Positions 1 through 64,000 of a DNA stretch of 64,000 nucleotides are shown here, one piece after another. Every line of letters starts with the position of its first letter. Position 1 is the stretch's first letter. Under the pieces are notes generated by a model. It saw only the letters and a program-made list of their open reading frames with translations. It searched no databases and had not been told where the DNA came from. The position numbers were made by a program, and so were the translations under genes. The stretch comes from Sphingobacteriales bacterium (GTDB taxonomy: Bacteria > Bacteroidota > Bacteroidia > Sphingobacteriales > Sphingobacteriaceae): NCBI GenBank assembly GCA_004293485.1, contig RDYW01000036.1, forward strand, positions 1 through 64,000, written 5' to 3'.

Positions 1-8
1 TATTGTCA

Positions 9-69
9 GCATAAATCCTATGGGAACTTCGTTTCGCTACGCTCAACTTTGTTCCCATAGGATTTATGC
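9..69. repeat. Perfect inverted repeat (19-bp arms 9-27 / 51-69, 23-nt spacer)
   Basis: gcataaatcctatgggaac ... gttcccataggatttatgc, exact reverse complements. Confidence 0.9.
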
Positions 70-128
70 CTGTTGCACTTATCAATTGAACTTACATAAG
101 CTAATAATTAAAAAATTACACACAATAA

Positions 129-185
129 AAAACGAAATGTTTTGTTTTTTTGAGTGTAACAAAGAGTCTCAAAACATTTCGTTTT
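129..185 (-). terminator. Candidate terminator hairpin downstream of the 264..797 minus-strand gene
   Basis: 16-bp arms aaaacgaaatgttttg (129-144) / caaaacatttcgtttt (170-185), followed on the minus strand by a T-rich stretch. Confidence 0.5.
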
Positions 186-263
186 AAACCTATCATTTCC
201 TTTAAAAAGGCAATTTTTTAATTGCGTTTGCCATTTACCTTTTTAAAAAACCAAAACGTTTTT

Positions 264-797
264 TTAAAAACAAACTTGATGTTGCTTATTTAATATTTTA
301 AAAACCATTTTACCTGCTACCGCAGATTTTAAAACCAAAACCGAATCGTAATTCGATTGGTAAATTAGCCTTTCATCGAAGCTTCCGGTAGTATAACATC
401 GCGATTTTTTAAGTTTAAAAACAGGACTTGTATAAGCTCCTTTTAGCACAATGGTATCGCCGCTAAGGCTATACACACCTTTAACAAATTCGGTCCATCG
501 GCCATTTTTATAACAAGTATCGCCAGCAAAATAGGCTTTCGAAAAATTGTGTAATACTAAATAAAACGAGTCGCAAGTAAACTTAAATTGGCGTTTTTTA
601 TATTCTACCAAACCAGTATCTAAATTTATGCTGTCTTGTTGCCATTGGCCTTGTAAATATTGCGCCCCTGGGTTTCGCTTGTTCGGGTTAAAAGTGCATG
701 CAAAAACAAATACTAAACAAAAGCAACAAGTTAATTTTATTGTATTTATATTTTTTATCTTTTGTTTATCGCTAATTTGAATGTGTAAATTTACCAT
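264..797 (-). CDS. Putative lipoprotein of unknown function
   Basis: ORF with hydrophobic N-terminal segment ending in lipobox-like FVFAC; directly downstream of fumC. Confidence 0.6.
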   Translation of the reverse strand: MVNLHIQISDKQKIKNINTIKLTCCFCLVFVFACTFNPNKRNPGAQYLQGQWQQDSINLDTGLVEYKKRQFKFTCDSFYLVLHNFSKAYFAGDTCYKNGRWTEFVKGVYSLSGDTIVLKGAYTSPVFKLKKSRCYTTGSFDERLIYQSNYDSVLVLKSAVAGKMVFKILNKQHQVCF

Positions 798-815
798 TTC
801 ACCAAAATTATTACC

Positions 816-2213
816 TTACTTCAACGCCCCTACCATTTCTTCGGGTTTAACCCAATCGGTAAATTGCTGGCTAGTAAGTAGGCCTAACTCCACCGATGCT
901 TCACGCAAAGTTTTATTTTCTTTATGTGCTTTTTTGGCAATTTTTGCGGCATTTTCGTAACCTATATGTGGGTTTAAAGCGGTTACCAGCATCAGCGAGT
1001 TTTCTAAATGTTGCTGTATAACAGCATGGTTAGGCACAATACCTACCGCACAATTGTTATTAAACGATACGCAAGCATCGCCAATTAACCTTGCCGATTG
1101 TAAAACGTTTGCCGCAATAACGGGTTTAAATACGTTTAACTCAAAATGGCCGCTCATACCGCCTACGGTTACGGCAACATCGTTACCAATAACTTGTGCG
1201 CATACCATGGTTAAGGCTTCGGGCTGGGTAGGGTTAACTTTACCGGGCATAATTGATGAGCCGGGTTCGTTATCGGGAATTACAATTTCGCCAATACCAC
1301 ACCTAGGGCCCGAGCTTAGCATACGCACATCGTTAGCAATTTTCATTAGCGCAACGGCCGTACGTTTTAATGCGCCCGAAAGTTCAACCATGGCATCGTG
1401 TGCAGCCAAAGCCTCAAACTTATTTGGGGCGCTTACAAAAGGTAAGCCTGTTAGGGTAGCAATATGTTGGGCTACCAATACATCGTAACCTTGGGGGGTA
1501 TTTAGGCCTGTGCCAACTGCGGTACCACCTAAAGCCAGTTCGGTAACGGCTTTTAAGGCGTTTTTAATGGTTTTAATGCTGTTGGTAATTTGCTGGGCAT
1601 AACCCGAAAACTCTTGCCCTAAAGTAAGTGGCGTAGCATCCATAAAATGGGTACGCCCTGTTTTTACTATCGAAGCAAAATCTAAGGTTTTTTGTTGTAA
1701 AGTGGCCTGCAACAATTCTAATCCTGGTAAGGTAATTTCTACCACTTGCTTATACGCTGCTATGTGCATTGCGGTGGGGAAAGTATCGTTTGATGATTGC
1801 GATTTGTTTACATCATCGTTAGGGTGTAGTACTTTTACATCATCAGATAGTAAGCCACCATGTATAACGTGGCCACGGTTGGCTATTACTTCGTTGGCAT
1901 TCATGTTTGATTGTGTGCCCGAACCCGTTTGCCATATTACTAGCGGAAACTGGTCGTTAAGGCTACCTGTTAAAATCTCGTCGCAGGCTTTGGCAATCAA
2001 GTCTTTTTTATCGGCAGTTAACACGCCCAAGTCGCAATTGGCCATTGCTGCCGCTTTTTTTAGGTAAGCAAACGCGTGTATAATTTCTAAAGGCATTGAT
2101 GCCTCGGCACCTATTTTAAAGTTATTGCGAGAGCGTTCGGTTTGTGCGCCCCAGTATTTATGTGCAGGTACATTTACTGCACCCATGGTATCGTGTTCTA
2201 TTCTAAATTCCAT
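816..2213 (-). CDS. fumC: Fumarate hydratase class II
   Basis: Signature [11 protein letters not shown], plus [14 protein letters not shown] and [20 protein letters not shown]. Confidence 0.97.
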
Positions 2214-2355
2214 TTGTTGTTGTTTTTGTGCTTCAAATTTAGGTTTTTTAAGGATAGTTTTTGGGAATGATGAGGATATAATTTACGTACAACCTAAGTT
2301 TAATTATTGTATTGTAATACAATTTGCTATTAATGAGTATTTTATTTGTTTAAGA

Positions 2356-2512
2356 GCGTTAACGATGGCAATGGCATCCTTTTTCTTTATAGCCCCCCTA
2401 CTGGGATTGTGGCAAATGGGGGGCTATAAAGAAAAAGATACTTGCCTGCTGGCAAGCAGGTAATGTACAGCGTGTTACCTTGCCTACCGGCAGGCAGGAA
2501 ACGCCCTAATCA
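2356..2512. repeat. Dispersed structured repeat, copy A (20-bp hairpin core plus two CCTGC-type mini-palindromes)
   Basis: Shares 44 identical nt (2469-2512) with 12272-12315 and aaaaagatacttgcctgctggcaa with copy B; core stem 2379-2398 / 2418-2437. Confidence 0.85.
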
Positions 2513-2580
2513 TGATAATAAATGAATATTTATATATTGTAACGGAGGTGTATTTGTTTTGGCATTTTAAAAATGCTGTG

Positions 2581-3798
2581 TTATATTTCATGGTTTTGAT
2601 ACAAAAAATTATTAAAAGGATATATTTTTTGGTTTACAATTTTTACTTCTTCGTAAATACGGTTGCGTAAATCTTCGGCGTTTTGTTTGTTTAGTGCCGA
2701 TATAAAAATGGCTGGGCTATTGTGTTTTGCCATCCAAGTATTTTTAAAATCGCTAAGCGGTAATGTGGCTTCGGTTTCATTATCTACCTCCCAATCTTCG
2801 AGTATTAGGGTGGGTTTATAGGCATCAATTTTATTAAAAACGGTAATCATGGTTTTATCAATTGCGCCCATTTCTTTTAGGGTTTCGTTTACTACGGCAA
2901 TTTGATCTTCAAAATTTTGGTGCGATATATCTACCACGTGTAACAAAATATCGGCTTCACGCACTTCATCCAAAGTTGATTTAAAACTTTCGATTAAGTT
3001 GTGTGGTAGCTTTCGTATAAAACCCACCGTATCGGATAGTAAAAAAGGTACGTTTTCGAAAACTACTTTGCGCACCGTGGTATCAAGCGTGGCAAACAAT
3101 TTATTTTCGGCAAATACTTCGGATTTAGAAAGCATATTCATAATGGTTGATTTACCCACATTGGTATATCCTACCAAAGAAACCCGAACCAAATCTTTAC
3201 GGTTTTTGCGCTGTGTTTCGTTTTGGCGGTCTATTAGTTTTAGTTTTTCTTTCAATAAAACTATTTTATCTTTTATAATACGCCTATCGGTTTCTATTTG
3301 GCTTTCGCCTGGGCCACGCATACCTATACCGCCTTTTTGTCTTTCGAGGTGGGTCCACATCCGCGTTAAGCGAGGCAACATATATTGCAGTTGTGCTAGC
3401 TCCACCTGTGTTTTCGCTTGCGCACTTTGTGCTCGGCCAGCAAAAATATCTAAAATTAAGTTGCTACGGTCTATTACTTTTACTTTTAATTCGGCTTCGA
3501 TATTACGGAGTTGCATGGGCGATAGTTCGTCGTCAAACACCACTAAATCAATTTCTTCGGCTTTTACAAAGGTTTGTATTTCTTCTAATTTACCTGTGCC
3601 TACAAACGTTGCCCGCTCGGGTTTTTGCATGCGTTGGGTAAAGTAACGTTCGGTAATGCCGCCAGCGGTGCTAACCAAAAATGCCAGCTCGTCTAAAAAT
3701 TCTTTTTGTTGCGCATCGCTGGTGCCGGGCAATATTATGCCTACTAAAATTGCCCGTTCGGATTTTAGTTCGGTTTCGTAAAATTTAACTTTTGTCAT
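2581..3798 (-). CDS. hflX: GTPase HflX
   Basis: RxGPGESQIETDRR motif; G1 GYTNVGKST; DTVGFIRKLPHNLIESFKSTL. Confidence 0.96.
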   Translation of the reverse strand: MTKVKFYETELKSERAILVGIILPGTSDAQQKEFLDELAFLVSTAGGITERYFTQRMQKPERATFVGTGKLEEIQTFVKAEEIDLVVFDDELSPMQLRNIEAELKVKVIDRSNLILDIFAGRAQSAQAKTQVELAQLQYMLPRLTRMWTHLERQKGGIGMRGPGESQIETDRRIIKDKIVLLKEKLKLIDRQNETQRKNRKDLVRVSLVGYTNVGKSTIMNMLSKSEVFAENKLFATLDTTVRKVVFENVPFLLSDTVGFIRKLPHNLIESFKSTLDEVREADILLHVVDISHQNFEDQIAVVNETLKEMGAIDKTMITVFNKIDAYKPTLILEDWEVDNETEATLPLSDFKNTWMAKHNSPAIFISALNKQNAEDLRNRIYEEVKIVNQKIYPFNNFLYQNHEI

Positions 3799-3817
3799 TT
3801 TTAGGTCGAGGTTAAAG

Positions 3818-5941
3818 TTAGTTTTCTATTGTTTTGCGTCTTTCTTCTCTGCGTTGTTGCCTTAATTGTTTTGGGGTTTTACCTGTGGAATCTGTTTTAG
3901 GTGTAATGCCTAATAATCTATTAAAAAAACTTATTTTTTTAATCACGGTATCTTTTGTATGTGTTTTAAAAATATCAAAGCCTTGGAAGTTTTCATCATC
4001 ATCGATAGTGCTGCTATCGGGCATTATATAATTTTGTGGGGCAATTGTTTGGCGTAAGCTTTCTTTAATACGTACGCTGTAAAAGCCGTAAGCATTGGTA
4101 TCGCGAGGGGTGTAACCTTGTTGCGCCATTAAGCGACCAATTAAATTAAAATAACCTTTTACATGTGGTTTTAGGCTACCATCGGGCTGCCAAGCGTATA
4201 GGCTGGCTTTTGGCTTGGGCACAATACTGGCCAGGTAAATACCTTCGCCAAGCGATAATTCGGCCGCAGATTTGCCAAAATAATATTGGCTAGCTTCGCC
4301 AATACCGTACACATTTTTGCCCCATTCTATGATGTTTAAATATACTTCGTACATTCGGTTTTTTGTACATATATGCTGGTTTTCTATTAACCAAACGATT
4401 AAAATTTCTTCGATTTTACGGGCAATGGTTTTTTGGCGGCTTAAATAAATGTTTTTTACCAATTGCATGGATATGGTGCTTCCGCCCCTTTTAAACGATT
4501 TTGCCTTGTAATTGGTAGCTATAGATTGGCGTATAGATTCTTCGACAAAACCTTTATGGCTGTAAAACGAGGGGTCTTCGGAGGTAAGCAATGCGTTTTT
4601 AATGTTGCTTGATATTTGGCTTATAGGTGTATAATTAGGGTTTTCGGGGGCAATTAAAATATCGCGTACAGGTTTGCCTTTTTCGTAGGGTGTGTAAATA
4701 AAAGGATTGTTTATTTTTTGGAGATTATTTTTTCCGTAAGCCAATATTTTAAAATCGGGTGAGGGTTCTAAATCCGAATTAAAAACTACGCGGTTGGGGT
4801 GTTTGGTATCAAAATACAGGTTTACATTGTATTTAAGTTTGCCTGCCACTTTTATCCCTTCCAGCGATTCGAACAGCCCAATCGGAAAAGCGTTAAAAAT
4901 TTCTTGCGCATTTTGTTCATCGGCGTTAAGCCTAAACTCAAAAATTTTGTTGGGCTGCAAAGTGTATTTAAAATAAGGGTGCGCCCAAGCTTTGCCTAAA
5001 AATATAGTTGATGCACTATCAATGGCTACAAAATTTTCGCCAGCAATCATTTTTACTGCGATGCTACCATTTTTAACTATTACGTTTTCGGATGCTATGC
5101 GAGAATGGTTTATTAGTAAATTTTTTACGCCCCACGAACCTTCTACCTCAAAATTTCCGTTATGTTTTTGGGCACTTTTGAGGGCAAATTGTAAGGTATC
5201 GAAATTAAATTTTAAGCCATATTTTTTTTCGAGGTAAGGAAACTCTACTTTGTGCCTACCGGCGTACCAAAAAATGTTAAACTGCTGGTTGCTGGGGTCT
5301 AGGTCGCCATCTAAATGCCATATAGCTTCGTTTTTGTTTAAAAATAGGGTTGATTTTAATTCTCCATTTTTAATGGTAGCCGTAGGTAGTAAAAAATTAA
5401 TATGGGTGGTGTCGTTAGTAAAACATACCGAAAAATTTTTAATATCCATATCATCGGGTATCTTATCCAATGCTTTGTGTAACAAATTATAGCCTAATTC
5501 GGCCAAGTTAAGTTTGGCTTTATGCAAAGTATCGGCAGGTTTTTTTTTTAGTAAAAAATCGTAGTTGCTAAGGCTATCTTTTTTTATGAGTGTAATTTTG
5601 GCATCATATATATTTAGTTCGCCAATTTTAATATCGCCCCATAGCAGGGGTAAAAGTTTAACGTTAATGGCCACATTATTTAGGTTTGCAAAGGTATCCC
5701 GCCCCAGCGGTACAATATTAATGTGCTTAAAATTTACGGTACTAAGGCCTGTAAAATTAGCTTCATGGATGTTTAACTGTACATGATAAGTGTTTTTTGC
5801 TTTTAGCAGTACTTTAGAAATAGTTTTTTTTAGCAAGGCATCGCGTTTTGCAAATAAAACAGCAAAGCTACCTAAAACTAAAACCGTAAAGGTAATTAAT
5901 GCAACAATTAATTTTTTTTTAAGCCGCCTTTGTATGCGCAT
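3818..5941 (-). CDS. Peptidoglycan glycosyltransferase (GT51) with large AsmA-like N-terminal region
   Basis: N-terminal TM, then AsmA-like repeats; GT51 motifs SEDPSFYSHKGF, GGSTISMQLVKN, RKIEEILIVWLIE, KNRMYEVYLNIIEWG; no transpeptidase SxxK domain. Confidence 0.85.
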   Translation of the reverse strand: MRIQRRLKKKLIVALITFTVLVLGSFAVLFAKRDALLKKTISKVLLKAKNTYHVQLNIHEANFTGLSTVNFKHINIVPLGRDTFANLNNVAINVKLLPLLWGDIKIGELNIYDAKITLIKKDSLSNYDFLLKKKPADTLHKAKLNLAELGYNLLHKALDKIPDDMDIKNFSVCFTNDTTHINFLLPTATIKNGELKSTLFLNKNEAIWHLDGDLDPSNQQFNIFWYAGRHKVEFPYLEKKYGLKFNFDTLQFALKSAQKHNGNFEVEGSWGVKNLLINHSRIASENVIVKNGSIAVKMIAGENFVAIDSASTIFLGKAWAHPYFKYTLQPNKIFEFRLNADEQNAQEIFNAFPIGLFESLEGIKVAGKLKYNVNLYFDTKHPNRVVFNSDLEPSPDFKILAYGKNNLQKINNPFIYTPYEKGKPVRDILIAPENPNYTPISQISSNIKNALLTSEDPSFYSHKGFVEESIRQSIATNYKAKSFKRGGSTISMQLVKNIYLSRQKTIARKIEEILIVWLIENQHICTKNRMYEVYLNIIEWGKNVYGIGEASQYYFGKSAAELSLGEGIYLASIVPKPKASLYAWQPDGSLKPHVKGYFNLIGRLMAQQGYTPRDTNAYGFYSVRIKESLRQTIAPQNYIMPDSSTIDDDENFQGFDIFKTHTKDTVIKKISFFNRLLGITPKTDSTGKTPKQLRQQRREERRKTIEN

Positions 5942-6053
5942 TGTAACTAATGTAATTATTTAGGATTTGATATGATTAACCGCACAATCACACTAATAGT
6001 ATTTTTGGGGCAAACAAATATTAAACAATACTATTAATAATTAATGGTTTTAG

Positions 6054-6061
6054 TAATTTTG
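6054..6061 (+). promoter_or_regulatory. Candidate Bacteroidota -7 box (TAATTTTG, consensus TAnnTTTG) for mrp
   Basis: Exact TAnnTTTG match 17 nt before the ATG at 6079. Confidence 0.5.
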
Positions 6062-6078
6062 ATTTTAAAATAATTTAG

Positions 6079-7143
6079 ATGTTTAGTAACGAACAAATAT
6101 TAGCCGCCTTAAAAAACGTTGAAGACCCCGATTTAAAAAAAGATTTGGTAACGTTAGGTATGATTGAGGATTTAAAAATTGATGGCCTAAAAGTGAGCTT
6201 TTCGGTGGTTTTAACCACCCCAGCCTGCCCAATGAAGGCAATGCTGGAAAACGCTTGCCGCAATGCTATAAAACATTTTGTAAGTGCCGAGGCCCAAATT
6301 AACATAAATATGACCAGCCGTGTTACCAGCCCCAAACAGCAATTAAACAGTAATATTAAAAATATTATTGCCGTAGCATCGGGCAAGGGTGGGGTAGGAA
6401 AATCTACCGTGGCGGCAAATTTAGCCTTAGGCCTAAGCCTAAATGGTGCAAAAGTGGGTTTAATTGATGCCGATATTTACGGCCCATCTATCCCTATTAT
6501 GTTTGGTTTAGAAGGTGCAAAACCACAAGCTAACGAGGTAAATGGCAAAACCCGCATTTTGCCGATAGAAAAATACGGTATAAAGCTACTTTCGATGGGC
6601 TTTTTTACCGACCCTAACCAGCCTGTGCCTTGGCGTGGGCCAATGGTATCAACCGCTGTAAAACAGCTGTTTAACGATGCCGATTGGGGCGAGCTAGATT
6701 ACCTAGTGGTAGATTTACCGCCCGGTACGGGCGATATACACATTACCATTACCCAAAGTTTTCCTATTGCAGGGGCGGTAATGGTTACTACGCCACAAAA
6801 CGTTGCCCTTGCCGATGCTAAAAAGGGCTTGGGTATGTTTTTGATGGAGGCTATAAATGTGCCCGTATTGGGTGTGATAGAAAACATGGCCTATTTTACC
6901 CCTGCCGAACTGCCCGAAAACAAATACTATATTTTTGGTAAAGATGGCGGCCGTACACTTGCTAACACCTATAACATACCTTTTTTGGGCGAAATACCGC
7001 TGGTAAAAAGCATTAGCGATAGCGGCGATGGTGGCCAACCCGTAATATTAGATAGCCGTAATTTGCTATCTCAAGTGTTTATAGTTTTAGCACAAAAAGT
7101 GGCACAGCAGGTGGCTATTAAAAATGCAGTAGAGGTAAATTAA
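6079..7143 (+). CDS. mrp: Mrp/ApbC-type Fe-S carrier P-loop ATPase
   Basis: N-terminal MIP18/DUF59 domain; GKGGVGKSTVAANLAL; LDYLVVDLPPGTGDIHIT. Confidence 0.95.
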   Translation: MFSNEQILAALKNVEDPDLKKDLVTLGMIEDLKIDGLKVSFSVVLTTPACPMKAMLENACRNAIKHFVSAEAQININMTSRVTSPKQQLNSNIKNIIAVASGKGGVGKSTVAANLALGLSLNGAKVGLIDADIYGPSIPIMFGLEGAKPQANEVNGKTRILPIEKYGIKLLSMGFFTDPNQPVPWRGPMVSTAVKQLFNDADWGELDYLVVDLPPGTGDIHITITQSFPIAGAVMVTTPQNVALADAKKGLGMFLMEAINVPVLGVIENMAYFTPAELPENKYYIFGKDGGRTLANTYNIPFLGEIPLVKSISDSGDGGQPVILDSRNLLSQVFIVLAQKVAQQVAIKNAVEVN

Positions 7144-7147
7144 ACAT

Positions 7148-7327
7148 ATGAACGAAAGACTTTGGTTTATTTTACGTTTCTTTTCTCATTGTTATTATAC
7201 TTTTTATTACTGTACATTGCATAAACCTATTTATATGGCCACACAAATACATCAAAAAATAGTATATGTTTATAAATTAACCCATTGGCACCCCAATAGC
7301 CTAACAAAATTAAGGTTAGGCAAATAA
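7148..7327 (+). CDS. Candidate small ORF (59 aa), below the cutoff of the supplied track
   Basis: Manual translation: MNERLWFILRFFSHCYYTFYYCTLHKPIYMATQIHQKIVYVYKLTHWHPNSLTKLRLGK*; lies in an otherwise empty gap between same-strand genes. Confidence 0.3.
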   Translation: MNERLWFILRFFSHCYYTFYYCTLHKPIYMATQIHQKIVYVYKLTHWHPNSLTKLRLGK

Positions 7328-7378
7328 AACGCCGTATAAAATCTAAAAATTTAAACCACATATCTTTTTTAACTTAAA

Positions 7379-7918
7379 ATGACCAACCTAGTAGGCACTC
7401 CGCCCAACCAAATGTTGCTTCACGGGCCATCAAAATTATTGGTGCACAATTACCATTGGCACAGCCCCAAAGTGGGTATTGTGGCTAGCTATACGCCCAA
7501 TACCAAAGATGTGGAAGACCATTTCGGCGTTTTTAGAGGGGTAGACCAAATTGAGGCTTTTGCCCAAGGAACTATTGGTTCGTTAAACCCCTTTTTAGAA
7601 TGTATAAAACAAAAATGTACGCCCGCACAGCTTAAAGAAAATTATATACCTGCTTTTATAAGTATTGGCCAGGTTTTTTTTTCTAATTATGTAGCTGCTG
7701 GCGATACCTTTGTAAGCCTTGGCGTAATAAAATTTCATAAATTTAGGCAAATGGTGGCCGATGGCCGCATTTATAAAACACCCAAAGGTTTAGATTTAGA
7801 TAAATATTTTAATACTTTTAACGAAAATAGATTACGAGATTACGACCTTAGCCCTGATTTTACTTTGGTAGCCGAGCTATTTGATATTACTGGCCGAGCC
7901 ATAAAAATTAATGTATAA
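7379..7918 (+). CDS. FabZ-like hotdog-fold dehydratase/thioesterase
   Basis: DHFGVFRGVDQIEAFAQGT resembles the FabZ active-site helix (DHFPGxPxxPGVLxxEAMAQ), keeping His and Glu; sits next to ACP and KS. Confidence 0.65.
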   Translation: MTNLVGTPPNQMLLHGPSKLLVHNYHWHSPKVGIVASYTPNTKDVEDHFGVFRGVDQIEAFAQGTIGSLNPFLECIKQKCTPAQLKENYIPAFISIGQVFFSNYVAAGDTFVSLGVIKFHKFRQMVADGRIYKTPKGLDLDKYFNTFNENRLRDYDLSPDFTLVAELFDITGRAIKINV

Positions 7919-7935
7919 CCCAATAAAACACACGA

Positions 7936-8196
7936 ATGACACGACAAGAAGTAATTGATGGCATAGTAGAAATACTACAAACTGTACGTACCATCGACCA
8001 AGAAAAACTGGTAGGCATTACCGAAGAAACCGATTTTATTGCCGACCTAAACACCCCATCAACCGAGATGATAAACATAGCATCGAAAACCGAGCAAAAA
8101 TTTGGTATTGAACTTGAAGACGAGGAAATTGATGGTTTAGGCTCAAAAGTTAAAGATATTGTTGACTTGATTTTAAAAAAACAAGCCGAAGCCTAA
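7936..8196 (+). CDS. Acyl carrier protein-like protein with atypical phosphopantetheine site
   Basis: 86 aa acidic; TDFIADLNTPSTEMINIASKTEQKFGIELEDEEIDGLGSKVKDIVDLI matches the ACP fold pattern; Ser in NTPST replaces the usual DSL. Confidence 0.75.
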   Translation: MTRQEVIDGIVEILQTVRTIDQEKLVGITEETDFIADLNTPSTEMINIASKTEQKFGIELEDEEIDGLGSKVKDIVDLILKKQAEA

Positions 8197-8200
8197 ACCC

Positions 8201-9547
8201 ATGAACACAATGCGAAAGGTAGCGGTAGTAGGTATGGGCGGGGCTTTTCCTACCTGTACCAGTTTAGATGATTTTAGCGATAAAATTTTTGCAAACCAAA
8301 GCCTTATACGCGAGTGGCCCGAAGTGCTTGCCTACGATAAAAAAATACGCTCTACCGTGGCTGGTTATATTACCGAAGCCGAAATGGATTTGGAAATAAT
8401 ATACAGTACCATTTTAGAAAACTACCCCGAAACCTACATTGATAAAAAAAACCGCATCCCCAATATTAATTTGGCTACAGCCGATATTGGCAGTATTTGG
8501 GCAATGCTTGGCACACAAGATGCCATAAAAATGGCGGGCTGGAGCAACGAAGAAACACAATCAGAAAACACAGGCGTAGTAATAGGTAGCGGTGCTGGCG
8601 GAAACGTAATTTTACGCAACGCGTGGCATAATTTTTACCAATTAGGCAAAAAAACCCGTTTAGCGGGTTCGCATACGGTAGATAGAAGTATGCCTTACCG
8701 CGAAGTAGCCAACGTAAGTTGCCTCATAAAAAACCGTGGCGTAGCCGAAACCATAGGCTCGGCCTGTGCAACAGGTTTAGGTAATATTGGACATGCCTAC
8801 CGATTAATAAAATTTGGCTTGCAAGATAGGGTAATTGCTGGCGGTGTTGAGGGTACATCGCTCGAAACTTTTATAGGTTTTGATGCCATGCAAGTGCTGA
8901 GCAAAAATTTTAGCCCAACACAAAGCTCACGCCCGTTTGATAGTAACCGCAATGGTTTTGTATGTAGTTTTGGTAGCGGCATTATTGCCCTCGAAGAGTA
9001 CGAAATGGCCAAAGCCCGTGGCGCACATATTATTGCCGTTATTGATAATTACTTTAACAACAGCGATGGCGATGGCGATATGTTTTACCCATCATTTGCG
9101 GGCCAACAAAGGCTATGGAAAGGCTTATTAAACGATAACACTTTACCCAAACCCGATGTGGTAAAAGTACACGGCACATCAACCCCTGCTGGCGATGCCA
9201 TTGAGTTACTAAGTGTTGTAGATACGCTGGGCGAAAGTGGATACCACATTGCGGCACCAAAATCGCAGTTTGGGCACATGCTGGGTGCAGCAGGTTCGGT
9301 AGAGTTTATAACTGCTTTATTAATGCTGCAAGAACAAAAAGTATTGCCCTGCCTAAACTCCGATAACCTAAATACCGAGCTAGAGAATTTTCAATTACAG
9401 CCTAATTGGCAAGGGCCTAAAAACCCGTTTTCGCATTACCGCCATTTGCTGCCACAGCAAAGTTTTGCGAAAGAAATTAACCGCATTGTGTGTTTAAATT
9501 ATGGTTTTGGCGGTACTAATAGTGCAATTTCTATTTCGAAAGATTAA
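8201..9547 (+). CDS. Beta-ketoacyl-ACP synthase, FabF/KS-like
   Basis: GSACATGLGNIGHA (Cys), KVHGTSTPAGD (His), KSQFGHMLGAAG (Lys/His), LNYGFGGTN. Confidence 0.92.
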   Translation: MNTMRKVAVVGMGGAFPTCTSLDDFSDKIFANQSLIREWPEVLAYDKKIRSTVAGYITEAEMDLEIIYSTILENYPETYIDKKNRIPNINLATADIGSIWAMLGTQDAIKMAGWSNEETQSENTGVVIGSGAGGNVILRNAWHNFYQLGKKTRLAGSHTVDRSMPYREVANVSCLIKNRGVAETIGSACATGLGNIGHAYRLIKFGLQDRVIAGGVEGTSLETFIGFDAMQVLSKNFSPTQSSRPFDSNRNGFVCSFGSGIIALEEYEMAKARGAHIIAVIDNYFNNSDGDGDMFYPSFAGQQRLWKGLLNDNTLPKPDVVKVHGTSTPAGDAIELLSVVDTLGESGYHIAAPKSQFGHMLGAAGSVEFITALLMLQEQKVLPCLNSDNLNTELENFQLQPNWQGPKNPFSHYRHLLPQQSFAKEINRIVCLNYGFGGTNSAISISKD

Positions 9548-9604
9548 TTAAACAATCTAAAGTTAGCAACAAATTTAGCACAGCACCGTAACCAACATAA
9601 ACCA

Positions 9605-12064
9605 ATGAAATATAAAAATATCAGAGAAGAGGAACTTAAAAATAAAGTAGGTGCCGACTGGTTTAAAACATACGATACTACCGAGATTTTGGGTAACGTA
9701 GATTTTACAGTTTTCCCAAAACAAAACAACATTTTTGGGCGTACACCGCTACTTTGGGCCGAAGCCAAAACTGGCAATTTTGACGTTACAACAATGTTTG
9801 TTCAACTGGTACTTACCATAGGCAAAGCCCGAACTTTTGACAAAACTTTGCCCCCTGCATTTTTAGGGGCTTTTGATTTCAAAAAAATTGCCTTCGTACC
9901 ATACATAAGCATTCAAGATATTTTTTACATCAACGACTTTAACTGGAACGTAACACCAAGCAACCACGAAACAAAAGAATTTAAACTTATAAAAAACAGA
10001 ATTGAAACTACACTAAAACAAAACACCTACATATACGATTACCAAGCCGACGAAAAAGACCTTAAAACATTTATTACCAATAACATTGCAAATTCAACAG
10101 AAACAAATAAGGTAAAAATTGATAAAAATAATTTTATACCAATTTACCTGCGTTGGCTTGAAATTGTAAAACCAATAATTGACGTTAATTGGGACGACCT
10201 AAAAAAAGCAAATATTTTAGATAATGATTTTTATTTAGCCGACTTGTTTGTAGATGATAAAGACACGCATAAAATAGACGACGATACAACCATACGAGAT
10301 AATTTATTTGTTATTTTTCAAAACCAAGGCTATAAAATTGAAAAAGAAAACATCAAGCAAATGTTTGATGCCACTATAAATATTAAAAACAAAGAAACCT
10401 ATACCCAGTTTTGGAAACGCTATAAAAGGCCGCCAGTAGTAGAATTTCAGAACTATATTATCGAACGAAGAGATTTACTGGTTCCGCAAGACATCCGCGA
10501 ACGCAAAGGAGCTTTTTTTACACCTAGGCAATGGGTAGAACTTTCGCAAGAATACCTAGCCGATTATTTGGGCGAAAACTGGCAAGACGAATATTATATT
10601 TGGGATTGTGCTGCTGGCACTGGTAACCTTTTGGCTGGGCTTACCAACAAATACAATATTTGGGCAAGCACCCTCGACCAAGCAGATGTAAAAGTAATGC
10701 ACAACCGAATTGAACACGGTGCAATATTATTACAAAACCACGTTTTTCAGTTCGATTTTTTGAACGACGATTTTTCTAAACTTCCTCAAGGTTTGCAAGA
10801 AATTTTGAATGATGAAAACAAAAGGAAAAAACTTATTATTTTTATTAATCCACCTTATGCGGAAGCAGCAAGCAAGGGAACTATTTCTAATACTGGTACA
10901 AATAAGACTGATGTTGCAGTAACAACAATGATTTATAATAAATATAAAAATAAAATAGGTATAGGTGGACGTGAATTGTTTGTGCAATTTCTTACAAGAA
11001 TTTATGCAGAAATACCGAATGTAGTGCTTGCAGAATTTTCAACTTTGAAAATTCTGCAAGCACCAAATTTTTTAGAATTTCGTGAGTTTTACCAAGCTAA
11101 ACTCGAAAAAATTTTTTTGGTTCAGGCAGATTCATTTGACAATGTAAAAGGTAAATTTCCAATAGGATTTTTTATTTGGAATACAGATAAAAAAGAAAGA
11201 TTTGAGAATATTGAAGCAGACATTTATGATTCCAAAGGAGAATTTATTGGAAATAAAAATTTATACAATTCTTCAAGATTAAAATCAATAAACGATTGGC
11301 TAATTACAACAAGAAATAGACATAATGAGGTAAATATTGGCTTTCTTTCTGCAAAAGGTAACGATTTTCAAAATGTAAATTTTATTTTTATCATTAATGA
11401 AAAAAATCAATTACCTCACCCTCGTGGAACTTGGATAACAGATAAAAATATTATAGAAGTTTCAATTTATGTTACTGTAAGACATATTATTCCTTCAACT
11501 TGGCTGAATGATAGAGACCAATTTATTTTTCCAAATGATGGTTGGAAAACTGATATAGAGTTTAAAAATGATTGCTTAACATTTACACTGTTCGACAATT
11601 GCAATACAATTCAATCAAAGTTTGGGGTAAATTATTGGATACCATTTACCGAAAGCGAAGTAAACGCCAAAGAAAAGTTTGAAAGCAATTTTATGAGTGA
11701 TTTTATAAAAGGTAAAATAAAATCGGAAAAAGAGGCAATTAATTTATTTGACCAAGAAAATCATAGCAATCCTAAAAATAAAGGGTTAAACAATGTTTTG
11801 CAATTTTCAACCGAAGCACATGAGGTTTTTGATGCAGGTAAAGAACTTTGGAAATATTATCACCAGCAAAAAGATATTAACGTAAATGCGGGATTGTATG
11901 ATATTAAAGCATATTTTCAGGGGCGCAACCACAAAGGACGAATGAATGCAAAAAGTACAAACGAAAAATATACGGAACTAATGGGCAACTTGCGCCAAAA
12001 ACTAAATATACTATCTGATAAAATAACACCTAAAATTTACGTTTACGAATTTTTAAAACAATAA
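9605..12064 (+). CDS. Single-polypeptide (Type IIG-like) restriction-modification enzyme: nuclease-like N-terminus plus N6-adenine MTase
   Basis: N-terminal LLWAEAKTG (ExK nuclease-like); MTase motifs GAFFTP, WDCAAGTGNLLAGL and FINPPYAEA; no separate S subunit adjacent. Confidence 0.8.
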   Translation: MKYKNIREEELKNKVGADWFKTYDTTEILGNVDFTVFPKQNNIFGRTPLLWAEAKTGNFDVTTMFVQLVLTIGKARTFDKTLPPAFLGAFDFKKIAFVPYISIQDIFYINDFNWNVTPSNHETKEFKLIKNRIETTLKQNTYIYDYQADEKDLKTFITNNIANSTETNKVKIDKNNFIPIYLRWLEIVKPIIDVNWDDLKKANILDNDFYLADLFVDDKDTHKIDDDTTIRDNLFVIFQNQGYKIEKENIKQMFDATINIKNKETYTQFWKRYKRPPVVEFQNYIIERRDLLVPQDIRERKGAFFTPRQWVELSQEYLADYLGENWQDEYYIWDCAAGTGNLLAGLTNKYNIWASTLDQADVKVMHNRIEHGAILLQNHVFQFDFLNDDFSKLPQGLQEILNDENKRKKLIIFINPPYAEAASKGTISNTGTNKTDVAVTTMIYNKYKNKIGIGGRELFVQFLTRIYAEIPNVVLAEFSTLKILQAPNFLEFREFYQAKLEKIFLVQADSFDNVKGKFPIGFFIWNTDKKERFENIEADIYDSKGEFIGNKNLYNSSRLKSINDWLITTRNRHNEVNIGFLSAKGNDFQNVNFIFIINEKNQLPHPRGTWITDKNIIEVSIYVTVRHIIPSTWLNDRDQFIFPNDGWKTDIEFKNDCLTFTLFDNCNTIQSKFGVNYWIPFTESEVNAKEKFESNFMSDFIKGKIKSEKEAINLFDQENHSNPKNKGLNNVLQFSTEAHEVFDAGKELWKYYHQQKDINVNAGLYDIKAYFQGRNHKGRMNAKSTNEKYTELMGNLRQKLNILSDKITPKIYVYEFLKQ

Positions 12065-12111
12065 AAAAAACCTTAGTTCGATTATTAATTTTATTTCAAT
12101 TTATTTTTTTG

Positions 12112-12140
12112 TCCGTGGTTGGTGGCACACCAACTACGGA
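12112..12140. repeat. Hairpin: tccgtggttggtg-gca-caccaactacgga
   Basis: 13-bp arms with one position that is G-U compatible in RNA, 3-nt loop. Confidence 0.8.
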
Positions 12141-12163
12141 AACTAAACGTACACGGTTTATTT

Positions 12164-12315
12164 GCGTTAACGATTGCAGCGGCGTCCTTTTTTTTGCCAA
12201 AACTCCCCTTGGGGGTTGGGGGCTTAAAAACAAAAAAAAGATACTTGCCTGCTGGCAAACAGGTAGCGGAAAGCGTGTTACCTTGCCTACCGGCAGGCAG
12301 GAAACGCCCTAATCA
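12164..12315. repeat. Dispersed structured repeat, copy B
   Basis: Flanks shared with 2356-2512; core stem ctttttttttg-type arms 12187-12196 / 12231-12240 unrelated in sequence to copy A core. Confidence 0.85.
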
Positions 12316-12426
12316 ATTTTAAAACAATATTTAATTATCGTATTTGGCGGGTTTAAAAGGATAAAGCAAGCATTTTTAGCCAAAAATTTAATTTTTTGGC
12401 TAATTGATAAATAGTTTTTTTATTGC

Positions 12427-14013
12427 CTACACATCTATCCCAAAAATTACTTCTGCCAAGCCTATTTCATCGGGCGAAGCTGGCAGTAAGTAAGGTACAT
12501 TCATTTCATCAAATTTATTGCCTGTGGCTTTTCCAATGGCTACAATTTTTTGGCCTGGTTGTAAAAGGTTTTCGGTAAAATATGCATCTACATTTGATGG
12601 GCTTGTAAACACGAGTACGTTGGCGTAAGTGGGTGCAATATTATCTTCTAAAATGGTTTCGTAAACGGCAAGGTCGAGTATTTGGGTATCGGCAGATAAC
12701 GCTTTTTGTATGGTGCGTAACGATTGTTCGGCCGATGGAAATAAAATATGTTGGCCATTGGCTATGGCGGCAAAATCTTGTGCTATATCGGCGGTATCGT
12801 TGCTTTGCCCAACAAAATCAACCTTTTTACCTAGTTGTTTTAAGGCTTCTTCGCTGCCACGGCCTATTACACCAAACTTTATTTCTTTAGGTAAGATGGG
12901 GGCTAAAGCAAAAAAATATTCGATGCCGTTTTTACTGTTAAAAAATACCCAATCGAGGTTTCTAAAAATGTACGAATCTAATTTATTTATAGTGGCAACG
13001 GTGCGTATTAATGATTTTGCCTCTAGTTGTATGTTATTTTTGGCTAACGATTTAGCAAAATAACTGTGCTGGTTAATCTCGCGTGATATAAAAACTTTTT
13101 TGGGAAACCTTCGGCTAGCAATATCAAATTTGGCCACAATTTTTTCGGCCAAGCCTTCGGTAGTTTTTGCTTTAAGGTATAACCTATCCGGAAACTGGTG
13201 GGCTTCATCGGCTTTGCTTGTCCATACTTCAAATATATTTTCGTTTTTTTGGCAATAACAGCCTAGTGGGGCATGGCATCCACCATCTAAAAGGTTAAGT
13301 ACTTTACGTTCTACGGCAATAACTTCGGCCACAGCCACATTGTTTAATGGCTGCAAAAGGTCAAAAAGTTGTTTATTGTTTTCTTTAATTTGTATGGCCA
13401 GTACGCCTTGTGCGGGCGAAGGCACCATTTCGGCATTGGGTTCTATAATTTCTTGGTGAAACTCCGATAAGTCGATGCCTAGCCTTGCTACACCAGCTCT
13501 TGCTATTACGATGGCATCGTAATTTTCGTCGCGTAGTTTTTGTATGCGTGTAGGTACATTGCCACGTAGGTTTTCTATTTCAATATCGGGCCTTATTGAT
13601 AGCAGTTGCGCCTGTCGGCGGTTTGATGATGTGCCTACTACGCCATTGTGTTTTATGGATAGTTTTTTGGATGTATCTACACAATCTTTTAATATCAATA
13701 TCAATTCTGAAGCATCTTCACGCTGGCTTACAGCGGCTATAATTAAACCTTCGGGGTTTTGGGTGGGTAAATCTTTGTGCGAGTGTACGGCCAAATCAAT
13801 TTCGCCGGTTAATAATTGTTCTTCAAGTTCTTGGGTAAAAAAGCCTTTTCCTTCCAGTTTATCAAGCCTAAGGTTTAATATGCTATCGCCTTGTGTTTTA
13901 ATAATTTTTAGTTCGGCTTTAACATTAATTTCGGCCAATTTATCTTTAACATAATTGGCTTGCCATAATGCCAAATCGCTACCGCGGGTGCCTATAATTA
14001 TTTTTTTATCCAC
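12427..14013 (-). CDS. hemCD: Fused hydroxymethylbilane synthase / uroporphyrinogen-III synthase
   Basis: HemC: IIIGTRGSDLALWQA and cofactor-Cys loop LLDGGCHAPLGCY; C-terminal ~220 aa (KKVFISREINQHSYFAK... VLVFTSPSNVDAYF) is HemD-like. Confidence 0.9.
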   Translation of the reverse strand: MDKKIIIGTRGSDLALWQANYVKDKLAEINVKAELKIIKTQGDSILNLRLDKLEGKGFFTQELEEQLLTGEIDLAVHSHKDLPTQNPEGLIIAAVSQREDASELILILKDCVDTSKKLSIKHNGVVGTSSNRRQAQLLSIRPDIEIENLRGNVPTRIQKLRDENYDAIVIARAGVARLGIDLSEFHQEIIEPNAEMVPSPAQGVLAIQIKENNKQLFDLLQPLNNVAVAEVIAVERKVLNLLDGGCHAPLGCYCQKNENIFEVWTSKADEAHQFPDRLYLKAKTTEGLAEKIVAKFDIASRRFPKKVFISREINQHSYFAKSLAKNNIQLEAKSLIRTVATINKLDSYIFRNLDWVFFNSKNGIEYFFALAPILPKEIKFGVIGRGSEEALKQLGKKVDFVGQSNDTADIAQDFAAIANGQHILFPSAEQSLRTIQKALSADTQILDLAVYETILEDNIAPTYANVLVFTSPSNVDAYFTENLLQPGQKIVAIGKATGNKFDEMNVPYLLPASPDEIGLAEVIFGIDV

Positions 14014-14097
14014 ATTAATGGTGTTTTAGGGTGTTTGCAATGGGGCAAAATTGCGACTTATATTGTAAAAACAAAAATGGTAAATGGCAAAGTGTAA

Positions 14098-15327
14098 TCA
14101 ATCGTTATTTACCAAAATCTCTTTAGCCATTAGCATGGGGATGCTGATATATTTTTTTTCTACATAGGTCATAACTTTTTCTAGTACCAATCGTGAGTTA
14201 TCGTCCATGGTGTGTATATCGTTGGCAAATACTGTATGTAATGCCTTATTTTTTATTTCTTTAATTTTTACAGGCACCTCTTTCATGGCTATTTCGATAC
14301 GGCGTTGTTTTAAAACGGGTCTAAATTCTTTAAGATTTTTTTCGATAATACTTTCGCCGTTAATTAATTCTTGAAAACGTTCTTGCTTATTTTTTTCGGC
14401 AATATCTTGCAGGTCGGATACTTCAATAAAATTAACTTTGTTTTGTAAAAGTACTTCGGGGGCAGTATCGTTAGGAAGTGCTAAATCAACAATTACTTTT
14501 TGGTTAGTTTCGTTATTTAGTAAAGCGGTGTATATTTCGGGCGTTAAAATAGGCTCGGTAGCCGCGGTGCAGGTAATTATTACATCAAAACCCAATCCAA
14601 AAGTTTTAAGGCTTTCTAAATTGTAGGCATTGCCGCCAAGTTGGTTGGCAAGGTGTTGTGCTTTGCTTAAAGTACGGTTAAAAACCGAAAAGTTGCTGTA
14701 TTTATGTTTTTTAAGGTATTGGGCAATGTTTATATTGGTTTCGCCGGCACCAATAATTAATATGCGGCTGTTTGCTGGCATTTTTAAATCGCGTAGTTTT
14801 CGGTAAGCCAACGATACTACCGAAATGGGATTTTTAGCAATATTGGTGTAAGTATATACTTCTTTTGCTGTTTTTACTACCCGCTCCATTATTAGCCTAA
14901 GATAGTCGCCAGTTAGTTTTTTAACTCGGCAAGCCTCGTAGGCTTTACGCACTTGCGACAAAATTTCTTTTTCGCCCACTACTAAGCTTTCGAGCGAACT
15001 TGCTACACGCATTAAATAATTTAAAGCGGCTTCGTTTTGGTAAACACAACAATCGGCCACCATGATATCTAATTGCAATTTACTTAATGTATCGTTGTGT
15101 AAACTGTTTAAAAAACACTTTACAAACTTTTTATCTAGCTCTTGCTCGGCGGTAAACACAAATTCTACCCGGTTACATGTAGCCAAATAAAATAATTCAG
15201 AAATATCGTATTTATGCTTTATGAAACCTAACTTTTGGTCTAAGGTGGCTTCGTTCAAAACAAGGCATCCCAGCTGTTTTAAATCAATTTGCTTGTGCGT
15301 AAAAGCTATAACCTTCAAAAACTTCAA
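14098..15327 (-). CDS. hemA: Glutamyl-tRNA reductase
   Basis: YLATCNRVEFVF, SSLESLVVGEKEILSQVRKAYE, ILIIGAGETNINIAQYL. Confidence 0.95.
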   Translation of the reverse strand: MKFLKVIAFTHKQIDLKQLGCLVLNEATLDQKLGFIKHKYDISELFYLATCNRVEFVFTAEQELDKKFVKCFLNSLHNDTLSKLQLDIMVADCCVYQNEAALNYLMRVASSLESLVVGEKEILSQVRKAYEACRVKKLTGDYLRLIMERVVKTAKEVYTYTNIAKNPISVVSLAYRKLRDLKMPANSRILIIGAGETNINIAQYLKKHKYSNFSVFNRTLSKAQHLANQLGGNAYNLESLKTFGLGFDVIITCTAATEPILTPEIYTALLNNETNQKVIVDLALPNDTAPEVLLQNKVNFIEVSDLQDIAEKNKQERFQELINGESIIEKNLKEFRPVLKQRRIEIAMKEVPVKIKEIKNKALHTVFANDIHTMDDNSRLVLEKVMTYVEKKYISIPMLMAKEILVNND

Positions 15328-15602
15328 GTGTTTGTAATTTACTATGGCGCAAAAGTATATTTACTGGGGTTTAGTAATGTCAATCGTTTGTAAATTGCAT
15401 TTATTTAGAAGTAATATAAATAAGTTACTTTACATGCTAACAAATTGGCATATAGCGGGTGTAGCGGCATATAAGTGTGATTGCAACTTATTTTTAATGC
15501 CTTAAATTTATTACATTAGGTTTGTAATGTTTTGTATAAGCCGAATAAAAAAAAATAATTATTGTAAAAAATTTCTACAATTTATTTTTACAGTATAATT
15601 TA

Positions 15603-15644
15603 TACAAGTTATAATTTTAATTAACAATTTTTATAAAACTTGTA
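15603..15644 (-). terminator. Weak candidate terminator hairpin downstream of 15683..16666
   Basis: 8-bp arms tacaagtt (15603-15610) / aacttgta (15637-15644). Confidence 0.3.
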
Positions 15645-15682
15645 CTGCTGCTTGCTTTATAAAAATACTTTAAGCAATAACC

Positions 15683-16666
15683 CTAGGCCACAATGGGTGC
15701 TTTTACCTTTTCGTATTCTACAAATTTATCTTCATCATCAAATAAATAGCTTATAGGAAGCTGTGGGTTTTTAATAATTTGGAGCAGTAGTATTTGCCAA
15801 CGTTTCCAAAAGTTTTCGAGCACTTGGGCATACACTTTGGGCTGCCACTCATCAAAAATTGGCTTATTGCTCATACCTTGTAAGGGCATTGCACTAATAA
15901 ATACGTGTGTATTGGTAGGTATAATGTGGTACTGTGGCAAGCGGTTAAAAAGATATGCCGAATAAAAAACCTTAGCCGATAGTTCTTCAAACTGTATGGG
16001 GTGTAGGGTTTTGCCCTCTATTTTATTTAATATAGCTTGGTGATAATTACGGTTTAAGCCATTATCTTGCAGGTTAATAATTAGGCCAAAATTATACATC
16101 CGTAACGAAAACGTAAGCGTATTTATTTCATCGCGGTAGGTAAATTCATTGGTTGGGTTATTTACTTGAAACAAAAAAATACTGTATGGTTTAAAATCTT
16201 CGAACTCGATAGGCTGTGTAATAGATTGCAACATGCTATGCAGGTGAGCAAATTTATGTATAAGCCCTTGCGACATATTAAAGCCGTCGGCCGAGGCATG
16301 GTTTTGCTTAATAGCTGCTTGTAATTCGTTAAAAATAATACCGTAAACAATTTTACCAGCCCATTGAAATAGTTGTATTTCGGAGATGTTTTTAAGCCCT
16401 TGGTAGCCTTGTTGTAAGGCAGTATGTAGGTTTAATTCTAGTGTATCTAAATATTTTTTAGTGGCTTCGCACACGGGTATTTGTATATCGGCGTAACTAA
16501 GCATACGTTCGTCGAGCATTTTAAATGGCCTATCTAGCAGGTTATATTGCTGTATAAGCCATGCCGGAAACACGGTAATTTTAGGTGTATTTAATACTTG
16601 ATGGCCACTTAAAAAGCAATGTTTATTATCGAAAGTAAATTTTTGGAAAGGTTTATAAAGTTGCAT
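15683..16666 (-). CDS. Hypothetical protein (327 aa)
   Basis: Long ORF with regional codon style; no recognised domain. Confidence 0.7.
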   Translation of the reverse strand: MQLYKPFQKFTFDNKHCFLSGHQVLNTPKITVFPAWLIQQYNLLDRPFKMLDERMLSYADIQIPVCEATKKYLDTLELNLHTALQQGYQGLKNISEIQLFQWAGKIVYGIIFNELQAAIKQNHASADGFNMSQGLIHKFAHLHSMLQSITQPIEFEDFKPYSIFLFQVNNPTNEFTYRDEINTLTFSLRMYNFGLIINLQDNGLNRNYHQAILNKIEGKTLHPIQFEELSAKVFYSAYLFNRLPQYHIIPTNTHVFISAMPLQGMSNKPIFDEWQPKVYAQVLENFWKRWQILLLQIIKNPQLPISYLFDDEDKFVEYEKVKAPIVA

Positions 16667-16725
16667 AAGCCAAAATAGTATAACTATATTAAGTATTGAT
16701 TTTTTTTGTTTTGCTCGAAATATTT

Positions 16726-17649
16726 TTAGCTCATTTTATTTCTTTTTATTAACCAAGCATTTAACATATTATTAAAGCCAGTTTCTACAGTTGCATCTAC
16801 CATATCTATTTTATACTGGGCGCATTTTAATGCTATCGATTTTTTGTAAGCATTAAATTTTTGTAGGTAAAATTGTTTTAAATACGTGGGATTTACCTTT
16901 ATTTGGCTTCCTGTTTCGGTATCAATAAAATGGTGGGGGCGGTTTTCAAAATCAAAGTTTTTTTCATGCTTTTGTTGCTGTACATTAAAAATTATTACTT
17001 CATGCTTGTTGTATTTTAGATGTTGCAGGGCGGCAAAAAGGGCTTCTTGATTTTGGTGTGATGTTTGCGTTTCTATCATATCCGAAAATATTACCACCAT
17101 CGATCGTTTATGCAGCTGCTTGGCTAGGGCATGTAGGTTTTGTGCTATTTGGGTGTGTTTATTTTGTTGGGGTTGATTTAATAAAGTTTGAAATTGGGTG
17201 TACAAAAATTTTTGATGGGCGTGGGTAGATTTTGTGTCGGTATGTACCTCTATATTTTGTGCAAACACGGTAAGGCCAAAGGCATCTCGTTGGCGTTTTA
17301 GCAGTTGTATTAAGCAGGCTGCCGCCATTACCGAAAACTTAAATTTGCTTGTTTCTTTATCAGGATAAAACATCGATGAGGAGGCATCTATAACAAGTTG
17401 GCAACGTAAATTGGTTTCTTCTTCAAAACGTTTTACAAAAAGTTTATCGGTTCGGGCAAATAGTTTCCAATCGATGTTTTTTACCGATTCGCCTCCGTTA
17501 TACAAGCGGTGTTCGGCAAACTCGACCGAAAAACCATGAAACGGGCTTTTGTGTAAGCCTGTAATAAAGCCTTCTACCACTTGGTGGGCTAATAACTCTA
17601 TATCAACAACAGAATTTAAAAGGTCGATATCAATTTTTTGTTCGGTCAT
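16726..17649 (-). CDS. DUF58 domain protein (vWA-like)
   Basis: GxSVKNIDWKLFARTDKLFVKRFEEETNLRCQLVIDASSSMFY is DUF58-type. Confidence 0.9.
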   Translation of the reverse strand: MTEQKIDIDLLNSVVDIELLAHQVVEGFITGLHKSPFHGFSVEFAEHRLYNGGESVKNIDWKLFARTDKLFVKRFEEETNLRCQLVIDASSSMFYPDKETSKFKFSVMAAACLIQLLKRQRDAFGLTVFAQNIEVHTDTKSTHAHQKFLYTQFQTLLNQPQQNKHTQIAQNLHALAKQLHKRSMVVIFSDMIETQTSHQNQEALFAALQHLKYNKHEVIIFNVQQQKHEKNFDFENRPHHFIDTETGSQIKVNPTYLKQFYLQKFNAYKKSIALKCAQYKIDMVDATVETGFNNMLNAWLIKRNKMS

Positions 17650-17669
17650 TTTTTATCCCACTGTACCAC

Positions 17670-19724
17670 TTATCGTTTTTTTAGCACTATCATCGCCAAA
17701 GGGGGCAAATCAACCACGATTGAATGCGCTTTACCGTGTATGTTGTGTGCTTCGCTTATTTTATCTTGGTTGGCTACCTTGCCGCTTCCCCAGTATTCGG
17801 TACTGTCGGTATTAAATATTTCTTGCCATACACCAGCTTGTGTAACGCCAAAGCGGTAGTGCTGGCGTGGTACAGGCGTAAGGTTTATTGCTACCAGTAA
17901 ATCGTTATAAGCTTGGTTGCCTTTGCGGGCATATACCAGCACCGAATTTGCGCCATCGTTATTTACTATCCACTCAAAACCTGCGCTATCAAAACTTTTT
18001 TGGTATAAAGCTGGTTCGTTTTTATACAAAATATTTAGGTTTTTTACCAAATTGCTAACGCCTTTATGTGGGCTGTATTGTAGCAAATGCCAATCGAGCG
18101 ATTGCGCTAAATTCCACTCCGATGTTTGGGCAAATTCGCCACCCATAAACATTAATTTAGTACCAGGGTGGGTAAACATGTAGGCATACAAAGCCCTAAG
18201 GTTGGCAAATCGTTGCCATTCGTCGCCTGGCATTTTATACACCAATGATTGTTTACCATATACTACTTCATCATGCGAAAGGGGCAGCATAAAGTTTTCC
18301 GAAAAAGCGTAATTGGTGCTAAAAGTAATTTGGTTATGATGATAAAGCCTGTAAGCGGGGTTTTTTTCGAAATATTTTAAAGTATCGTTCATCCAACCCA
18401 TCATCCATTTTTGGCCAAAGCCCAAGCCGCCTAAATACGTTGGTTTGCTTACGCCTGTAAACGAGGTAGACTCTTCGGCTATGGTTTGTACACCATCGAA
18501 GTGTTTGTATATGGCTTCGTTAAATTCTTTTAAAAAACTAATGGCTTCTAAATTTTCTCGTCCACCAAATTGGTTGGGTTCCCATTCGCCATGTTTACGC
18601 GAATAATCGAGGTATAGCATTGAAGCCACAGCATCTACTCGTAAGGCATCGATATGGTAAAGTTCCATTAAAAACATAGCGTTTGAAATCAAAAAAGATT
18701 TTACTTCGCTGCGGCCATAATTAAATATGTAGGATTTCCAATCGGGATGAAAGCCTTTGCGCATATCGGCATGTTCGTATAGGTGTGTGCCATCAAAATT
18801 GTATAGGCCATGTGCATCGCCAGGGAAATGCGAGGGTACCCAATCAAATATTACGGCAATATCGTTTTTATGAAATTGCTCTATTAGGTACATTAAATCT
18901 TGCGGTGTGCCATACCTAGCCGTGGCGGCGTAGTAACCGGTAACTTGGTATCCCCAGCTGGGGTAATAGGGGTGCTCCATTAAAGGCATAAATTCTACGT
19001 GTGTAAAATTCATTTCTTTAACGTAAGGCACTAGTTTTTCGGCCATTTCGCGGTATCCAATAAAATCATCGGCGGCATCTAGGTTGCGGGCCCACGAGCC
19101 AAAGTGTACTTCATAAACCGACATAGGTTGGTTTAGTGCATTGGTTTTTTTTCGAGTTTCTAACCAGTTTTTATCATCCCATTCGTACCAAGTATCCCAT
19201 ACAATAGAGGCTGTTTTGGGTGCTTCTTCGCTTCTTAGGGCAAATGGATCGGCTTTTTCGAGTTTTTCGCCTGTGTTTGATTGGATAAAATATTTATACG
19301 TTTCGCCGTTTCCTACATGGGGTATAAAACCTTCCCAAATTCCGGATTCGTCCCATCTAACGCTTAATGAATGCGAACCTTTTTGCCATCCATTAAAATT
19401 ACCAATAACCGAAACATATTGGGCATTGGGCGCCCATACGGCAAAATAAGTGCCTGTAATGCCTAAATATTGCATTACATGGGCGCCCATTTTTTCGTAT
19501 AATTTATAGTGTTTGCCTTGCTTAAATAATGAAATATCGAAATCGGTAAACCTACTTAAATGCCATACCCTATTGTTTGGTAATGCTATTGGGCTGCTAG
19601 TGTTTTGTGGTGCGGTATCGGGTTTGGGCTTTTTGGCAACTGCTTTTTTTGCCATAGTTTTTTTTGGGGCAGCAGGTTTTGTTGCATTATCTGCCTTATT
19701 AAGAGCATTTTTTTTATTCATCAT
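17670..19724 (-). CDS. glgB: 1,4-alpha-glucan branching enzyme with K/A/P-rich N-terminal tail
   Basis: GH13: DWVPSHFPGDAHGL, DALRVDAVASMLYLDY, TIAEESTSF, LPLSHDEVVYGK. Confidence 0.96.
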   Translation of the reverse strand: MMNKKNALNKADNATKPAAPKKTMAKKAVAKKPKPDTAPQNTSSPIALPNNRVWHLSRFTDFDISLFKQGKHYKLYEKMGAHVMQYLGITGTYFAVWAPNAQYVSVIGNFNGWQKGSHSLSVRWDESGIWEGFIPHVGNGETYKYFIQSNTGEKLEKADPFALRSEEAPKTASIVWDTWYEWDDKNWLETRKKTNALNQPMSVYEVHFGSWARNLDAADDFIGYREMAEKLVPYVKEMNFTHVEFMPLMEHPYYPSWGYQVTGYYAATARYGTPQDLMYLIEQFHKNDIAVIFDWVPSHFPGDAHGLYNFDGTHLYEHADMRKGFHPDWKSYIFNYGRSEVKSFLISNAMFLMELYHIDALRVDAVASMLYLDYSRKHGEWEPNQFGGRENLEAISFLKEFNEAIYKHFDGVQTIAEESTSFTGVSKPTYLGGLGFGQKWMMGWMNDTLKYFEKNPAYRLYHHNQITFSTNYAFSENFMLPLSHDEVVYGKQSLVYKMPGDEWQRFANLRALYAYMFTHPGTKLMFMGGEFAQTSEWNLAQSLDWHLLQYSPHKGVSNLVKNLNILYKNEPALYQKSFDSAGFEWIVNNDGANSVLVYARKGNQAYNDLLVAINLTPVPRQHYRFGVTQAGVWQEIFNTDSTEYWGSGKVANQDKISEAHNIHGKAHSIVVDLPPLAMIVLKKR

Positions 19725-19823
19725 ATGTATATATGTAGGTTTTGGCTATAATTTTTAAATATATACTTTTTTATTAAGGATGCTATTTTAAAAAGCTAAA
19801 AATAAATTAGGACGTGAAAATAG

Positions 19824-19868
19824 TATACCGGGGTGGCGGTATAATCAAATAGGTAGTGGGCGCTACCT
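19824..19868. repeat. Two adjacent small hairpins upstream of glgB
   Basis: tataccg/cggtata (19824-19830/19837-19843) and aggtag/ctacct (19851-19856/19863-19868). Confidence 0.6.
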
Positions 19869-19964
19869 TTATTTATTAACAGATAGTGAGATAAATCAGA
19901 AATAAATAAAATTTTAAATGTTTTGTTTTAAAACAACTTTAAAAATTACAGAAAGTATATAAAA

Positions 19965-20150
19965 CTAGTTGGCTATGCGGTAGGTTGTGCGCATACAATT
20001 GGTGCATTTGTAATGCTTTAAATGTAACCAAGGGAATAAAATTTTAATAATTGCGGCTCTGGGTATTCTATGATCAAGCTCTTTTTTACACGCTTTACAT
20101 TTTAATTTTACATTGCTTGTAGGCTTATTTTTTTTTAAAACTAGTTTCAT
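19965..20150 (-). CDS. Small zinc-ribbon-like protein (61 aa)
   Basis: Two CxxC knuckles (KCKACKK ... KCTNCMR) in an isolated 61-aa ORF. Confidence 0.5.
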   Translation of the reverse strand: MKLVLKKNKPTSNVKLKCKACKKELDHRIPRAAIIKILFPWLHLKHYKCTNCMRTTYRIAN

Positions 20151-20445
20151 GTTGTAAAATTTTAAATTATTTTATAAATGTAATGCTAAGTTGTTAAATA
20201 ATTGTTATTTTTTCTATCAAAATTTGTATCATTTTTGCTACTTGACTTATTTTTAAAAAAAATTTGTTAATTATGGTTTATTTTTTGAATAAAATAAAAA
20301 AAAAGCGTTAAAAAAGCTTATTTTTTGATTATTTGCTATTTTTTATAGCGCAAATTTATTTATTTAAGTGCGAAACGGGTTAATGGTATTTTTGGTTTTA
20401 GAAAATAAACTAAAATTTTGCACCTTTTGAAGTATTAATCATAAA

Positions 20446-20488
20446 AAAAAGAATAAAACTTTACCTTCGGCAAAAATTTATTCTTTTT
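20446..20488. terminator. Bidirectional terminator-like hairpin
   Basis: Perfect 12-bp arms aaaaagaataaa (20446-20457) / tttattcttttt (20477-20488) with A-tract before and T-tract within the 3' arm. Confidence 0.45.
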
Positions 20489-20812
20489 CACAAAACGTAT
20501 TTTTTAAAAGCTTATTGAAAATAGGGCTTATCAAAATTTTTAATTTATTGGTGTTGTATGATTGATAATTAAAGTGTTACTTCATTTTTTTTGATATTTA
20601 ACTTAAGGGAAATTTTTATACAAGTATTTTGTTTCGGTTTTTAACATGCTTACATATTTTTTAATAAAAAGGTGCTTGGTAAACTACCTCTTTAAAAATA
20701 ATTTACCCTAAAATTTGTTCAGAATTATAGTGCTACCAATATTTTTTGGTACTAACAATACAACCTATAATGTAATTACAATAAGCGTTTAGGCAAATCG
20801 AAAAAACTATTT

Positions 20813-21577
20813 TTATAGATTTAAAAAATGGTTAAAAGTATCTCCACGTAAGCCTAAACGAATGGTTTCAAGGGGGATAACTTCGGCTGGGGCAATGTTT
20901 CCTAAGTTTACATTGGTGCCTATTAGTTCAATAAACCAAACTTGTTGTGTTTTTTGGGGGGCTTCCCAAATAATTTTTTCTTCGGGTATTTGGGTTAAAA
21001 TTTCATCAACTAAACCTTGGCGTACCTCGCCCGAATCGCGGTATATGCCTACATTTCCACTTTCGCGGGCTTCAGCAATAACTTTCCACGAACCAGCCTC
21101 TATTTCGGCTTTCATTAGCTCAATCCATTTGTAAGGGGCAAAAACTTTTTTCTCATCTTTTGAACCAACTTCAGATATTACTGTAAGTTGTGCGCTTAGT
21201 TTATGTATATATTCACATTTTTTATCGTGGGGTATTTCTATCGATCCATCTGATACTTCAACAAAATCCATCCCAAATTCGTCCAATACTTTTCGGTAAT
21301 CGTCAAATTGGTTTCTAATAATAAAGGCTTCAAACAAAGTTCCTCCAAAGTATACGGGTAAGCCAGCCTCTTTGTATAGTTTTAGTTTTTGTTTTAAATT
21401 GGGTGTAACGTAAGAAGTTGCCCAGCCTAGTTTTACGATATCAGTGTGCATACCGGCTACTTCAATAAAATCTTCAGCTTGGCGTAAGCTTAATCCCTTA
21501 TCCATTACCATGGTTAAGCCTTTTTCGCGAGGTTTTGCAGTTCGGTGTGGTATGTTATTTAATGTATAATTCATCAT
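20813..21577 (-). CDS. Phosphosulfolactate synthase (ComA) family protein
   Basis: KPREKGLTMVMDKGLS, DIVKLGWATSYV, YFGGTLFEAF, EVSDGSIEIP, IIWEAPQKTQQVWFIELIGTNVNLGNI. Confidence 0.85.
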   Translation of the reverse strand: MMNYTLNNIPHRTAKPREKGLTMVMDKGLSLRQAEDFIEVAGMHTDIVKLGWATSYVTPNLKQKLKLYKEAGLPVYFGGTLFEAFIIRNQFDDYRKVLDEFGMDFVEVSDGSIEIPHDKKCEYIHKLSAQLTVISEVGSKDEKKVFAPYKWIELMKAEIEAGSWKVIAEARESGNVGIYRDSGEVRQGLVDEILTQIPEEKIIWEAPQKTQQVWFIELIGTNVNLGNIAPAEVIPLETIRLGLRGDTFNHFLNL

Positions 21578-21620
21578 TGGTTTTGAAAAAAAATCATTGA
21601 TTGTTAAATGCTCTTTTTTA

Positions 21621-23024
21621 TTATTTCGTAAATTTATTAATTATATCAATAATAGCATGGTTATTGGCTAATTGGGGTAAATATTCGAACAACATAAAAT
21701 GCTTTTCGGGGTTGAATTGTATGGCTATTTGTAAGGTATTAAGTGCATTGTTATAATTGCCTTCGGCAAATAAGTACGCAACCAAGCGGTAATATAAATC
21801 GGCAGATTCGGGGTTATTTTTTATCCCTTCAGATATAATACCTATGGCTGCATCCATATTATTATGTTCAAACAAGATAGATGAATAATCTAGCCAAGCC
21901 TCAGTATCCAATGGGTTAAGTTCAACTACTTTTTCATATGCTTTTTCCGATTCGATTAAGTTTTCGAGTTTGTAATAGGTATCGGCTATTGCAAACCAAA
22001 AATCGGCATTGTTATCCTCAATATTTACAGCTTTTTTATAAAAATGGAGTGCTTCAAAATGGCGTTCCTCGAAATCTAAAGTTACGCCAATACCATACCA
22101 AGCATCAGCCATTTTTGGGTTCATTTTTACCGCTTTTTTGTAATATGAGCGGGCTTCGTCCATTTTCTCGAGTTTTTCGTAACATTCACCTACGGCGCAA
22201 TAGGTGTCGGCATTGGGTTGTTCGTACTCAAATGTTTGCTTATATACTTCAATGGCTTCGGCATATTTATCTAGCTGCACAAGGGCATTTCCTTTATTAA
22301 AGTGGGCAGAAGCAAAATTATCTTTAATCAATATGGCATAATCGTAAGCGTCTATTGCTTTATCGAAATAACAAAGTTTGTGGTAAGCGTTGCCTAAATT
22401 ATACCAAGCTGCATACGAATAAGGTTCGTTATCAATATATTGTTCGTAAAATTTTATGCTTTCGTCTTGTTTGTCTAAAATATCGTAACAAAACGCCAGT
22501 TCATAAAGGGCATCTTGGTTTTCCATATTTTTTTGGAGGCACAATTTTAAATATTTTATGGCTGTGTTATAATCGCCCATGTTTTCGTACACATAGGCTA
22601 TCTGCATAAGTACCTCATCGGCCGAATCGGCTAATTCTAATGCTTTAAGCAAGTTTTCGAGCGCTTTTTCGTGTTGTTCGAGGCTTTCGTACACATTGCC
22701 TCGTATCATAAAAATATCGGCTTCTGAGGGTTCTAATAACTCGGCTTTTTCTAAAGATGCAAATGCTTTATCAAGTTCGTTTGTAAATACATATAGCTGC
22801 GCCTGCTTAACCAAAAAAATGGCTGCGTAAGGGTGTTGCGAAACGGCATAATCAATTACTTGTAAGGCTTTCACAGGGTCGTTTTTATCCATATAAAAAT
22901 CAACAATGTTTTCAAAAGCCAAAGAATCAAAAAAGTATTGATCCTTGTTTCGAATCATTTCTTCGTACCGTTCAACCGAAAGTTTAGGGTCTTCGTTAAA
23001 ATCAAATTCAAACTCTTCTTCCAT
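21621..23024 (-). CDS. Tetratricopeptide repeat protein
   Basis: Many TPR units (e.g. AWYNLGNAYHKLCYFDKAIDAYDYAI). Confidence 0.93.
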   Translation of the reverse strand: MEEEFEFDFNEDPKLSVERYEEMIRNKDQYFFDSLAFENIVDFYMDKNDPVKALQVIDYAVSQHPYAAIFLVKQAQLYVFTNELDKAFASLEKAELLEPSEADIFMIRGNVYESLEQHEKALENLLKALELADSADEVLMQIAYVYENMGDYNTAIKYLKLCLQKNMENQDALYELAFCYDILDKQDESIKFYEQYIDNEPYSYAAWYNLGNAYHKLCYFDKAIDAYDYAILIKDNFASAHFNKGNALVQLDKYAEAIEVYKQTFEYEQPNADTYCAVGECYEKLEKMDEARSYYKKAVKMNPKMADAWYGIGVTLDFEERHFEALHFYKKAVNIEDNNADFWFAIADTYYKLENLIESEKAYEKVVELNPLDTEAWLDYSSILFEHNNMDAAIGIISEGIKNNPESADLYYRLVAYLFAEGNYNNALNTLQIAIQFNPEKHFMLFEYLPQLANNHAIIDIINKFTK

Positions 23025-23226
23025 AATGTAAGTTTAAGAAAACGAATAAAGCAACAATTATTTTAGATATTTTCATGGATATTAAATTGCCAAATACTGT
23101 TAAATTAATTTTTTTTGCCTAGTTTTTATTGTTTTTTTATCCACAATTACACACTTGTTTTTTTAATGTGTTGATTTATAGCGCAGTTATTACTATTGCT
23201 TTTTATGCTCGCAACAAAGCTTTCTT

Positions 23227-23270
23227 GTTGTAAAACTATAAATTATAATCAATTTGAAAGGTTTTACAAC
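23227..23270. repeat. Inverted repeat in the TPR-luxC-like intergenic gap
   Basis: gttgtaaaac (23227-23236) / gttttacaac (23261-23270), exact 10-bp arms. Confidence 0.6.
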
Positions 23271-23525
23271 GTTTAATTATCCTTGTTATAAAACTTTTAC
23301 ATTAAGCTTGTGCTACATCGCTTTAATTTAATACATGCAATTAAATTACGTTTCGCCGCATAAAATCATTAAAAGTTAAATGTAGTTGTGTTTTAGTGTT
23401 TATAACAGTTAGGCGCATTGGTTATATTTGCCATGTTACCGGTGTTGTATTATTTTTTTAGTGCTATTTTTTGCAATAATTTGATAGTTACCCGTTGTTA
23501 CTTAGCTTATCTAGTTGTAAAAATA

Positions 23526-24548
23526 TTAACCTAAACTAGCCAAAAATTGTAGGGTATTTACACCATCGGCATAATCGTTAATTTTAGGTTTTTGGCTTTC
23601 GCCGAAGTTTACTGCGGCTACTGGCGTATTTAAGTTTGCATGGCTTACTATCACTTGTAAGCTGTTTTGGTTTGCCATTATTTGCTTTTCAATATCGGCT
23701 AAATTATTATAGCTTTGGTGATACAAAACTGCCAATGGCGAACACAAAGCTTCGTTTGGGCTAAGTAATAAAAAGCCATTGTCTAAATGAGGTGTTTTGT
23801 TTACCAGATAAATAGATTTGTTATAATCGTAATTATTATGGTATTTGTGGTGGTTAATAATGGGATTATAACTTTCGATACTTTCGAAAAAGAAATTAAA
23901 ATCGTAGCCTTTGGGCACAAATAGTTTAGATACATTGCGGCAGCCTAAGCCATAATAGCTAAAAATATCTTCGCCCAATAGTTGCAATTCGTGGCAGGTT
24001 TCGTTTCCTGTAAGTACAGCTACAGCATTGCGGGCTTTGCGTATAATATGTGGCACCCTGCCAAAGTAATATTCGAAATATCGAGAAGTGTTATTGCTGC
24101 CTGTGGCAATTATGGCATCAAAGTTATCAAGTTTTAAAACAATTTTTACCATTGCTTTAAACCTAGGTTCGATGTAGAAAAGTTGGTTTAATACCGCTAT
24201 TAACAATTGGTTATCTTGCGACGATGGTTTTATAACTGCTTTATTACCAGTAGACAAAACACACAATACATCATGCAAACCCACCAAAGGTAAGTTGCCT
24301 GCCAATACCAAACCTATGGTATTTACTTTACTATTTTCGGGGTATGTTGCTAGCCAATTTTGTAAATCGGTATGGTTTAGCATGTTGCCTAATGCGGCTA
24401 CGGCTTTACTAACTTCGGCGGGTGTAAACCAAGCATTATAATTTTGGGCACTATGTATTACTTGGTTAAAAGCAGCGTTTGGCTTGCGTAAAAAATCCCC
24501 CAAAAGGGAAAAAGCCATTATTTTATCTTCTTTACTAAAATCGGACAT
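23526..24548 (-). CDS. Acyl-CoA reductase (LuxC-like)
   Basis: GLVLAGNLPLVGLHDVLCVLSTGNKAVIKPSSQD, IIATGSNNTSRYFEYYF, IIRKARNAVAVLTGNET, YYGLGCRNVSKL. Confidence 0.88.
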   Translation of the reverse strand: MSDFSKEDKIMAFSLLGDFLRKPNAAFNQVIHSAQNYNAWFTPAEVSKAVAALGNMLNHTDLQNWLATYPENSKVNTIGLVLAGNLPLVGLHDVLCVLSTGNKAVIKPSSQDNQLLIAVLNQLFYIEPRFKAMVKIVLKLDNFDAIIATGSNNTSRYFEYYFGRVPHIIRKARNAVAVLTGNETCHELQLLGEDIFSYYGLGCRNVSKLFVPKGYDFNFFFESIESYNPIINHHKYHNNYDYNKSIYLVNKTPHLDNGFLLLSPNEALCSPLAVLYHQSYNNLADIEKQIMANQNSLQVIVSHANLNTPVAAVNFGESQKPKINDYADGVNTLQFLASLG

Positions 24549-24578
24549 ATTTATAAAACCAACAAAATTAAATTATGT

Positions 24579-24586
24579 TATATTTG
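24579..24586 (+). promoter_or_regulatory. Candidate -7 box TATATTTG for the ferredoxin gene
   Basis: Exact TAnnTTTG match upstream of the ATG at 24641. Confidence 0.45.
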
Positions 24587-24640
24587 CAAAATTAACAACC
24601 GTACAAAGCTATGGTTATGTAGCATATATTTATAATAAAG

Positions 24641-24994
24641 ATGGCAATTAAAATTACCGACGAATGTATTAACTGTGGTGCTTGCGAGCCCGAATGCCCA
24701 AATAATGCAATTTACGATGCTGGGCAAGCTTGGAAATTTGCCGAAGGAACCGACCTTAAAGGCATTATTAATTTTGGTGATGGAAAAACTGCCGATGCCA
24801 ATGAAGCCCAAAAAGCTATATCTGATGAAGTATATTATATTGTTTCTGATAAATGTACTGAGTGTGTAGGCTTTCATGACGAACCTCAGTGCGCAGCCGT
24901 ATGCCCTGTAGATTGTTGTGTAGATGATGAAGATATTAGAGAAACCGAAGAACAACTATTGGCCAAAAAAGAGTGGTTACACCAAGAGGGTTAA
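24641..24994 (+). CDS. 4Fe-4S dicluster ferredoxin
   Basis: [12 protein letters not shown] and [22 protein letters not shown]. Confidence 0.93.
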
Positions 24995-25069
24995 TTTTTT
25001 CACACTATATCTCTGTTTTTGTTTAAGGGTGGTTACCTTAGTTTTTTGTATACGCTAAAAAAGGCATAT

Positions 25070-25483
25070 CTACAAAAAACTTTTTAGCCCCAGTTCGTAG
25101 CTTTGTAAACCAAAACCAGTAATTATACCTTTACAATTTTTGGCCATCATACTGTGGTGCCTATACTCTTCTCGGGCATACACGTTTGATATATGTACTT
25201 CAATTACAGGTGTTTTAATGGCCGCAATAGCATCTGCAATGGCTACAGAGGTGTGGGTGTATGCGCCCGCATTCATCACAATACCATCAAACGTAAAACC
25301 AACTTGGTGCAATTGGTTAATAATTTCGCCTTCTACATTACTTTGAAAATAATGTAATGTAATGCCATGATATTTGGCTTTTAGTTCTTCGAAAAAAGAT
25401 TCGAAACCTTCGCTTCCGTAAATGCCGGGCTCACGCCTGCCTAGTAAGTTTAAGTTTGGGCCGTTTATTATTTGTATTTTCAT
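25070..25483 (-). CDS. aroQ: 3-dehydroquinate dehydratase, type II
   Basis: IINGPNLNLLGRREPGIYG, NAGAYTHTSVAIADA, EVHISNVYAREEYRHHS. Confidence 0.96.
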   Translation of the reverse strand: MKIQIINGPNLNLLGRREPGIYGSEGFESFFEELKAKYHGITLHYFQSNVEGEIINQLHQVGFTFDGIVMNAGAYTHTSVAIADAIAAIKTPVIEVHISNVYAREEYRHHSMMAKNCKGIITGFGLQSYELGLKSFL

Positions 25484-25668
25484 GTGATTAAATTTTTTAA
25501 ATTCATTAATTTTTTTAGATGTAAATAGAATTTAGTTTGTTTAACACATTATTGATGCACTAAATTGTTACAAATAAATATATAAAAGAAATTTTGGAAG
25601 GATTAACTAGGATATACTCTTATGTAAATCAAAAATCCTATATCAGTAATCAAATATTTTCTCTACCC

Positions 25669-26616
25669 TTATTTCTTCCCTCCAAATACTGAAAAATGTA
25701 CATATCGCTTTGGATTAGCCTTTACATCTATTAATAATTTATCCAAACTGCTTGATGAATTTTTAAGGTTATTGTACAAGGCATCATCATTTAATAATAA
25801 ACCAATTGAACCCTTACCTGTATTTATTTTATTTATAGCGGCATACAAATCGGCTACGGCTTTATTGGCATTATCTACTGTTTGTTTAAAATTAGCTTGT
25901 GCCACCTCGGTAGTTACGTTATCTAGGTTATTTAAAATGGAGGTAATTTGCTTATTGTTGTTTTTAAAATTACCCGAAATAGACTCTACATTGGCCAAAA
26001 TTGCATCTAATCTTACCGCTTCGGTACCTACAATATTATCTACTTTTTTGCTGGTAGCTTCTAAGTTTTGCAGGGTTTGGGCAATACTGTTAAAACTTTT
26101 ATCTACATTTTTTTGAAAATTAGGGTTTAAAATATTGTTTACCGCTTGCAACACCGAATCCAATCTATCAACAATTAATTCGGCTTTTTTTTGTAATGGT
26201 TGTACTTTATCCATCAAGTTTTGCTTTACTTTTGCGCTTAGCGTATCGCCATCGATGGCTAAAGTAGGGCTGTTTCCTAAGTCAAATACAATGGCTTTGC
26301 TGCCCAGTAAATCGGTACTTTCGAGCCTTGCTACGGTGTTTTTGGGTACTTTATACTCGGGGTTAACCATAAATTGTACCAATATTTGCCCGTTAGGCAA
26401 AAGGGTTAAATCTGATACTCTACCTATTTGATAGCCATTTACCAGTACAGGTTTTGATTTGGCTAGGCCATCTACTTTATCGTATTTGGCATAAAATTCG
26501 TTTTGGCTACTAAAAATATCGTTACCTTTTAAAAAATTATATCCTATAATAAATAAGGCAATAGCAAGGGCAGCTAGTATGCCAACTTTGGTTTCGTTAG
26601 AAATTTTAAACATCAT
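25669..26616 (-). CDS. MlaD/MCE family protein
   Basis: N-terminal TM plus MCE domain (YDKVDGLAKSKPVLVNGYQIGRVSDL). Confidence 0.9.
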   Translation of the reverse strand: MMFKISNETKVGILAALAIALFIIGYNFLKGNDIFSSQNEFYAKYDKVDGLAKSKPVLVNGYQIGRVSDLTLLPNGQILVQFMVNPEYKVPKNTVARLESTDLLGSKAIVFDLGNSPTLAIDGDTLSAKVKQNLMDKVQPLQKKAELIVDRLDSVLQAVNNILNPNFQKNVDKSFNSIAQTLQNLEATSKKVDNIVGTEAVRLDAILANVESISGNFKNNNKQITSILNNLDNVTTEVAQANFKQTVDNANKAVADLYAAINKINTGKGSIGLLLNDDALYNNLKNSSSSLDKLLIDVKANPKRYVHFSVFGGKK

Positions 26617-26630
26617 TTATATGGCTATTA

Positions 26631-27509
26631 TTATAATTCGATTTGTTTTTTGTAAGCTATGATTGCCGATACCAAGTTATCTACTATTTCGGCTTGCCCA
26701 GCATCAGAGTTTATAAATTCTTCTTCTTCGGGGTTGCTTATAAAGCCTATTTCGGTAAGTATAGCAGGCATACCCGCCCGTTGCAGTACGGCCAGTCCTT
26801 TTTCTTGCACACCTCGGTTAATGCGCCCGCTTTTAACATATTCATCTTGCACAAGCGATGCTAGCTTAATACTTTGGTCTCTAAAAGCGTTTTTCATTAG
26901 CGAAAACACGATGTAGCTTTCGGGGTCTTTAGGGTCAAACCCTTCATAGTTTTTTTTGTAATCTTTTTCTAGTAATATCGAAGCGTTTTCACGTATGGCG
27001 GCATCTTGTTCGCTCATCCTACCAAAACCGGCTACAAATGTTTCGGTGCCACGTGTTACGGGGTTGGGTATACTTCGGTAGCCATAAACAGGCTTGCCAC
27101 TATCGGTATATTTTATAACGTAGCGTTGCCTTACCAAAGGCATCGAATTACAATGTATGGATATAAATAAATCGGCTTTTTCTTTATTGGCTATGCCTAT
27201 GCGTTCGTATAATTTTACAAAAACATCGGTTTGGCGGGTAAATACTACCTTTACGTTAGGGATACGTTCTTCTATTGATTTTCCTAATTTTAATGCTACC
27301 GATAGGGCTACGTTTTTTTCTTTGGATATTGCCCCATGCGTGGCACCATCTTGCCCGCCATGGCCAGCATCAATTACTATCACTTTAATTTTGTTTCCCT
27401 CTGTTTTTATTTCCCTTGGTGGGATAATAGTATACGATGTTAAGCCAATACTAATAAGTAATAAAACAGATAAGCCAATTATAAACCTTTTTGATGTGGT
27501 AATTTTCAT
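26631..27509 (-). CDS. N-acetylmuramoyl-L-alanine amidase (Amidase_3)
   Basis: VIVIDAGHGGQDGA, SIHCNSM, AILTEIGFISNPEEE. Confidence 0.94.
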   Translation of the reverse strand: MKITTSKRFIIGLSVLLLISIGLTSYTIIPPREIKTEGNKIKVIVIDAGHGGQDGATHGAISKEKNVALSVALKLGKSIEERIPNVKVVFTRQTDVFVKLYERIGIANKEKADLFISIHCNSMPLVRQRYVIKYTDSGKPVYGYRSIPNPVTRGTETFVAGFGRMSEQDAAIRENASILLEKDYKKNYEGFDPKDPESYIVFSLMKNAFRDQSIKLASLVQDEYVKSGRINRGVQEKGLAVLQRAGMPAILTEIGFISNPEEEEFINSDAGQAEIVDNLVSAIIAYKKQIEL

Positions 27510-27517
27510 TAATTTTG
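27510..27517 (+). promoter_or_regulatory. Candidate -7 box TAATTTTG for the lptD-like gene
   Basis: Exact TAnnTTTG match, 45 nt before the start at 27562. Confidence 0.45.
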
Positions 27518-27561
27518 TACGTTTTTGGTTCTGTTAGCAAAAATACTATTCTTATTTAGAT

Positions 27562-30213
27562 TTGAAATTTAACAAATTATTTTTTATTTATTGTGTGTTG
27601 CTTTTTATTGCCGTTGCAATTTCGGCAGATGCATACGCTCAACAAAAAAAAACTAAAACAATTTCGGTAAAACCTATTACCAAAAATATTAAAGATACGG
27701 TACTAACAGATACTTTAGTAAAAAAATCTAAAAAATCAGATATAGATGACGAAATAACTATAACCGCCGAAGATTCGATACTTTACAAAAACAATGTAAT
27801 GTATGTGTATAAAAAAGGAAGGGTAGTTTACGGCGAAAAACAAATTGATGCTGGCTATATTACGCTAAACCAAAACTCCAAAACTGTATTTGCCAAGGGT
27901 ACGGTTGATAGCCTAGGCAAGTTTTCGGGCTTACCCATTATTAAAGACCCCAAGGATGGGATGCTTACCGCCGATTCGCTTTTGTATAATTTTAACACCT
28001 CGCGAGGCAAAATTTTTCAGGTATATACCGAGCAGCAAGGCGGCTTTATTACAGGAGGCACTATTAAAAAACAAAAAAACAGCGAAGTACATTTAAAAAA
28101 AGTAATTTACAGCTCGTGTAATTTGCCTAGCCCACACCAGCATTTTGGCATTATTATTACCAAAGGTATAGCTACCGAAAAGCAAATTATTACCGGGCCA
28201 GCATACTTAATGATTGAAGGCGTACCCTTACCATTTGTGCTGCCATTTGGCTTTTTTCCTAAGCCCGATAAACGCTCGTCGGGTATCATATTGCCACAGT
28301 TTGGTGAGGATGCTACCTTAGGTTTTTTCCTTCGCGATTTTGGTTATTATTTAGGCTTTAATGATTATTGGGATTTAACCTTAAAAGGCGGCGTTTATAC
28401 CAAAAGCTCGTACGAGGCTAATGCACAAAGCAGTTATACCAAACGGTATAAATACAATGGCAATGTTTTTTTAAGCTATTCGAGCAAGCGTTTTGGTATC
28501 GAAGGTACGGCAGGGTATAAACCAGCGCAGGATTTTAGCATCCGATGGTCGCACTCGCAAAACCCCAATGCGCACCCAGGCACAAGTTTTAGTGCTTCGG
28601 TAAATGCGGCTACGGCTACTAATTTTCGTAATAATGCCACCGGAAACATTAATATTACCCAAATAACACAAAACAACTTACAATCAAGCATTGCGTATAG
28701 TAAAACTTTTGCCAATAGCCCTTTTAGTTTAAGCAGTAGCTTTAGCCATAGCCAAGAAATTTCTCGCCGGCAAATTAGTTTAGGCTTACCCAATTTAAAC
28801 TTTAACATGACGACCCTAAACCCCCTAGATAATAAAGATAGAACTGGCGCTCAAAAATGGTACCAGCGCATAGCTATTGGTTATAACATGAATGCCAATA
28901 ACCAGCTTAATATAGCCGATTCTTTACTGTTTACAAAAAAGGCTATATCACAAATTAGAAACGGGGTCGAACACGTTATACCCATCACATTATCATCCAC
29001 TGTATTAAAGTTTTTTCAAATAAGTCAAAGTGTAAACTACTCCGAAAAATGGTATTTTCAAACCATACGCAAAGGATTTTTAACCCGCCCCACCAATACT
29101 GGTTTAAAAGATTCATCAACGCTTGATACTATTGCTGGCTTTAGGCGAGCATCCGAATATAGGGTAAGCACCAGTGTATCTACCAAATTTTATGGGATGG
29201 TAAACTTTAAAAAAGGCAAACTAATGGCCATTAGGCATGTGGTTACGCCCAATGTTGGCTTGGCTTACACCCCCGATTTTGGTGCAGCAAAATACGGTTA
29301 CTACCAAAGTGTACAAGTAAACCAACGAGGCGACCAACAAAAATATTCGATTTTCGAAAACAGCATGTACGGAGGCCCAGGCATAGGCAGGCAAGCAGGC
29401 ATTTCGTTTGGTGTAGATAATACCATCGAATTAAAAGTACGCAACTCCAAAGACACCACAGGCAAAGAGGCCACCAAAAAAATTCCTGTTATACAAGGTT
29501 TATCTATAAGTGGATTTTACAATTTAGCTGCCGATAGCTTTAAGCTGTCAAGATCTTTAGCCTTTAGTGGGCGTACTTTTTTTACTGAAAAAATAGGGTT
29601 AAATTTTGGAGGAAGTTTAGACCCCTACATCTTTCAAAAACAAGAAATTAATGGCAGGGTGGTTGGTAAAAGTATCGATAGATATACCTGGCTTGATGGC
29701 AAGTTTCCTGCCCTCACTAGCTTTAATTTCTCGTTCGATTATAAGTTTAACTCCGAAGGGCAAAACAAAAAAACCAATAACCCGCCCAATCCTAATAACA
29801 CAGGCTTATTTGATAAAGTAAGCCCCGAGCAAGCCCAGCTACTAAGGCAAATGAGTGCTAACGAAAACGCATTTGTTGATTTTAAAATACCTTGGAGCCT
29901 TTATATGCAGTATGGTTTTAATTATCAAAACAACCGAAACAACCAAAACATTGTACAAACATTGGGCTTTAGTGGCGATTTTAGCTTAACCCCTAAGTGG
30001 AAAGTAAGCTTTAATTCGGGTTACGATTTCGAGCTTAAAAAAATGAGCTTTACATCGTTTTCTATCAACCGCGATTTGCACTGCTGGGATTTGGCTATAC
30101 AATGGGTTCCCTTTGGCCTTTTCCAAAGTTATAGTATCGATTTAAGGGTGCGCTCTTCCATTTTACAAGATTTAAAACTAAGCAAACGAAGAAATTTTTA
30201 TGATGCAAGATAA
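27562..30213 (+). CDS. LptD-like outer-membrane LPS assembly protein (TTG start)
   Basis: OstA-like N-terminus (ITAEDSILYKNNVMYVYKKGRVVYGEKQIDAGYITLNQNSKTVFAKG) followed by a long beta-barrel. Confidence 0.85.
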   Translation: MKFNKLFFIYCVLLFIAVAISADAYAQQKKTKTISVKPITKNIKDTVLTDTLVKKSKKSDIDDEITITAEDSILYKNNVMYVYKKGRVVYGEKQIDAGYITLNQNSKTVFAKGTVDSLGKFSGLPIIKDPKDGMLTADSLLYNFNTSRGKIFQVYTEQQGGFITGGTIKKQKNSEVHLKKVIYSSCNLPSPHQHFGIIITKGIATEKQIITGPAYLMIEGVPLPFVLPFGFFPKPDKRSSGIILPQFGEDATLGFFLRDFGYYLGFNDYWDLTLKGGVYTKSSYEANAQSSYTKRYKYNGNVFLSYSSKRFGIEGTAGYKPAQDFSIRWSHSQNPNAHPGTSFSASVNAATATNFRNNATGNINITQITQNNLQSSIAYSKTFANSPFSLSSSFSHSQEISRRQISLGLPNLNFNMTTLNPLDNKDRTGAQKWYQRIAIGYNMNANNQLNIADSLLFTKKAISQIRNGVEHVIPITLSSTVLKFFQISQSVNYSEKWYFQTIRKGFLTRPTNTGLKDSSTLDTIAGFRRASEYRVSTSVSTKFYGMVNFKKGKLMAIRHVVTPNVGLAYTPDFGAAKYGYYQSVQVNQRGDQQKYSIFENSMYGGPGIGRQAGISFGVDNTIELKVRNSKDTTGKEATKKIPVIQGLSISGFYNLAADSFKLSRSLAFSGRTFFTEKIGLNFGGSLDPYIFQKQEINGRVVGKSIDRYTWLDGKFPALTSFNFSFDYKFNSEGQNKKTNNPPNPNNTGLFDKVSPEQAQLLRQMSANENAFVDFKIPWSLYMQYGFNYQNNRNNQNIVQTLGFSGDFSLTPKWKVSFNSGYDFELKKMSFTSFSINRDLHCWDLAIQWVPFGLFQSYSIDLRVRSSILQDLKLSKRRNFYDAR

Positions 30214-31486
30214 AATAATGGCCGAAATTATTACCATAGGTGATGAGATTTTGATAGGCCAAATTGTAGATACCAACTCGGCTTGGATGGCCGTAGAGCT
30301 AAACAAAACAGGCATCAGCGTAAAGCAAATTACCTCCATTTCGGATGATGAACAGCATATATTGCAAGCTTTCGCCGATGCCGAACAACGGGCCGATATT
30401 ATTATTGTAACAGGTGGCCTAGGCCCAACCAAAGATGATATTACCAAAAAAACAATGTACCAGTACTTTGGCGCACAAAGCTGGAAAACAGATGAAGAAA
30501 GCCTAACCATCATCGAAAAAATATTTGCCAAATACAATGTCCCATTACTCGAAAGCAATAAATTACAAGCCGCTGTACCCAGTAACTGTGAGGTATTGGT
30601 AAACGATTTGGGCACAGCACCAGGCATGCTTTTCCGCAAAAACGGTAAACTATTTATTTCGCTACCTGGCGTGCCTTACGAAATGATAAATTTAATGGAG
30701 CGCAAGGTATTGCCCTTAATAACCCGCGAATTTAAGCTAGGCAATATTGTACACCGCACTATTTTAACCGTAGGCGTAGGCGAATCGTTTTTGGCCGATA
30801 AGCTGGAAAGTATCGAAAACCAATTGCCCCAGCATATTAAATTAGCATACCTCCCCAAACTAGGGCAAGTACGCTTACGCCTAAGCAGTTATGGAAACAA
30901 TGCCGAGCTACTTAAAACCGAAGTAGATAACTATATCGAAAAAATTGTTGCCGCCATACCCGATAATTGGGTTGCCAAAGAAGATATCCCCTTAGAAAAA
31001 GTTATCTTAAATATTATGCAATCCCGAGGGCTTACCCTATCGGTAGCCGAAAGCTGTACAGGTGGTGCCATAAGCCAACTATTTACACAACACGCAGGTT
31101 GCTCTAACGTGTTTATGGGCGGGGCAATAACATACTCTAACCAGCTTAAAACCAACATATTGAGCGTAAAACCCGAAACCTTAAAAAGCCATGGTGCCGT
31201 AAGCGAAGCTACTATTAACGAAATGGTTACAGGCGCATTGCTAAACTTTAATACCGATTATGCCATAGCCGTAAGTGGTATAGCCGGGCCCAATGGTGGC
31301 CAACCCGATAAACCCGTAGGTACCGTGTGGATTGCCGTGGCCAATAAAAACAAAACCATAGGCCAAAAATTTGTTTTTGGCAATAAAAGGCAACAAAATA
31401 TCGAACGATCGGCCGTAAATGCTTTACACCTTTTGTATAAATTATTAAGTATAGAAAATATAAATGAGTTTAATATGCTTAAGTAA
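30200..31486 (+). CDS. cinA: CinA family nicotinamide-nucleotide amidohydrolase
   Basis: IITIGDEILIGQIVDTNSAW, VTGGLGPTKDDITK, SVAESCTGGAISQLFT; overlaps the lptD-like 3' end by 14 nt. Confidence 0.94.
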   Translation: MMQDKIMAEIITIGDEILIGQIVDTNSAWMAVELNKTGISVKQITSISDDEQHILQAFADAEQRADIIIVTGGLGPTKDDITKKTMYQYFGAQSWKTDEESLTIIEKIFAKYNVPLLESNKLQAAVPSNCEVLVNDLGTAPGMLFRKNGKLFISLPGVPYEMINLMERKVLPLITREFKLGNIVHRTILTVGVGESFLADKLESIENQLPQHIKLAYLPKLGQVRLRLSSYGNNAELLKTEVDNYIEKIVAAIPDNWVAKEDIPLEKVILNIMQSRGLTLSVAESCTGGAISQLFTQHAGCSNVFMGGAITYSNQLKTNILSVKPETLKSHGAVSEATINEMVTGALLNFNTDYAIAVSGIAGPNGGQPDKPVGTVWIAVANKNKTIGQKFVFGNKRQQNIERSAVNALHLLYKLLSIENINEFNMLK

Positions 31487-31774
31487 AAATGAAATTAACA
31501 TTGAGGATAGTACATAATTTTTTTAGATACGGTTAATTTAATTATGGTAGAATATTTTAACCAAGCAAATTTACAGCCATTGCGCATCGTTACTTACTTA
31601 GGTATAATACATTTAGCATAAACACATGATAAACAAAGAATTATTATAAATTAAGCTAAACAGTACATCCACACATAAATAAAAAACATACTTTAAAAGT
31701 ATTTTTAAAGTATAAATTAAGTGCGTACAATAACCTTCATTAAAAAAAAATATTTTAAAAATCATTAATTTTTG

Positions 31775-31782
31775 TAATTTTG
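31775..31782 (+). promoter_or_regulatory. Candidate -7 box TAATTTTG for the DUF177-rpmF-plsX-fabH operon
   Basis: Exact TAnnTTTG match shortly before the ATG at 31801. Confidence 0.5.
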
Positions 31783-31800
31783 CAAGCTTAAATATAGGTA

Positions 31801-32334
31801 ATGAAACCTTTAAAATTGTTTTTATTGCCTTTTACAGGTTTAAAATTAGGCAACCATCAGTTTGAATACAAAATTGATAACACCTTTTTTGAAGCTTTTG
31901 AATATTCAATAGCTAAAACGGGTGATTGCAACATTTTATTAAATTTAGAAAAGCAAGAAACAATGCTTATTCTAGATTTTAATGTTGAAGGAAATGTTTT
32001 TTTAACTTGCGACAAATGCTTAGGGAATTACCCACAAGCAATTAGTGCTAAAGATAGGCTGATAGTTAAATTTTCTCACGAAGATTTATCGAACAGTACC
32101 GATGAAGTAGTAGTGTTAAGTAAAAACGAAAGCGAGTTTGATATTTCGTTTTTTATTTACGAAATAATAAATTTGGCAATACCTTACGTTAGCGTATGCG
32201 AAAATCCAGGAAAACTTGCCTTTTGCGATATTGAAGTTTTAAATAAAATACAAACATTATCGGCTAATAAAGAGCCTGCAAACGATACAACAAACTCTCC
32301 ATGGGAGATATTAAAAAACATTAAAAACAATTAA
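31801..32334 (+). CDS. DUF177/YceD family protein
   Basis: FLTCDKCLGNYPQAISAKDRLIVKF and C-terminal C...C; immediately upstream of rpmF. Confidence 0.88.
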   Translation: MKPLKLFLLPFTGLKLGNHQFEYKIDNTFFEAFEYSIAKTGDCNILLNLEKQETMLILDFNVEGNVFLTCDKCLGNYPQAISAKDRLIVKFSHEDLSNSTDEVVVLSKNESEFDISFFIYEIINLAIPYVSVCENPGKLAFCDIEVLNKIQTLSANKEPANDTTNSPWEILKNIKNN

Positions 32335-32346
32335 TAATTAGAAATT

Positions 32347-32538
32347 ATGGCTCATCCAAAGAGAAAAATATCCAAATCGCGTAGAGACAAAAGAAGAACA
32401 CATTACAAAGCGGTAGCTCCATCATTATGGACGTGTAAAGAAACAGGTGCCGTACATTTACCTCACCGAGCGTATAATGTTGATGGTAACTTATATTTTA
32501 AAGGTAAGTTGCTTATCGAAAACACCAAAATAGCTTAA
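32347..32538 (+). CDS. rpmF: 50S ribosomal protein L32
   Basis: [21 protein letters not shown]. Confidence 0.97.
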
Positions 32539-32635
32539 TTTATTTTTATAAAAAAATGAATAGTTTGTACATAAAATCAAAAACTAAAAAAATGTACAAG
32601 CAATGTTTATGCCTTATTAAAAGCGTATTTTTTAA

Positions 32636-33580
32636 ATGAAAATTGGCTTAGATATAATGGGTGGCGATTATGCCCCCCAAGCTACCATTTTAGGCGCTAT
32701 CGAAGCGCATAAGCAGCTCGAAACCAATCAAAACATTGTTTTAATTGGCGATAAAGAGCTTGCTTTACCTATTTTGGAAGCCAATAACTTTAATCCTCAA
32801 CTGTTCGAATTTATACACACCACCGATGTAATTGGTATGGGCGAACATCCCGCAAAGGCAATTTTACAAAAACCTAATGCAAGTATTTCGGTAGGTTTCC
32901 AACTACTTAAAAAAGGTAATATAGATTCGTTTGCCTCTGCTGGCAATACCGGAGCCATGTTGGTTGGAGCAATGTTTAGTGTTAAAGCTATTCAAGGCGT
33001 TATACGCCCCGCCATAGCATCTATTGTACCCAAAATTAAAGGTGGCTGTGGGGTATTGTTAGATGTAGGTGCTAATGCCGATTGTAAACCCGAAATGTTG
33101 TTGCAGTTTGGCGTATTAGGCAGTATTTATGCCAAGCATATTTACCAAGTAGCTACTCCCCAAGTTGGTTTAATGAATATTGGTGAGGAAGAAGAAAAAG
33201 GAAATTTACTAACACAAGCCGCTTTTACACTTTTGCAACAATCGGAAGCTATAAACTTTATGGGCAACCTTGAGGGGCGAGATTTATTTAATAGTAAAGC
33301 CGATGTGATAGTGTGCGATGGCTTTACGGGTAATGTGGTACTAAAACTTGCCGAATCGTTTTATGTATTAACCTTAAAAAAAGGCTTTAAAGACGAATTT
33401 TTCGACCGATTTAATTACGAACAATACGGGGGTAGCCCTATACTAGGAGTAAACGCTCCGGTAATTATTGGCCATGGTATTTCTACCCCAGAAGCCATAA
33501 AAAACATGATTTTATCATCCAAAGAAATGGTAAAAACCAAACTTATAGACCAATTTAAAATCGCGTTTAGCGAAAAATAA
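32636..33580 (+). CDS. plsX: Phosphate acyltransferase PlsX
   Basis: IGLDIMGGDYAPQATILGA, SAGNTGAML, VCDGFTGNVVLKLAE. Confidence 0.96.
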   Translation: MKIGLDIMGGDYAPQATILGAIEAHKQLETNQNIVLIGDKELALPILEANNFNPQLFEFIHTTDVIGMGEHPAKAILQKPNASISVGFQLLKKGNIDSFASAGNTGAMLVGAMFSVKAIQGVIRPAIASIVPKIKGGCGVLLDVGANADCKPEMLLQFGVLGSIYAKHIYQVATPQVGLMNIGEEEEKGNLLTQAAFTLLQQSEAINFMGNLEGRDLFNSKADVIVCDGFTGNVVLKLAESFYVLTLKKGFKDEFFDRFNYEQYGGSPILGVNAPVIIGHGISTPEAIKNMILSSKEMVKTKLIDQFKIAFSEK

Positions 33581-33591
33581 TAGCTAAAAAT

Positions 33592-34581
33592 ATGACTAAA
33601 GTATATGCTGCCATTACCGCAGTAAACGGTTATGTACCCGATTATGTGCTTACCAACCACGAATTAGAAACTATGGTAGAAACCAATGATGAGTGGATAT
33701 TATCACGTACGGGCATAAAAGAGCGTAGAATACAAAAAGGCGATGGCTTGGCTACTTCTGATTTGGCAGTTCCTGCCGTACAAGGTTTGTTAAAAAAACG
33801 TGGTATAAATGCCGAAGAAATAGATCTAATTATTTTTTGCACCACCACACCCGATATGTTTTTTCCGGCTACAGCCATAGTACTAGCCAATAAAATTGGG
33901 GCGGTAAACGCTTGGGGTTACGATTTAAATGCCGCCTGCTCGGGCTTTTTATTTGGCTTACAAACAGGTGCTCAGTTTATCGAAGCAGGTAAACATAAAA
34001 AAGTATTGGTTGTAGGAGGCGATAAAATGTCGTCGATCATTAATTATAACGACCGTACAACTTGTATAATTTTTGGCGATGGCTGTGGCGCAGCATTGCT
34101 AGAGCCCAATACCGAAGGTTTTGGAATAATAGATTCGGTATTAAAATCGGATGGCACTGGTGGCGCCCATTTATACCAAAAAGCTGGCGGTTCGCTACAT
34201 CCGCCTACGCACCAAACTATTGATAATAAAGAACATTACTTACACCAAGAAGGGCAGGCGGTATTTAAGTTTGCCGTAACCAATATGGCTAATGTTGCCG
34301 CCGAAGTAATGGAAAACAATAATTTAGTAGCTGATGATGTTGCTTGGCTAGTACCGCACCAAGCCAACAAACGTATTATTGATGCCACGGCAAATAGGTG
34401 TGGCATAACGCCAAACAAAGTGATGATAAACATTGAAAGGTTTGGCAACACCACCAACGGCACTATACCATTATGCCTGTGGGAGCTAGAGGGGAAACTA
34501 AAAAAAGGCGATAATTTAATTTTGGCGGCTTTTGGCGGAGGCTTTACTTGGGGTGCTATGTACTTAAAATGGGCTTATTAA
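33592..34581 (+). CDS. fabH: 3-oxoacyl-ACP synthase III
   Basis: WILSRTGIKERRI, DLNAACSGFLFGL, VPHQANKRIIDA, FGNTTNGTIPL. Confidence 0.97.
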   Translation: MTKVYAAITAVNGYVPDYVLTNHELETMVETNDEWILSRTGIKERRIQKGDGLATSDLAVPAVQGLLKKRGINAEEIDLIIFCTTTPDMFFPATAIVLANKIGAVNAWGYDLNAACSGFLFGLQTGAQFIEAGKHKKVLVVGGDKMSSIINYNDRTTCIIFGDGCGAALLEPNTEGFGIIDSVLKSDGTGGAHLYQKAGGSLHPPTHQTIDNKEHYLHQEGQAVFKFAVTNMANVAAEVMENNNLVADDVAWLVPHQANKRIIDATANRCGITPNKVMINIERFGNTTNGTIPLCLWELEGKLKKGDNLILAAFGGGFTWGAMYLKWAY

Positions 34582-34654
34582 TCTACTTTTTTAATAAATT
34601 ACTATATTCGCCTAAAACTATCCTTAAAATTTACACAATAAACCAATCATCAAC

Positions 34655-35122
34655 ATGGGAATGGATATAAAACAAATTCAAGATCTGATAAAGTTTGTAG
34701 CTAAATCGGGTGTAAACGAAGTTTCAATAGAAGAAACAGATTTTAAAATCACAATAAAAACCAATCAGGAGCCTACGTATGTAAATGCAACCGTACCTCA
34801 ACAGGTTTTACCACAAGCACCGCAGCCTGTATTAGTTACCGCACCCGCAGCAGCAACTAGCAATATTTCTGATGATACTAAACATAAAGCTGTAAAATCG
34901 CCCATGATAGGCACTTTTTACCGCTCGGCAAATCCCGAAAAACCACCTTTTGTAAACGTGGGCGACGAAATTTCCGTTGGGCAAGTGCTTTGTGTAATTG
35001 AAGCAATGAAGTTATTTAACGAAATAGAATCGGAGGTGGTAGGTCGAATAGTTAAAGTATTGGTTGATAACGCATCGCCAGTTGAGTACGACCAACCTTT
35101 GTTTTTAATAGAAGCCATTTAA
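34655..35122 (+). CDS. accB: Acetyl-CoA carboxylase biotin carboxyl carrier protein
   Basis: CVIEAMKLFNEIESE biotinylation motif. Confidence 0.96.
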   Translation: MGMDIKQIQDLIKFVAKSGVNEVSIEETDFKITIKTNQEPTYVNATVPQQVLPQAPQPVLVTAPAAATSNISDDTKHKAVKSPMIGTFYRSANPEKPPFVNVGDEISVGQVLCVIEAMKLFNEIESEVVGRIVKVLVDNASPVEYDQPLFLIEAI

Positions 35123-35194
35123 ACAATTTTTTGATTTTTATAAATACGTTTAATAGCCATATTTTTCCTTTCAATTAATGTGATACAATAAAAA

Positions 35195-36547
35195 ATGTTC
35201 AAAAAAATATTAATTGCCAACCGAGGCGAAATAGCCTTGCGCATTATACGCACTTGCAAAGAAATGGGTATAAAAACGGTTGCCGTTTATTCTACCGCCG
35301 ATAGAGATAGTTTACATGTACGCTTTGCCGACGAAGCCGTGTGCATAGGCCCAGCCCCAAGTAAAGATTCGTATTTAAACATCCCTAATATTATTTCGGC
35401 CGCCGAGGTTACCAATGCCGATGCCATACACCCAGGCTACGGGTTTTTATCCGAAAATGCCAAGTTTTCGGCCATTTGCGAAGAGTACGGTATAAAATTT
35501 ATAGGCGCCAGCGCCGAGCAAATAAACGGGATGGGCGATAAAGCATCGGCAAAAAACACCATGAAAGCCGCAGGCGTACCCACTATACCGGGCTCAGATG
35601 GTTTACTTACCGATGTAAAACAAGGCTTAACGCTAGCCAAGCAAATAGGATATCCTGTAATATTAAAAGCCACAGCAGGTGGTGGGGGCCGTGGTATGCG
35701 CCAAGTGTGGAAAGATGAAGAATTTGAAAACGCTTGGGATAGCGCAAGGCAAGAGTCGGCCGCCGCATTTGGCAACGATGGCCTATACCTCGAAAAATAT
35801 ATTGAAGACCCGAGGCATATTGAAATACAAATTATTGGCGATAAATTTGGTAAAGTTTGCCACTTATCCGAACGCGATTGTTCGATACAACGCCGCCATC
35901 AAAAACTGGTTGAAGAATCTCCTTCTCCATTTATGACCGCCGAATTAAGAGAAAAAATGGGACAAGCTGCCATTATTGGAGGCCAAGCCGTAAACTATGA
36001 AGGTGCAGGTACTGTAGAGTTTTTGGTAGACAAACACCGCAATTTTTACTTTATGGAGATGAATACCCGTATACAGGTAGAACACCCCGTAACCGAAGAG
36101 GTGATTAATTTTGATTTGATAAAAGAACAAATAAAAGTAGCTTCGGGCATACCCATATCGGGCAAAAACTATATCCCCAAAATGCATGCCATCGAATGCC
36201 GCATAAATGCCGAAGACCCCTTTAATAATTTTAGGCCTTGCCCGGGTAAAATAACCCATTTTCACTCCCCTGGTGGCCACGGTGTAAGGGTAGATACACA
36301 TGTTTACGCTGGTTACCAAATTCCCTCAAGTTACGATTCGATGATTGCCAAACTGATATGTACAGCACAAACGCGTGAAGAAGCCATTTGCACCATGGAG
36401 CGTTCGTTAAGCGAATTTGTGATTGAAGGCGTAAAAACTACCATACCTTTCCACTTAATGTTAATGAAAGACCCTAATTTTAGAGCAGGTAATTTTACCA
36501 CCAAGTTTATGGAAACATTTAATATGGTATCGCCAGAGGTGCAATAA
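35195..36547 (+). CDS. accC: Acetyl-CoA carboxylase biotin carboxylase subunit
   Basis: [59 protein letters not shown]. Confidence 0.97.
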
Positions 36548-36581
36548 AAACATTGCCTTGTGGCTAAATAGCTAAAAATAA

Positions 36582-37442
36582 ATGGATTTAATAAAATCTA
36601 TAAAAAACAAAAGTAAAGCTAAAGAGTCTGAAATGTCTTTTTTTGGACATTTAGATGTGTTGCGTGGCCACCTTATCCGCTCGGCATTGGTTATATTATT
36701 GCTTACTTGTTTATGCTTTTTTTATTACGATTTTTTATTCGACACCATTATTATGGGTCCCAAGCGACCCGATTTTTGGACATATAAAATAATGTGCCGC
36801 CTAAGCGATTATTTTAACCTAGGCCCAGCGTTTTGTATAAAATCAATCCCAGGTAAAATTATAAATACCGAAATGGCTGGGCAGTTTACCTTGCAATTAA
36901 ATTCATCGTTGCTGGTTGGTATTGTTATAGGTTTCCCTTATTTACTTTGGGAAGTTTGGCGTTTTATTAAACCAGCCTTATTGGAAAAAGAACGAAAATC
37001 GGCCAGTGGCTTTGTGTTTTTTGCCAGCCTTTTATTTATTATGGGTATTTTATTTGGGTATTACCTTATTGCGCCACTATCGGTAAATTTTTTAACCAAT
37101 TATAAAATAAGCGATATTATCGAAAACACCATCACCATCGACTCGTATTTATCTTCCGTGGCAACACTAACATTGGGTACAGGTATCGTTTTCGAGTTAC
37201 CCATAATCATATTTGTATTATCTAAGCTGGGTTTAATGACGCCCAAATTTATGAAAGCGCAAAGGCGATATGCTGTTGTTATTATATTAATTATTGCAGC
37301 CATTGTAACACCCACCCCCGATATATTAACCATGCTAACCGTAAGCCTTCCTTTATTCTTATTATACGAGGTAAGCATTTGGGTATCGGGCCTGGTATAC
37401 AAACAAAAGCAAGCCGAAGAAAAAGCCTTTTACGCTAACTAA
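36582..37442 (+). CDS. tatC: Sec-independent translocase TatC
   Basis: FFGHLDVLRGHLIRS N-terminus, multi-TM, FELPIIIFVLSKLGLMTPKFM. Confidence 0.94.
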   Translation: MDLIKSIKNKSKAKESEMSFFGHLDVLRGHLIRSALVILLLTCLCFFYYDFLFDTIIMGPKRPDFWTYKIMCRLSDYFNLGPAFCIKSIPGKIINTEMAGQFTLQLNSSLLVGIVIGFPYLLWEVWRFIKPALLEKERKSASGFVFFASLLFIMGILFGYYLIAPLSVNFLTNYKISDIIENTITIDSYLSSVATLTLGTGIVFELPIIIFVLSKLGLMTPKFMKAQRRYAVVIILIIAAIVTPTPDILTMLTVSLPLFLLYEVSIWVSGLVYKQKQAEEKAFYAN

Positions 37443-37446
37443 ATTT

Positions 37447-37887
37447 ATGATGATAACCGATTTAAAAATAGCCATAGGTGCCGACCATGCAGGCTTTACC
37501 TACAAAGAAGAATTGATTAAATATTTAAACGAATGTAAAGAGCTTAAAGATTTTGGTACATACTCGCCTGCTTCAGTTGATTATCCCGATTTTGCACACC
37601 CCGTGGCAGCGGCCGTAGAAACTAAAGCTTACGATTTTGGTATTTTAATTTGCGGAAGCGGAAACGGCGTGGCTATTACTGCCAATAAACACCAAGGTAT
37701 AAGGGCTTCCATTTGCTGGGATGTGGAATTGGCCAAGTTGGCAAGGCTACATAATAACGCCAATATCATTTGCCTTCCCGAGCGTTTTATTAGCCTCGAA
37801 ATGGCGAAAGAAATGGTAGAAATATTTTTAACTACCTCATTTGAAGGTGGCCGACATGCCACAAGGGTAAGCAAAATAAGTTGTTAA
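37447..37887 (+). CDS. rpiB: Ribose 5-phosphate isomerase B
   Basis: IAIGADHAGFTYKE, VDYPDFAHPVA, LICGSGNGVAITANKHQGIRA. Confidence 0.95.
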   Translation: MMITDLKIAIGADHAGFTYKEELIKYLNECKELKDFGTYSPASVDYPDFAHPVAAAVETKAYDFGILICGSGNGVAITANKHQGIRASICWDVELAKLARLHNNANIICLPERFISLEMAKEMVEIFLTTSFEGGRHATRVSKISC

Positions 37888-37928
37888 AAACATTTTTAGT
37901 GCATGTTAAAAACTTAAATAAAACTACC

Positions 37929-37997
37929 GCCATGGTGCGGCCATGGTGCGTGTCCTCACGCAACATTCCATCGTATCGCGTGTTCCTCACGCAACAT
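37929..37997. repeat. Compound short repeat: 11-bp tandem (gccatggtgcg x2), then two GCGTGT(T)CCTCACGCAACAT units
   Basis: 37929-37939 = 37940-37950; palindromic units at 37948-37966 and 37978-37997. Confidence 0.85.
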
Positions 37998-38103
37998 CCT
38001 TAAAATGCTTTTTAGGTTACGATTAATACGTTCATCCTTAAATGTAAACGTAAATTCAAAGAAAAAAGGCAACACAGAATAAGTTTAACCATAAAAAAAA
38101 CTT

Positions 38104-38111
38104 TAAGTTTG
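38104..38111 (+). promoter_or_regulatory. Candidate -7 box TAAGTTTG for the mqnA-like gene
   Basis: Exact TAnnTTTG match 16 nt before the ATG at 38128. Confidence 0.45.
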
Positions 38112-38127
38112 CCCTGCATTATTTAGT

Positions 38128-38886
38128 ATGATTAAAATTTCGGCCGTTAGCTACACCAATACGCTCCCATTTATATATGGTTTAACGCATTCAGGTATTA
38201 ATAACGATATACAATTAAGCCTAGATGTACCCGCAATATGTGCCCAAAAACTTAAAGATAATCAAGTAGATATAGGCCTTATTCCGGTAGCGGCTATAAC
38301 CGATTTGCCTCAAGCGCAGCTAATTTCCGATTATTGTATTGGCGCTAACGGAGCAGTAAACTCGGTGTTTATTTTTAGTAATTGCCCAATTAGCGAAGTT
38401 AAATTTTTACAGCTCGATGCCCAATCAAAAACATCTAACCAATTGGCTTTGGTGCTTATGAAGTATTATTGGCATATTGAGCCACAATTAATTGTAAATG
38501 CTGATAACTATGCACAATCGGCGCAAGCCAATACCGCTTTTGTGCAAATCGGCGACCGCACTTTTGGCCAACAAAATAAATTTGCCTATGCCTACGACTT
38601 AGCCGCCGAGTGGAAAAATTATACCGGTTTACCTTTTGTATTTGCCGTTTGGGTAAGTAATAAAAAATTAGATAATAAATTTATCGAAACCCTAAATGCG
38701 GCATTTAAGTTGGGCTTAGATAACCGTAACGAAGTATTAAAAGAGTTAAAAAAAATCTCAAATTTTGAATTAAAAGATTATCTGTATAACAAAATCGAGT
38801 ATCATTTGGATACTTTAAAATTAAAGGCTTTGGCTCGGTTTAATAGGTTAATGAGTAACTTACATAATGATACAGGGCTTAAATAA
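38128..38886 (+). CDS. mqnA: Chorismate dehydratase-like protein (MqnA family)
   Basis: ISAVSYTNTLPFIYGL, DVGLIPVAAI-type motif (VDIGLIPVAAITDL), YDLAAEWKNYTGLPFVFAVW. Confidence 0.85.
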   Translation: MIKISAVSYTNTLPFIYGLTHSGINNDIQLSLDVPAICAQKLKDNQVDIGLIPVAAITDLPQAQLISDYCIGANGAVNSVFIFSNCPISEVKFLQLDAQSKTSNQLALVLMKYYWHIEPQLIVNADNYAQSAQANTAFVQIGDRTFGQQNKFAYAYDLAAEWKNYTGLPFVFAVWVSNKKLDNKFIETLNAAFKLGLDNRNEVLKELKKISNFELKDYLYNKIEYHLDTLKLKALARFNRLMSNLHNDTGLK

Positions 38887-38973
38887 GTAAAAACAATGAA
38901 TAGGATATAAGATAATGTTTTTTTAAGTATATTAAATATTTTTAATTTTTACTTTTAAATTTTTATTTTTAAA

Positions 38974-39486
38974 ATGCTAACACCCGCCGCCCGTATTTTT
39001 GTAGCACTTTTGCTAATTTTTGCTGCCGCAATAGCTACCTATTTTAGCGTTAACATCATAGCCGCTTTTGCTATTATATTGGTGGGCTTGGTAGGCTGGG
39101 GTTATTTTAAAGAAGGAACGGTAATATTAGCCGCCCAGCAATATAAAAGCCAAAAATACGAAGCAGCAAATACACTTTTAAAATCTATAAAAAACCCCAA
39201 ATGGTTAAACAAACAACGAAAGCCATATTATTATTTGATTTTAGGAAACATAGCCTTACAACAGTTAGATTATACCACCGCCCAATTACACTTGGGCAAA
39301 GCCGCTACTATGGGTTTAAAAGCCAACGATTTGGGTACTACCCTAATGCACTTAGCCAACATTAGCTTGCGTAACCAACATAAAACAAAAGGTTTATATT
39401 GGATTGCCGAAGCCGATAAGCTTCCTTTAACCGAAAAATATAAAAGCATTTTAAAAAATATTAAGCTAGAACTCGATAAATTATAA
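38974..39486 (+). CDS. Small membrane protein with TPR-like region
   Basis: N-terminal hydrophobic hairpin, then helical repeats; 170 aa. Confidence 0.65.
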   Translation: MLTPAARIFVALLLIFAAAIATYFSVNIIAAFAIILVGLVGWGYFKEGTVILAAQQYKSQKYEAANTLLKSIKNPKWLNKQRKPYYYLILGNIALQQLDYTTAQLHLGKAATMGLKANDLGTTLMHLANISLRNQHKTKGLYWIAEADKLPLTEKYKSILKNIKLELDKL

Positions 39487-39608
39487 AGCATTTAAGTTAC
39501 TATATTTCTACAAAATCCAAACAATTATCACGTTAAGTTTTATTAAAATTGCAAACAAAAAATTAAGCCAAATTATACTATCGGCGTAAAAAAACACCCC
39601 CAATTATA

Positions 39609-40634
39609 ATGACAAACACTTTATTTTTAGATGCCGCATTTTCTATCGCCACGCCACGTCCACCTGTTTGGTTTATGCGCCAAGCCGGGCGTTTTATGCC
39701 CCAATACTGGGAAATTAAAAACAAATATTCGTTTTTAGAAATGTGTAAAACACCCGAAATAGCGGCCGATGTTACCATGCTACCCGTAGATTTATTGGGT
39801 ATTGATGCCGCAATACTTTTTTCGGATATTTTGGTAACCGCCGAAGCCATGGGTGGCGATTTAAGTTTTACACAAGGCATTGGGCCCAAATTTGCTAACC
39901 CCGTTAAAACCCCTGCCGATATTGATGCCCTAAATACCTACTGCATACACAAATTGCAATACGTAGCCGATGCCATAAAAGTTATACAACAACGTTTAAA
40001 TAAAAGCATCCCATTAATAGGTTTTGCAGGAGCACCTTTTACCGTTATGAGTTATTTGATAGAAGGAGGCTCGAGCAAAGATTTTAAATTAACCAAACTT
40101 TTTATACATAACCACCCCGAACTAGCGCACCGATTGCTTGCCAAAATTGCCCAAGTAACCGTTGATTATTTAAACCTACAAATTACCGCCGGGGTAAATG
40201 CGATTCAATTATTTGATAGCTGGGCATTGGCTTTAAGTTGGGACGATTATACCGAGTTTTCGCACCGTTACAACTCCAAAATTATTGCAGCCTTAAACCG
40301 TTCAAACATTCCTGTAATATCTTTTTGCAAAGGGAGTTCGGTATTTGCCCCACTTATGGCCACGGCTAAACCCGATGTAATTTCGATAGATTGGAACGCC
40401 GATTTAAAAGATATGAAAGCCCGCTTACCCCAAAATATTGCCATACAGGGCAACCTCGACCCGCATATTTTATACGCCGATAAACACGTAATTAAAAACC
40501 GCATACACCACCTTTTCGAGCGTATGCGAGGCCAAAATGGATTTATTTTTAACCTCGGCCACGGCATAATGCCCGATATACCTTTCGATAATGTAAAATA
40601 TGCTATTGATGTAGTAAAGGAGTTTAGGTATTAA
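39609..40634 (+). CDS. hemE: Uroporphyrinogen decarboxylase
   Basis: PPVWFMRQAGRFMPQY, GFAGAPFTVMSYLIEGGSS, FNLGHGIMPD. Confidence 0.97.
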   Translation: MTNTLFLDAAFSIATPRPPVWFMRQAGRFMPQYWEIKNKYSFLEMCKTPEIAADVTMLPVDLLGIDAAILFSDILVTAEAMGGDLSFTQGIGPKFANPVKTPADIDALNTYCIHKLQYVADAIKVIQQRLNKSIPLIGFAGAPFTVMSYLIEGGSSKDFKLTKLFIHNHPELAHRLLAKIAQVTVDYLNLQITAGVNAIQLFDSWALALSWDDYTEFSHRYNSKIIAALNRSNIPVISFCKGSSVFAPLMATAKPDVISIDWNADLKDMKARLPQNIAIQGNLDPHILYADKHVIKNRIHHLFERMRGQNGFIFNLGHGIMPDIPFDNVKYAIDVVKEFRY

Positions 40635-40718
40635 AAACAGCCAAAATTTTATCAACGATGTATAATTATTGTATTAAAAATAGTGTATAAATAGCACCCA
40701 TTTACCCCTATAGCCCTA

Positions 40719-41258
40719 ATGTTATACCCCTACATACTTGCCACACATATTGTATTTGTAGTAAGCTGGATGGCCGGCTTATTTTATATCGTTAGGTTAT
40801 TTATTTACCATACCGAAGCCAACTTAAAACCCGAAGCCGAACGTATCATATTACAAAAACAGTTCGAAATTATGGAAGGCAAACTGTGGAATATTATTAC
40901 CACGCCTGCTATGCTTTTAACCGTCGGGGCGGGATTGTGGATGCTTTACCTAAATCCATTATTATTAAAAACCGATTGGATGTGGGTAAAACTAGGTTTT
41001 GTAGCGGGCTTAATAGTGTATCACATTATTTGTGGCAGCATAATTACCCAGCTAAAACGGGGCAAATATTGGATGACCAGCACCCAGCTAAGGTTATGGA
41101 ACGAACTGGCAACCCTGTTTTTGGTGGCTATTGTATTTACTGTAATATTAAAAAGTGCTATTGATTGGGCTTATGGTTTAGCCGGCTTGGTAGTATTTGC
41201 CTTAATAATTATGCTTGCGGTAAAAGCGTATAAAAAATCTCGACTTAAACGTAGCTAG
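40719..41258 (+). CDS. hemJ: HemJ-like/CopD-family membrane protein
   Basis: Multi-TM; ATHIVFVVSWMAGLFYIVRLFIYH, WMWVKLGFVAGLIVYH. Confidence 0.75.
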   Translation: MLYPYILATHIVFVVSWMAGLFYIVRLFIYHTEANLKPEAERIILQKQFEIMEGKLWNIITTPAMLLTVGAGLWMLYLNPLLLKTDWMWVKLGFVAGLIVYHIICGSIITQLKRGKYWMTSTQLRLWNELATLFLVAIVFTVILKSAIDWAYGLAGLVVFALIIMLAVKAYKKSRLKRS

Positions 41259-41332
41259 GCTTTAACTTACAAAAGCATATACGATTAGTAAGTAGTAATT
41301 TATAAATTATTTGCATTTTATTTTTTTTCACA

Positions 41333-42673
41333 CTAATGCAAATCCACTACATCATCTTCATGTAATAGCAACTCCAGTTTTACGGTTTCTACGTTTTGTT
41401 CTACTTTTTTTAGGATGGTAAACATATAACCGTTAAACATTTTTACTTCGCCCACTTCGGGTATTTTGCCAAAAATTTCGCTAAGTAAACCTACCATGGT
41501 ATCGTAATCTTCGTCTTCGGGCAAATCGTGTGGTAAAAATTCGTTTACATCATATACCGTAGCCGATGCGGTGATGATAAATTCGTTTTCGGATATTTTT
41601 TCTACAATTGGTTTTTCCTCGTCGTACTCATCTTGTATATCACCTACCAGTTCTTCTACAATATCTTCGAGGGTTACCATGCCAGCAGTGCCGCCAAATT
41701 CATCTAAAACAATGGCTATTTGAATGCGTTTTAGTTTTAGTTCGGCCATTAAGTCGTTAATTTTTTGCGATTCGGGTATAAACAATGGCTTGCGTAATAT
41801 ATCTTTTAAAACAAAAGGCTGGTGCCGCACAATTAGCGATAAAATATCTTTTGCATGTATTATACCCACAATTTTATCAACAGTTTCTTCATAAACAGGT
41901 ATGCGTGAGTAGCCTTCGGCAATAATTACTTCAAGCAGTTCTTCTTGTGTAGCACTAATATCGATACCCGAAATTTTGGTACGCGGAACCATTATGTTTT
42001 TTACTACACGTTCGTTAAAATCAAATACATTTTTTATTAACTCGTGTTCGGCTTTATCTAAGGCACCGCTTTCTTTACCTTGGTCTAATAAATATTGTAG
42101 CTCTTCAGACGAGTGTACTGCCTCGTGGCCTGCAGCTGTATTAATACCCAGTAGCTTTAAAATAAAATTAGCAAAGCCATTTAATAGCCAAATAAAGGGT
42201 TTAAATAAAATATAAAAAAACTGTAAGGGCAAAGCAATAGCAAGGGTAGTATTTACTGGGCGTTGTATCGCAAACGATTTTGGTGCTAACTCGCCAAACA
42301 CAATATGTAACACTGTAATAATAGTAAAGGCCAAAATATGGCCAATATTGGTGGCTACTGCTGCCGAAAGTGAAAGGTTAAAAAGCCCTAAAAAATTTAA
42401 TACCGCTGCCGACATTACCGACTCGCCCACCCAGCCCAAGCCTAACGATGCTAGGGTTATACCCAGTTGGGCGGCGGCTAAGTAACCATCTAAATGTGAG
42501 GTCATGTGTTTGGCTATGTGCGCTATTTTGCTCCCCGATTTTGCAATAAGCTCAATTTGCGAGCCCCGAACTTTTACCAAAGCAAATTCGGCTGCTACAA
42601 AAAAACCATTTAGCAATACTAAAAATAGGGTTACAAAAATCTTAAAACCACTAATATCCGAACCGGGGTCCAT
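41333..42673 (-). CDS. CNNM/CBS-domain protein (hemolysin/CorC-like family)
   Basis: DUF21 N-terminus, paired CBS, EFGGTAGMVTLEDIVEELVGDIQDEYD. Confidence 0.92.
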   Translation of the reverse strand: MDPGSDISGFKIFVTLFLVLLNGFFVAAEFALVKVRGSQIELIAKSGSKIAHIAKHMTSHLDGYLAAAQLGITLASLGLGWVGESVMSAAVLNFLGLFNLSLSAAVATNIGHILAFTIITVLHIVFGELAPKSFAIQRPVNTTLAIALPLQFFYILFKPFIWLLNGFANFILKLLGINTAAGHEAVHSSEELQYLLDQGKESGALDKAEHELIKNVFDFNERVVKNIMVPRTKISGIDISATQEELLEVIIAEGYSRIPVYEETVDKIVGIIHAKDILSLIVRHQPFVLKDILRKPLFIPESQKINDLMAELKLKRIQIAIVLDEFGGTAGMVTLEDIVEELVGDIQDEYDEEKPIVEKISENEFIITASATVYDVNEFLPHDLPEDEDYDTMVGLLSEIFGKIPEVGEVKMFNGYMFTILKKVEQNVETVKLELLLHEDDVVDLH

Positions 42674-42680
42674 ATTTTTA

Positions 42681-43223
42681 TTACTTATTTAAAAATGTAG
42701 TGTTATATAATTCTATACTTTCAAGTATTACTTTATCGGCATAGCGCTTGCCCATTAAGTGTTCGATGGTTACGTTTTTATGCTCCAAAGCTTTATAATC
42801 TTGAAAAAAGCGTACAATTTCTTTCATCGCATGGGGTGGTAATTCGGCCAAATCATTGATATAATTTACCGACATATCGTTTTTAGCTACTGCAATAATT
42901 TTATCGTCCTGCTCGCCACCATCTACCATGTGCATTACACCAATAACCTTGGCTTCAATAATTGTCATCGGGTACACATCTACCGAACATAAAACCAAAA
43001 TATCTAAGGGATCGTTATCGTCGCAGTATGTTTGTGGTATAAAACCATAATTAGCAGGGTACATTACCGATGAAAATAAAACTCTATCAAGTTTTATCAA
43101 GCCAGATTGTTTATCTATTTCGTATTTTGCTTTTGAACCTTTAGGTATTTCGATAATTGCATTCACTACATTTGGGGCGTCGTCGCCAGGAGATATGGAG
43201 TGCCAGGGGTGGTTTTGAGTCAT
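42681..43223 (-). CDS. ppa: Inorganic pyrophosphatase
   Basis: [40 protein letters not shown]. Confidence 0.96.
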
Positions 43224-43243
43224 TATTTTATACTAATTTATTA

Positions 43244-43879
43244 TTAAGATGCTGATTTATATTTTGCTTTTACAAACGACCAAATTAAAGGAAAAGATGT
43301 GATGATAATAAAACCCACAATAATATACGTTAAATAATCGTTTACTTGTTTTTCAAATTCTTTACCTAAAAAGTAGCCTAGTAATGTTAATGATGCTACC
43401 CATAAAACTGCGCCTAATATATTATAAACAGTAAAGCGCCTAAGCGATAATTTTACTACGCCAGCAATAATTGGGGCAAATGTACGCACAATAGGTATAA
43501 ATCTACCCATAATTAAAGCAAAAGAACCCTGCTTATTATAATACACTTCGGCCATACGTATATATTTTTTTTTAAAAAATAAGCTATCTTCTTTTTTAAA
43601 CAGCAAAGGGCCTGTTTTGTATCCAAAATAATAACCTACAAAATTACCAGCTGTTGCGGCTATAATAGTACCAATTACCAAAGTAATTATATCGGTATTT
43701 ATTTTATGGGTAGCTACAAATAAGCCTGCCAAAAAAAGCAAATAATCGCCTGGTAAAAAAAAACCAAAAAATAAGCCAGTTTCGGCAAAAATAACAAACA
43801 AAATTAGGTAAAATCCGCCTTCGTGAATTATTTGTTGAGCATCAACTAGTTTGATTATTGCCTGCCAGATTTTGTTCAT
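43244..43879 (-). CDS. DedA family membrane protein
   Basis: ETGLFFGFFLPGDYLLFLAGLF, RFIPIVRTFAPIIAGV. Confidence 0.93.
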   Translation of the reverse strand: MNKIWQAIIKLVDAQQIIHEGGFYLILFVIFAETGLFFGFFLPGDYLLFLAGLFVATHKINTDIITLVIGTIIAATAGNFVGYYFGYKTGPLLFKKEDSLFFKKKYIRMAEVYYNKQGSFALIMGRFIPIVRTFAPIIAGVVKLSLRRFTVYNILGAVLWVASLTLLGYFLGKEFEKQVNDYLTYIIVGFIIITSFPLIWSFVKAKYKSAS

Positions 43880-44084
43880 AGTTTAACACCATAAAATTAC
43901 AAAATTTTATTACACTAGCTAGTTAAAATTTAAAAACCAAATTTAGGGGCATTAATAACTAACGTTTTTTATTTTAAATAAGATAAATAAGCCTTTTTAA
44001 ATGATGATGTAAATTATTTATACAAAAAACCGCTTCACAAAATTTAGAATTGTAATTTTAGCGCATCATACTAAGCATTACAAA

Positions 44085-46361
44085 ATGAGTAAAATAAATA
44101 AAAAACAAGATGCCTTGGATTACCACGCTATGGGCAGGCCCGGTAAAATACAGGTGGTACCTACTAAACCTACCAATACACAACGCGATTTAAGCCTAGC
44201 TTACTCGCCTGGGGTAGCTGTACCCTGTTTAAAAATAGCCGAAAACAAAAACGATGTATATAAATACACCGCCAAAGGAAACTTAGTTGCTGTTATAAGT
44301 AACGGTACAGCGGTATTGGGTTTGGGAAATATAGGCCCCGAGGCCGGAAAGCCAGTAATGGAAGGCAAAGGAATTTTGTTTAAGATATTTGCAGATATTG
44401 ATGTATTTGACTTAGAGCTTGATACCGAAAATGTAGATGAATTTGTAAAGATTGTAAAAGCACTAGAACCAACATTTGGTGGTATAAATTTAGAAGATAT
44501 TAAAGCCCCCGAGTGTTTTGAAATAGAACGTAGGCTAAAGGCCGAAATGAACATCCCTGTAATGCATGACGACCAGCATGGTACCGCCATTATATCGGCA
44601 GCAGCATTATTAAATGCTTGCGAAATACAAAAAAAGAAATTAGAAAAAGTAAAAATTGTAATAAACGGTGCAGGTGCTGCAGCCATTTCGTGTACCAGGC
44701 TTTACGTTTCGTTGGGGGCTCGTAAAGAAAACATTGTGATGCTCGATCGTACGGGAGTTATCCGGGCCAACCGAGAAAACTTAGAAACTACCAAAGCCGA
44801 GTTTGCCACCACCCGCGATATTTATACCCTAACCGATGCCGTTAAAAACGCCGATGTTTTTATAGGTTTATCTTCGGCCGATGTGTTAAGCGCAGATATG
44901 CTGCTATCTATGGCTAAAAACCCCATAGTATTTGCCATGGCCAACCCTAACCCCGAAATTGATTACAACTTAGCCGTAAAAACCCGAAAAGATATTATTA
45001 TGGCCACTGGCCGGTCCGATTTCCCTAACCAAGTAAATAACGTATTGGGCTTCCCTTATATTTTTAGAGGTGCGCTTGATGTAAGGGCTACCGCCATAAA
45101 CGAAGATATGAAAATAGCGGCCGTAAAAGCCCTTGCCGAACTAGCCAAAGAAAACGTTCCTGAGGCTGTAAACCTAGCTTATAATACAAAAAATATTCGT
45201 TTTGGTAAAGATTATATTATACCAAAACCCATTGATTTTAGGCTAATTACCGCATTAGCACCAGCCGTAGCCAAAGCCGCTATGGCATCGGGCGTAGCCC
45301 GTATGGATATTACCGACTGGGAAAAATACACCCAAGAACTAAAACAACGCCTAGGTATGGACGATGTAATTTTACGCACCATTACCAACAAAGCCAAAGC
45401 AAATCCTAAAAAGGTTGTTTTCGCTGAGGCGGATAATTACAAAATACTTAAATCGGCACAGATAGTTAAAGACGATGGCATAGCCATCCCAATTTTATTA
45501 GGCAATAAGGCAGCTATCCATAAAATTATCCGTGAAAACGAGCTAGAGCTAGATGGCGTACTTATAATAGACCCAGCCGAAGAAAAAGAACTTTTCGAAA
45601 AATATGCACAAAACCTGTATGCCAAACGTGGCCGCCGAGGCATAAACTTATTTGAAGCCCGCAAGCTTATGCGAGACCGTAACTATTTTGGCGCATCAAT
45701 GGTCGAATTTGGCCAAGCCGATGCATTAATATCGGGGCTAACCCGCAATTACGCCACTACAGTAAAACCAGCATTGCAAATTATAGGTACCGAAGCCGGC
45801 GTAAATCGTGTAGCAGGTATGTATATGATGCTTACCAAATGTGGCCCTGTATTTTTTGCCGACACTACCATAAATGTAAACCCCGATGCACAAGAGCTGG
45901 TAGATATTACCGTATTAGTAAACAAATCGATAAAGCAATTTAACATCGAACCCCGTATAGCCTTACTATCGTACTCTAACTTTGGCTCTAACGAAGGCGA
46001 TACCCCACACAAAATTAGCCAAGCAGTAAGCATATTGCATAGCAATTATCCCGATATGGTTGTGGATGGAGAAATGCAAGCCAACTTTGCACTTAATGCA
46101 GGCTTATTAAAAGATAATTTTCCGTTTTCGAAGTTAAACAATGGCGCAGCCAATACGTTGGTATTCCCCAATCTCGATTCGGGCAATATTGCTTATAAGC
46201 TTTTACAAGAAATAGGCGGTGCCGAAGCCATTGGCCCTATACTGTTAGGGATGAACAAACCTGTACACGTTTTACAACTAGATAGTTCGGTACGCGAAAT
46301 TGTAAACATGGTAACCATAGCTGTAGTAGATGTGCAAACAAAAGAGGCTACAACTAAATAA
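44085..46361 (+). CDS. maeB: NADP-dependent malic enzyme with phosphotransacetylase-like C-terminus
   Basis: LAYSPGVAVPCL, HDDQHGTAIISAAALLNA, PTA-like C-terminal domain. Confidence 0.96.
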   Translation: MSKINKKQDALDYHAMGRPGKIQVVPTKPTNTQRDLSLAYSPGVAVPCLKIAENKNDVYKYTAKGNLVAVISNGTAVLGLGNIGPEAGKPVMEGKGILFKIFADIDVFDLELDTENVDEFVKIVKALEPTFGGINLEDIKAPECFEIERRLKAEMNIPVMHDDQHGTAIISAAALLNACEIQKKKLEKVKIVINGAGAAAISCTRLYVSLGARKENIVMLDRTGVIRANRENLETTKAEFATTRDIYTLTDAVKNADVFIGLSSADVLSADMLLSMAKNPIVFAMANPNPEIDYNLAVKTRKDIIMATGRSDFPNQVNNVLGFPYIFRGALDVRATAINEDMKIAAVKALAELAKENVPEAVNLAYNTKNIRFGKDYIIPKPIDFRLITALAPAVAKAAMASGVARMDITDWEKYTQELKQRLGMDDVILRTITNKAKANPKKVVFAEADNYKILKSAQIVKDDGIAIPILLGNKAAIHKIIRENELELDGVLIIDPAEEKELFEKYAQNLYAKRGRRGINLFEARKLMRDRNYFGASMVEFGQADALISGLTRNYATTVKPALQIIGTEAGVNRVAGMYMMLTKCGPVFFADTTINVNPDAQELVDITVLVNKSIKQFNIEPRIALLSYSNFGSNEGDTPHKISQAVSILHSNYPDMVVDGEMQANFALNAGLLKDNFPFSKLNNGAANTLVFPNLDSGNIAYKLLQEIGGAEAIGPILLGMNKPVHVLQLDSSVREIVNMVTIAVVDVQTKEATTK

Positions 46362-46406
46362 AAAAATGTATTTTTACATCCCCCTAAAACCGCTAAAACT
46401 CAAAAT

Positions 46407-46991
46407 ATGTACGCCTATATAATTGGTAAACTTACTTTTAAATGCCCTGCATATATTATTATAGAAACAGGTGGTATAGGCTATCAATTACATATTTCGT
46501 TACATACTTTTATAGCTATTAAAGACTTAGACAACGCCCAGTTGTACGTTTGGTTGCATGTAAAAGAAGATGCACATACCTTATACGGTTTTGCCGATGA
46601 AGGCGAAAAACGATTGTTTTTACACCTTATATCGGTAAATGGTATTGGCCCTGGTACCGCCAGGATGATGTTATCCTCTATTAGCCCTATCGAAATACAA
46701 GATGCTATTATAAAAGGCGATGTGGCTCAAATAAAACGTATCAAAGGTATAGGGCCCAAATCGGCACAACGCCTCATTATCGAACTACAAGATAAATTGC
46801 AAAAAGAAGGCAATGGCACATTAATATCGGCACCGCTAAACAATACCGCCCGCGAAGAAGCGTTATCTGCACTAATAATGTTGGGCTTTGCAAAAAATGC
46901 TGCCGATAACGCTATTGATAATGTAATTAAAAGCTCAACAGAAACATTATCGGTAGAACAAATTATTAAAACAACGCTAAAAACATTATAG
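46407..46991 (+). CDS. ruvA: Holliday junction branch migration protein RuvA
   Basis: MYAYIIGKLTFKCPAYIIIETGGIGYQLHIS, VNGIGPGTARMMLS, IKGIGPKSAQRLIIELQDKL. Confidence 0.95.
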   Translation: MYAYIIGKLTFKCPAYIIIETGGIGYQLHISLHTFIAIKDLDNAQLYVWLHVKEDAHTLYGFADEGEKRLFLHLISVNGIGPGTARMMLSSISPIEIQDAIIKGDVAQIKRIKGIGPKSAQRLIIELQDKLQKEGNGTLISAPLNNTAREEALSALIMLGFAKNAADNAIDNVIKSSTETLSVEQIIKTTLKTL

Positions 46992-47005
46992 AAAATTACA
47001 CGCTT

Positions 47006-50000
47006 TTGCTTTTGAAAAAAATAAGCCTTTTATGTACGTTTATAATTTTGATTTTGTGCTTAGCGCAGAGGAATGTTGTGGCGCAAATAAAAAAAACTTC
47101 CTTAAAAAATCCAGCCGATAGCCTAAAATTAAAATATAGGTTTAAAGATAGTTACGCTACACCTTTTTTAACCCCTAAAGAATTTAGCCTTAAACCACCC
47201 GAAAACCTTAAACGCACCGTAGATTACGATGCCAAAAACAACCGATACATTATTAAAGAAATGCTAGGCGATAAACTATATCGGCTACCACAGTACCTTA
47301 CTTTTAAAGAATATCAGCAAATAGAATTAGATAAGATAAAAAAAGAATATTGGGGTGGCTTGGTAAATAATGCACCTGCAGCAAGTAAAAAAGGATTAGG
47401 GGCAAGTATAAAAATTAGAAACAAAATTTTTGAAACCGTATTTGGTGGTAATACCATAAGCGTTACCCCCCGAGGAAGTGCCGACCTTACTTTTGGTGGC
47501 CGTGTAAACCGAAACGAAAATCCTATGTTTAACGAACGGCAAAGGATACAACGAAACTTTGATTTTAACCAACGCATACAAATGAATGTGGCCGGCAAAA
47601 TAGGCGAAAGATTAAAGCTAAATTTGAATTACAGCACCGAAGCGCAGTTTGATTTTGAAAACCAAATTAAGCTAGATTTTCCGGGTAAAAAAGACGATAT
47701 TTTACAACGCCTTGAGTTAGGGGTAGTTAATTTTCCGCTTACTACACAACTTATTACCGGTACACAGGCTTTATTTGGGGTAAAAACACAATTACAATTT
47801 GGCCGCTTGGGGGTTACCACCTTGTTTTCGCAACAACGCTCGCAAGCCAAAGAAATTACCATTACCAACGGTTCGCAACAAAACGAATTTAGAATTACCT
47901 CCGATGCCTACGAAGCCAATAAACACTTTTTTTTAGCGCAATACTTTCGTAATAATTACAACAAAGCAATGGCTAACTTGCCTATTATTACTTCGGCGGT
48001 AAACATTACCAGAATAGAAGTATGGATTACCAACCGAACCAATAGCACTACCGACTCTCGAGATATTATTGCCTTTATGGATTTGGGTGAAAATAGCCCC
48101 CACAATACTACACTTTTTAAAGGCGGTGCAGGCTTCAGCACCTTACCTTCGGCATTTATCGACCCTAGTTTTACACAAATACAATCAAACAACCTATTAC
48201 AACAAATACCCCCAAATGCTAGGTTAACCAACAATACCCAAATCGACGATTTTTTTAGAAACAATGGCGAATCTGATAATTATACCAAACTTACCTATGC
48301 CCGTAAACTTACCGAAAGAGAATATACCCTTAACCCAGCGTTAGGTTATATATCGCTTAACGCAGCCCTAAATACCGACGAAGTACTTTCGGTAGCATAC
48401 CGTTATACCATTAACGGCGTTGAATACCAAGTAGGTGAGTTTTCGAACGACCGTACCGTAGATGCCGCTAATCCAAAGGTATTATTTACCAAAATGTTAA
48501 AAAACCAAACCATTAAAACCCAATTACCTATTTGGAATTTAATGATGAAAAACATTTACGCTTTAAATGCTTTTGAAATAAGTCCGCAAGATTTTAAACT
48601 TAGCATTACAAGAGTTGATAACGACAAAGGTGTAGAAAACCCCACTATAAACGAAGGCAACAAAATAGACCCCGTAAACCCCGTAAACACCCAAAAAAGA
48701 ACCAAGCTTGCTGGAAAGTTATGGCTGCAAGTTACCGGTTTAGATAGGATAAACCAACAACGCGATGCTGTACCCGATGGCTATTTTGATTTTATACCTA
48801 ACGTAACCATCGACCCTACCAACGGTCGAATTATTTTCCCTTTTATTGAGCCTTTTGGTAAAGATTTAAAAGCAAAATTTGATGAAGTAACCGAAACCGA
48901 TTTAATAAAAAAATATGTTTTTCAACCGCTGTACGAAACTACCCAAACCCTTGCCCAGCAATTACACCCCGAACTTAACCGATATGTAATAAAAGGAACG
49001 TACCAATCGCAGGTAAGCTCCGAGTTTCAACTAAATGCCATTAACGTACCCGAAGGTTCGGTAATAGTAACTTCGGGTTCGTTAAAATTGGTAGAGGGTG
49101 CCGATTATACCGTTGATTATAACATAGGAAGAGTTAAAATACTAAATACTGCATTATTAAGCTCGGGCCAACCTATTAAAATACGCTTAGAAAGCAACGA
49201 ACTATTTGGCGTACAACAAAAAAGCCTTTTTGGTACCCGCTTAGATTATACCATTAGCGAAAAAATACATTTTGGTGCTACCTATTTAAAACTTACCGAA
49301 CAACCAATAACCCCTAAAGTAAACTTTGGGGAAGAGTCGGTAGCCAATAGTATTTATGGTTTTGATGTTAATTACAGTGCTAGTAGCAGGTTTTTAACCC
49401 GTATGATTGATAAATTACCATTAATATCTACCAAAGCCCCTTCATCCGTATCGTTTAGTGGCGAGTTTGCTAAGTTTAACCCAGGCCACCCTAAGGCATT
49501 AAATTTTGCAGGAAACACCACAGGTGCAAGTTACATTGATGATTTTGAAGCAAGTAGATCGATTATTGATTTGAAAGCGGCAGCAATGTGGCAAATATCG
49601 GGCACACCTCAGTTATTTACCGAAGCAAACCTAAATAACGATTTGGCTTACGGGTTTAACAGAGCTAAAATGTCGTTTTTTAATATCGACCCATTGTTTT
49701 ATAACCGCTCGGGAAGCCTAACCCCTGATAATATAAAAAATAACCGGGCCGAACTATCCGACCCTTATGTACGTGAAGTAATAGAAACTGAAGTGTTTCC
49801 ACTAAGGCAAAACCCAGCCGGTACGGTGCTACCATTACCTACTTTTAATGTAGCCTATTACCCTACCCTACGTGGGCCATACAATTTTACTGGCGTAGGC
49901 TTAAATAGTAATGGCACCTTTAGCAACCCTCGAAACAAATGGGGAGGCATATTTCGGCGAATAGATAACAACGATTTTGAGGCCTTAAATATCGAATTTA

Positions 50001-53000
50001 TCGAGTTTTGGGTGTTAGACCCTTTTATAAAAAAACCTAACTCTACTGGCGGCGATTTATATTTTAACTTAGGAAACCTATCAGAAGATGTGTTAAGAGA
50101 TGGTAGAAAAGGATTAGAAAACGGCATACCCACCGATGGCGACCCCAACCGTACCGATGCTACCGTATGGGGGCAAGTGCCTAAACTACAACCCATTATT
50201 CAGGCTTTTGATAACAACCCCGACGCAAGGCGAATACAAGATGTGGGTATTGATGGAATAAGTAGTGACATAGAAAAACAAAAGTTCGCAACTGTTATAC
50301 AACCTATTGTAGCACAACTAAACCCCCAAGCCGCAGCACAACTAAACGCCGACCCCGCATCAGATGATTATACATATTTTAGAGGGCCACAGCTCGACCA
50401 GCAAAATGCCGGAATATTAAAACGTTACGAAAACTTTAATGGCACCGAAGGAAACTCAAAAACTCCACAACAATCAACCAACGAAATAGGTATCGAAAAC
50501 TCATCAGCAACAGCATTGCCCGATGGCGAGGACTTAAACAGGGATAATAACCTTACCCGATCAGACGAATATTTTGAATACAAAGTAAGCCTTAGGCCAC
50601 AGGATATGGAAGTAGGGAAAAATCATATTGTAGATAAAATTACCTCCACCGTAAAGCTGGTTGATGGAAGTTCGAAACCTGCTACTTGGTACCAGTTTCG
50701 TGTACCATTGGCACAATACAACAATAAAATAGGTAATATACAAGACTTTAGGTCGATTCGCTTTATGCGGATGTTTATGACAGATTTTAGCGATACCACC
50801 GTACTACGCTTTGCAAGATTACAGCTTATACGGGGCGAATGGCGAAGGTACAATGCCGAAAAAAGCCTTGTAAAAGTAATTAAAGAAACCGGGGCAACAG
50901 GTATAGATAACTCCTTGCTTGATGTAGGTGTGGTAAATATCGAAGAAAACAGCTCTAAAACACCTATCCCCTATGTGGTACCGCCAGGTATACTACGCGA
51001 AAGAGATTTTTCGAACTTTAGAGGCGAAAGCCGCCAAAACGAGCAGTCGCTATTGCTAAAAGTACAAAACCTAAGCAACGGATATTCGAGGGCAGCGTAC
51101 AAAACTACCATCAACGATTTTAGGTCGTACAAACGATTGCAAATGTTTGTACATGCCGAAGGCGAACAACTTAGAGACGGCGATGTAAGCGCATTTATAC
51201 GTGTAGGTACCGATTACCAAGATAATTATTACGAATACAGCATCCCCCTAAAGGTAACACAGCAAGGCACCCGCGACCCCGAAATGATTTGGCCAGCACA
51301 AAACCGCATTGAAATAGAATTTAAACAATTTCAGTTGGCAAAAACAGCCCGTAATGCAGCCATATTAAGTGGTACTTTAGCATCAGTAAACGACCCTTTT
51401 GCTTACCCTATTGATGGAAAAAATTTCATTATTATTAAAGGACAACCCGATTTAAGCAAAGTACGCACCCTAATGCTTGGCGTACACAACCCCTTAAAAA
51501 GTAGTACTACCGATGACGGCCTAGATAAAAATGCCGAAGTATGGTTTAATGAATTGCGGGTAACCGATTTTGATGAACGTGGCGGCTGGGCTGCTACTGC
51601 CCGTATGAATGCACAATTGGCCGATTTTGGCGATGTTACTGTATCGGCAAATCAAACCTCTATAGGCTTTGGCTCGCTTGAGCAACGAGTAAGCGAAACC
51701 AAACGATCAGAAGATAAATCAATTGATATTGCTACAAGCCTTGAACTAGGCAAATTTTTTCCTGAAAAAGCAGGAATTAAACTACCTGTTTCGGCAAACT
51801 ACTCTAACCAAGTAAGTACTCCACAGTTCGACCCTAAACAACCCGATATTGAACTTAAAACTGTACTTAGCTCGTTACCCGCCGACCAGCAAAAAGAAAT
51901 TTTAGATTATTCGCAAAATGTAGCCGTACGCAAAAGCATAAACTTTACCAATATCCGTAAAATAAAAACCGACCCCGCCGCCAAATCACATTTATGGGAT
52001 GTAGAAAACCTAAATGCTAGTTTTGCCTACAACGAGTTTAAACAAAAAGATTTTATCACAAAAAGCAACTTCCAAAAAAACTACCGAGCTGCTTTAGGCT
52101 ATAATTATAACAATACTCCCAAATTTATTACCCCCCTACAAAAACGAATTAAAAACAACATGCTTGCTTTGTTACGTGATTTTAATTTTAACCTTTTGCC
52201 TTCGGTGCTTAATTTCAGAATCGAACTGGATAGGTTATACTCCGAAAACTCGCTACGCAACAATAACGACCCCACTAATTTTATACCTGTAAATACAACA
52301 TTTAATAAAAACTTTATTATTAACCGTTTATATGGTATAAGTTGGGATTTATCTAAATCGCTAAAGCTTGATTTTAATGCCACCAATTTAGGTGTTGTAG
52401 ATGAACCCGAAGGTCGTATTACAGGTTTAAAACGTGATACCCTTTGGCAAAACTTACAAAAACTAGGCCGTACTACCGATTATAACCACACCATAAACCT
52501 AAGCTATACCGTACCTTTAAATAAAATACCGTACCTAAATTTTATAAGCCTAATTACCCGTTACCAAACTGGCTTTAACTGGAAAGCCGAGCCACTAATA
52601 ACCCTTACCGACCCCAATATAAATTTTGGTAACACCATACAAAACCAGCGAACTATACAAATAAACCCTACTTTAAACCTTGTAAACCTGTACGATAAAT
52701 TTTCTTTTTATAAGCGATTAACCGTTGTAGATACAACAAAAAAAACTACCATAGCTCAACGTATTTTTAAAGTATTTTTTAGTTTAAAAAACGTAGGAGG
52801 TACTTATGCCAAAAACCAAGGTACTTTTTTACCAGGATATCTTCCTAAAACCAAAGTTTTAGGCTACGATTTTGACGCCAGTTCTCCAGGTATTGGCTTT
52901 TTAATTGGTTCGCAAAATGATATAAGAGAAAAAGCAATAGCCAACGAATGGATAACCCGCGATACTTTACAAAACCAATTATATGTAAATACCATGGATA

Positions 53001-54106
53001 GTAAATTAAATTTAAGAGGTACGTTTGAGCCTCTTAACGATTTACGTATCGAACTTACAGCCTTTAAAAACGAAACCAAAAATTATTCAACCAATTTTAG
53101 GTACGATAATACAAAAAGCCAATTTAATAACCTTGGCCCAATTACTGCTGGAAGTTACAGTGTATCGTTTGTTGCCATAAATACCGCATTTACCGATAAA
53201 AGCTCCGATAAAGTTTCGGCAGTTTTTCAGCAGTTTTTGGCTAACCGCGAAATAATTTCGAACCGCTTGGGTAACCAAAACCCCAACAGCAATGGTAGCA
53301 CTAATGGATTTGCCGATGGCTACGGCCAAAACTCGCAGGATGTATTGGTGCCTGCTTTTTTGGCTGCTTACAAAGGAAAAAATGCCAGTAAAGCAAGCCT
53401 TAATAACTTCCCCAACATACCCTTACCCAACTGGCGTTTAACCTATAATGGCTTAACCAAAATTGCTTTTTTTAGCCAAATATTTACCTCTATAGATATT
53501 ACACACGGCTACACTTCAACCTACAATGTAAACACATTTGATACCTATATACGCTATAACGAAGCCAATGGCGCAGCCAGCGTTCGAGATGGAAACAACA
53601 ACTTTTTACCCAAGTATCGATTTAATCAAATAACTATTTTCGAGCAGTTTACCCCATTAATTGGGGTTGATGTTAGGATGAAAAACAACCTTACAGCAAA
53701 TATGGAGTTCCGCAAATCAAGAAGTTTAAGCTTTGGTATAACTAATAGCCAATTGGCACAACAGAACGACCAAGCCATTGTTTTAGGGCTGGGCTATCGC
53801 ACCACCAATTTCCGTTTCCCTTTTGGTATTTTAAAAGGAGTAACCTTAAAAAACGACCTTAACTTTAAGCTCGACGTATCTATTAGAGATAATAAAACTG
53901 TAATTTACAGGGCTGATGCCAAAGAAGCCGAAATTTCTACAGGGTCTAAAAATATAACCTACCGCCCAAGTATCGATTATGTAATTAACCAACGTTTTAA
54001 TGTACGCCTATTTTACGATACCAACATTACCAAACCTTACACCTCACAAACGTTTATTACTGCATTTAGTAATTTTGGTGTAAACCTAAAATTTACCATT
54101 CAATAA
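47006..54106 (+). CDS. sprA: SprA/Sov-like T9SS outer-membrane translocon (TTG start)
   Basis: 2366 aa, signal peptide, beta-barrel; GRVNRNENPMFNERQRIQRNFDFNQRIQMNVAGKIGERLKLNLNYSTEAQFDFENQIKLDF; downstream of ruvA. Confidence 0.94.
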   Translation: MLLKKISLLCTFIILILCLAQRNVVAQIKKTSLKNPADSLKLKYRFKDSYATPFLTPKEFSLKPPENLKRTVDYDAKNNRYIIKEMLGDKLYRLPQYLTFKEYQQIELDKIKKEYWGGLVNNAPAASKKGLGASIKIRNKIFETVFGGNTISVTPRGSADLTFGGRVNRNENPMFNERQRIQRNFDFNQRIQMNVAGKIGERLKLNLNYSTEAQFDFENQIKLDFPGKKDDILQRLELGVVNFPLTTQLITGTQALFGVKTQLQFGRLGVTTLFSQQRSQAKEITITNGSQQNEFRITSDAYEANKHFFLAQYFRNNYNKAMANLPIITSAVNITRIEVWITNRTNSTTDSRDIIAFMDLGENSPHNTTLFKGGAGFSTLPSAFIDPSFTQIQSNNLLQQIPPNARLTNNTQIDDFFRNNGESDNYTKLTYARKLTEREYTLNPALGYISLNAALNTDEVLSVAYRYTINGVEYQVGEFSNDRTVDAANPKVLFTKMLKNQTIKTQLPIWNLMMKNIYALNAFEISPQDFKLSITRVDNDKGVENPTINEGNKIDPVNPVNTQKRTKLAGKLWLQVTGLDRINQQRDAVPDGYFDFIPNVTIDPTNGRIIFPFIEPFGKDLKAKFDEVTETDLIKKYVFQPLYETTQTLAQQLHPELNRYVIKGTYQSQVSSEFQLNAINVPEGSVIVTSGSLKLVEGADYTVDYNIGRVKILNTALLSSGQPIKIRLESNELFGVQQKSLFGTRLDYTISEKIHFGATYLKLTEQPITPKVNFGEESVANSIYGFDVNYSASSRFLTRMIDKLPLISTKAPSSVSFSGEFAKFNPGHPKALNFAGNTTGASYIDDFEASRSIIDLKAAAMWQISGTPQLFTEANLNNDLAYGFNRAKMSFFNIDPLFYNRSGSLTPDNIKNNRAELSDPYVREVIETEVFPLRQNPAGTVLPLPTFNVAYYPTLRGPYNFTGVGLNSNGTFSNPRNKWGGIFRRIDNNDFEALNIEFIEFWVLDPFIKKPNSTGGDLYFNLGNLSEDVLRDGRKGLENGIPTDGDPNRTDATVWGQVPKLQPIIQAFDNNPDARRIQDVGIDGISSDIEKQKFATVIQPIVAQLNPQAAAQLNADPASDDYTYFRGPQLDQQNAGILKRYENFNGTEGNSKTPQQSTNEIGIENSSATALPDGEDLNRDNNLTRSDEYFEYKVSLRPQDMEVGKNHIVDKITSTVKLVDGSSKPATWYQFRVPLAQYNNKIGNIQDFRSIRFMRMFMTDFSDTTVLRFARLQLIRGEWRRYNAEKSLVKVIKETGATGIDNSLLDVGVVNIEENSSKTPIPYVVPPGILRERDFSNFRGESRQNEQSLLLKVQNLSNGYSRAAYKTTINDFRSYKRLQMFVHAEGEQLRDGDVSAFIRVGTDYQDNYYEYSIPLKVTQQGTRDPEMIWPAQNRIEIEFKQFQLAKTARNAAILSGTLASVNDPFAYPIDGKNFIIIKGQPDLSKVRTLMLGVHNPLKSSTTDDGLDKNAEVWFNELRVTDFDERGGWAATARMNAQLADFGDVTVSANQTSIGFGSLEQRVSETKRSEDKSIDIATSLELGKFFPEKAGIKLPVSANYSNQVSTPQFDPKQPDIELKTVLSSLPADQQKEILDYSQNVAVRKSINFTNIRKIKTDPAAKSHLWDVENLNASFAYNEFKQKDFITKSNFQKNYRAALGYNYNNTPKFITPLQKRIKNNMLALLRDFNFNLLPSVLNFRIELDRLYSENSLRNNNDPTNFIPVNTTFNKNFIINRLYGISWDLSKSLKLDFNATNLGVVDEPEGRITGLKRDTLWQNLQKLGRTTDYNHTINLSYTVPLNKIPYLNFISLITRYQTGFNWKAEPLITLTDPNINFGNTIQNQRTIQINPTLNLVNLYDKFSFYKRLTVVDTTKKTTIAQRIFKVFFSLKNVGGTYAKNQGTFLPGYLPKTKVLGYDFDASSPGIGFLIGSQNDIREKAIANEWITRDTLQNQLYVNTMDSKLNLRGTFEPLNDLRIELTAFKNETKNYSTNFRYDNTKSQFNNLGPITAGSYSVSFVAINTAFTDKSSDKVSAVFQQFLANREIISNRLGNQNPNSNGSTNGFADGYGQNSQDVLVPAFLAAYKGKNASKASLNNFPNIPLPNWRLTYNGLTKIAFFSQIFTSIDITHGYTSTYNVNTFDTYIRYNEANGAASVRDGNNNFLPKYRFNQITIFEQFTPLIGVDVRMKNNLTANMEFRKSRSLSFGITNSQLAQQNDQAIVLGLGYRTTNFRFPFGILKGVTLKNDLNFKLDVSIRDNKTVIYRADAKEAEISTGSKNITYRPSIDYVINQRFNVRLFYDTNITKPYTSQTFITAFSNFGVNLKFTIQ

Positions 54107-54163
54107 ATACAACCTTTACCATATATTGCTTCACCATAAATAAAAAAACACTAATTTGCTTTT

Positions 54164-55222
54164 ATGAAACTTCGTACACTTGTATTTTTAAACTCATTAG
54201 CCGTAGGCTTTACTATTGCAGGTGTAAACTTTTACTTTCAGCACAAGTGGAATTACTTTTGGATTGCTTTAAGCATATCGTTTGTAGTAAGTTATGTAGT
54301 ATTTTATTTTTTGATTGAAAAATATGTATATTCTAAAATAAAAATAATCTACAAACTTATACATAGTTTAAAGCTTGGTAAAGATTTAAAAGATGCACTA
54401 GGCGAGTACGTATCGGCAGATCCTATAAACGATGTAGAGCAAGAAGTAAAAGAATGGGCAAGAGATAAAAAATCAGAAATTGACGAACTACGCAAACAAG
54501 AACAATTTAGACGAGAATTTCTTTCAAATATTTCACATGAATTTAAAACCCCACTTTTTGCTATCGAAGGATACGTAGAAGCCTTAAAAGATGGTGCAAT
54601 AAACGACCCTGAACTAGGGAAAAATTTTTTAGAAAAGCTATCCAACAACGTAGATAGGCTAAGTTATTTGATAAAAGATTTAAATGAAATATCAAAACTC
54701 GAAAGCGGTGAAATTCCTATTCAATATCAAAAGTTCGAACTGCTTACGCTTATTAAAGAAGTAATGGAATCGCTTGAACTTAAAGCAAAAAAATACCAAA
54801 TTAATTTACTTTTAAAAGATAAGTACGACCAGCCTACCCTGGTAAATGCCGACCGAGAAAAAATACGCCAAGTATTGGTAAACCTTATTGATAATTCGTT
54901 TAAGTATGGCAAAGAAGGTGGCACTACAGCCATAACAATATTTAAATTACACGACCAAGTACTGGTTGAAATTACCGATAATGGCATAGGTATCGAAGAA
55001 AAATATTTGCCCCGCTTATTCGAACGATTTTACCGTACCGATACTAGCCGTAACCGTAAAATTGGAGGCTCGGGTTTGGGTTTAGCTATTGTAAAACATA
55101 TAGTTGAAGCCCACCAACAAACTATTAATGTGCGCAGTACCGAGGGCGTAGGCTCAACATTTGGCTTTACATTACAAAAAATAGCCGAACCATTGCTTAA
55201 TATCCCTATATTAGGAACCTAA
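54164..55222 (+). CDS. Sensor histidine kinase (PhoR-like)
   Basis: Two TMs, FLSNISHEFKTPLFAIEGYVEAL H-box, ITDNGIGIEEKYLPRLFERFYRTD, GSGLGLAIVKHIV. Confidence 0.93.
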   Translation: MKLRTLVFLNSLAVGFTIAGVNFYFQHKWNYFWIALSISFVVSYVVFYFLIEKYVYSKIKIIYKLIHSLKLGKDLKDALGEYVSADPINDVEQEVKEWARDKKSEIDELRKQEQFRREFLSNISHEFKTPLFAIEGYVEALKDGAINDPELGKNFLEKLSNNVDRLSYLIKDLNEISKLESGEIPIQYQKFELLTLIKEVMESLELKAKKYQINLLLKDKYDQPTLVNADREKIRQVLVNLIDNSFKYGKEGGTTAITIFKLHDQVLVEITDNGIGIEEKYLPRLFERFYRTDTSRNRKIGGSGLGLAIVKHIVEAHQQTINVRSTEGVGSTFGFTLQKIAEPLLNIPILGT

Positions 55223-55297
55223 TTTTAGTACAGTAATTAACATTATATTAACATACTAATTGTAGTTTTGAAAACATAAATTGCATATCCGTAACAA

Positions 55298-55945
55298 ATG
55301 AATAACTTATTTTCTTACTTTACACCAAAAGATAAAAAATTTTTTCCCTTATTCGAAAAATCTGGTCTTAATTTAGTAGCCATGTCGCAATCGTTGGTTG
55401 ATTTAGTAAACTCTGCCCCCGGTAACATCGAAAAACGAGAAGCTATATACAAAAAAATAGGCGAGTTAGAGCATATAGGCGATGATATTACCCACCAAAT
55501 ATATATCGAACTAGGCAAAAATTTTATTACCCCCTTTGATAGAGAAGATATACATGCATTAGGTTCGGCCTTAGATGAAGTAGCCGATTATATACATGGT
55601 TCGGCTTCGCGTATGAATTTATATCAAGTAGATGAAATGACCGAACCAATTAAAAAACTAGCCGGTTTTATTTTACAAGCAACTACCGAAATTTCGAAAG
55701 CTCTTATCGAACTAAAAAACTACAAAAGCATCCGCATTATTGCTGATGCCTGTATAAGAATAAATAATATTGAAAACCAAGCCGACTATATTTTTGATAA
55801 AGCTGTAGGCGAGCTATTTACTTACGAAAAAGATGCTATTACAATTATTAAGTATAAAGAGGTTTTATCAGCTATGGAAACCGCAACTGATATGTGCGAA
55901 GATGTAGCCAATGTACTCGAATCAATATTGATAAAAAACGCATAG
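55298..55945 (+). CDS. DUF47/PhoU-like phosphate transport regulator
   Basis: ELEHIGDDITHQIYIELGKNFITPFDREDIHAL. Confidence 0.93.
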   Translation: MNNLFSYFTPKDKKFFPLFEKSGLNLVAMSQSLVDLVNSAPGNIEKREAIYKKIGELEHIGDDITHQIYIELGKNFITPFDREDIHALGSALDEVADYIHGSASRMNLYQVDEMTEPIKKLAGFILQATTEISKALIELKNYKSIRIIADACIRINNIENQADYIFDKAVGELFTYEKDAITIIKYKEVLSAMETATDMCEDVANVLESILIKNA

Positions 55946-55963
55946 TATTAAAAAAAGCATTTA

Positions 55964-56977
55964 ATGGTAACCACGCTCTTAGTTATTGTAATATTTTTGG
56001 CCATAGGCTTCGATTTTATAAATGGCTTTCACGATGCTGCAAACTCAATAGCCACCATAGTATCTACAAAAGTACTTAGCCCTACTATGGCAGTACTTTG
56101 GGCAGCAGTTTTTAATTTTGCTGCTTACTTTTACTTTACCGACCATAAAGTAGCTAACACTATTGCTAAAACCGTAATCGAACAATACATTACTTTAGAG
56201 GTTATACTTTCGGGCTTACTGGCCGCTATTTTGTGGAATTTACTTACTTGGTACTATGGCATACCATCTAGTTCGTCGCACACCTTAATTGGTGGCTTTG
56301 CGGGTGCTGGTATAGCACATGCCTTATTTTTAGGCGATAGTATGTTGCAAGCAATAAACATGGCTCCCGTTTTAAAAACAATTTCTTTTATTGTTTTAGC
56401 ACCTGTAATAGGGATGTTAATATCAATAGTTATTACCTTAATTATCATAAATGTTGCTAAAAATTCTAAGCCTGCTGCTGCCGAAGTTTGGTTTAAAAGG
56501 CTACAATTGGCCTCTTCTGCGGCATTAAGTTTTACCCATGGCGGTAACGATGCACAAAAAGTAATGGGTATTATATACATTGCCATGGTAGCGGCTAAAG
56601 TGTTAAATATAGGTGATGAGATGCCCGAATGGATTCCGCTTTCATGCTACGCCGCTATTGCTCTAGGTACCATGAGTGGGGGCTGGCGCATTGTAAAAAC
56701 AATGGGTACTAAAATTACCAAAGTTACTCCACTTGAAGGTGTAGGAGCCGAAGCAGCTGGCGCCATAACCCTTGGTATTACCGAGCATTTTGGTATCCCT
56801 GTATCAACAACCCATACTTTAACTGGTGCTATTATTGGGGTGGGCATGGTTAAGCGGGTATCGGCGGTTCGTTGGGGAGTAACCATTAGTTTGCTATGGG
56901 CTTGGGTATTAACTATTCCGGTTTCGGCAGTGTTGGCTGGTTTGGTGTTTGCCATAGTGCATTTTATTAGCAAATAA
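55964..56977 (+). CDS. PiT-family inorganic phosphate transporter
   Basis: GFDFINGFHDAANSIATIVSTKVL, GIPSSSSHTLIGG, FTHGGNDAQKVMG, PVSTTHTLTGAIIGVG. Confidence 0.95.
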   Translation: MVTTLLVIVIFLAIGFDFINGFHDAANSIATIVSTKVLSPTMAVLWAAVFNFAAYFYFTDHKVANTIAKTVIEQYITLEVILSGLLAAILWNLLTWYYGIPSSSSHTLIGGFAGAGIAHALFLGDSMLQAINMAPVLKTISFIVLAPVIGMLISIVITLIIINVAKNSKPAAAEVWFKRLQLASSAALSFTHGGNDAQKVMGIIYIAMVAAKVLNIGDEMPEWIPLSCYAAIALGTMSGGWRIVKTMGTKITKVTPLEGVGAEAAGAITLGITEHFGIPVSTTHTLTGAIIGVGMVKRVSAVRWGVTISLLWAWVLTIPVSAVLAGLVFAIVHFISK

Positions 56978-57110
56978 CTTTAGTAGGGTTAAATAAAATA
57001 GCTTTAAAATCGAAACCGTTGTTAATTAAATTATTACTATATTTTAGCCATTTTTAAGGTGGTAACTTGCTAAGTTTTATCCCGGTTTACCTAACAGGGG
57101 TTGCAAATAT

Positions 57111-57827
57111 TTATACCATCAAACTCGCAGCTGCGGTATCTAAAAACCAATACACTTGGCCATTGCAGGGGTTTATTAATTGGGCTGGGTAATTATCAAT
57201 ATCTCTTTCGCCTTTTATAACCGCTTTTACGGCATCGGCCTTAGCCAAACCAAAGGTTAAAAAAGCAATGTTTTTGGCTTTGTTTATTAATGGCGCAGTT
57301 AAAGTAATGCGGTAAACCTGTTGGGTGGCCACATAAACTTCTTTAACCAGCTCTTCATCAATCCATAAAACCGAGGTATGCGGAAACAACGATGCCGTAT
57401 GTGCATCGTTACCTAGGCCTAATAAAATTAAATCGAAAACGGGTTCTTCATCAAAAAACAGGCAAATACATTTGGCATATTCTAAGGCTGCCGAAGCGGG
57501 GTCCACCTCGGTATCAACCGCAAAAATATTTTCTTCGGGTATGTTTAGCGCATCTAAAAAAGCGGTTTTGGCCATTAAAAAATTGCTATCGGGGCTATCG
57601 GCAGGTACGTAACGTTCATCGCCAAAAAAGAAAAAAACATTAGCCCAATCGGTAGCGGTTTTATACTCGGCGGCAAGCAGCTCGAACATTTTTTTAGGCG
57701 AGCTTCCGCCCGAAAGGGCAACTGTAAACCGTCCATTTTCGGCAATGGCTTCGTTGGCTTTTTGTATAAATAAATCGGCGTTAAGCCTAATTAATTCGTC
57801 AATATTGTCTTTTATTATTATTTCCAT
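57111..57827 (-). CDS. pgl: 6-phosphogluconolactonase
   Basis: FTVALSGGSSPKKMFELLA, FFGDERYVPADSPDSN, LLGLGNDAHTASLFPHT. Confidence 0.95.
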   Translation of the reverse strand: MEIIIKDNIDELIRLNADLFIQKANEAIAENGRFTVALSGGSSPKKMFELLAAEYKTATDWANVFFFFGDERYVPADSPDSNFLMAKTAFLDALNIPEENIFAVDTEVDPASAALEYAKCICLFFDEEPVFDLILLGLGNDAHTASLFPHTSVLWIDEELVKEVYVATQQVYRITLTAPLINKAKNIAFLTFGLAKADAVKAVIKGERDIDNYPAQLINPCNGQVYWFLDTAAASLMV

Positions 57828-59347
57828 TACGATTTTGGTTTTTTAGAAACGGGTAAACTGTACCAATGGAAGCCATCTTTGGCAATTAGGGCTTCGGCAA
57901 GCTCGGGTCCCCAGCTATCGGCCGAGTAATTAGGGAAGTTTAAACTGGTTTTTTTCTCCCAAAACTCAATCACAGGCATCAGCAATTCCCAGGCCACTTC
58001 TACTTGGTCGGCCCGCATAAATAGGGTTTGGTCACCTTGTAGCACATCTAGCAACAAGGTTTCGTAAGCCTCGGGGCCATCGTGTGTGTAAGTGCCTTGG
58101 TAATCAAAAACCATATCAACCGGGTTAAGCACCATATTTACACCTGGGCGTTTGGCTTGCACTTGCAGGCGGATGCTCATTTCGGGCTGTATGCTTATAA
58201 TTAAGCGGTTTTGTTGCCATATTTCGGCAGCATCATCTGGGAAAATTTTGTGTGGCACATCTTTAAACTGTATGCTAATGATAGACGATTGCTGGTGCAT
58301 ACGCTTGCCTGTACGTACATAAAAAGGCACATTTTGCCAACGCCAATTGTCCACAAAAAATTTAAGTGCCGCAAAAGTTTCGGTGTTCGATTGTGGGTTA
58401 ACGCCTTTTTCTTCGCGGTAGCCGTTTACCTCTTCGCCCTCAACCCAGCCGCCATTGTACTGGCCACGCACAATGTTTTGGTTAAGTTCTTGCGCATTAA
58501 ACGGCCTTATGGCTTTAAGCACATCAACCCTGCGGTTACGCACTTCATCGGCACCAAAACTTACGGGCGACTCCATAGCTACCAAGCAAACCAACTGTAA
58601 CAGATGGTTTTGCACCATATCTCGCAATGCACCCGAGTGGTCGTAATAACCGCCACGGTCGCCTACACCAATTTTTTCGCTTACCGATATTTGTACGTGT
58701 TCAATAAAATTACGGTTCCAAACGGGTTCAAACAAAGCGTTGGCAAACCTAAAAGCCATCATATTTTGTACGGTTTCTTTACCCAAATAATGGTCTATTC
58801 GGTAAATTTGGCTCTCATCAAAAATACCTCTTAATAAAATATTTAAGGCCTTGGCCGATTCAAGGTCGTGGCCAAAAGGTTTTTCAATCACAATGCGGCA
58901 ACGGCATTTATCTTGGGTAAGTTTTACTTTGGCTAAGTTTTCGGCAATTATAGGGAAAAACCTAGGCGCTACGGCTAGGTAATGCACCACGTTTGCGGGC
59001 TCAGTCCATTCATCGTCGCATTTATCAATAATTTGGCTTAGGTTTTGGTAAGTTTTTTCTTGCTCTAAATCGGCATTTAAAAACCTAATATTTTCGGCAA
59101 ACGCTTTCCAAGTTTTAGTGTCGGGTTTGCCACTTCGGCTAAACTCGGTAACACCTTCTAGCATTTCTTTGCGGTAACTTTCAAGCGTATATTCGGTACG
59201 GCCTAGCCCAATTATGGCAAACTGGGAGGGCATAAATTTATCGAGGTAAAGGTTATATAAGGCGGGTATTAATTTGCGGGCGGCTAAATCGCCGGTGCCA
59301 CCAAAAATCATAAATACGGTTGGTTTTATGCTTATTTCTGTTTTCAT
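57827..59347 (-). CDS. zwf: Glucose-6-phosphate dehydrogenase
   Basis: IFGGTGDLAARKLIPALYNL, RIDHYLGKETVQN, RTGKRM. Confidence 0.97.
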   Translation of the reverse strand: MKTEISIKPTVFMIFGGTGDLAARKLIPALYNLYLDKFMPSQFAIIGLGRTEYTLESYRKEMLEGVTEFSRSGKPDTKTWKAFAENIRFLNADLEQEKTYQNLSQIIDKCDDEWTEPANVVHYLAVAPRFFPIIAENLAKVKLTQDKCRCRIVIEKPFGHDLESAKALNILLRGIFDESQIYRIDHYLGKETVQNMMAFRFANALFEPVWNRNFIEHVQISVSEKIGVGDRGGYYDHSGALRDMVQNHLLQLVCLVAMESPVSFGADEVRNRRVDVLKAIRPFNAQELNQNIVRGQYNGGWVEGEEVNGYREEKGVNPQSNTETFAALKFFVDNWRWQNVPFYVRTGKRMHQQSSIISIQFKDVPHKIFPDDAAEIWQQNRLIISIQPEMSIRLQVQAKRPGVNMVLNPVDMVFDYQGTYTHDGPEAYETLLLDVLQGDQTLFMRADQVEVAWELLMPVIEFWEKKTSLNFPNYSADSWGPELAEALIAKDGFHWYSLPVSKKPKS

Positions 59348-59370
59348 TTTTTAGTTTTTAGTTTTGATTT

Positions 59371-60780
59371 TTAGTTTTCCCACTGGGTGTGAAAAACGCC
59401 ATCGTAGCCAATTTTTTCGTAGGTATGTGCGCCAAAAAAATCGCGTTGGGCTTGTATTAAATTGCTGGGCATATTGCCGGTACTTAACATTTCAAAATAG
59501 CTTAAAGCAGCCGTAAATGCGGGTGCGCCAACGCCTGCGGCCATTACGCGGGCCATTACGCTGCGTGTTGCAGGTAAAATTTGTTTTACGCTTTCGCTGA
59601 TTTTGGCGTCGAGCAGCAAATGTTCTAAATCGTTTTTGGTACTGTATGCTTGGTAAATATCTTCTAAAAATTTAGCCCTAATAATACAACCGCCACGCCA
59701 AATTTTAGAAATTTCGGCCATATTTAAACCGTAATTATAGGCCTGCGATGCCATAAATAAATTGTGCATTCCTTGGGCGTAAGTTACTACGGTGGCAAAA
59801 TACATGGTTTGCTCAAGGGCAATTAAAAACTCGGCCTTATCGGTTTGTATGGTTTGTTTTGTGCCATAAATAGCCTCGGCGTTAAGCCTTAATTGTTTAA
59901 GTTTTGATAGGTTGCGCATAGTAACCGCAGTATCAATTACGGTAATTGGGGCTTCTAAATCCATTGCAATTTGGCTTGTCCACTTACCTGTACCCTTCGA
60001 TTTTGCGGCATCTTTAATCTCATCTAACAATAAATGGCTGGCTCCGGCTTCTTTAAAAGCAAAAATATCTTTGGTAATTTCTATCAAATACGATTTTAAG
60101 CGACCTTGGTTCCAGCCGTTAAAAACTTCGTAAATTTCATCGTTAGGCATTTGCAAGCCGTTTTTCATTACCGAATAAGCCTCCGAAATTAACTGCATTA
60201 ATGCGTACTCGATACCGTTATGCACCATTTTTACAAAATGCCCCGATGCCCCTGGGCCAATATAGGTTACACAAGGTTCGCCGTTTACTTTTACGGCCAC
60301 GGCTTCAAAAATAGGCTTTACGGTTTCGTAAGCGGCTTTATCGCCCCCAGGCATCATACTTGGGCCACGCCTAGCACCCTCTTCACCACCCGAAATACCC
60401 ATACCAAAAAAGTGTAAGCCAACTTGGTTAAGTTCAATCACACGGCGTTCGGTATCGGCCACGTACGAGTTTCCACCATCAATAATCATATCGCCTTTAT
60501 CTAAAAGCGGTATCAATTCGGCAATTACGTTATCCACAATTTTGCCCGCCGGCACCAAAAGCATTACCGCTTTTGGGCTTTGTAGGTTGGCTATAAAAGC
60601 AGCAATATCATTAAACCCAATGGTGCCGGTTGGCTGCCCTTCGTGGTTTATTTTTTCTACCATTTTTAAATCACGGTCGTACCCACACACGTTAAAGCCG
60701 TGGTCGGCCATGTTTAGTAACAGGTTTCTACCCATTGTACCTAGGCCTATCATACCTAGAGCGCATTTTTTATTTTCCAT
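59371..60780 (-). CDS. gnd: 6-phosphogluconate dehydrogenase, decarboxylating
   Basis: MIGLGTMGRNLLLNMADHGF, GMGISGGEEGARRGPSMMPGG, KMVHNGIEYALMQ. Confidence 0.97.
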   Translation of the reverse strand: MENKKCALGMIGLGTMGRNLLLNMADHGFNVCGYDRDLKMVEKINHEGQPTGTIGFNDIAAFIANLQSPKAVMLLVPAGKIVDNVIAELIPLLDKGDMIIDGGNSYVADTERRVIELNQVGLHFFGMGISGGEEGARRGPSMMPGGDKAAYETVKPIFEAVAVKVNGEPCVTYIGPGASGHFVKMVHNGIEYALMQLISEAYSVMKNGLQMPNDEIYEVFNGWNQGRLKSYLIEITKDIFAFKEAGASHLLLDEIKDAAKSKGTGKWTSQIAMDLEAPITVIDTAVTMRNLSKLKQLRLNAEAIYGTKQTIQTDKAEFLIALEQTMYFATVVTYAQGMHNLFMASQAYNYGLNMAEISKIWRGGCIIRAKFLEDIYQAYSTKNDLEHLLLDAKISESVKQILPATRSVMARVMAAGVGAPAFTAALSYFEMLSTGNMPSNLIQAQRDFFGAHTYEKIGYDGVFHTQWEN

Positions 60781-60840
60781 TTTTTTTGTTTTGAACCAAT
60801 GGCTTACGACCTTTAGCCGTTTGTGTTTTATTTTTTATTT

Positions 60841-60935
60841 GGGCGTGTCCCCTCCAAAAAGGGGGCGGGCTTTTCGTTGCAATAATTTTGCCCCAAAAGG
60901 CAAAATTGATTTCCACTGCAATCCCTCACGCAAAA
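60841..60935. repeat. Palindromic dispersed-repeat-like element with internal hairpin (aattttgcc/ggcaaaatt)
   Basis: Ends gcgtgtccc ... ccctcacgc; internal exact 9-bp stem 60884-60892 / 60899-60907; cccct/aggggg hairpin near the 5' end. Confidence 0.65.
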
Positions 60936-61215
60936 TTTACTTTGGATATTATTTACAAATTAATTAAAAGGGTTAAATGCCTAACTAAGCTAGTTTCATT
61001 TTTTTTTAACGTAGAAACCTAACATCTTAATTATTATTCTCTACTTTAAAAAAATAGCCTTTGTTTGTTCCGCAGTTTTCGGCTAACTATTTATTTTTAT
61101 GCACACTTGGGCATTGCTTTGGTTTTACCAACGTTAGCTAAACGATAAAAACAATCACAAATTAACACCACCCAAAAAACAAAGCGCAAGCACTAAACCT
61201 ACCAACTACTATGCA

Positions 61216-63231
61216 CTAACCAGCTATCACCACTTTTGCTTTCGCTACTACATTGGCTACGGTAAATCCAAACTCTTCCATTAACACTTCAGCTGGGGCC
61301 GATTCGCCAAACCTATCTAAACCAATAGCAATGCCGTTATCGGTAACGTATTTATGCCAGCCTAAGGTGGATGCCATTTCTACCGAAACACGTTTTTTAA
61401 TATGTTTAGGTAAAACCGAGTTTTTGTAAGCTGCATCTTGCTGCTCGAACAATTCCCACGATGGCATACTTACCACACGGCTGCTAATACCTTCGGCTTT
61501 TAGTTGTTCTTGGGCTTTCATAATTAACGAAACTTCGGAACCAGTGGCTAGTAATATTACTTGCGCATCGCCCTCACAATCAGAAACAATATAAGCACCT
61601 TTCTCTACATTTTTGGCACTTCCGTATTTATCTTGATCAATAATTGGTAAAGCCTGGCGGGTTAATATCAAACAAACCGGGCCAGTAGTATGCGCTAAAG
61701 CTACACGCCACGCTTGTGCGGTTTCGTTGGCATCGGCAGGGCGTAAAATTAGGGTATTAGGGATAGAGCGTAACGAGATTAACTGCTCAACAGGTTGGTG
61801 CGTGGTGCCATCTTCGCCTAAGCCAATACTATCGTGGGTGTATATAAATATCGAACGTATTTTCATAATAGCTGCCAAGCGTATGGTTGGTCGCATGTAC
61901 TCCGAAAATATTAAAAACGTGGCACAGTATGGTATAATGTTGTGCGATAGTGCCATACCATTGGCAATAGCACCCATGGCGTGTTCGCGTATACCAAAGT
62001 GGAAGTTTCGTCCAGCGTAATTATCGGCAGTAAATGATGTTGCACCATCAATTAAAGTATTGGTTGATGGGGCTAAATCGGCCGAGCCACCAATCATTTG
62101 TGGCAAAGTTGCAGCAATAGCGTTTATAACTTTGCCCGATGCGCTGCGGGTGGCAATGGCCTTATCAGTACCAGCAAAAACGGGTAAAGTATTTTCCCAA
62201 TCTTGTGGCAAAGCACCGCTGGCTAACAATTCGTACTCGGCCGCTAAGGCGGGATAAGCTACTTTATAATCGCTGTAAAGCGTATTCCAAGCGGCTTCAT
62301 CGGCTGCGCCTTTGCTGCCTTGTTGGTTGTAAAATGCCAACACTTCGGCTGGTATTACAAAGCTTTCATCGGGGTTAAACCCAAATGCTTTTTTAACCAG
62401 TTTTAATTCCTCCACACCCAGTGGCGAACCGTGGGCTTCGTAACTATCTACTTTGTTGGGGCTACCAAAACCAATATGGGTACGCACTTTTATAAGCGTA
62501 GGTTTATCGGTTACTAGTTTTGCTTGTTCAACTGCGGCGGCAATAGCATCAATATCGTTACCATCGGTTACTACCAAAACTTGCCATCCGTAAGCTTCAA
62601 AACGCATTTTAACATCTTCGGTAAACGATACATTGGTATCGCCCTCGATAGATATATGGTTATCGTCGTACAAATAAATGAGGTTACCAAGTTTTAAATG
62701 TCCAGCAAGCGATGCTGCTTCTGCTGCTACACCTTCTTGCAAATCGCCATCGCTTACAATGGCGTAAATGTTATAATCGAAAAGGTTAAAACCAGGTTTA
62801 TTAAACCTTGCGGCAATGTGTTTTTGTGCGATAGAAAAACCTACCCCATTGGCAAAACCTTGGCCCAGTGGGCCTGTGGTAACTTCAATACCTTGTAAAT
62901 GTCCGTACTCAGGGTGGCCAGCAGTTTTGCTGTGCATTTGCCTAAAATCTTTAATATCATCTAAGGTAATATCATCGTAACCAGTAAGGTACAACATACT
63001 GTATTGCAACATACAACCGTGGCCTGCCGATAAAATAAACCTATCGCGGTTTACCCATTTGGGGCTTTTGGCGTTATATTTCATTTGGTTGGCATATATT
63101 ACGTGTGCCATTGGTGCTGCGCCCATAGGCATACCTGGGTGGCCCGAGTTTGCTTTTTGTACTGCATCGGCCGATAAAATACGAACCGTATTAATTGCTA
63201 ATTGCTCAATTGTTTGATTTTTAATTTCCAT
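61216..63231 (-). CDS. tkt: Transketolase
   Basis: KANSGHPGMPMGAAPMAHVIY, GPLGQGFANGVGFSIAQK, DGDLQEGVAAEAASLAGH. Confidence 0.97.
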   Translation of the reverse strand: MEIKNQTIEQLAINTVRILSADAVQKANSGHPGMPMGAAPMAHVIYANQMKYNAKSPKWVNRDRFILSAGHGCMLQYSMLYLTGYDDITLDDIKDFRQMHSKTAGHPEYGHLQGIEVTTGPLGQGFANGVGFSIAQKHIAARFNKPGFNLFDYNIYAIVSDGDLQEGVAAEAASLAGHLKLGNLIYLYDDNHISIEGDTNVSFTEDVKMRFEAYGWQVLVVTDGNDIDAIAAAVEQAKLVTDKPTLIKVRTHIGFGSPNKVDSYEAHGSPLGVEELKLVKKAFGFNPDESFVIPAEVLAFYNQQGSKGAADEAAWNTLYSDYKVAYPALAAEYELLASGALPQDWENTLPVFAGTDKAIATRSASGKVINAIAATLPQMIGGSADLAPSTNTLIDGATSFTADNYAGRNFHFGIREHAMGAIANGMALSHNIIPYCATFLIFSEYMRPTIRLAAIMKIRSIFIYTHDSIGLGEDGTTHQPVEQLISLRSIPNTLILRPADANETAQAWRVALAHTTGPVCLILTRQALPIIDQDKYGSAKNVEKGAYIVSDCEGDAQVILLATGSEVSLIMKAQEQLKAEGISSRVVSMPSWELFEQQDAAYKNSVLPKHIKKRVSVEMASTLGWHKYVTDNGIAIGLDRFGESAPAEVLMEEFGFTVANVVAKAKVVIAG

Positions 63232-63243
63232 TTTTTGTTTTGA

Positions 63244-64000
63244 TTATTGATTTGGATGTGCTGTTTTTACACAGTAGCTTTCGGCCACTTGCCATAAAAA
63301 AGCACCACCTTTAATCCCGTCTTTATTACTTACTGTTTGTATGTTTTTATCTAGTTTAAAATTTAATCGCTTGGCATTGCCTCCACTTAAAAATAAGTTA
63401 TCATAATTTACTACCGTTTTAAAAGTGTTTAATACCTCTTTCATTCGGTTATTCCAGGTTTCTAAGCCTTCTTTTTGCAATGCCTTTTCGCCCACAAAGG
63501 CATCGTAATCTTTACTTTTGGTTACCGGTAAATGGGCTAGTTCTAAATGTGGTAGCAAAGCACCACCCATAAATAAAGCTGTACCAAAGCCAGTGCCAAG
63601 GGTAATAACCATTTCTAAGCCTTTACGGTTTATTAAAGCAAGGCCTTGAAAATCGGCATCGTTTACTACACGTGTAGGTTTTTCAAACTGTTTGGCAAGT
63701 ATCTGCCCGAGGTTAACATTTTCCCAGTAATGGTTACCTAAATTAGGTGCTGTTTTTATTACACCATCTTTTACAAAGCCAGGAAAGCCTACGGCAATTT
63801 TATCAAATTGCGGAAAATTTTTAACTAGTTCGGCAATAGATTGAGCAGTATTTTCGGGGCTGGCTATTTTTGGCGTTTCGATTCGTTGGTACTCGGATAG
63901 ATATTCACCATTTTTATTTAATACTGCAGCTTTTATATGCGAACCGCCTATATCTATGGCAAGTATAGCTTGTTTGGTTGGTTTTTTTGAAATATTTGTC
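63244..64000 (-). CDS. ROK-family glucokinase, polyphosphate-glucokinase-like; 5' end lies beyond the window
   Basis: Supplied ORF starts at an internal Met (63612). Manual translation shows the frame open to the window edge: QAILAIDIGGSHIKAAVLNKNGEY...RVVNDADFQGLALINRKGLEMVITLGTGFGTALF. Confidence 0.88.
   Translation of the reverse strand, partial: TNISKKPTKQAILAIDIGGSHIKAAVLNKNGEYLSEYQRIETPKIASPENTAQSIAELVKNFPQFDKIAVGFPGFVKDGVIKTAPNLGNHYWENVNLGQILAKQFEKPTRVVNDADFQGLALINRKGLEMVITLGTGFGTALFMGGALLPHLELAHLPVTKSKDYDAFVGEKALQKEGLETWNNRMKEVLNTFKTVVNYDNLFLSGGNAKRLNFKLDKNIQTVSNKDGIKGGAFLWQVAESYCVKTAHPNQ

Follow-up and report, generated by a model that had tools for sequence, protein, structure and literature searches.

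Copies A and B, two dispersed repeats in a 64,000-nt stretch of DNA (contig RDYW01000036.1, positions 1 to 64,000; hereafter the window), are members of the Flavo-1 RNA family lodged in a ~250-bp MITE-like repeated unit, and the two palindromes of copy A are units that were gained or exactly lost at this locus. We consider it highly probable that Flavo-1 membership, a fold maintained by compensatory changes, palindromes coming and going at loop sites and replacement of the core hairpin all belong to one and the same picture, from which the identity of the carrier of the palindromes is excluded. The frame belongs to a family already described, and the palindrome modules in its loops appear to be the new part. 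A first-pass annotation of this DNA, which had proposed a structured RNA with modular hairpins, was largely right, except that part of the supposed conserved frame consists of inserted modules.

Copies A and B in the window

The genome bearing the window (G000, 2.21 Mb) was compared with that of its closest relative, a sister species (G016), and with an outgroup (G006); loci are designated by L numbers. The host genome is that of a Pedobacter-like member of the Sphingobacteriaceae. Copy A lies between two genes: the product of one (816-2213) matches fumarase C, and that of the other (2581-3798) matches a GTPase carrying GTP-bdg_N/M domains, which we read as HflX. This GTPase shares 79% identity with that of Pedobacter glucosidilyticus, and the nearest named relatives are Pedobacter and its allies. 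The gene beside copy B (12427-14013) encodes HemC and HemD domains. The features of the repeats are as follows.

2291..2543, forward strand: entire ~253-bp unit to which copy A belongs, its ends weakly TIR-like (CCTnAGTTTnATnATT...); copies at other loci match exactly 2291-2543
2356..2506, forward strand: copy A Flavo-1-type frame, GCGTTAACGATnGnAnnGGCATC ... GATA TAnnGnAnAGCGTGTTA AAACGCCC, with the core hairpin and two inserted palindromes; identified by the RF01705 score of the G016 ortholog, L273
2379..2437, forward strand: core hairpin of copy A, with a perfect stem of 20 bp; the G016 ortholog has the identical hairpin
2441..2460, forward strand: copy A site II palindrome CTTGCCTGCTGGCAAGCAGG, 20 nt, exactly absent in the G016 ortholog, no slide ambiguity
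2478..2498, forward strand: copy A site III palindrome CCTTGCCTACCGGCAGGCAGG, 21 nt, exactly absent in the G016 ortholog
12164..12309, forward strand: copy B, same frame as copy A with a different core; RF01705 score of 20.7 bits, below cut-off, with the palindromes in place
12187..12240, forward strand: core hairpin of copy B, in which an A/T-tract stem encloses CTCCCCTTGGGGGTTGGGGG; L011 and L014 have this core type too
12244..12263, forward strand: copy B site II palindrome CTTGCCTGCTGGCAAACAGG
12281..12301, forward strand: copy B site III palindrome, identical to that of copy A
60859..60936, reverse strand: a Flavo-1 of the classic type (GCGTGAGGGATTGCAGTGGAAATC ... GATTATTGCAACG...), the third member of the family in the window; RF01705 score of 44.6 bits, above the gathering score

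Direct reading of the sequence bore out the annotated anatomy: gcgttaacgat and aaaaagatacttgcctgctggcaa are common to both copies, the 44-nt block is identical (2469-2512 and 12272-12315), copy A has its perfect 20-bp stem (2379-2398 / 2418-2437), the cttttttttg/caaaaaaaag stem of copy B (12187-12196 / 12231-12240) encloses a C/G inner part, and each copy contains two 22-nt palindromic sub-units. The repeat is dispersed as claimed, with 29 blastn matches to copy A in its own genome. The flanks described as conserved do contain shared blocks, but the 44-nt block and the ttgcctgctggcaa block are mostly made up of inserted palindromes (2441-2460 and 2478-2498 in copy A, 12244-12263 and 12281-12301 in copy B), and the conserved frame surrounds them. 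The cores do differ between the two copies, but because A and B are different loci, this difference alone is no proof of exchange. Folding of copy A is far beyond chance (z = -7.5, none of 200 dinucleotide shuffles as good), and that of copy B moderately so (z = -3.0 versus dinucleotide shuffles).

The frame is a Flavo-1 RNA

Side-by-side comparison of the copies revealed a common frame, GCGTTAACGATnGnAGCGGCATCCTTTTT - variable core - AAAAAGATATAGCGnAnAGCGTGTTAAAACGCCC. When queried with copy A alone, Rfam returned sub-threshold matches only, and the identity of the frame came from its palindrome-free ortholog. At the copy A locus of G016 (L273), frame and core are the same letter for letter, TAATGTACAGCGTGTTA comes immediately after GATA and precedes AAACGCCC, and the element scores 50.5 bits against the Flavo-1 model RF01705 (gathering cut-off, 42 bits). 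The palindromes are therefore not part of the frame. Palindrome-free orthologs of copy A, L009, L010 and L058 all score above the cut-off (50.5-54.6 bits), thereby upholding the proposal of a structured RNA. With their palindromes, copies A and B reach 14.2 and 20.7 bits, respectively, since the inserts break the match to the model.

The same search detected one Flavo-1 in the window (60859-60936, reverse strand) and 26 matches in the whole of G000, 19 of them above cut-off, and none in 14 control genomes. We built our own covariance model from ten palindrome-free G000 copies with trimmed cores, which gave 31 matches in G000 and from 1 to at least 108 per genome in 17 congeneric genomes; 111 candidates were scored per congeneric genome, so that the highest copy numbers are lower bounds.

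To our knowledge, no function has been assigned to Flavo-1 since its description in 2010. The family was described by Weinberg et al. (2010, PMC2864571), and PMC9723704 reports Flavo-1 as lacking a clear function, with transcriptome matches sense, antisense and outside of transcripts. The present copies resemble it in their frame, their alternating helices and symmetric loops, their Bacteroidota host and their many dispersed copies; they differ from it in their inserted palindromes, very variable long cores, outer GCGTT/AACGC helix and ~250-bp unit. The portion of the literature searched contained no report of palindromes residing or moving in Flavo-1, and the published passages on Flavo-1 that we consulted make no mention of mobile modules.

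Compensatory changes maintain the fold of the frame

The forward strand is predicted to fold into a long irregular hairpin, with an outer GCGTT/AACGC helix, further helices parted by internal loops, and the core hairpin at the apex. Among 99 distinct frames, most of them from this clade, 98.1% of the aligned cells were paired and 14 of the 20 pairs had changed on both sides; as the structure of the model guided this alignment, the counts lean toward the model. None of 500 shuffles reached the observed pairing values, and sliding the partners by 1-3 columns left 40-68% paired (maximum 67.8%). A MAFFT alignment of the ten-copy palindrome-free seed gave the same picture (99.5% paired, five double-changed pairs). 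Compensatory changes in the frame helices of both alignments support the claim of selection on structure made in the first-pass annotation.

In the lower helices, 15 G.U pairs stand against 2 A.C mismatches (p = 0.002 on the assumption of independent copies, which related copies violate), and 33 against 3 overall, an excess that favours a forward strand acting as RNA. The cores fold well, with a median z of -5.8 versus mononucleotide shuffles. In the MFE fold of a palindrome-free ortholog, the core is visible and the lower helices are absent, so that the latter rest on covariation and not on energy. The elements have no orientation preference relative to neighbouring genes, which, like the mixed transcriptome positions in PMC9723704, tempers the case for expression; a role as terminator or 3'-UTR was not adopted for the same lack of preference.

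Palindromes are exactly present or absent at orthologous loci

Compared with G016, copy A contains 20 additional nucleotides at GATA^TA (site II) and 21 at GTGTTA^AAACG (site III). Neither insert is accompanied by a target-site duplication, as there is zero slide ambiguity. The same filled state in G000 and empty state in G016 was found at L009 (II, III), L010 (II, III), L058, L062 and L063 (I), whose G016 orthologs are L255, L269, L265, L208 and L343, respectively. The reverse direction was observed at L050/L326 (site III), and site II is filled in both species at L012/L349. Seven cases were re-checked letter by letter, five of which have zero slide ambiguity. The exact inserts (CTTGCCTGCTGGCAAGCAGG, CCTTGCCTACCGGCAGGCAGG, CCTGCCTGCGCAGGCAGG and similar) belong to one sequence family (CCTGCCTGC..GCAGGCAGG) with lengths of 18-21 nt. 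The palindromes that had been taken for part of the conserved flanks are thus inserts in their own right, which the sister species lacks at its A locus.

Sites II and III are separated by 17 nt that remain locus-specific (TAATGTACAGCG, TAGTGGAAAGCG, TAGTGTAAAGCG), which argues that the two inserts did not arise by conversion of the whole 3' arm. At L009, sites II and III are also empty in the outgroup, making gain in G000 the simpler polarity; this is the only locus at which the outgroup polarises gain versus exact loss. At site III of copy A, G006 carries a different palindrome of ~18 nt, such that the site is filled in G000 and G006 and empty in G016. A longer palindrome form, CCTGCCTGCC-ATGCCTyTyGGCAGGTAAA-CCGGCAGGCAGG, occurs at L016 (site III), L059 (II) and L018 (III variant), and could be either a nested insertion or the form from which the short ones derive.

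Nearly all of the ~54 palindromes parsed in frames lie at site I (GCGG^CATCC), site II (GATA^TAG) or site III (GTGTTA^AAACG), a single case (L340) occupying a fourth position, GATG^GCAG. Each of the four lies in a loop or junction of the predicted fold. Since p = 0.08 for this placement, we do not advance loop-only insertion as a statistical claim, and the four positions are in themselves no more than suggestive of palindromes entering predicted loops. By reading, only 2 of the ~24 palindrome places in G000 lie outside a frame. In four fusions (L020, L331, L337 and L345), a site I palindrome is joined directly to site II or III sequence and the core is lost.

The palindrome was also seen in other contexts. 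In G014 (L228, L237, L244, L249 and L254) and G008 (L229 and L238), it sits inside a different dispersed repeat at a constant position in each copy seen, and it also occurs in unrelated repeats of G013. In G015 (L236) and G017 (L231), both at ~1501-1519, it lies in partial tRNA-like copies near tRNA-Arg genes, in G015 within an apparent T-loop (GGGTTC^GACTCCC).

Cores are replaced within a conserved frame

Orthologous loci supplied the evidence for hairpins interchangeable in a fixed frame that copies A and B could not. L021 and its G016 ortholog L324 share 97% identity over the flanks as well as rare frame letters, and their cores are unrelated. Likewise, L028 and L262 of G006 have flanks ~90% identical and unrelated cores, and L025/L186 of G006 is probably a further core exchange. 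The exchanged cores are self-complementary, with frame and flanks kept at two or three orthologous loci. The core stem of L009 shows a compensatory change (ATTGCC/GGCAAT versus AAATAGCC/GGCTATTT at L258 of G006). Another hairpin module, CCCTTCCTTTGTCAGGGTAAACTCC, fills the region between sites II and III in some G016 and G006 copies.

Possible mobility of the whole element

The homology of segments in G016 (C48:16710-16961) and G006 (C187:3353-3615) to the window spans exactly 2291-2543, a unit of about 253 bp with weak CCTnAGTT-type inverted ends recognised by eye. The suggestion of a non-autonomous mobile element is partly supported by this homology elsewhere and by the huge variation in copy number between species, but comparison of orthologous loci in G006 and G016 yielded neither a clean empty site nor a target-site duplication for the element as a whole. 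That it moves as a whole we infer from its dispersal and its number of copies. Copy B was unusable as a whole-element empty site, as its flanking genes are rearranged in G016.

Between genes orthologous to 12427-14013 and 14098-15327 of the window, a complete Flavo-1-type element is found in both G006 and G016. The corresponding interval of G000 (14013-14097) is without the element, and its flanks do not align cleanly with those of G006 and G016. A pair of adjacent, inverted Flavo-1 elements at L275 of G016 (C99) corresponds to a single one in G000 (L016).

Y1 transposases and an IS-like end

Y1 transposases were found in all 19 genomes searched (~88 matches). We scanned 30 of these loci and found no palindrome within 1.5 kb of any of them, which speaks against the link to a REP-associated transposase that had been suggested for checking. 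The only intact Y1 gene found in G000 (L286; C22, ~1220-2030) is flanked by ACATAGCCCACGGTTTAAACCGTGGGCTATGT repeats, with which it likely forms a RAYT/REP pair of its own. A RAYT association of the palindromes was rejected on the 30 loci scanned and on this other repeat flanking the genome's own Y1 gene. Furthermore, none of the exact inserts examined has a GTAG or CGTC tag at its ends.

An IS-like end (TAATGGCACTAACATAGrATAATTTATTTATATTT) was found at 15 contig ends of G000 and G016, including L065-L071 in G000 and L377-L384 in G016. By eye, every case is within or next to a hairpin rich in C and G, and at least 7 of them are inside a Flavo-1 core; the core of L062/L208 is uninterrupted by it in G016. 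Landing in C/G-rich hairpins, often Flavo-1 cores, recalls the REP-targeting IS of the IS621/IS110 group (PMC11208160), from which the present element differs in being known from its end alone, with all copies at contig ends.

Discussion

We propose that the palindromes would be mobile units mostly gaining positions in the loops of the frame, as outgroup polarity supports at both sites of one locus, and that they may survive there because an added hairpin leaves the frame fold intact. Our leading, if tentative, candidate for the carrier is a process that leaves no scar and works on single-stranded DNA able to form hairpins, with either a HUH/Y1-type endonuclease provided in trans or template switching between copies. 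It is rather doubtful that the 18-21-nt palindrome is itself the transposition unit, entering the single-stranded loops of structured RNA genes and repeats exactly and without duplication, with Flavo-1 as the landing frame and an enzyme or an RNA-level process as the driver.

Other explanations bear on how these alleles arose. Palindromes and cores could spread without any transposition, through gene conversion or homologous recombination in which the frames of dispersed copies serve as homology arms. Near-identical frames in dozens of copies would allow it, the core-less fusions L020, L337, L331 and L345 resemble recombination or slippage between palindromes, and core exchange with conserved arms is what it predicts, making it a real rival especially for the cores. 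However, locus-specific letters are kept between sites II and III and on the far side of the core, so that conversion tracts would need to be shorter than ~17 nt on each side, and as a general account we regard conversion as possible without favouring it. Movement of the palindromes as REPs by a RAYT (TnpA-REP), with the Flavo-1 frame as a preferred single-stranded target, would fit small palindromes gained without scars in many copies and the presence of Y1 transposases in every genome searched. We find it unlikely given the scanned Y1 loci devoid of palindromes, the different repeat around the genome's own Y1 gene, the lack of terminal GTAG or CGTC tags and flanking letters that vary by site (GCGG^C, GATA^T, GTTA^A).

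The empty loci could also be losses, the palindromes being ancestral and decaying by exact deletion, as might be suspected from the recurrence of CTTGCCTGCTGGCAAGCAGG at site II in many copies and from the filled site III of copy A in both G000 and G006. Yet it is the palindrome-free copies that score above the Flavo-1 cut-off, deletion between direct repeats would leave an ambiguity that five of the seven re-checked cases lack, palindromes at one site vary between copies (18, 20 and 21 nt), L009 is empty in both G016 and G006, and the same palindrome occurs in unrelated repeats of G014, G013 and G008; decay by exact deletion is accordingly quite improbable. Finally, the genomes are fragmented short-read drafts (89-220 contigs) in which repeats break contigs, and hairpins might have been dropped or spliced during assembly. 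Such an artefact is very hard to reconcile with the palindromes that G016 keeps at other loci, with differences in both directions, with the agreement of a third genome at L009 and with locus-unique letters running through the region; near-closed genomes (G014 in one contig, G008 in ~20 contigs) contain the palindrome as well, albeit within different repeats.

The palindromes proposed here as mobile units resemble REPs, GTAG- or CGTC-tagged palindromes and REPINs (PMC3733652, PMC3116915) in their 20-nt scale, their dispersal, their gain without obvious scars and their location within larger mosaics. No GTAG family is listed in Bacteroidetes by PMC3733652. The present palindromes differ from REPs and REPINs in lacking a GTAG or CGTC tag and, at the scanned loci, a flanking transposase, and in residing almost only inside another structured repeat. 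Rickettsia palindromic elements are palindromic units tolerated inside functional sequences because the fold is preserved, and the tolerance proposed here may be analogous. Those elements have a greater length and occur chiefly in protein-coding genes, as far as is known, whereas the present units are 18-21 nt long and lie in RNA-like repeats.

Inserted palindromes explain why such elements score below Rfam cut-offs. A multicopy Flavo-1 RNA with a compensated fold and transient loop hairpins tells fixed letters from replaceable ones, and the matched filled and empty alleles of sister species lend themselves readily to tests of the movement of very short bacterial palindromes.
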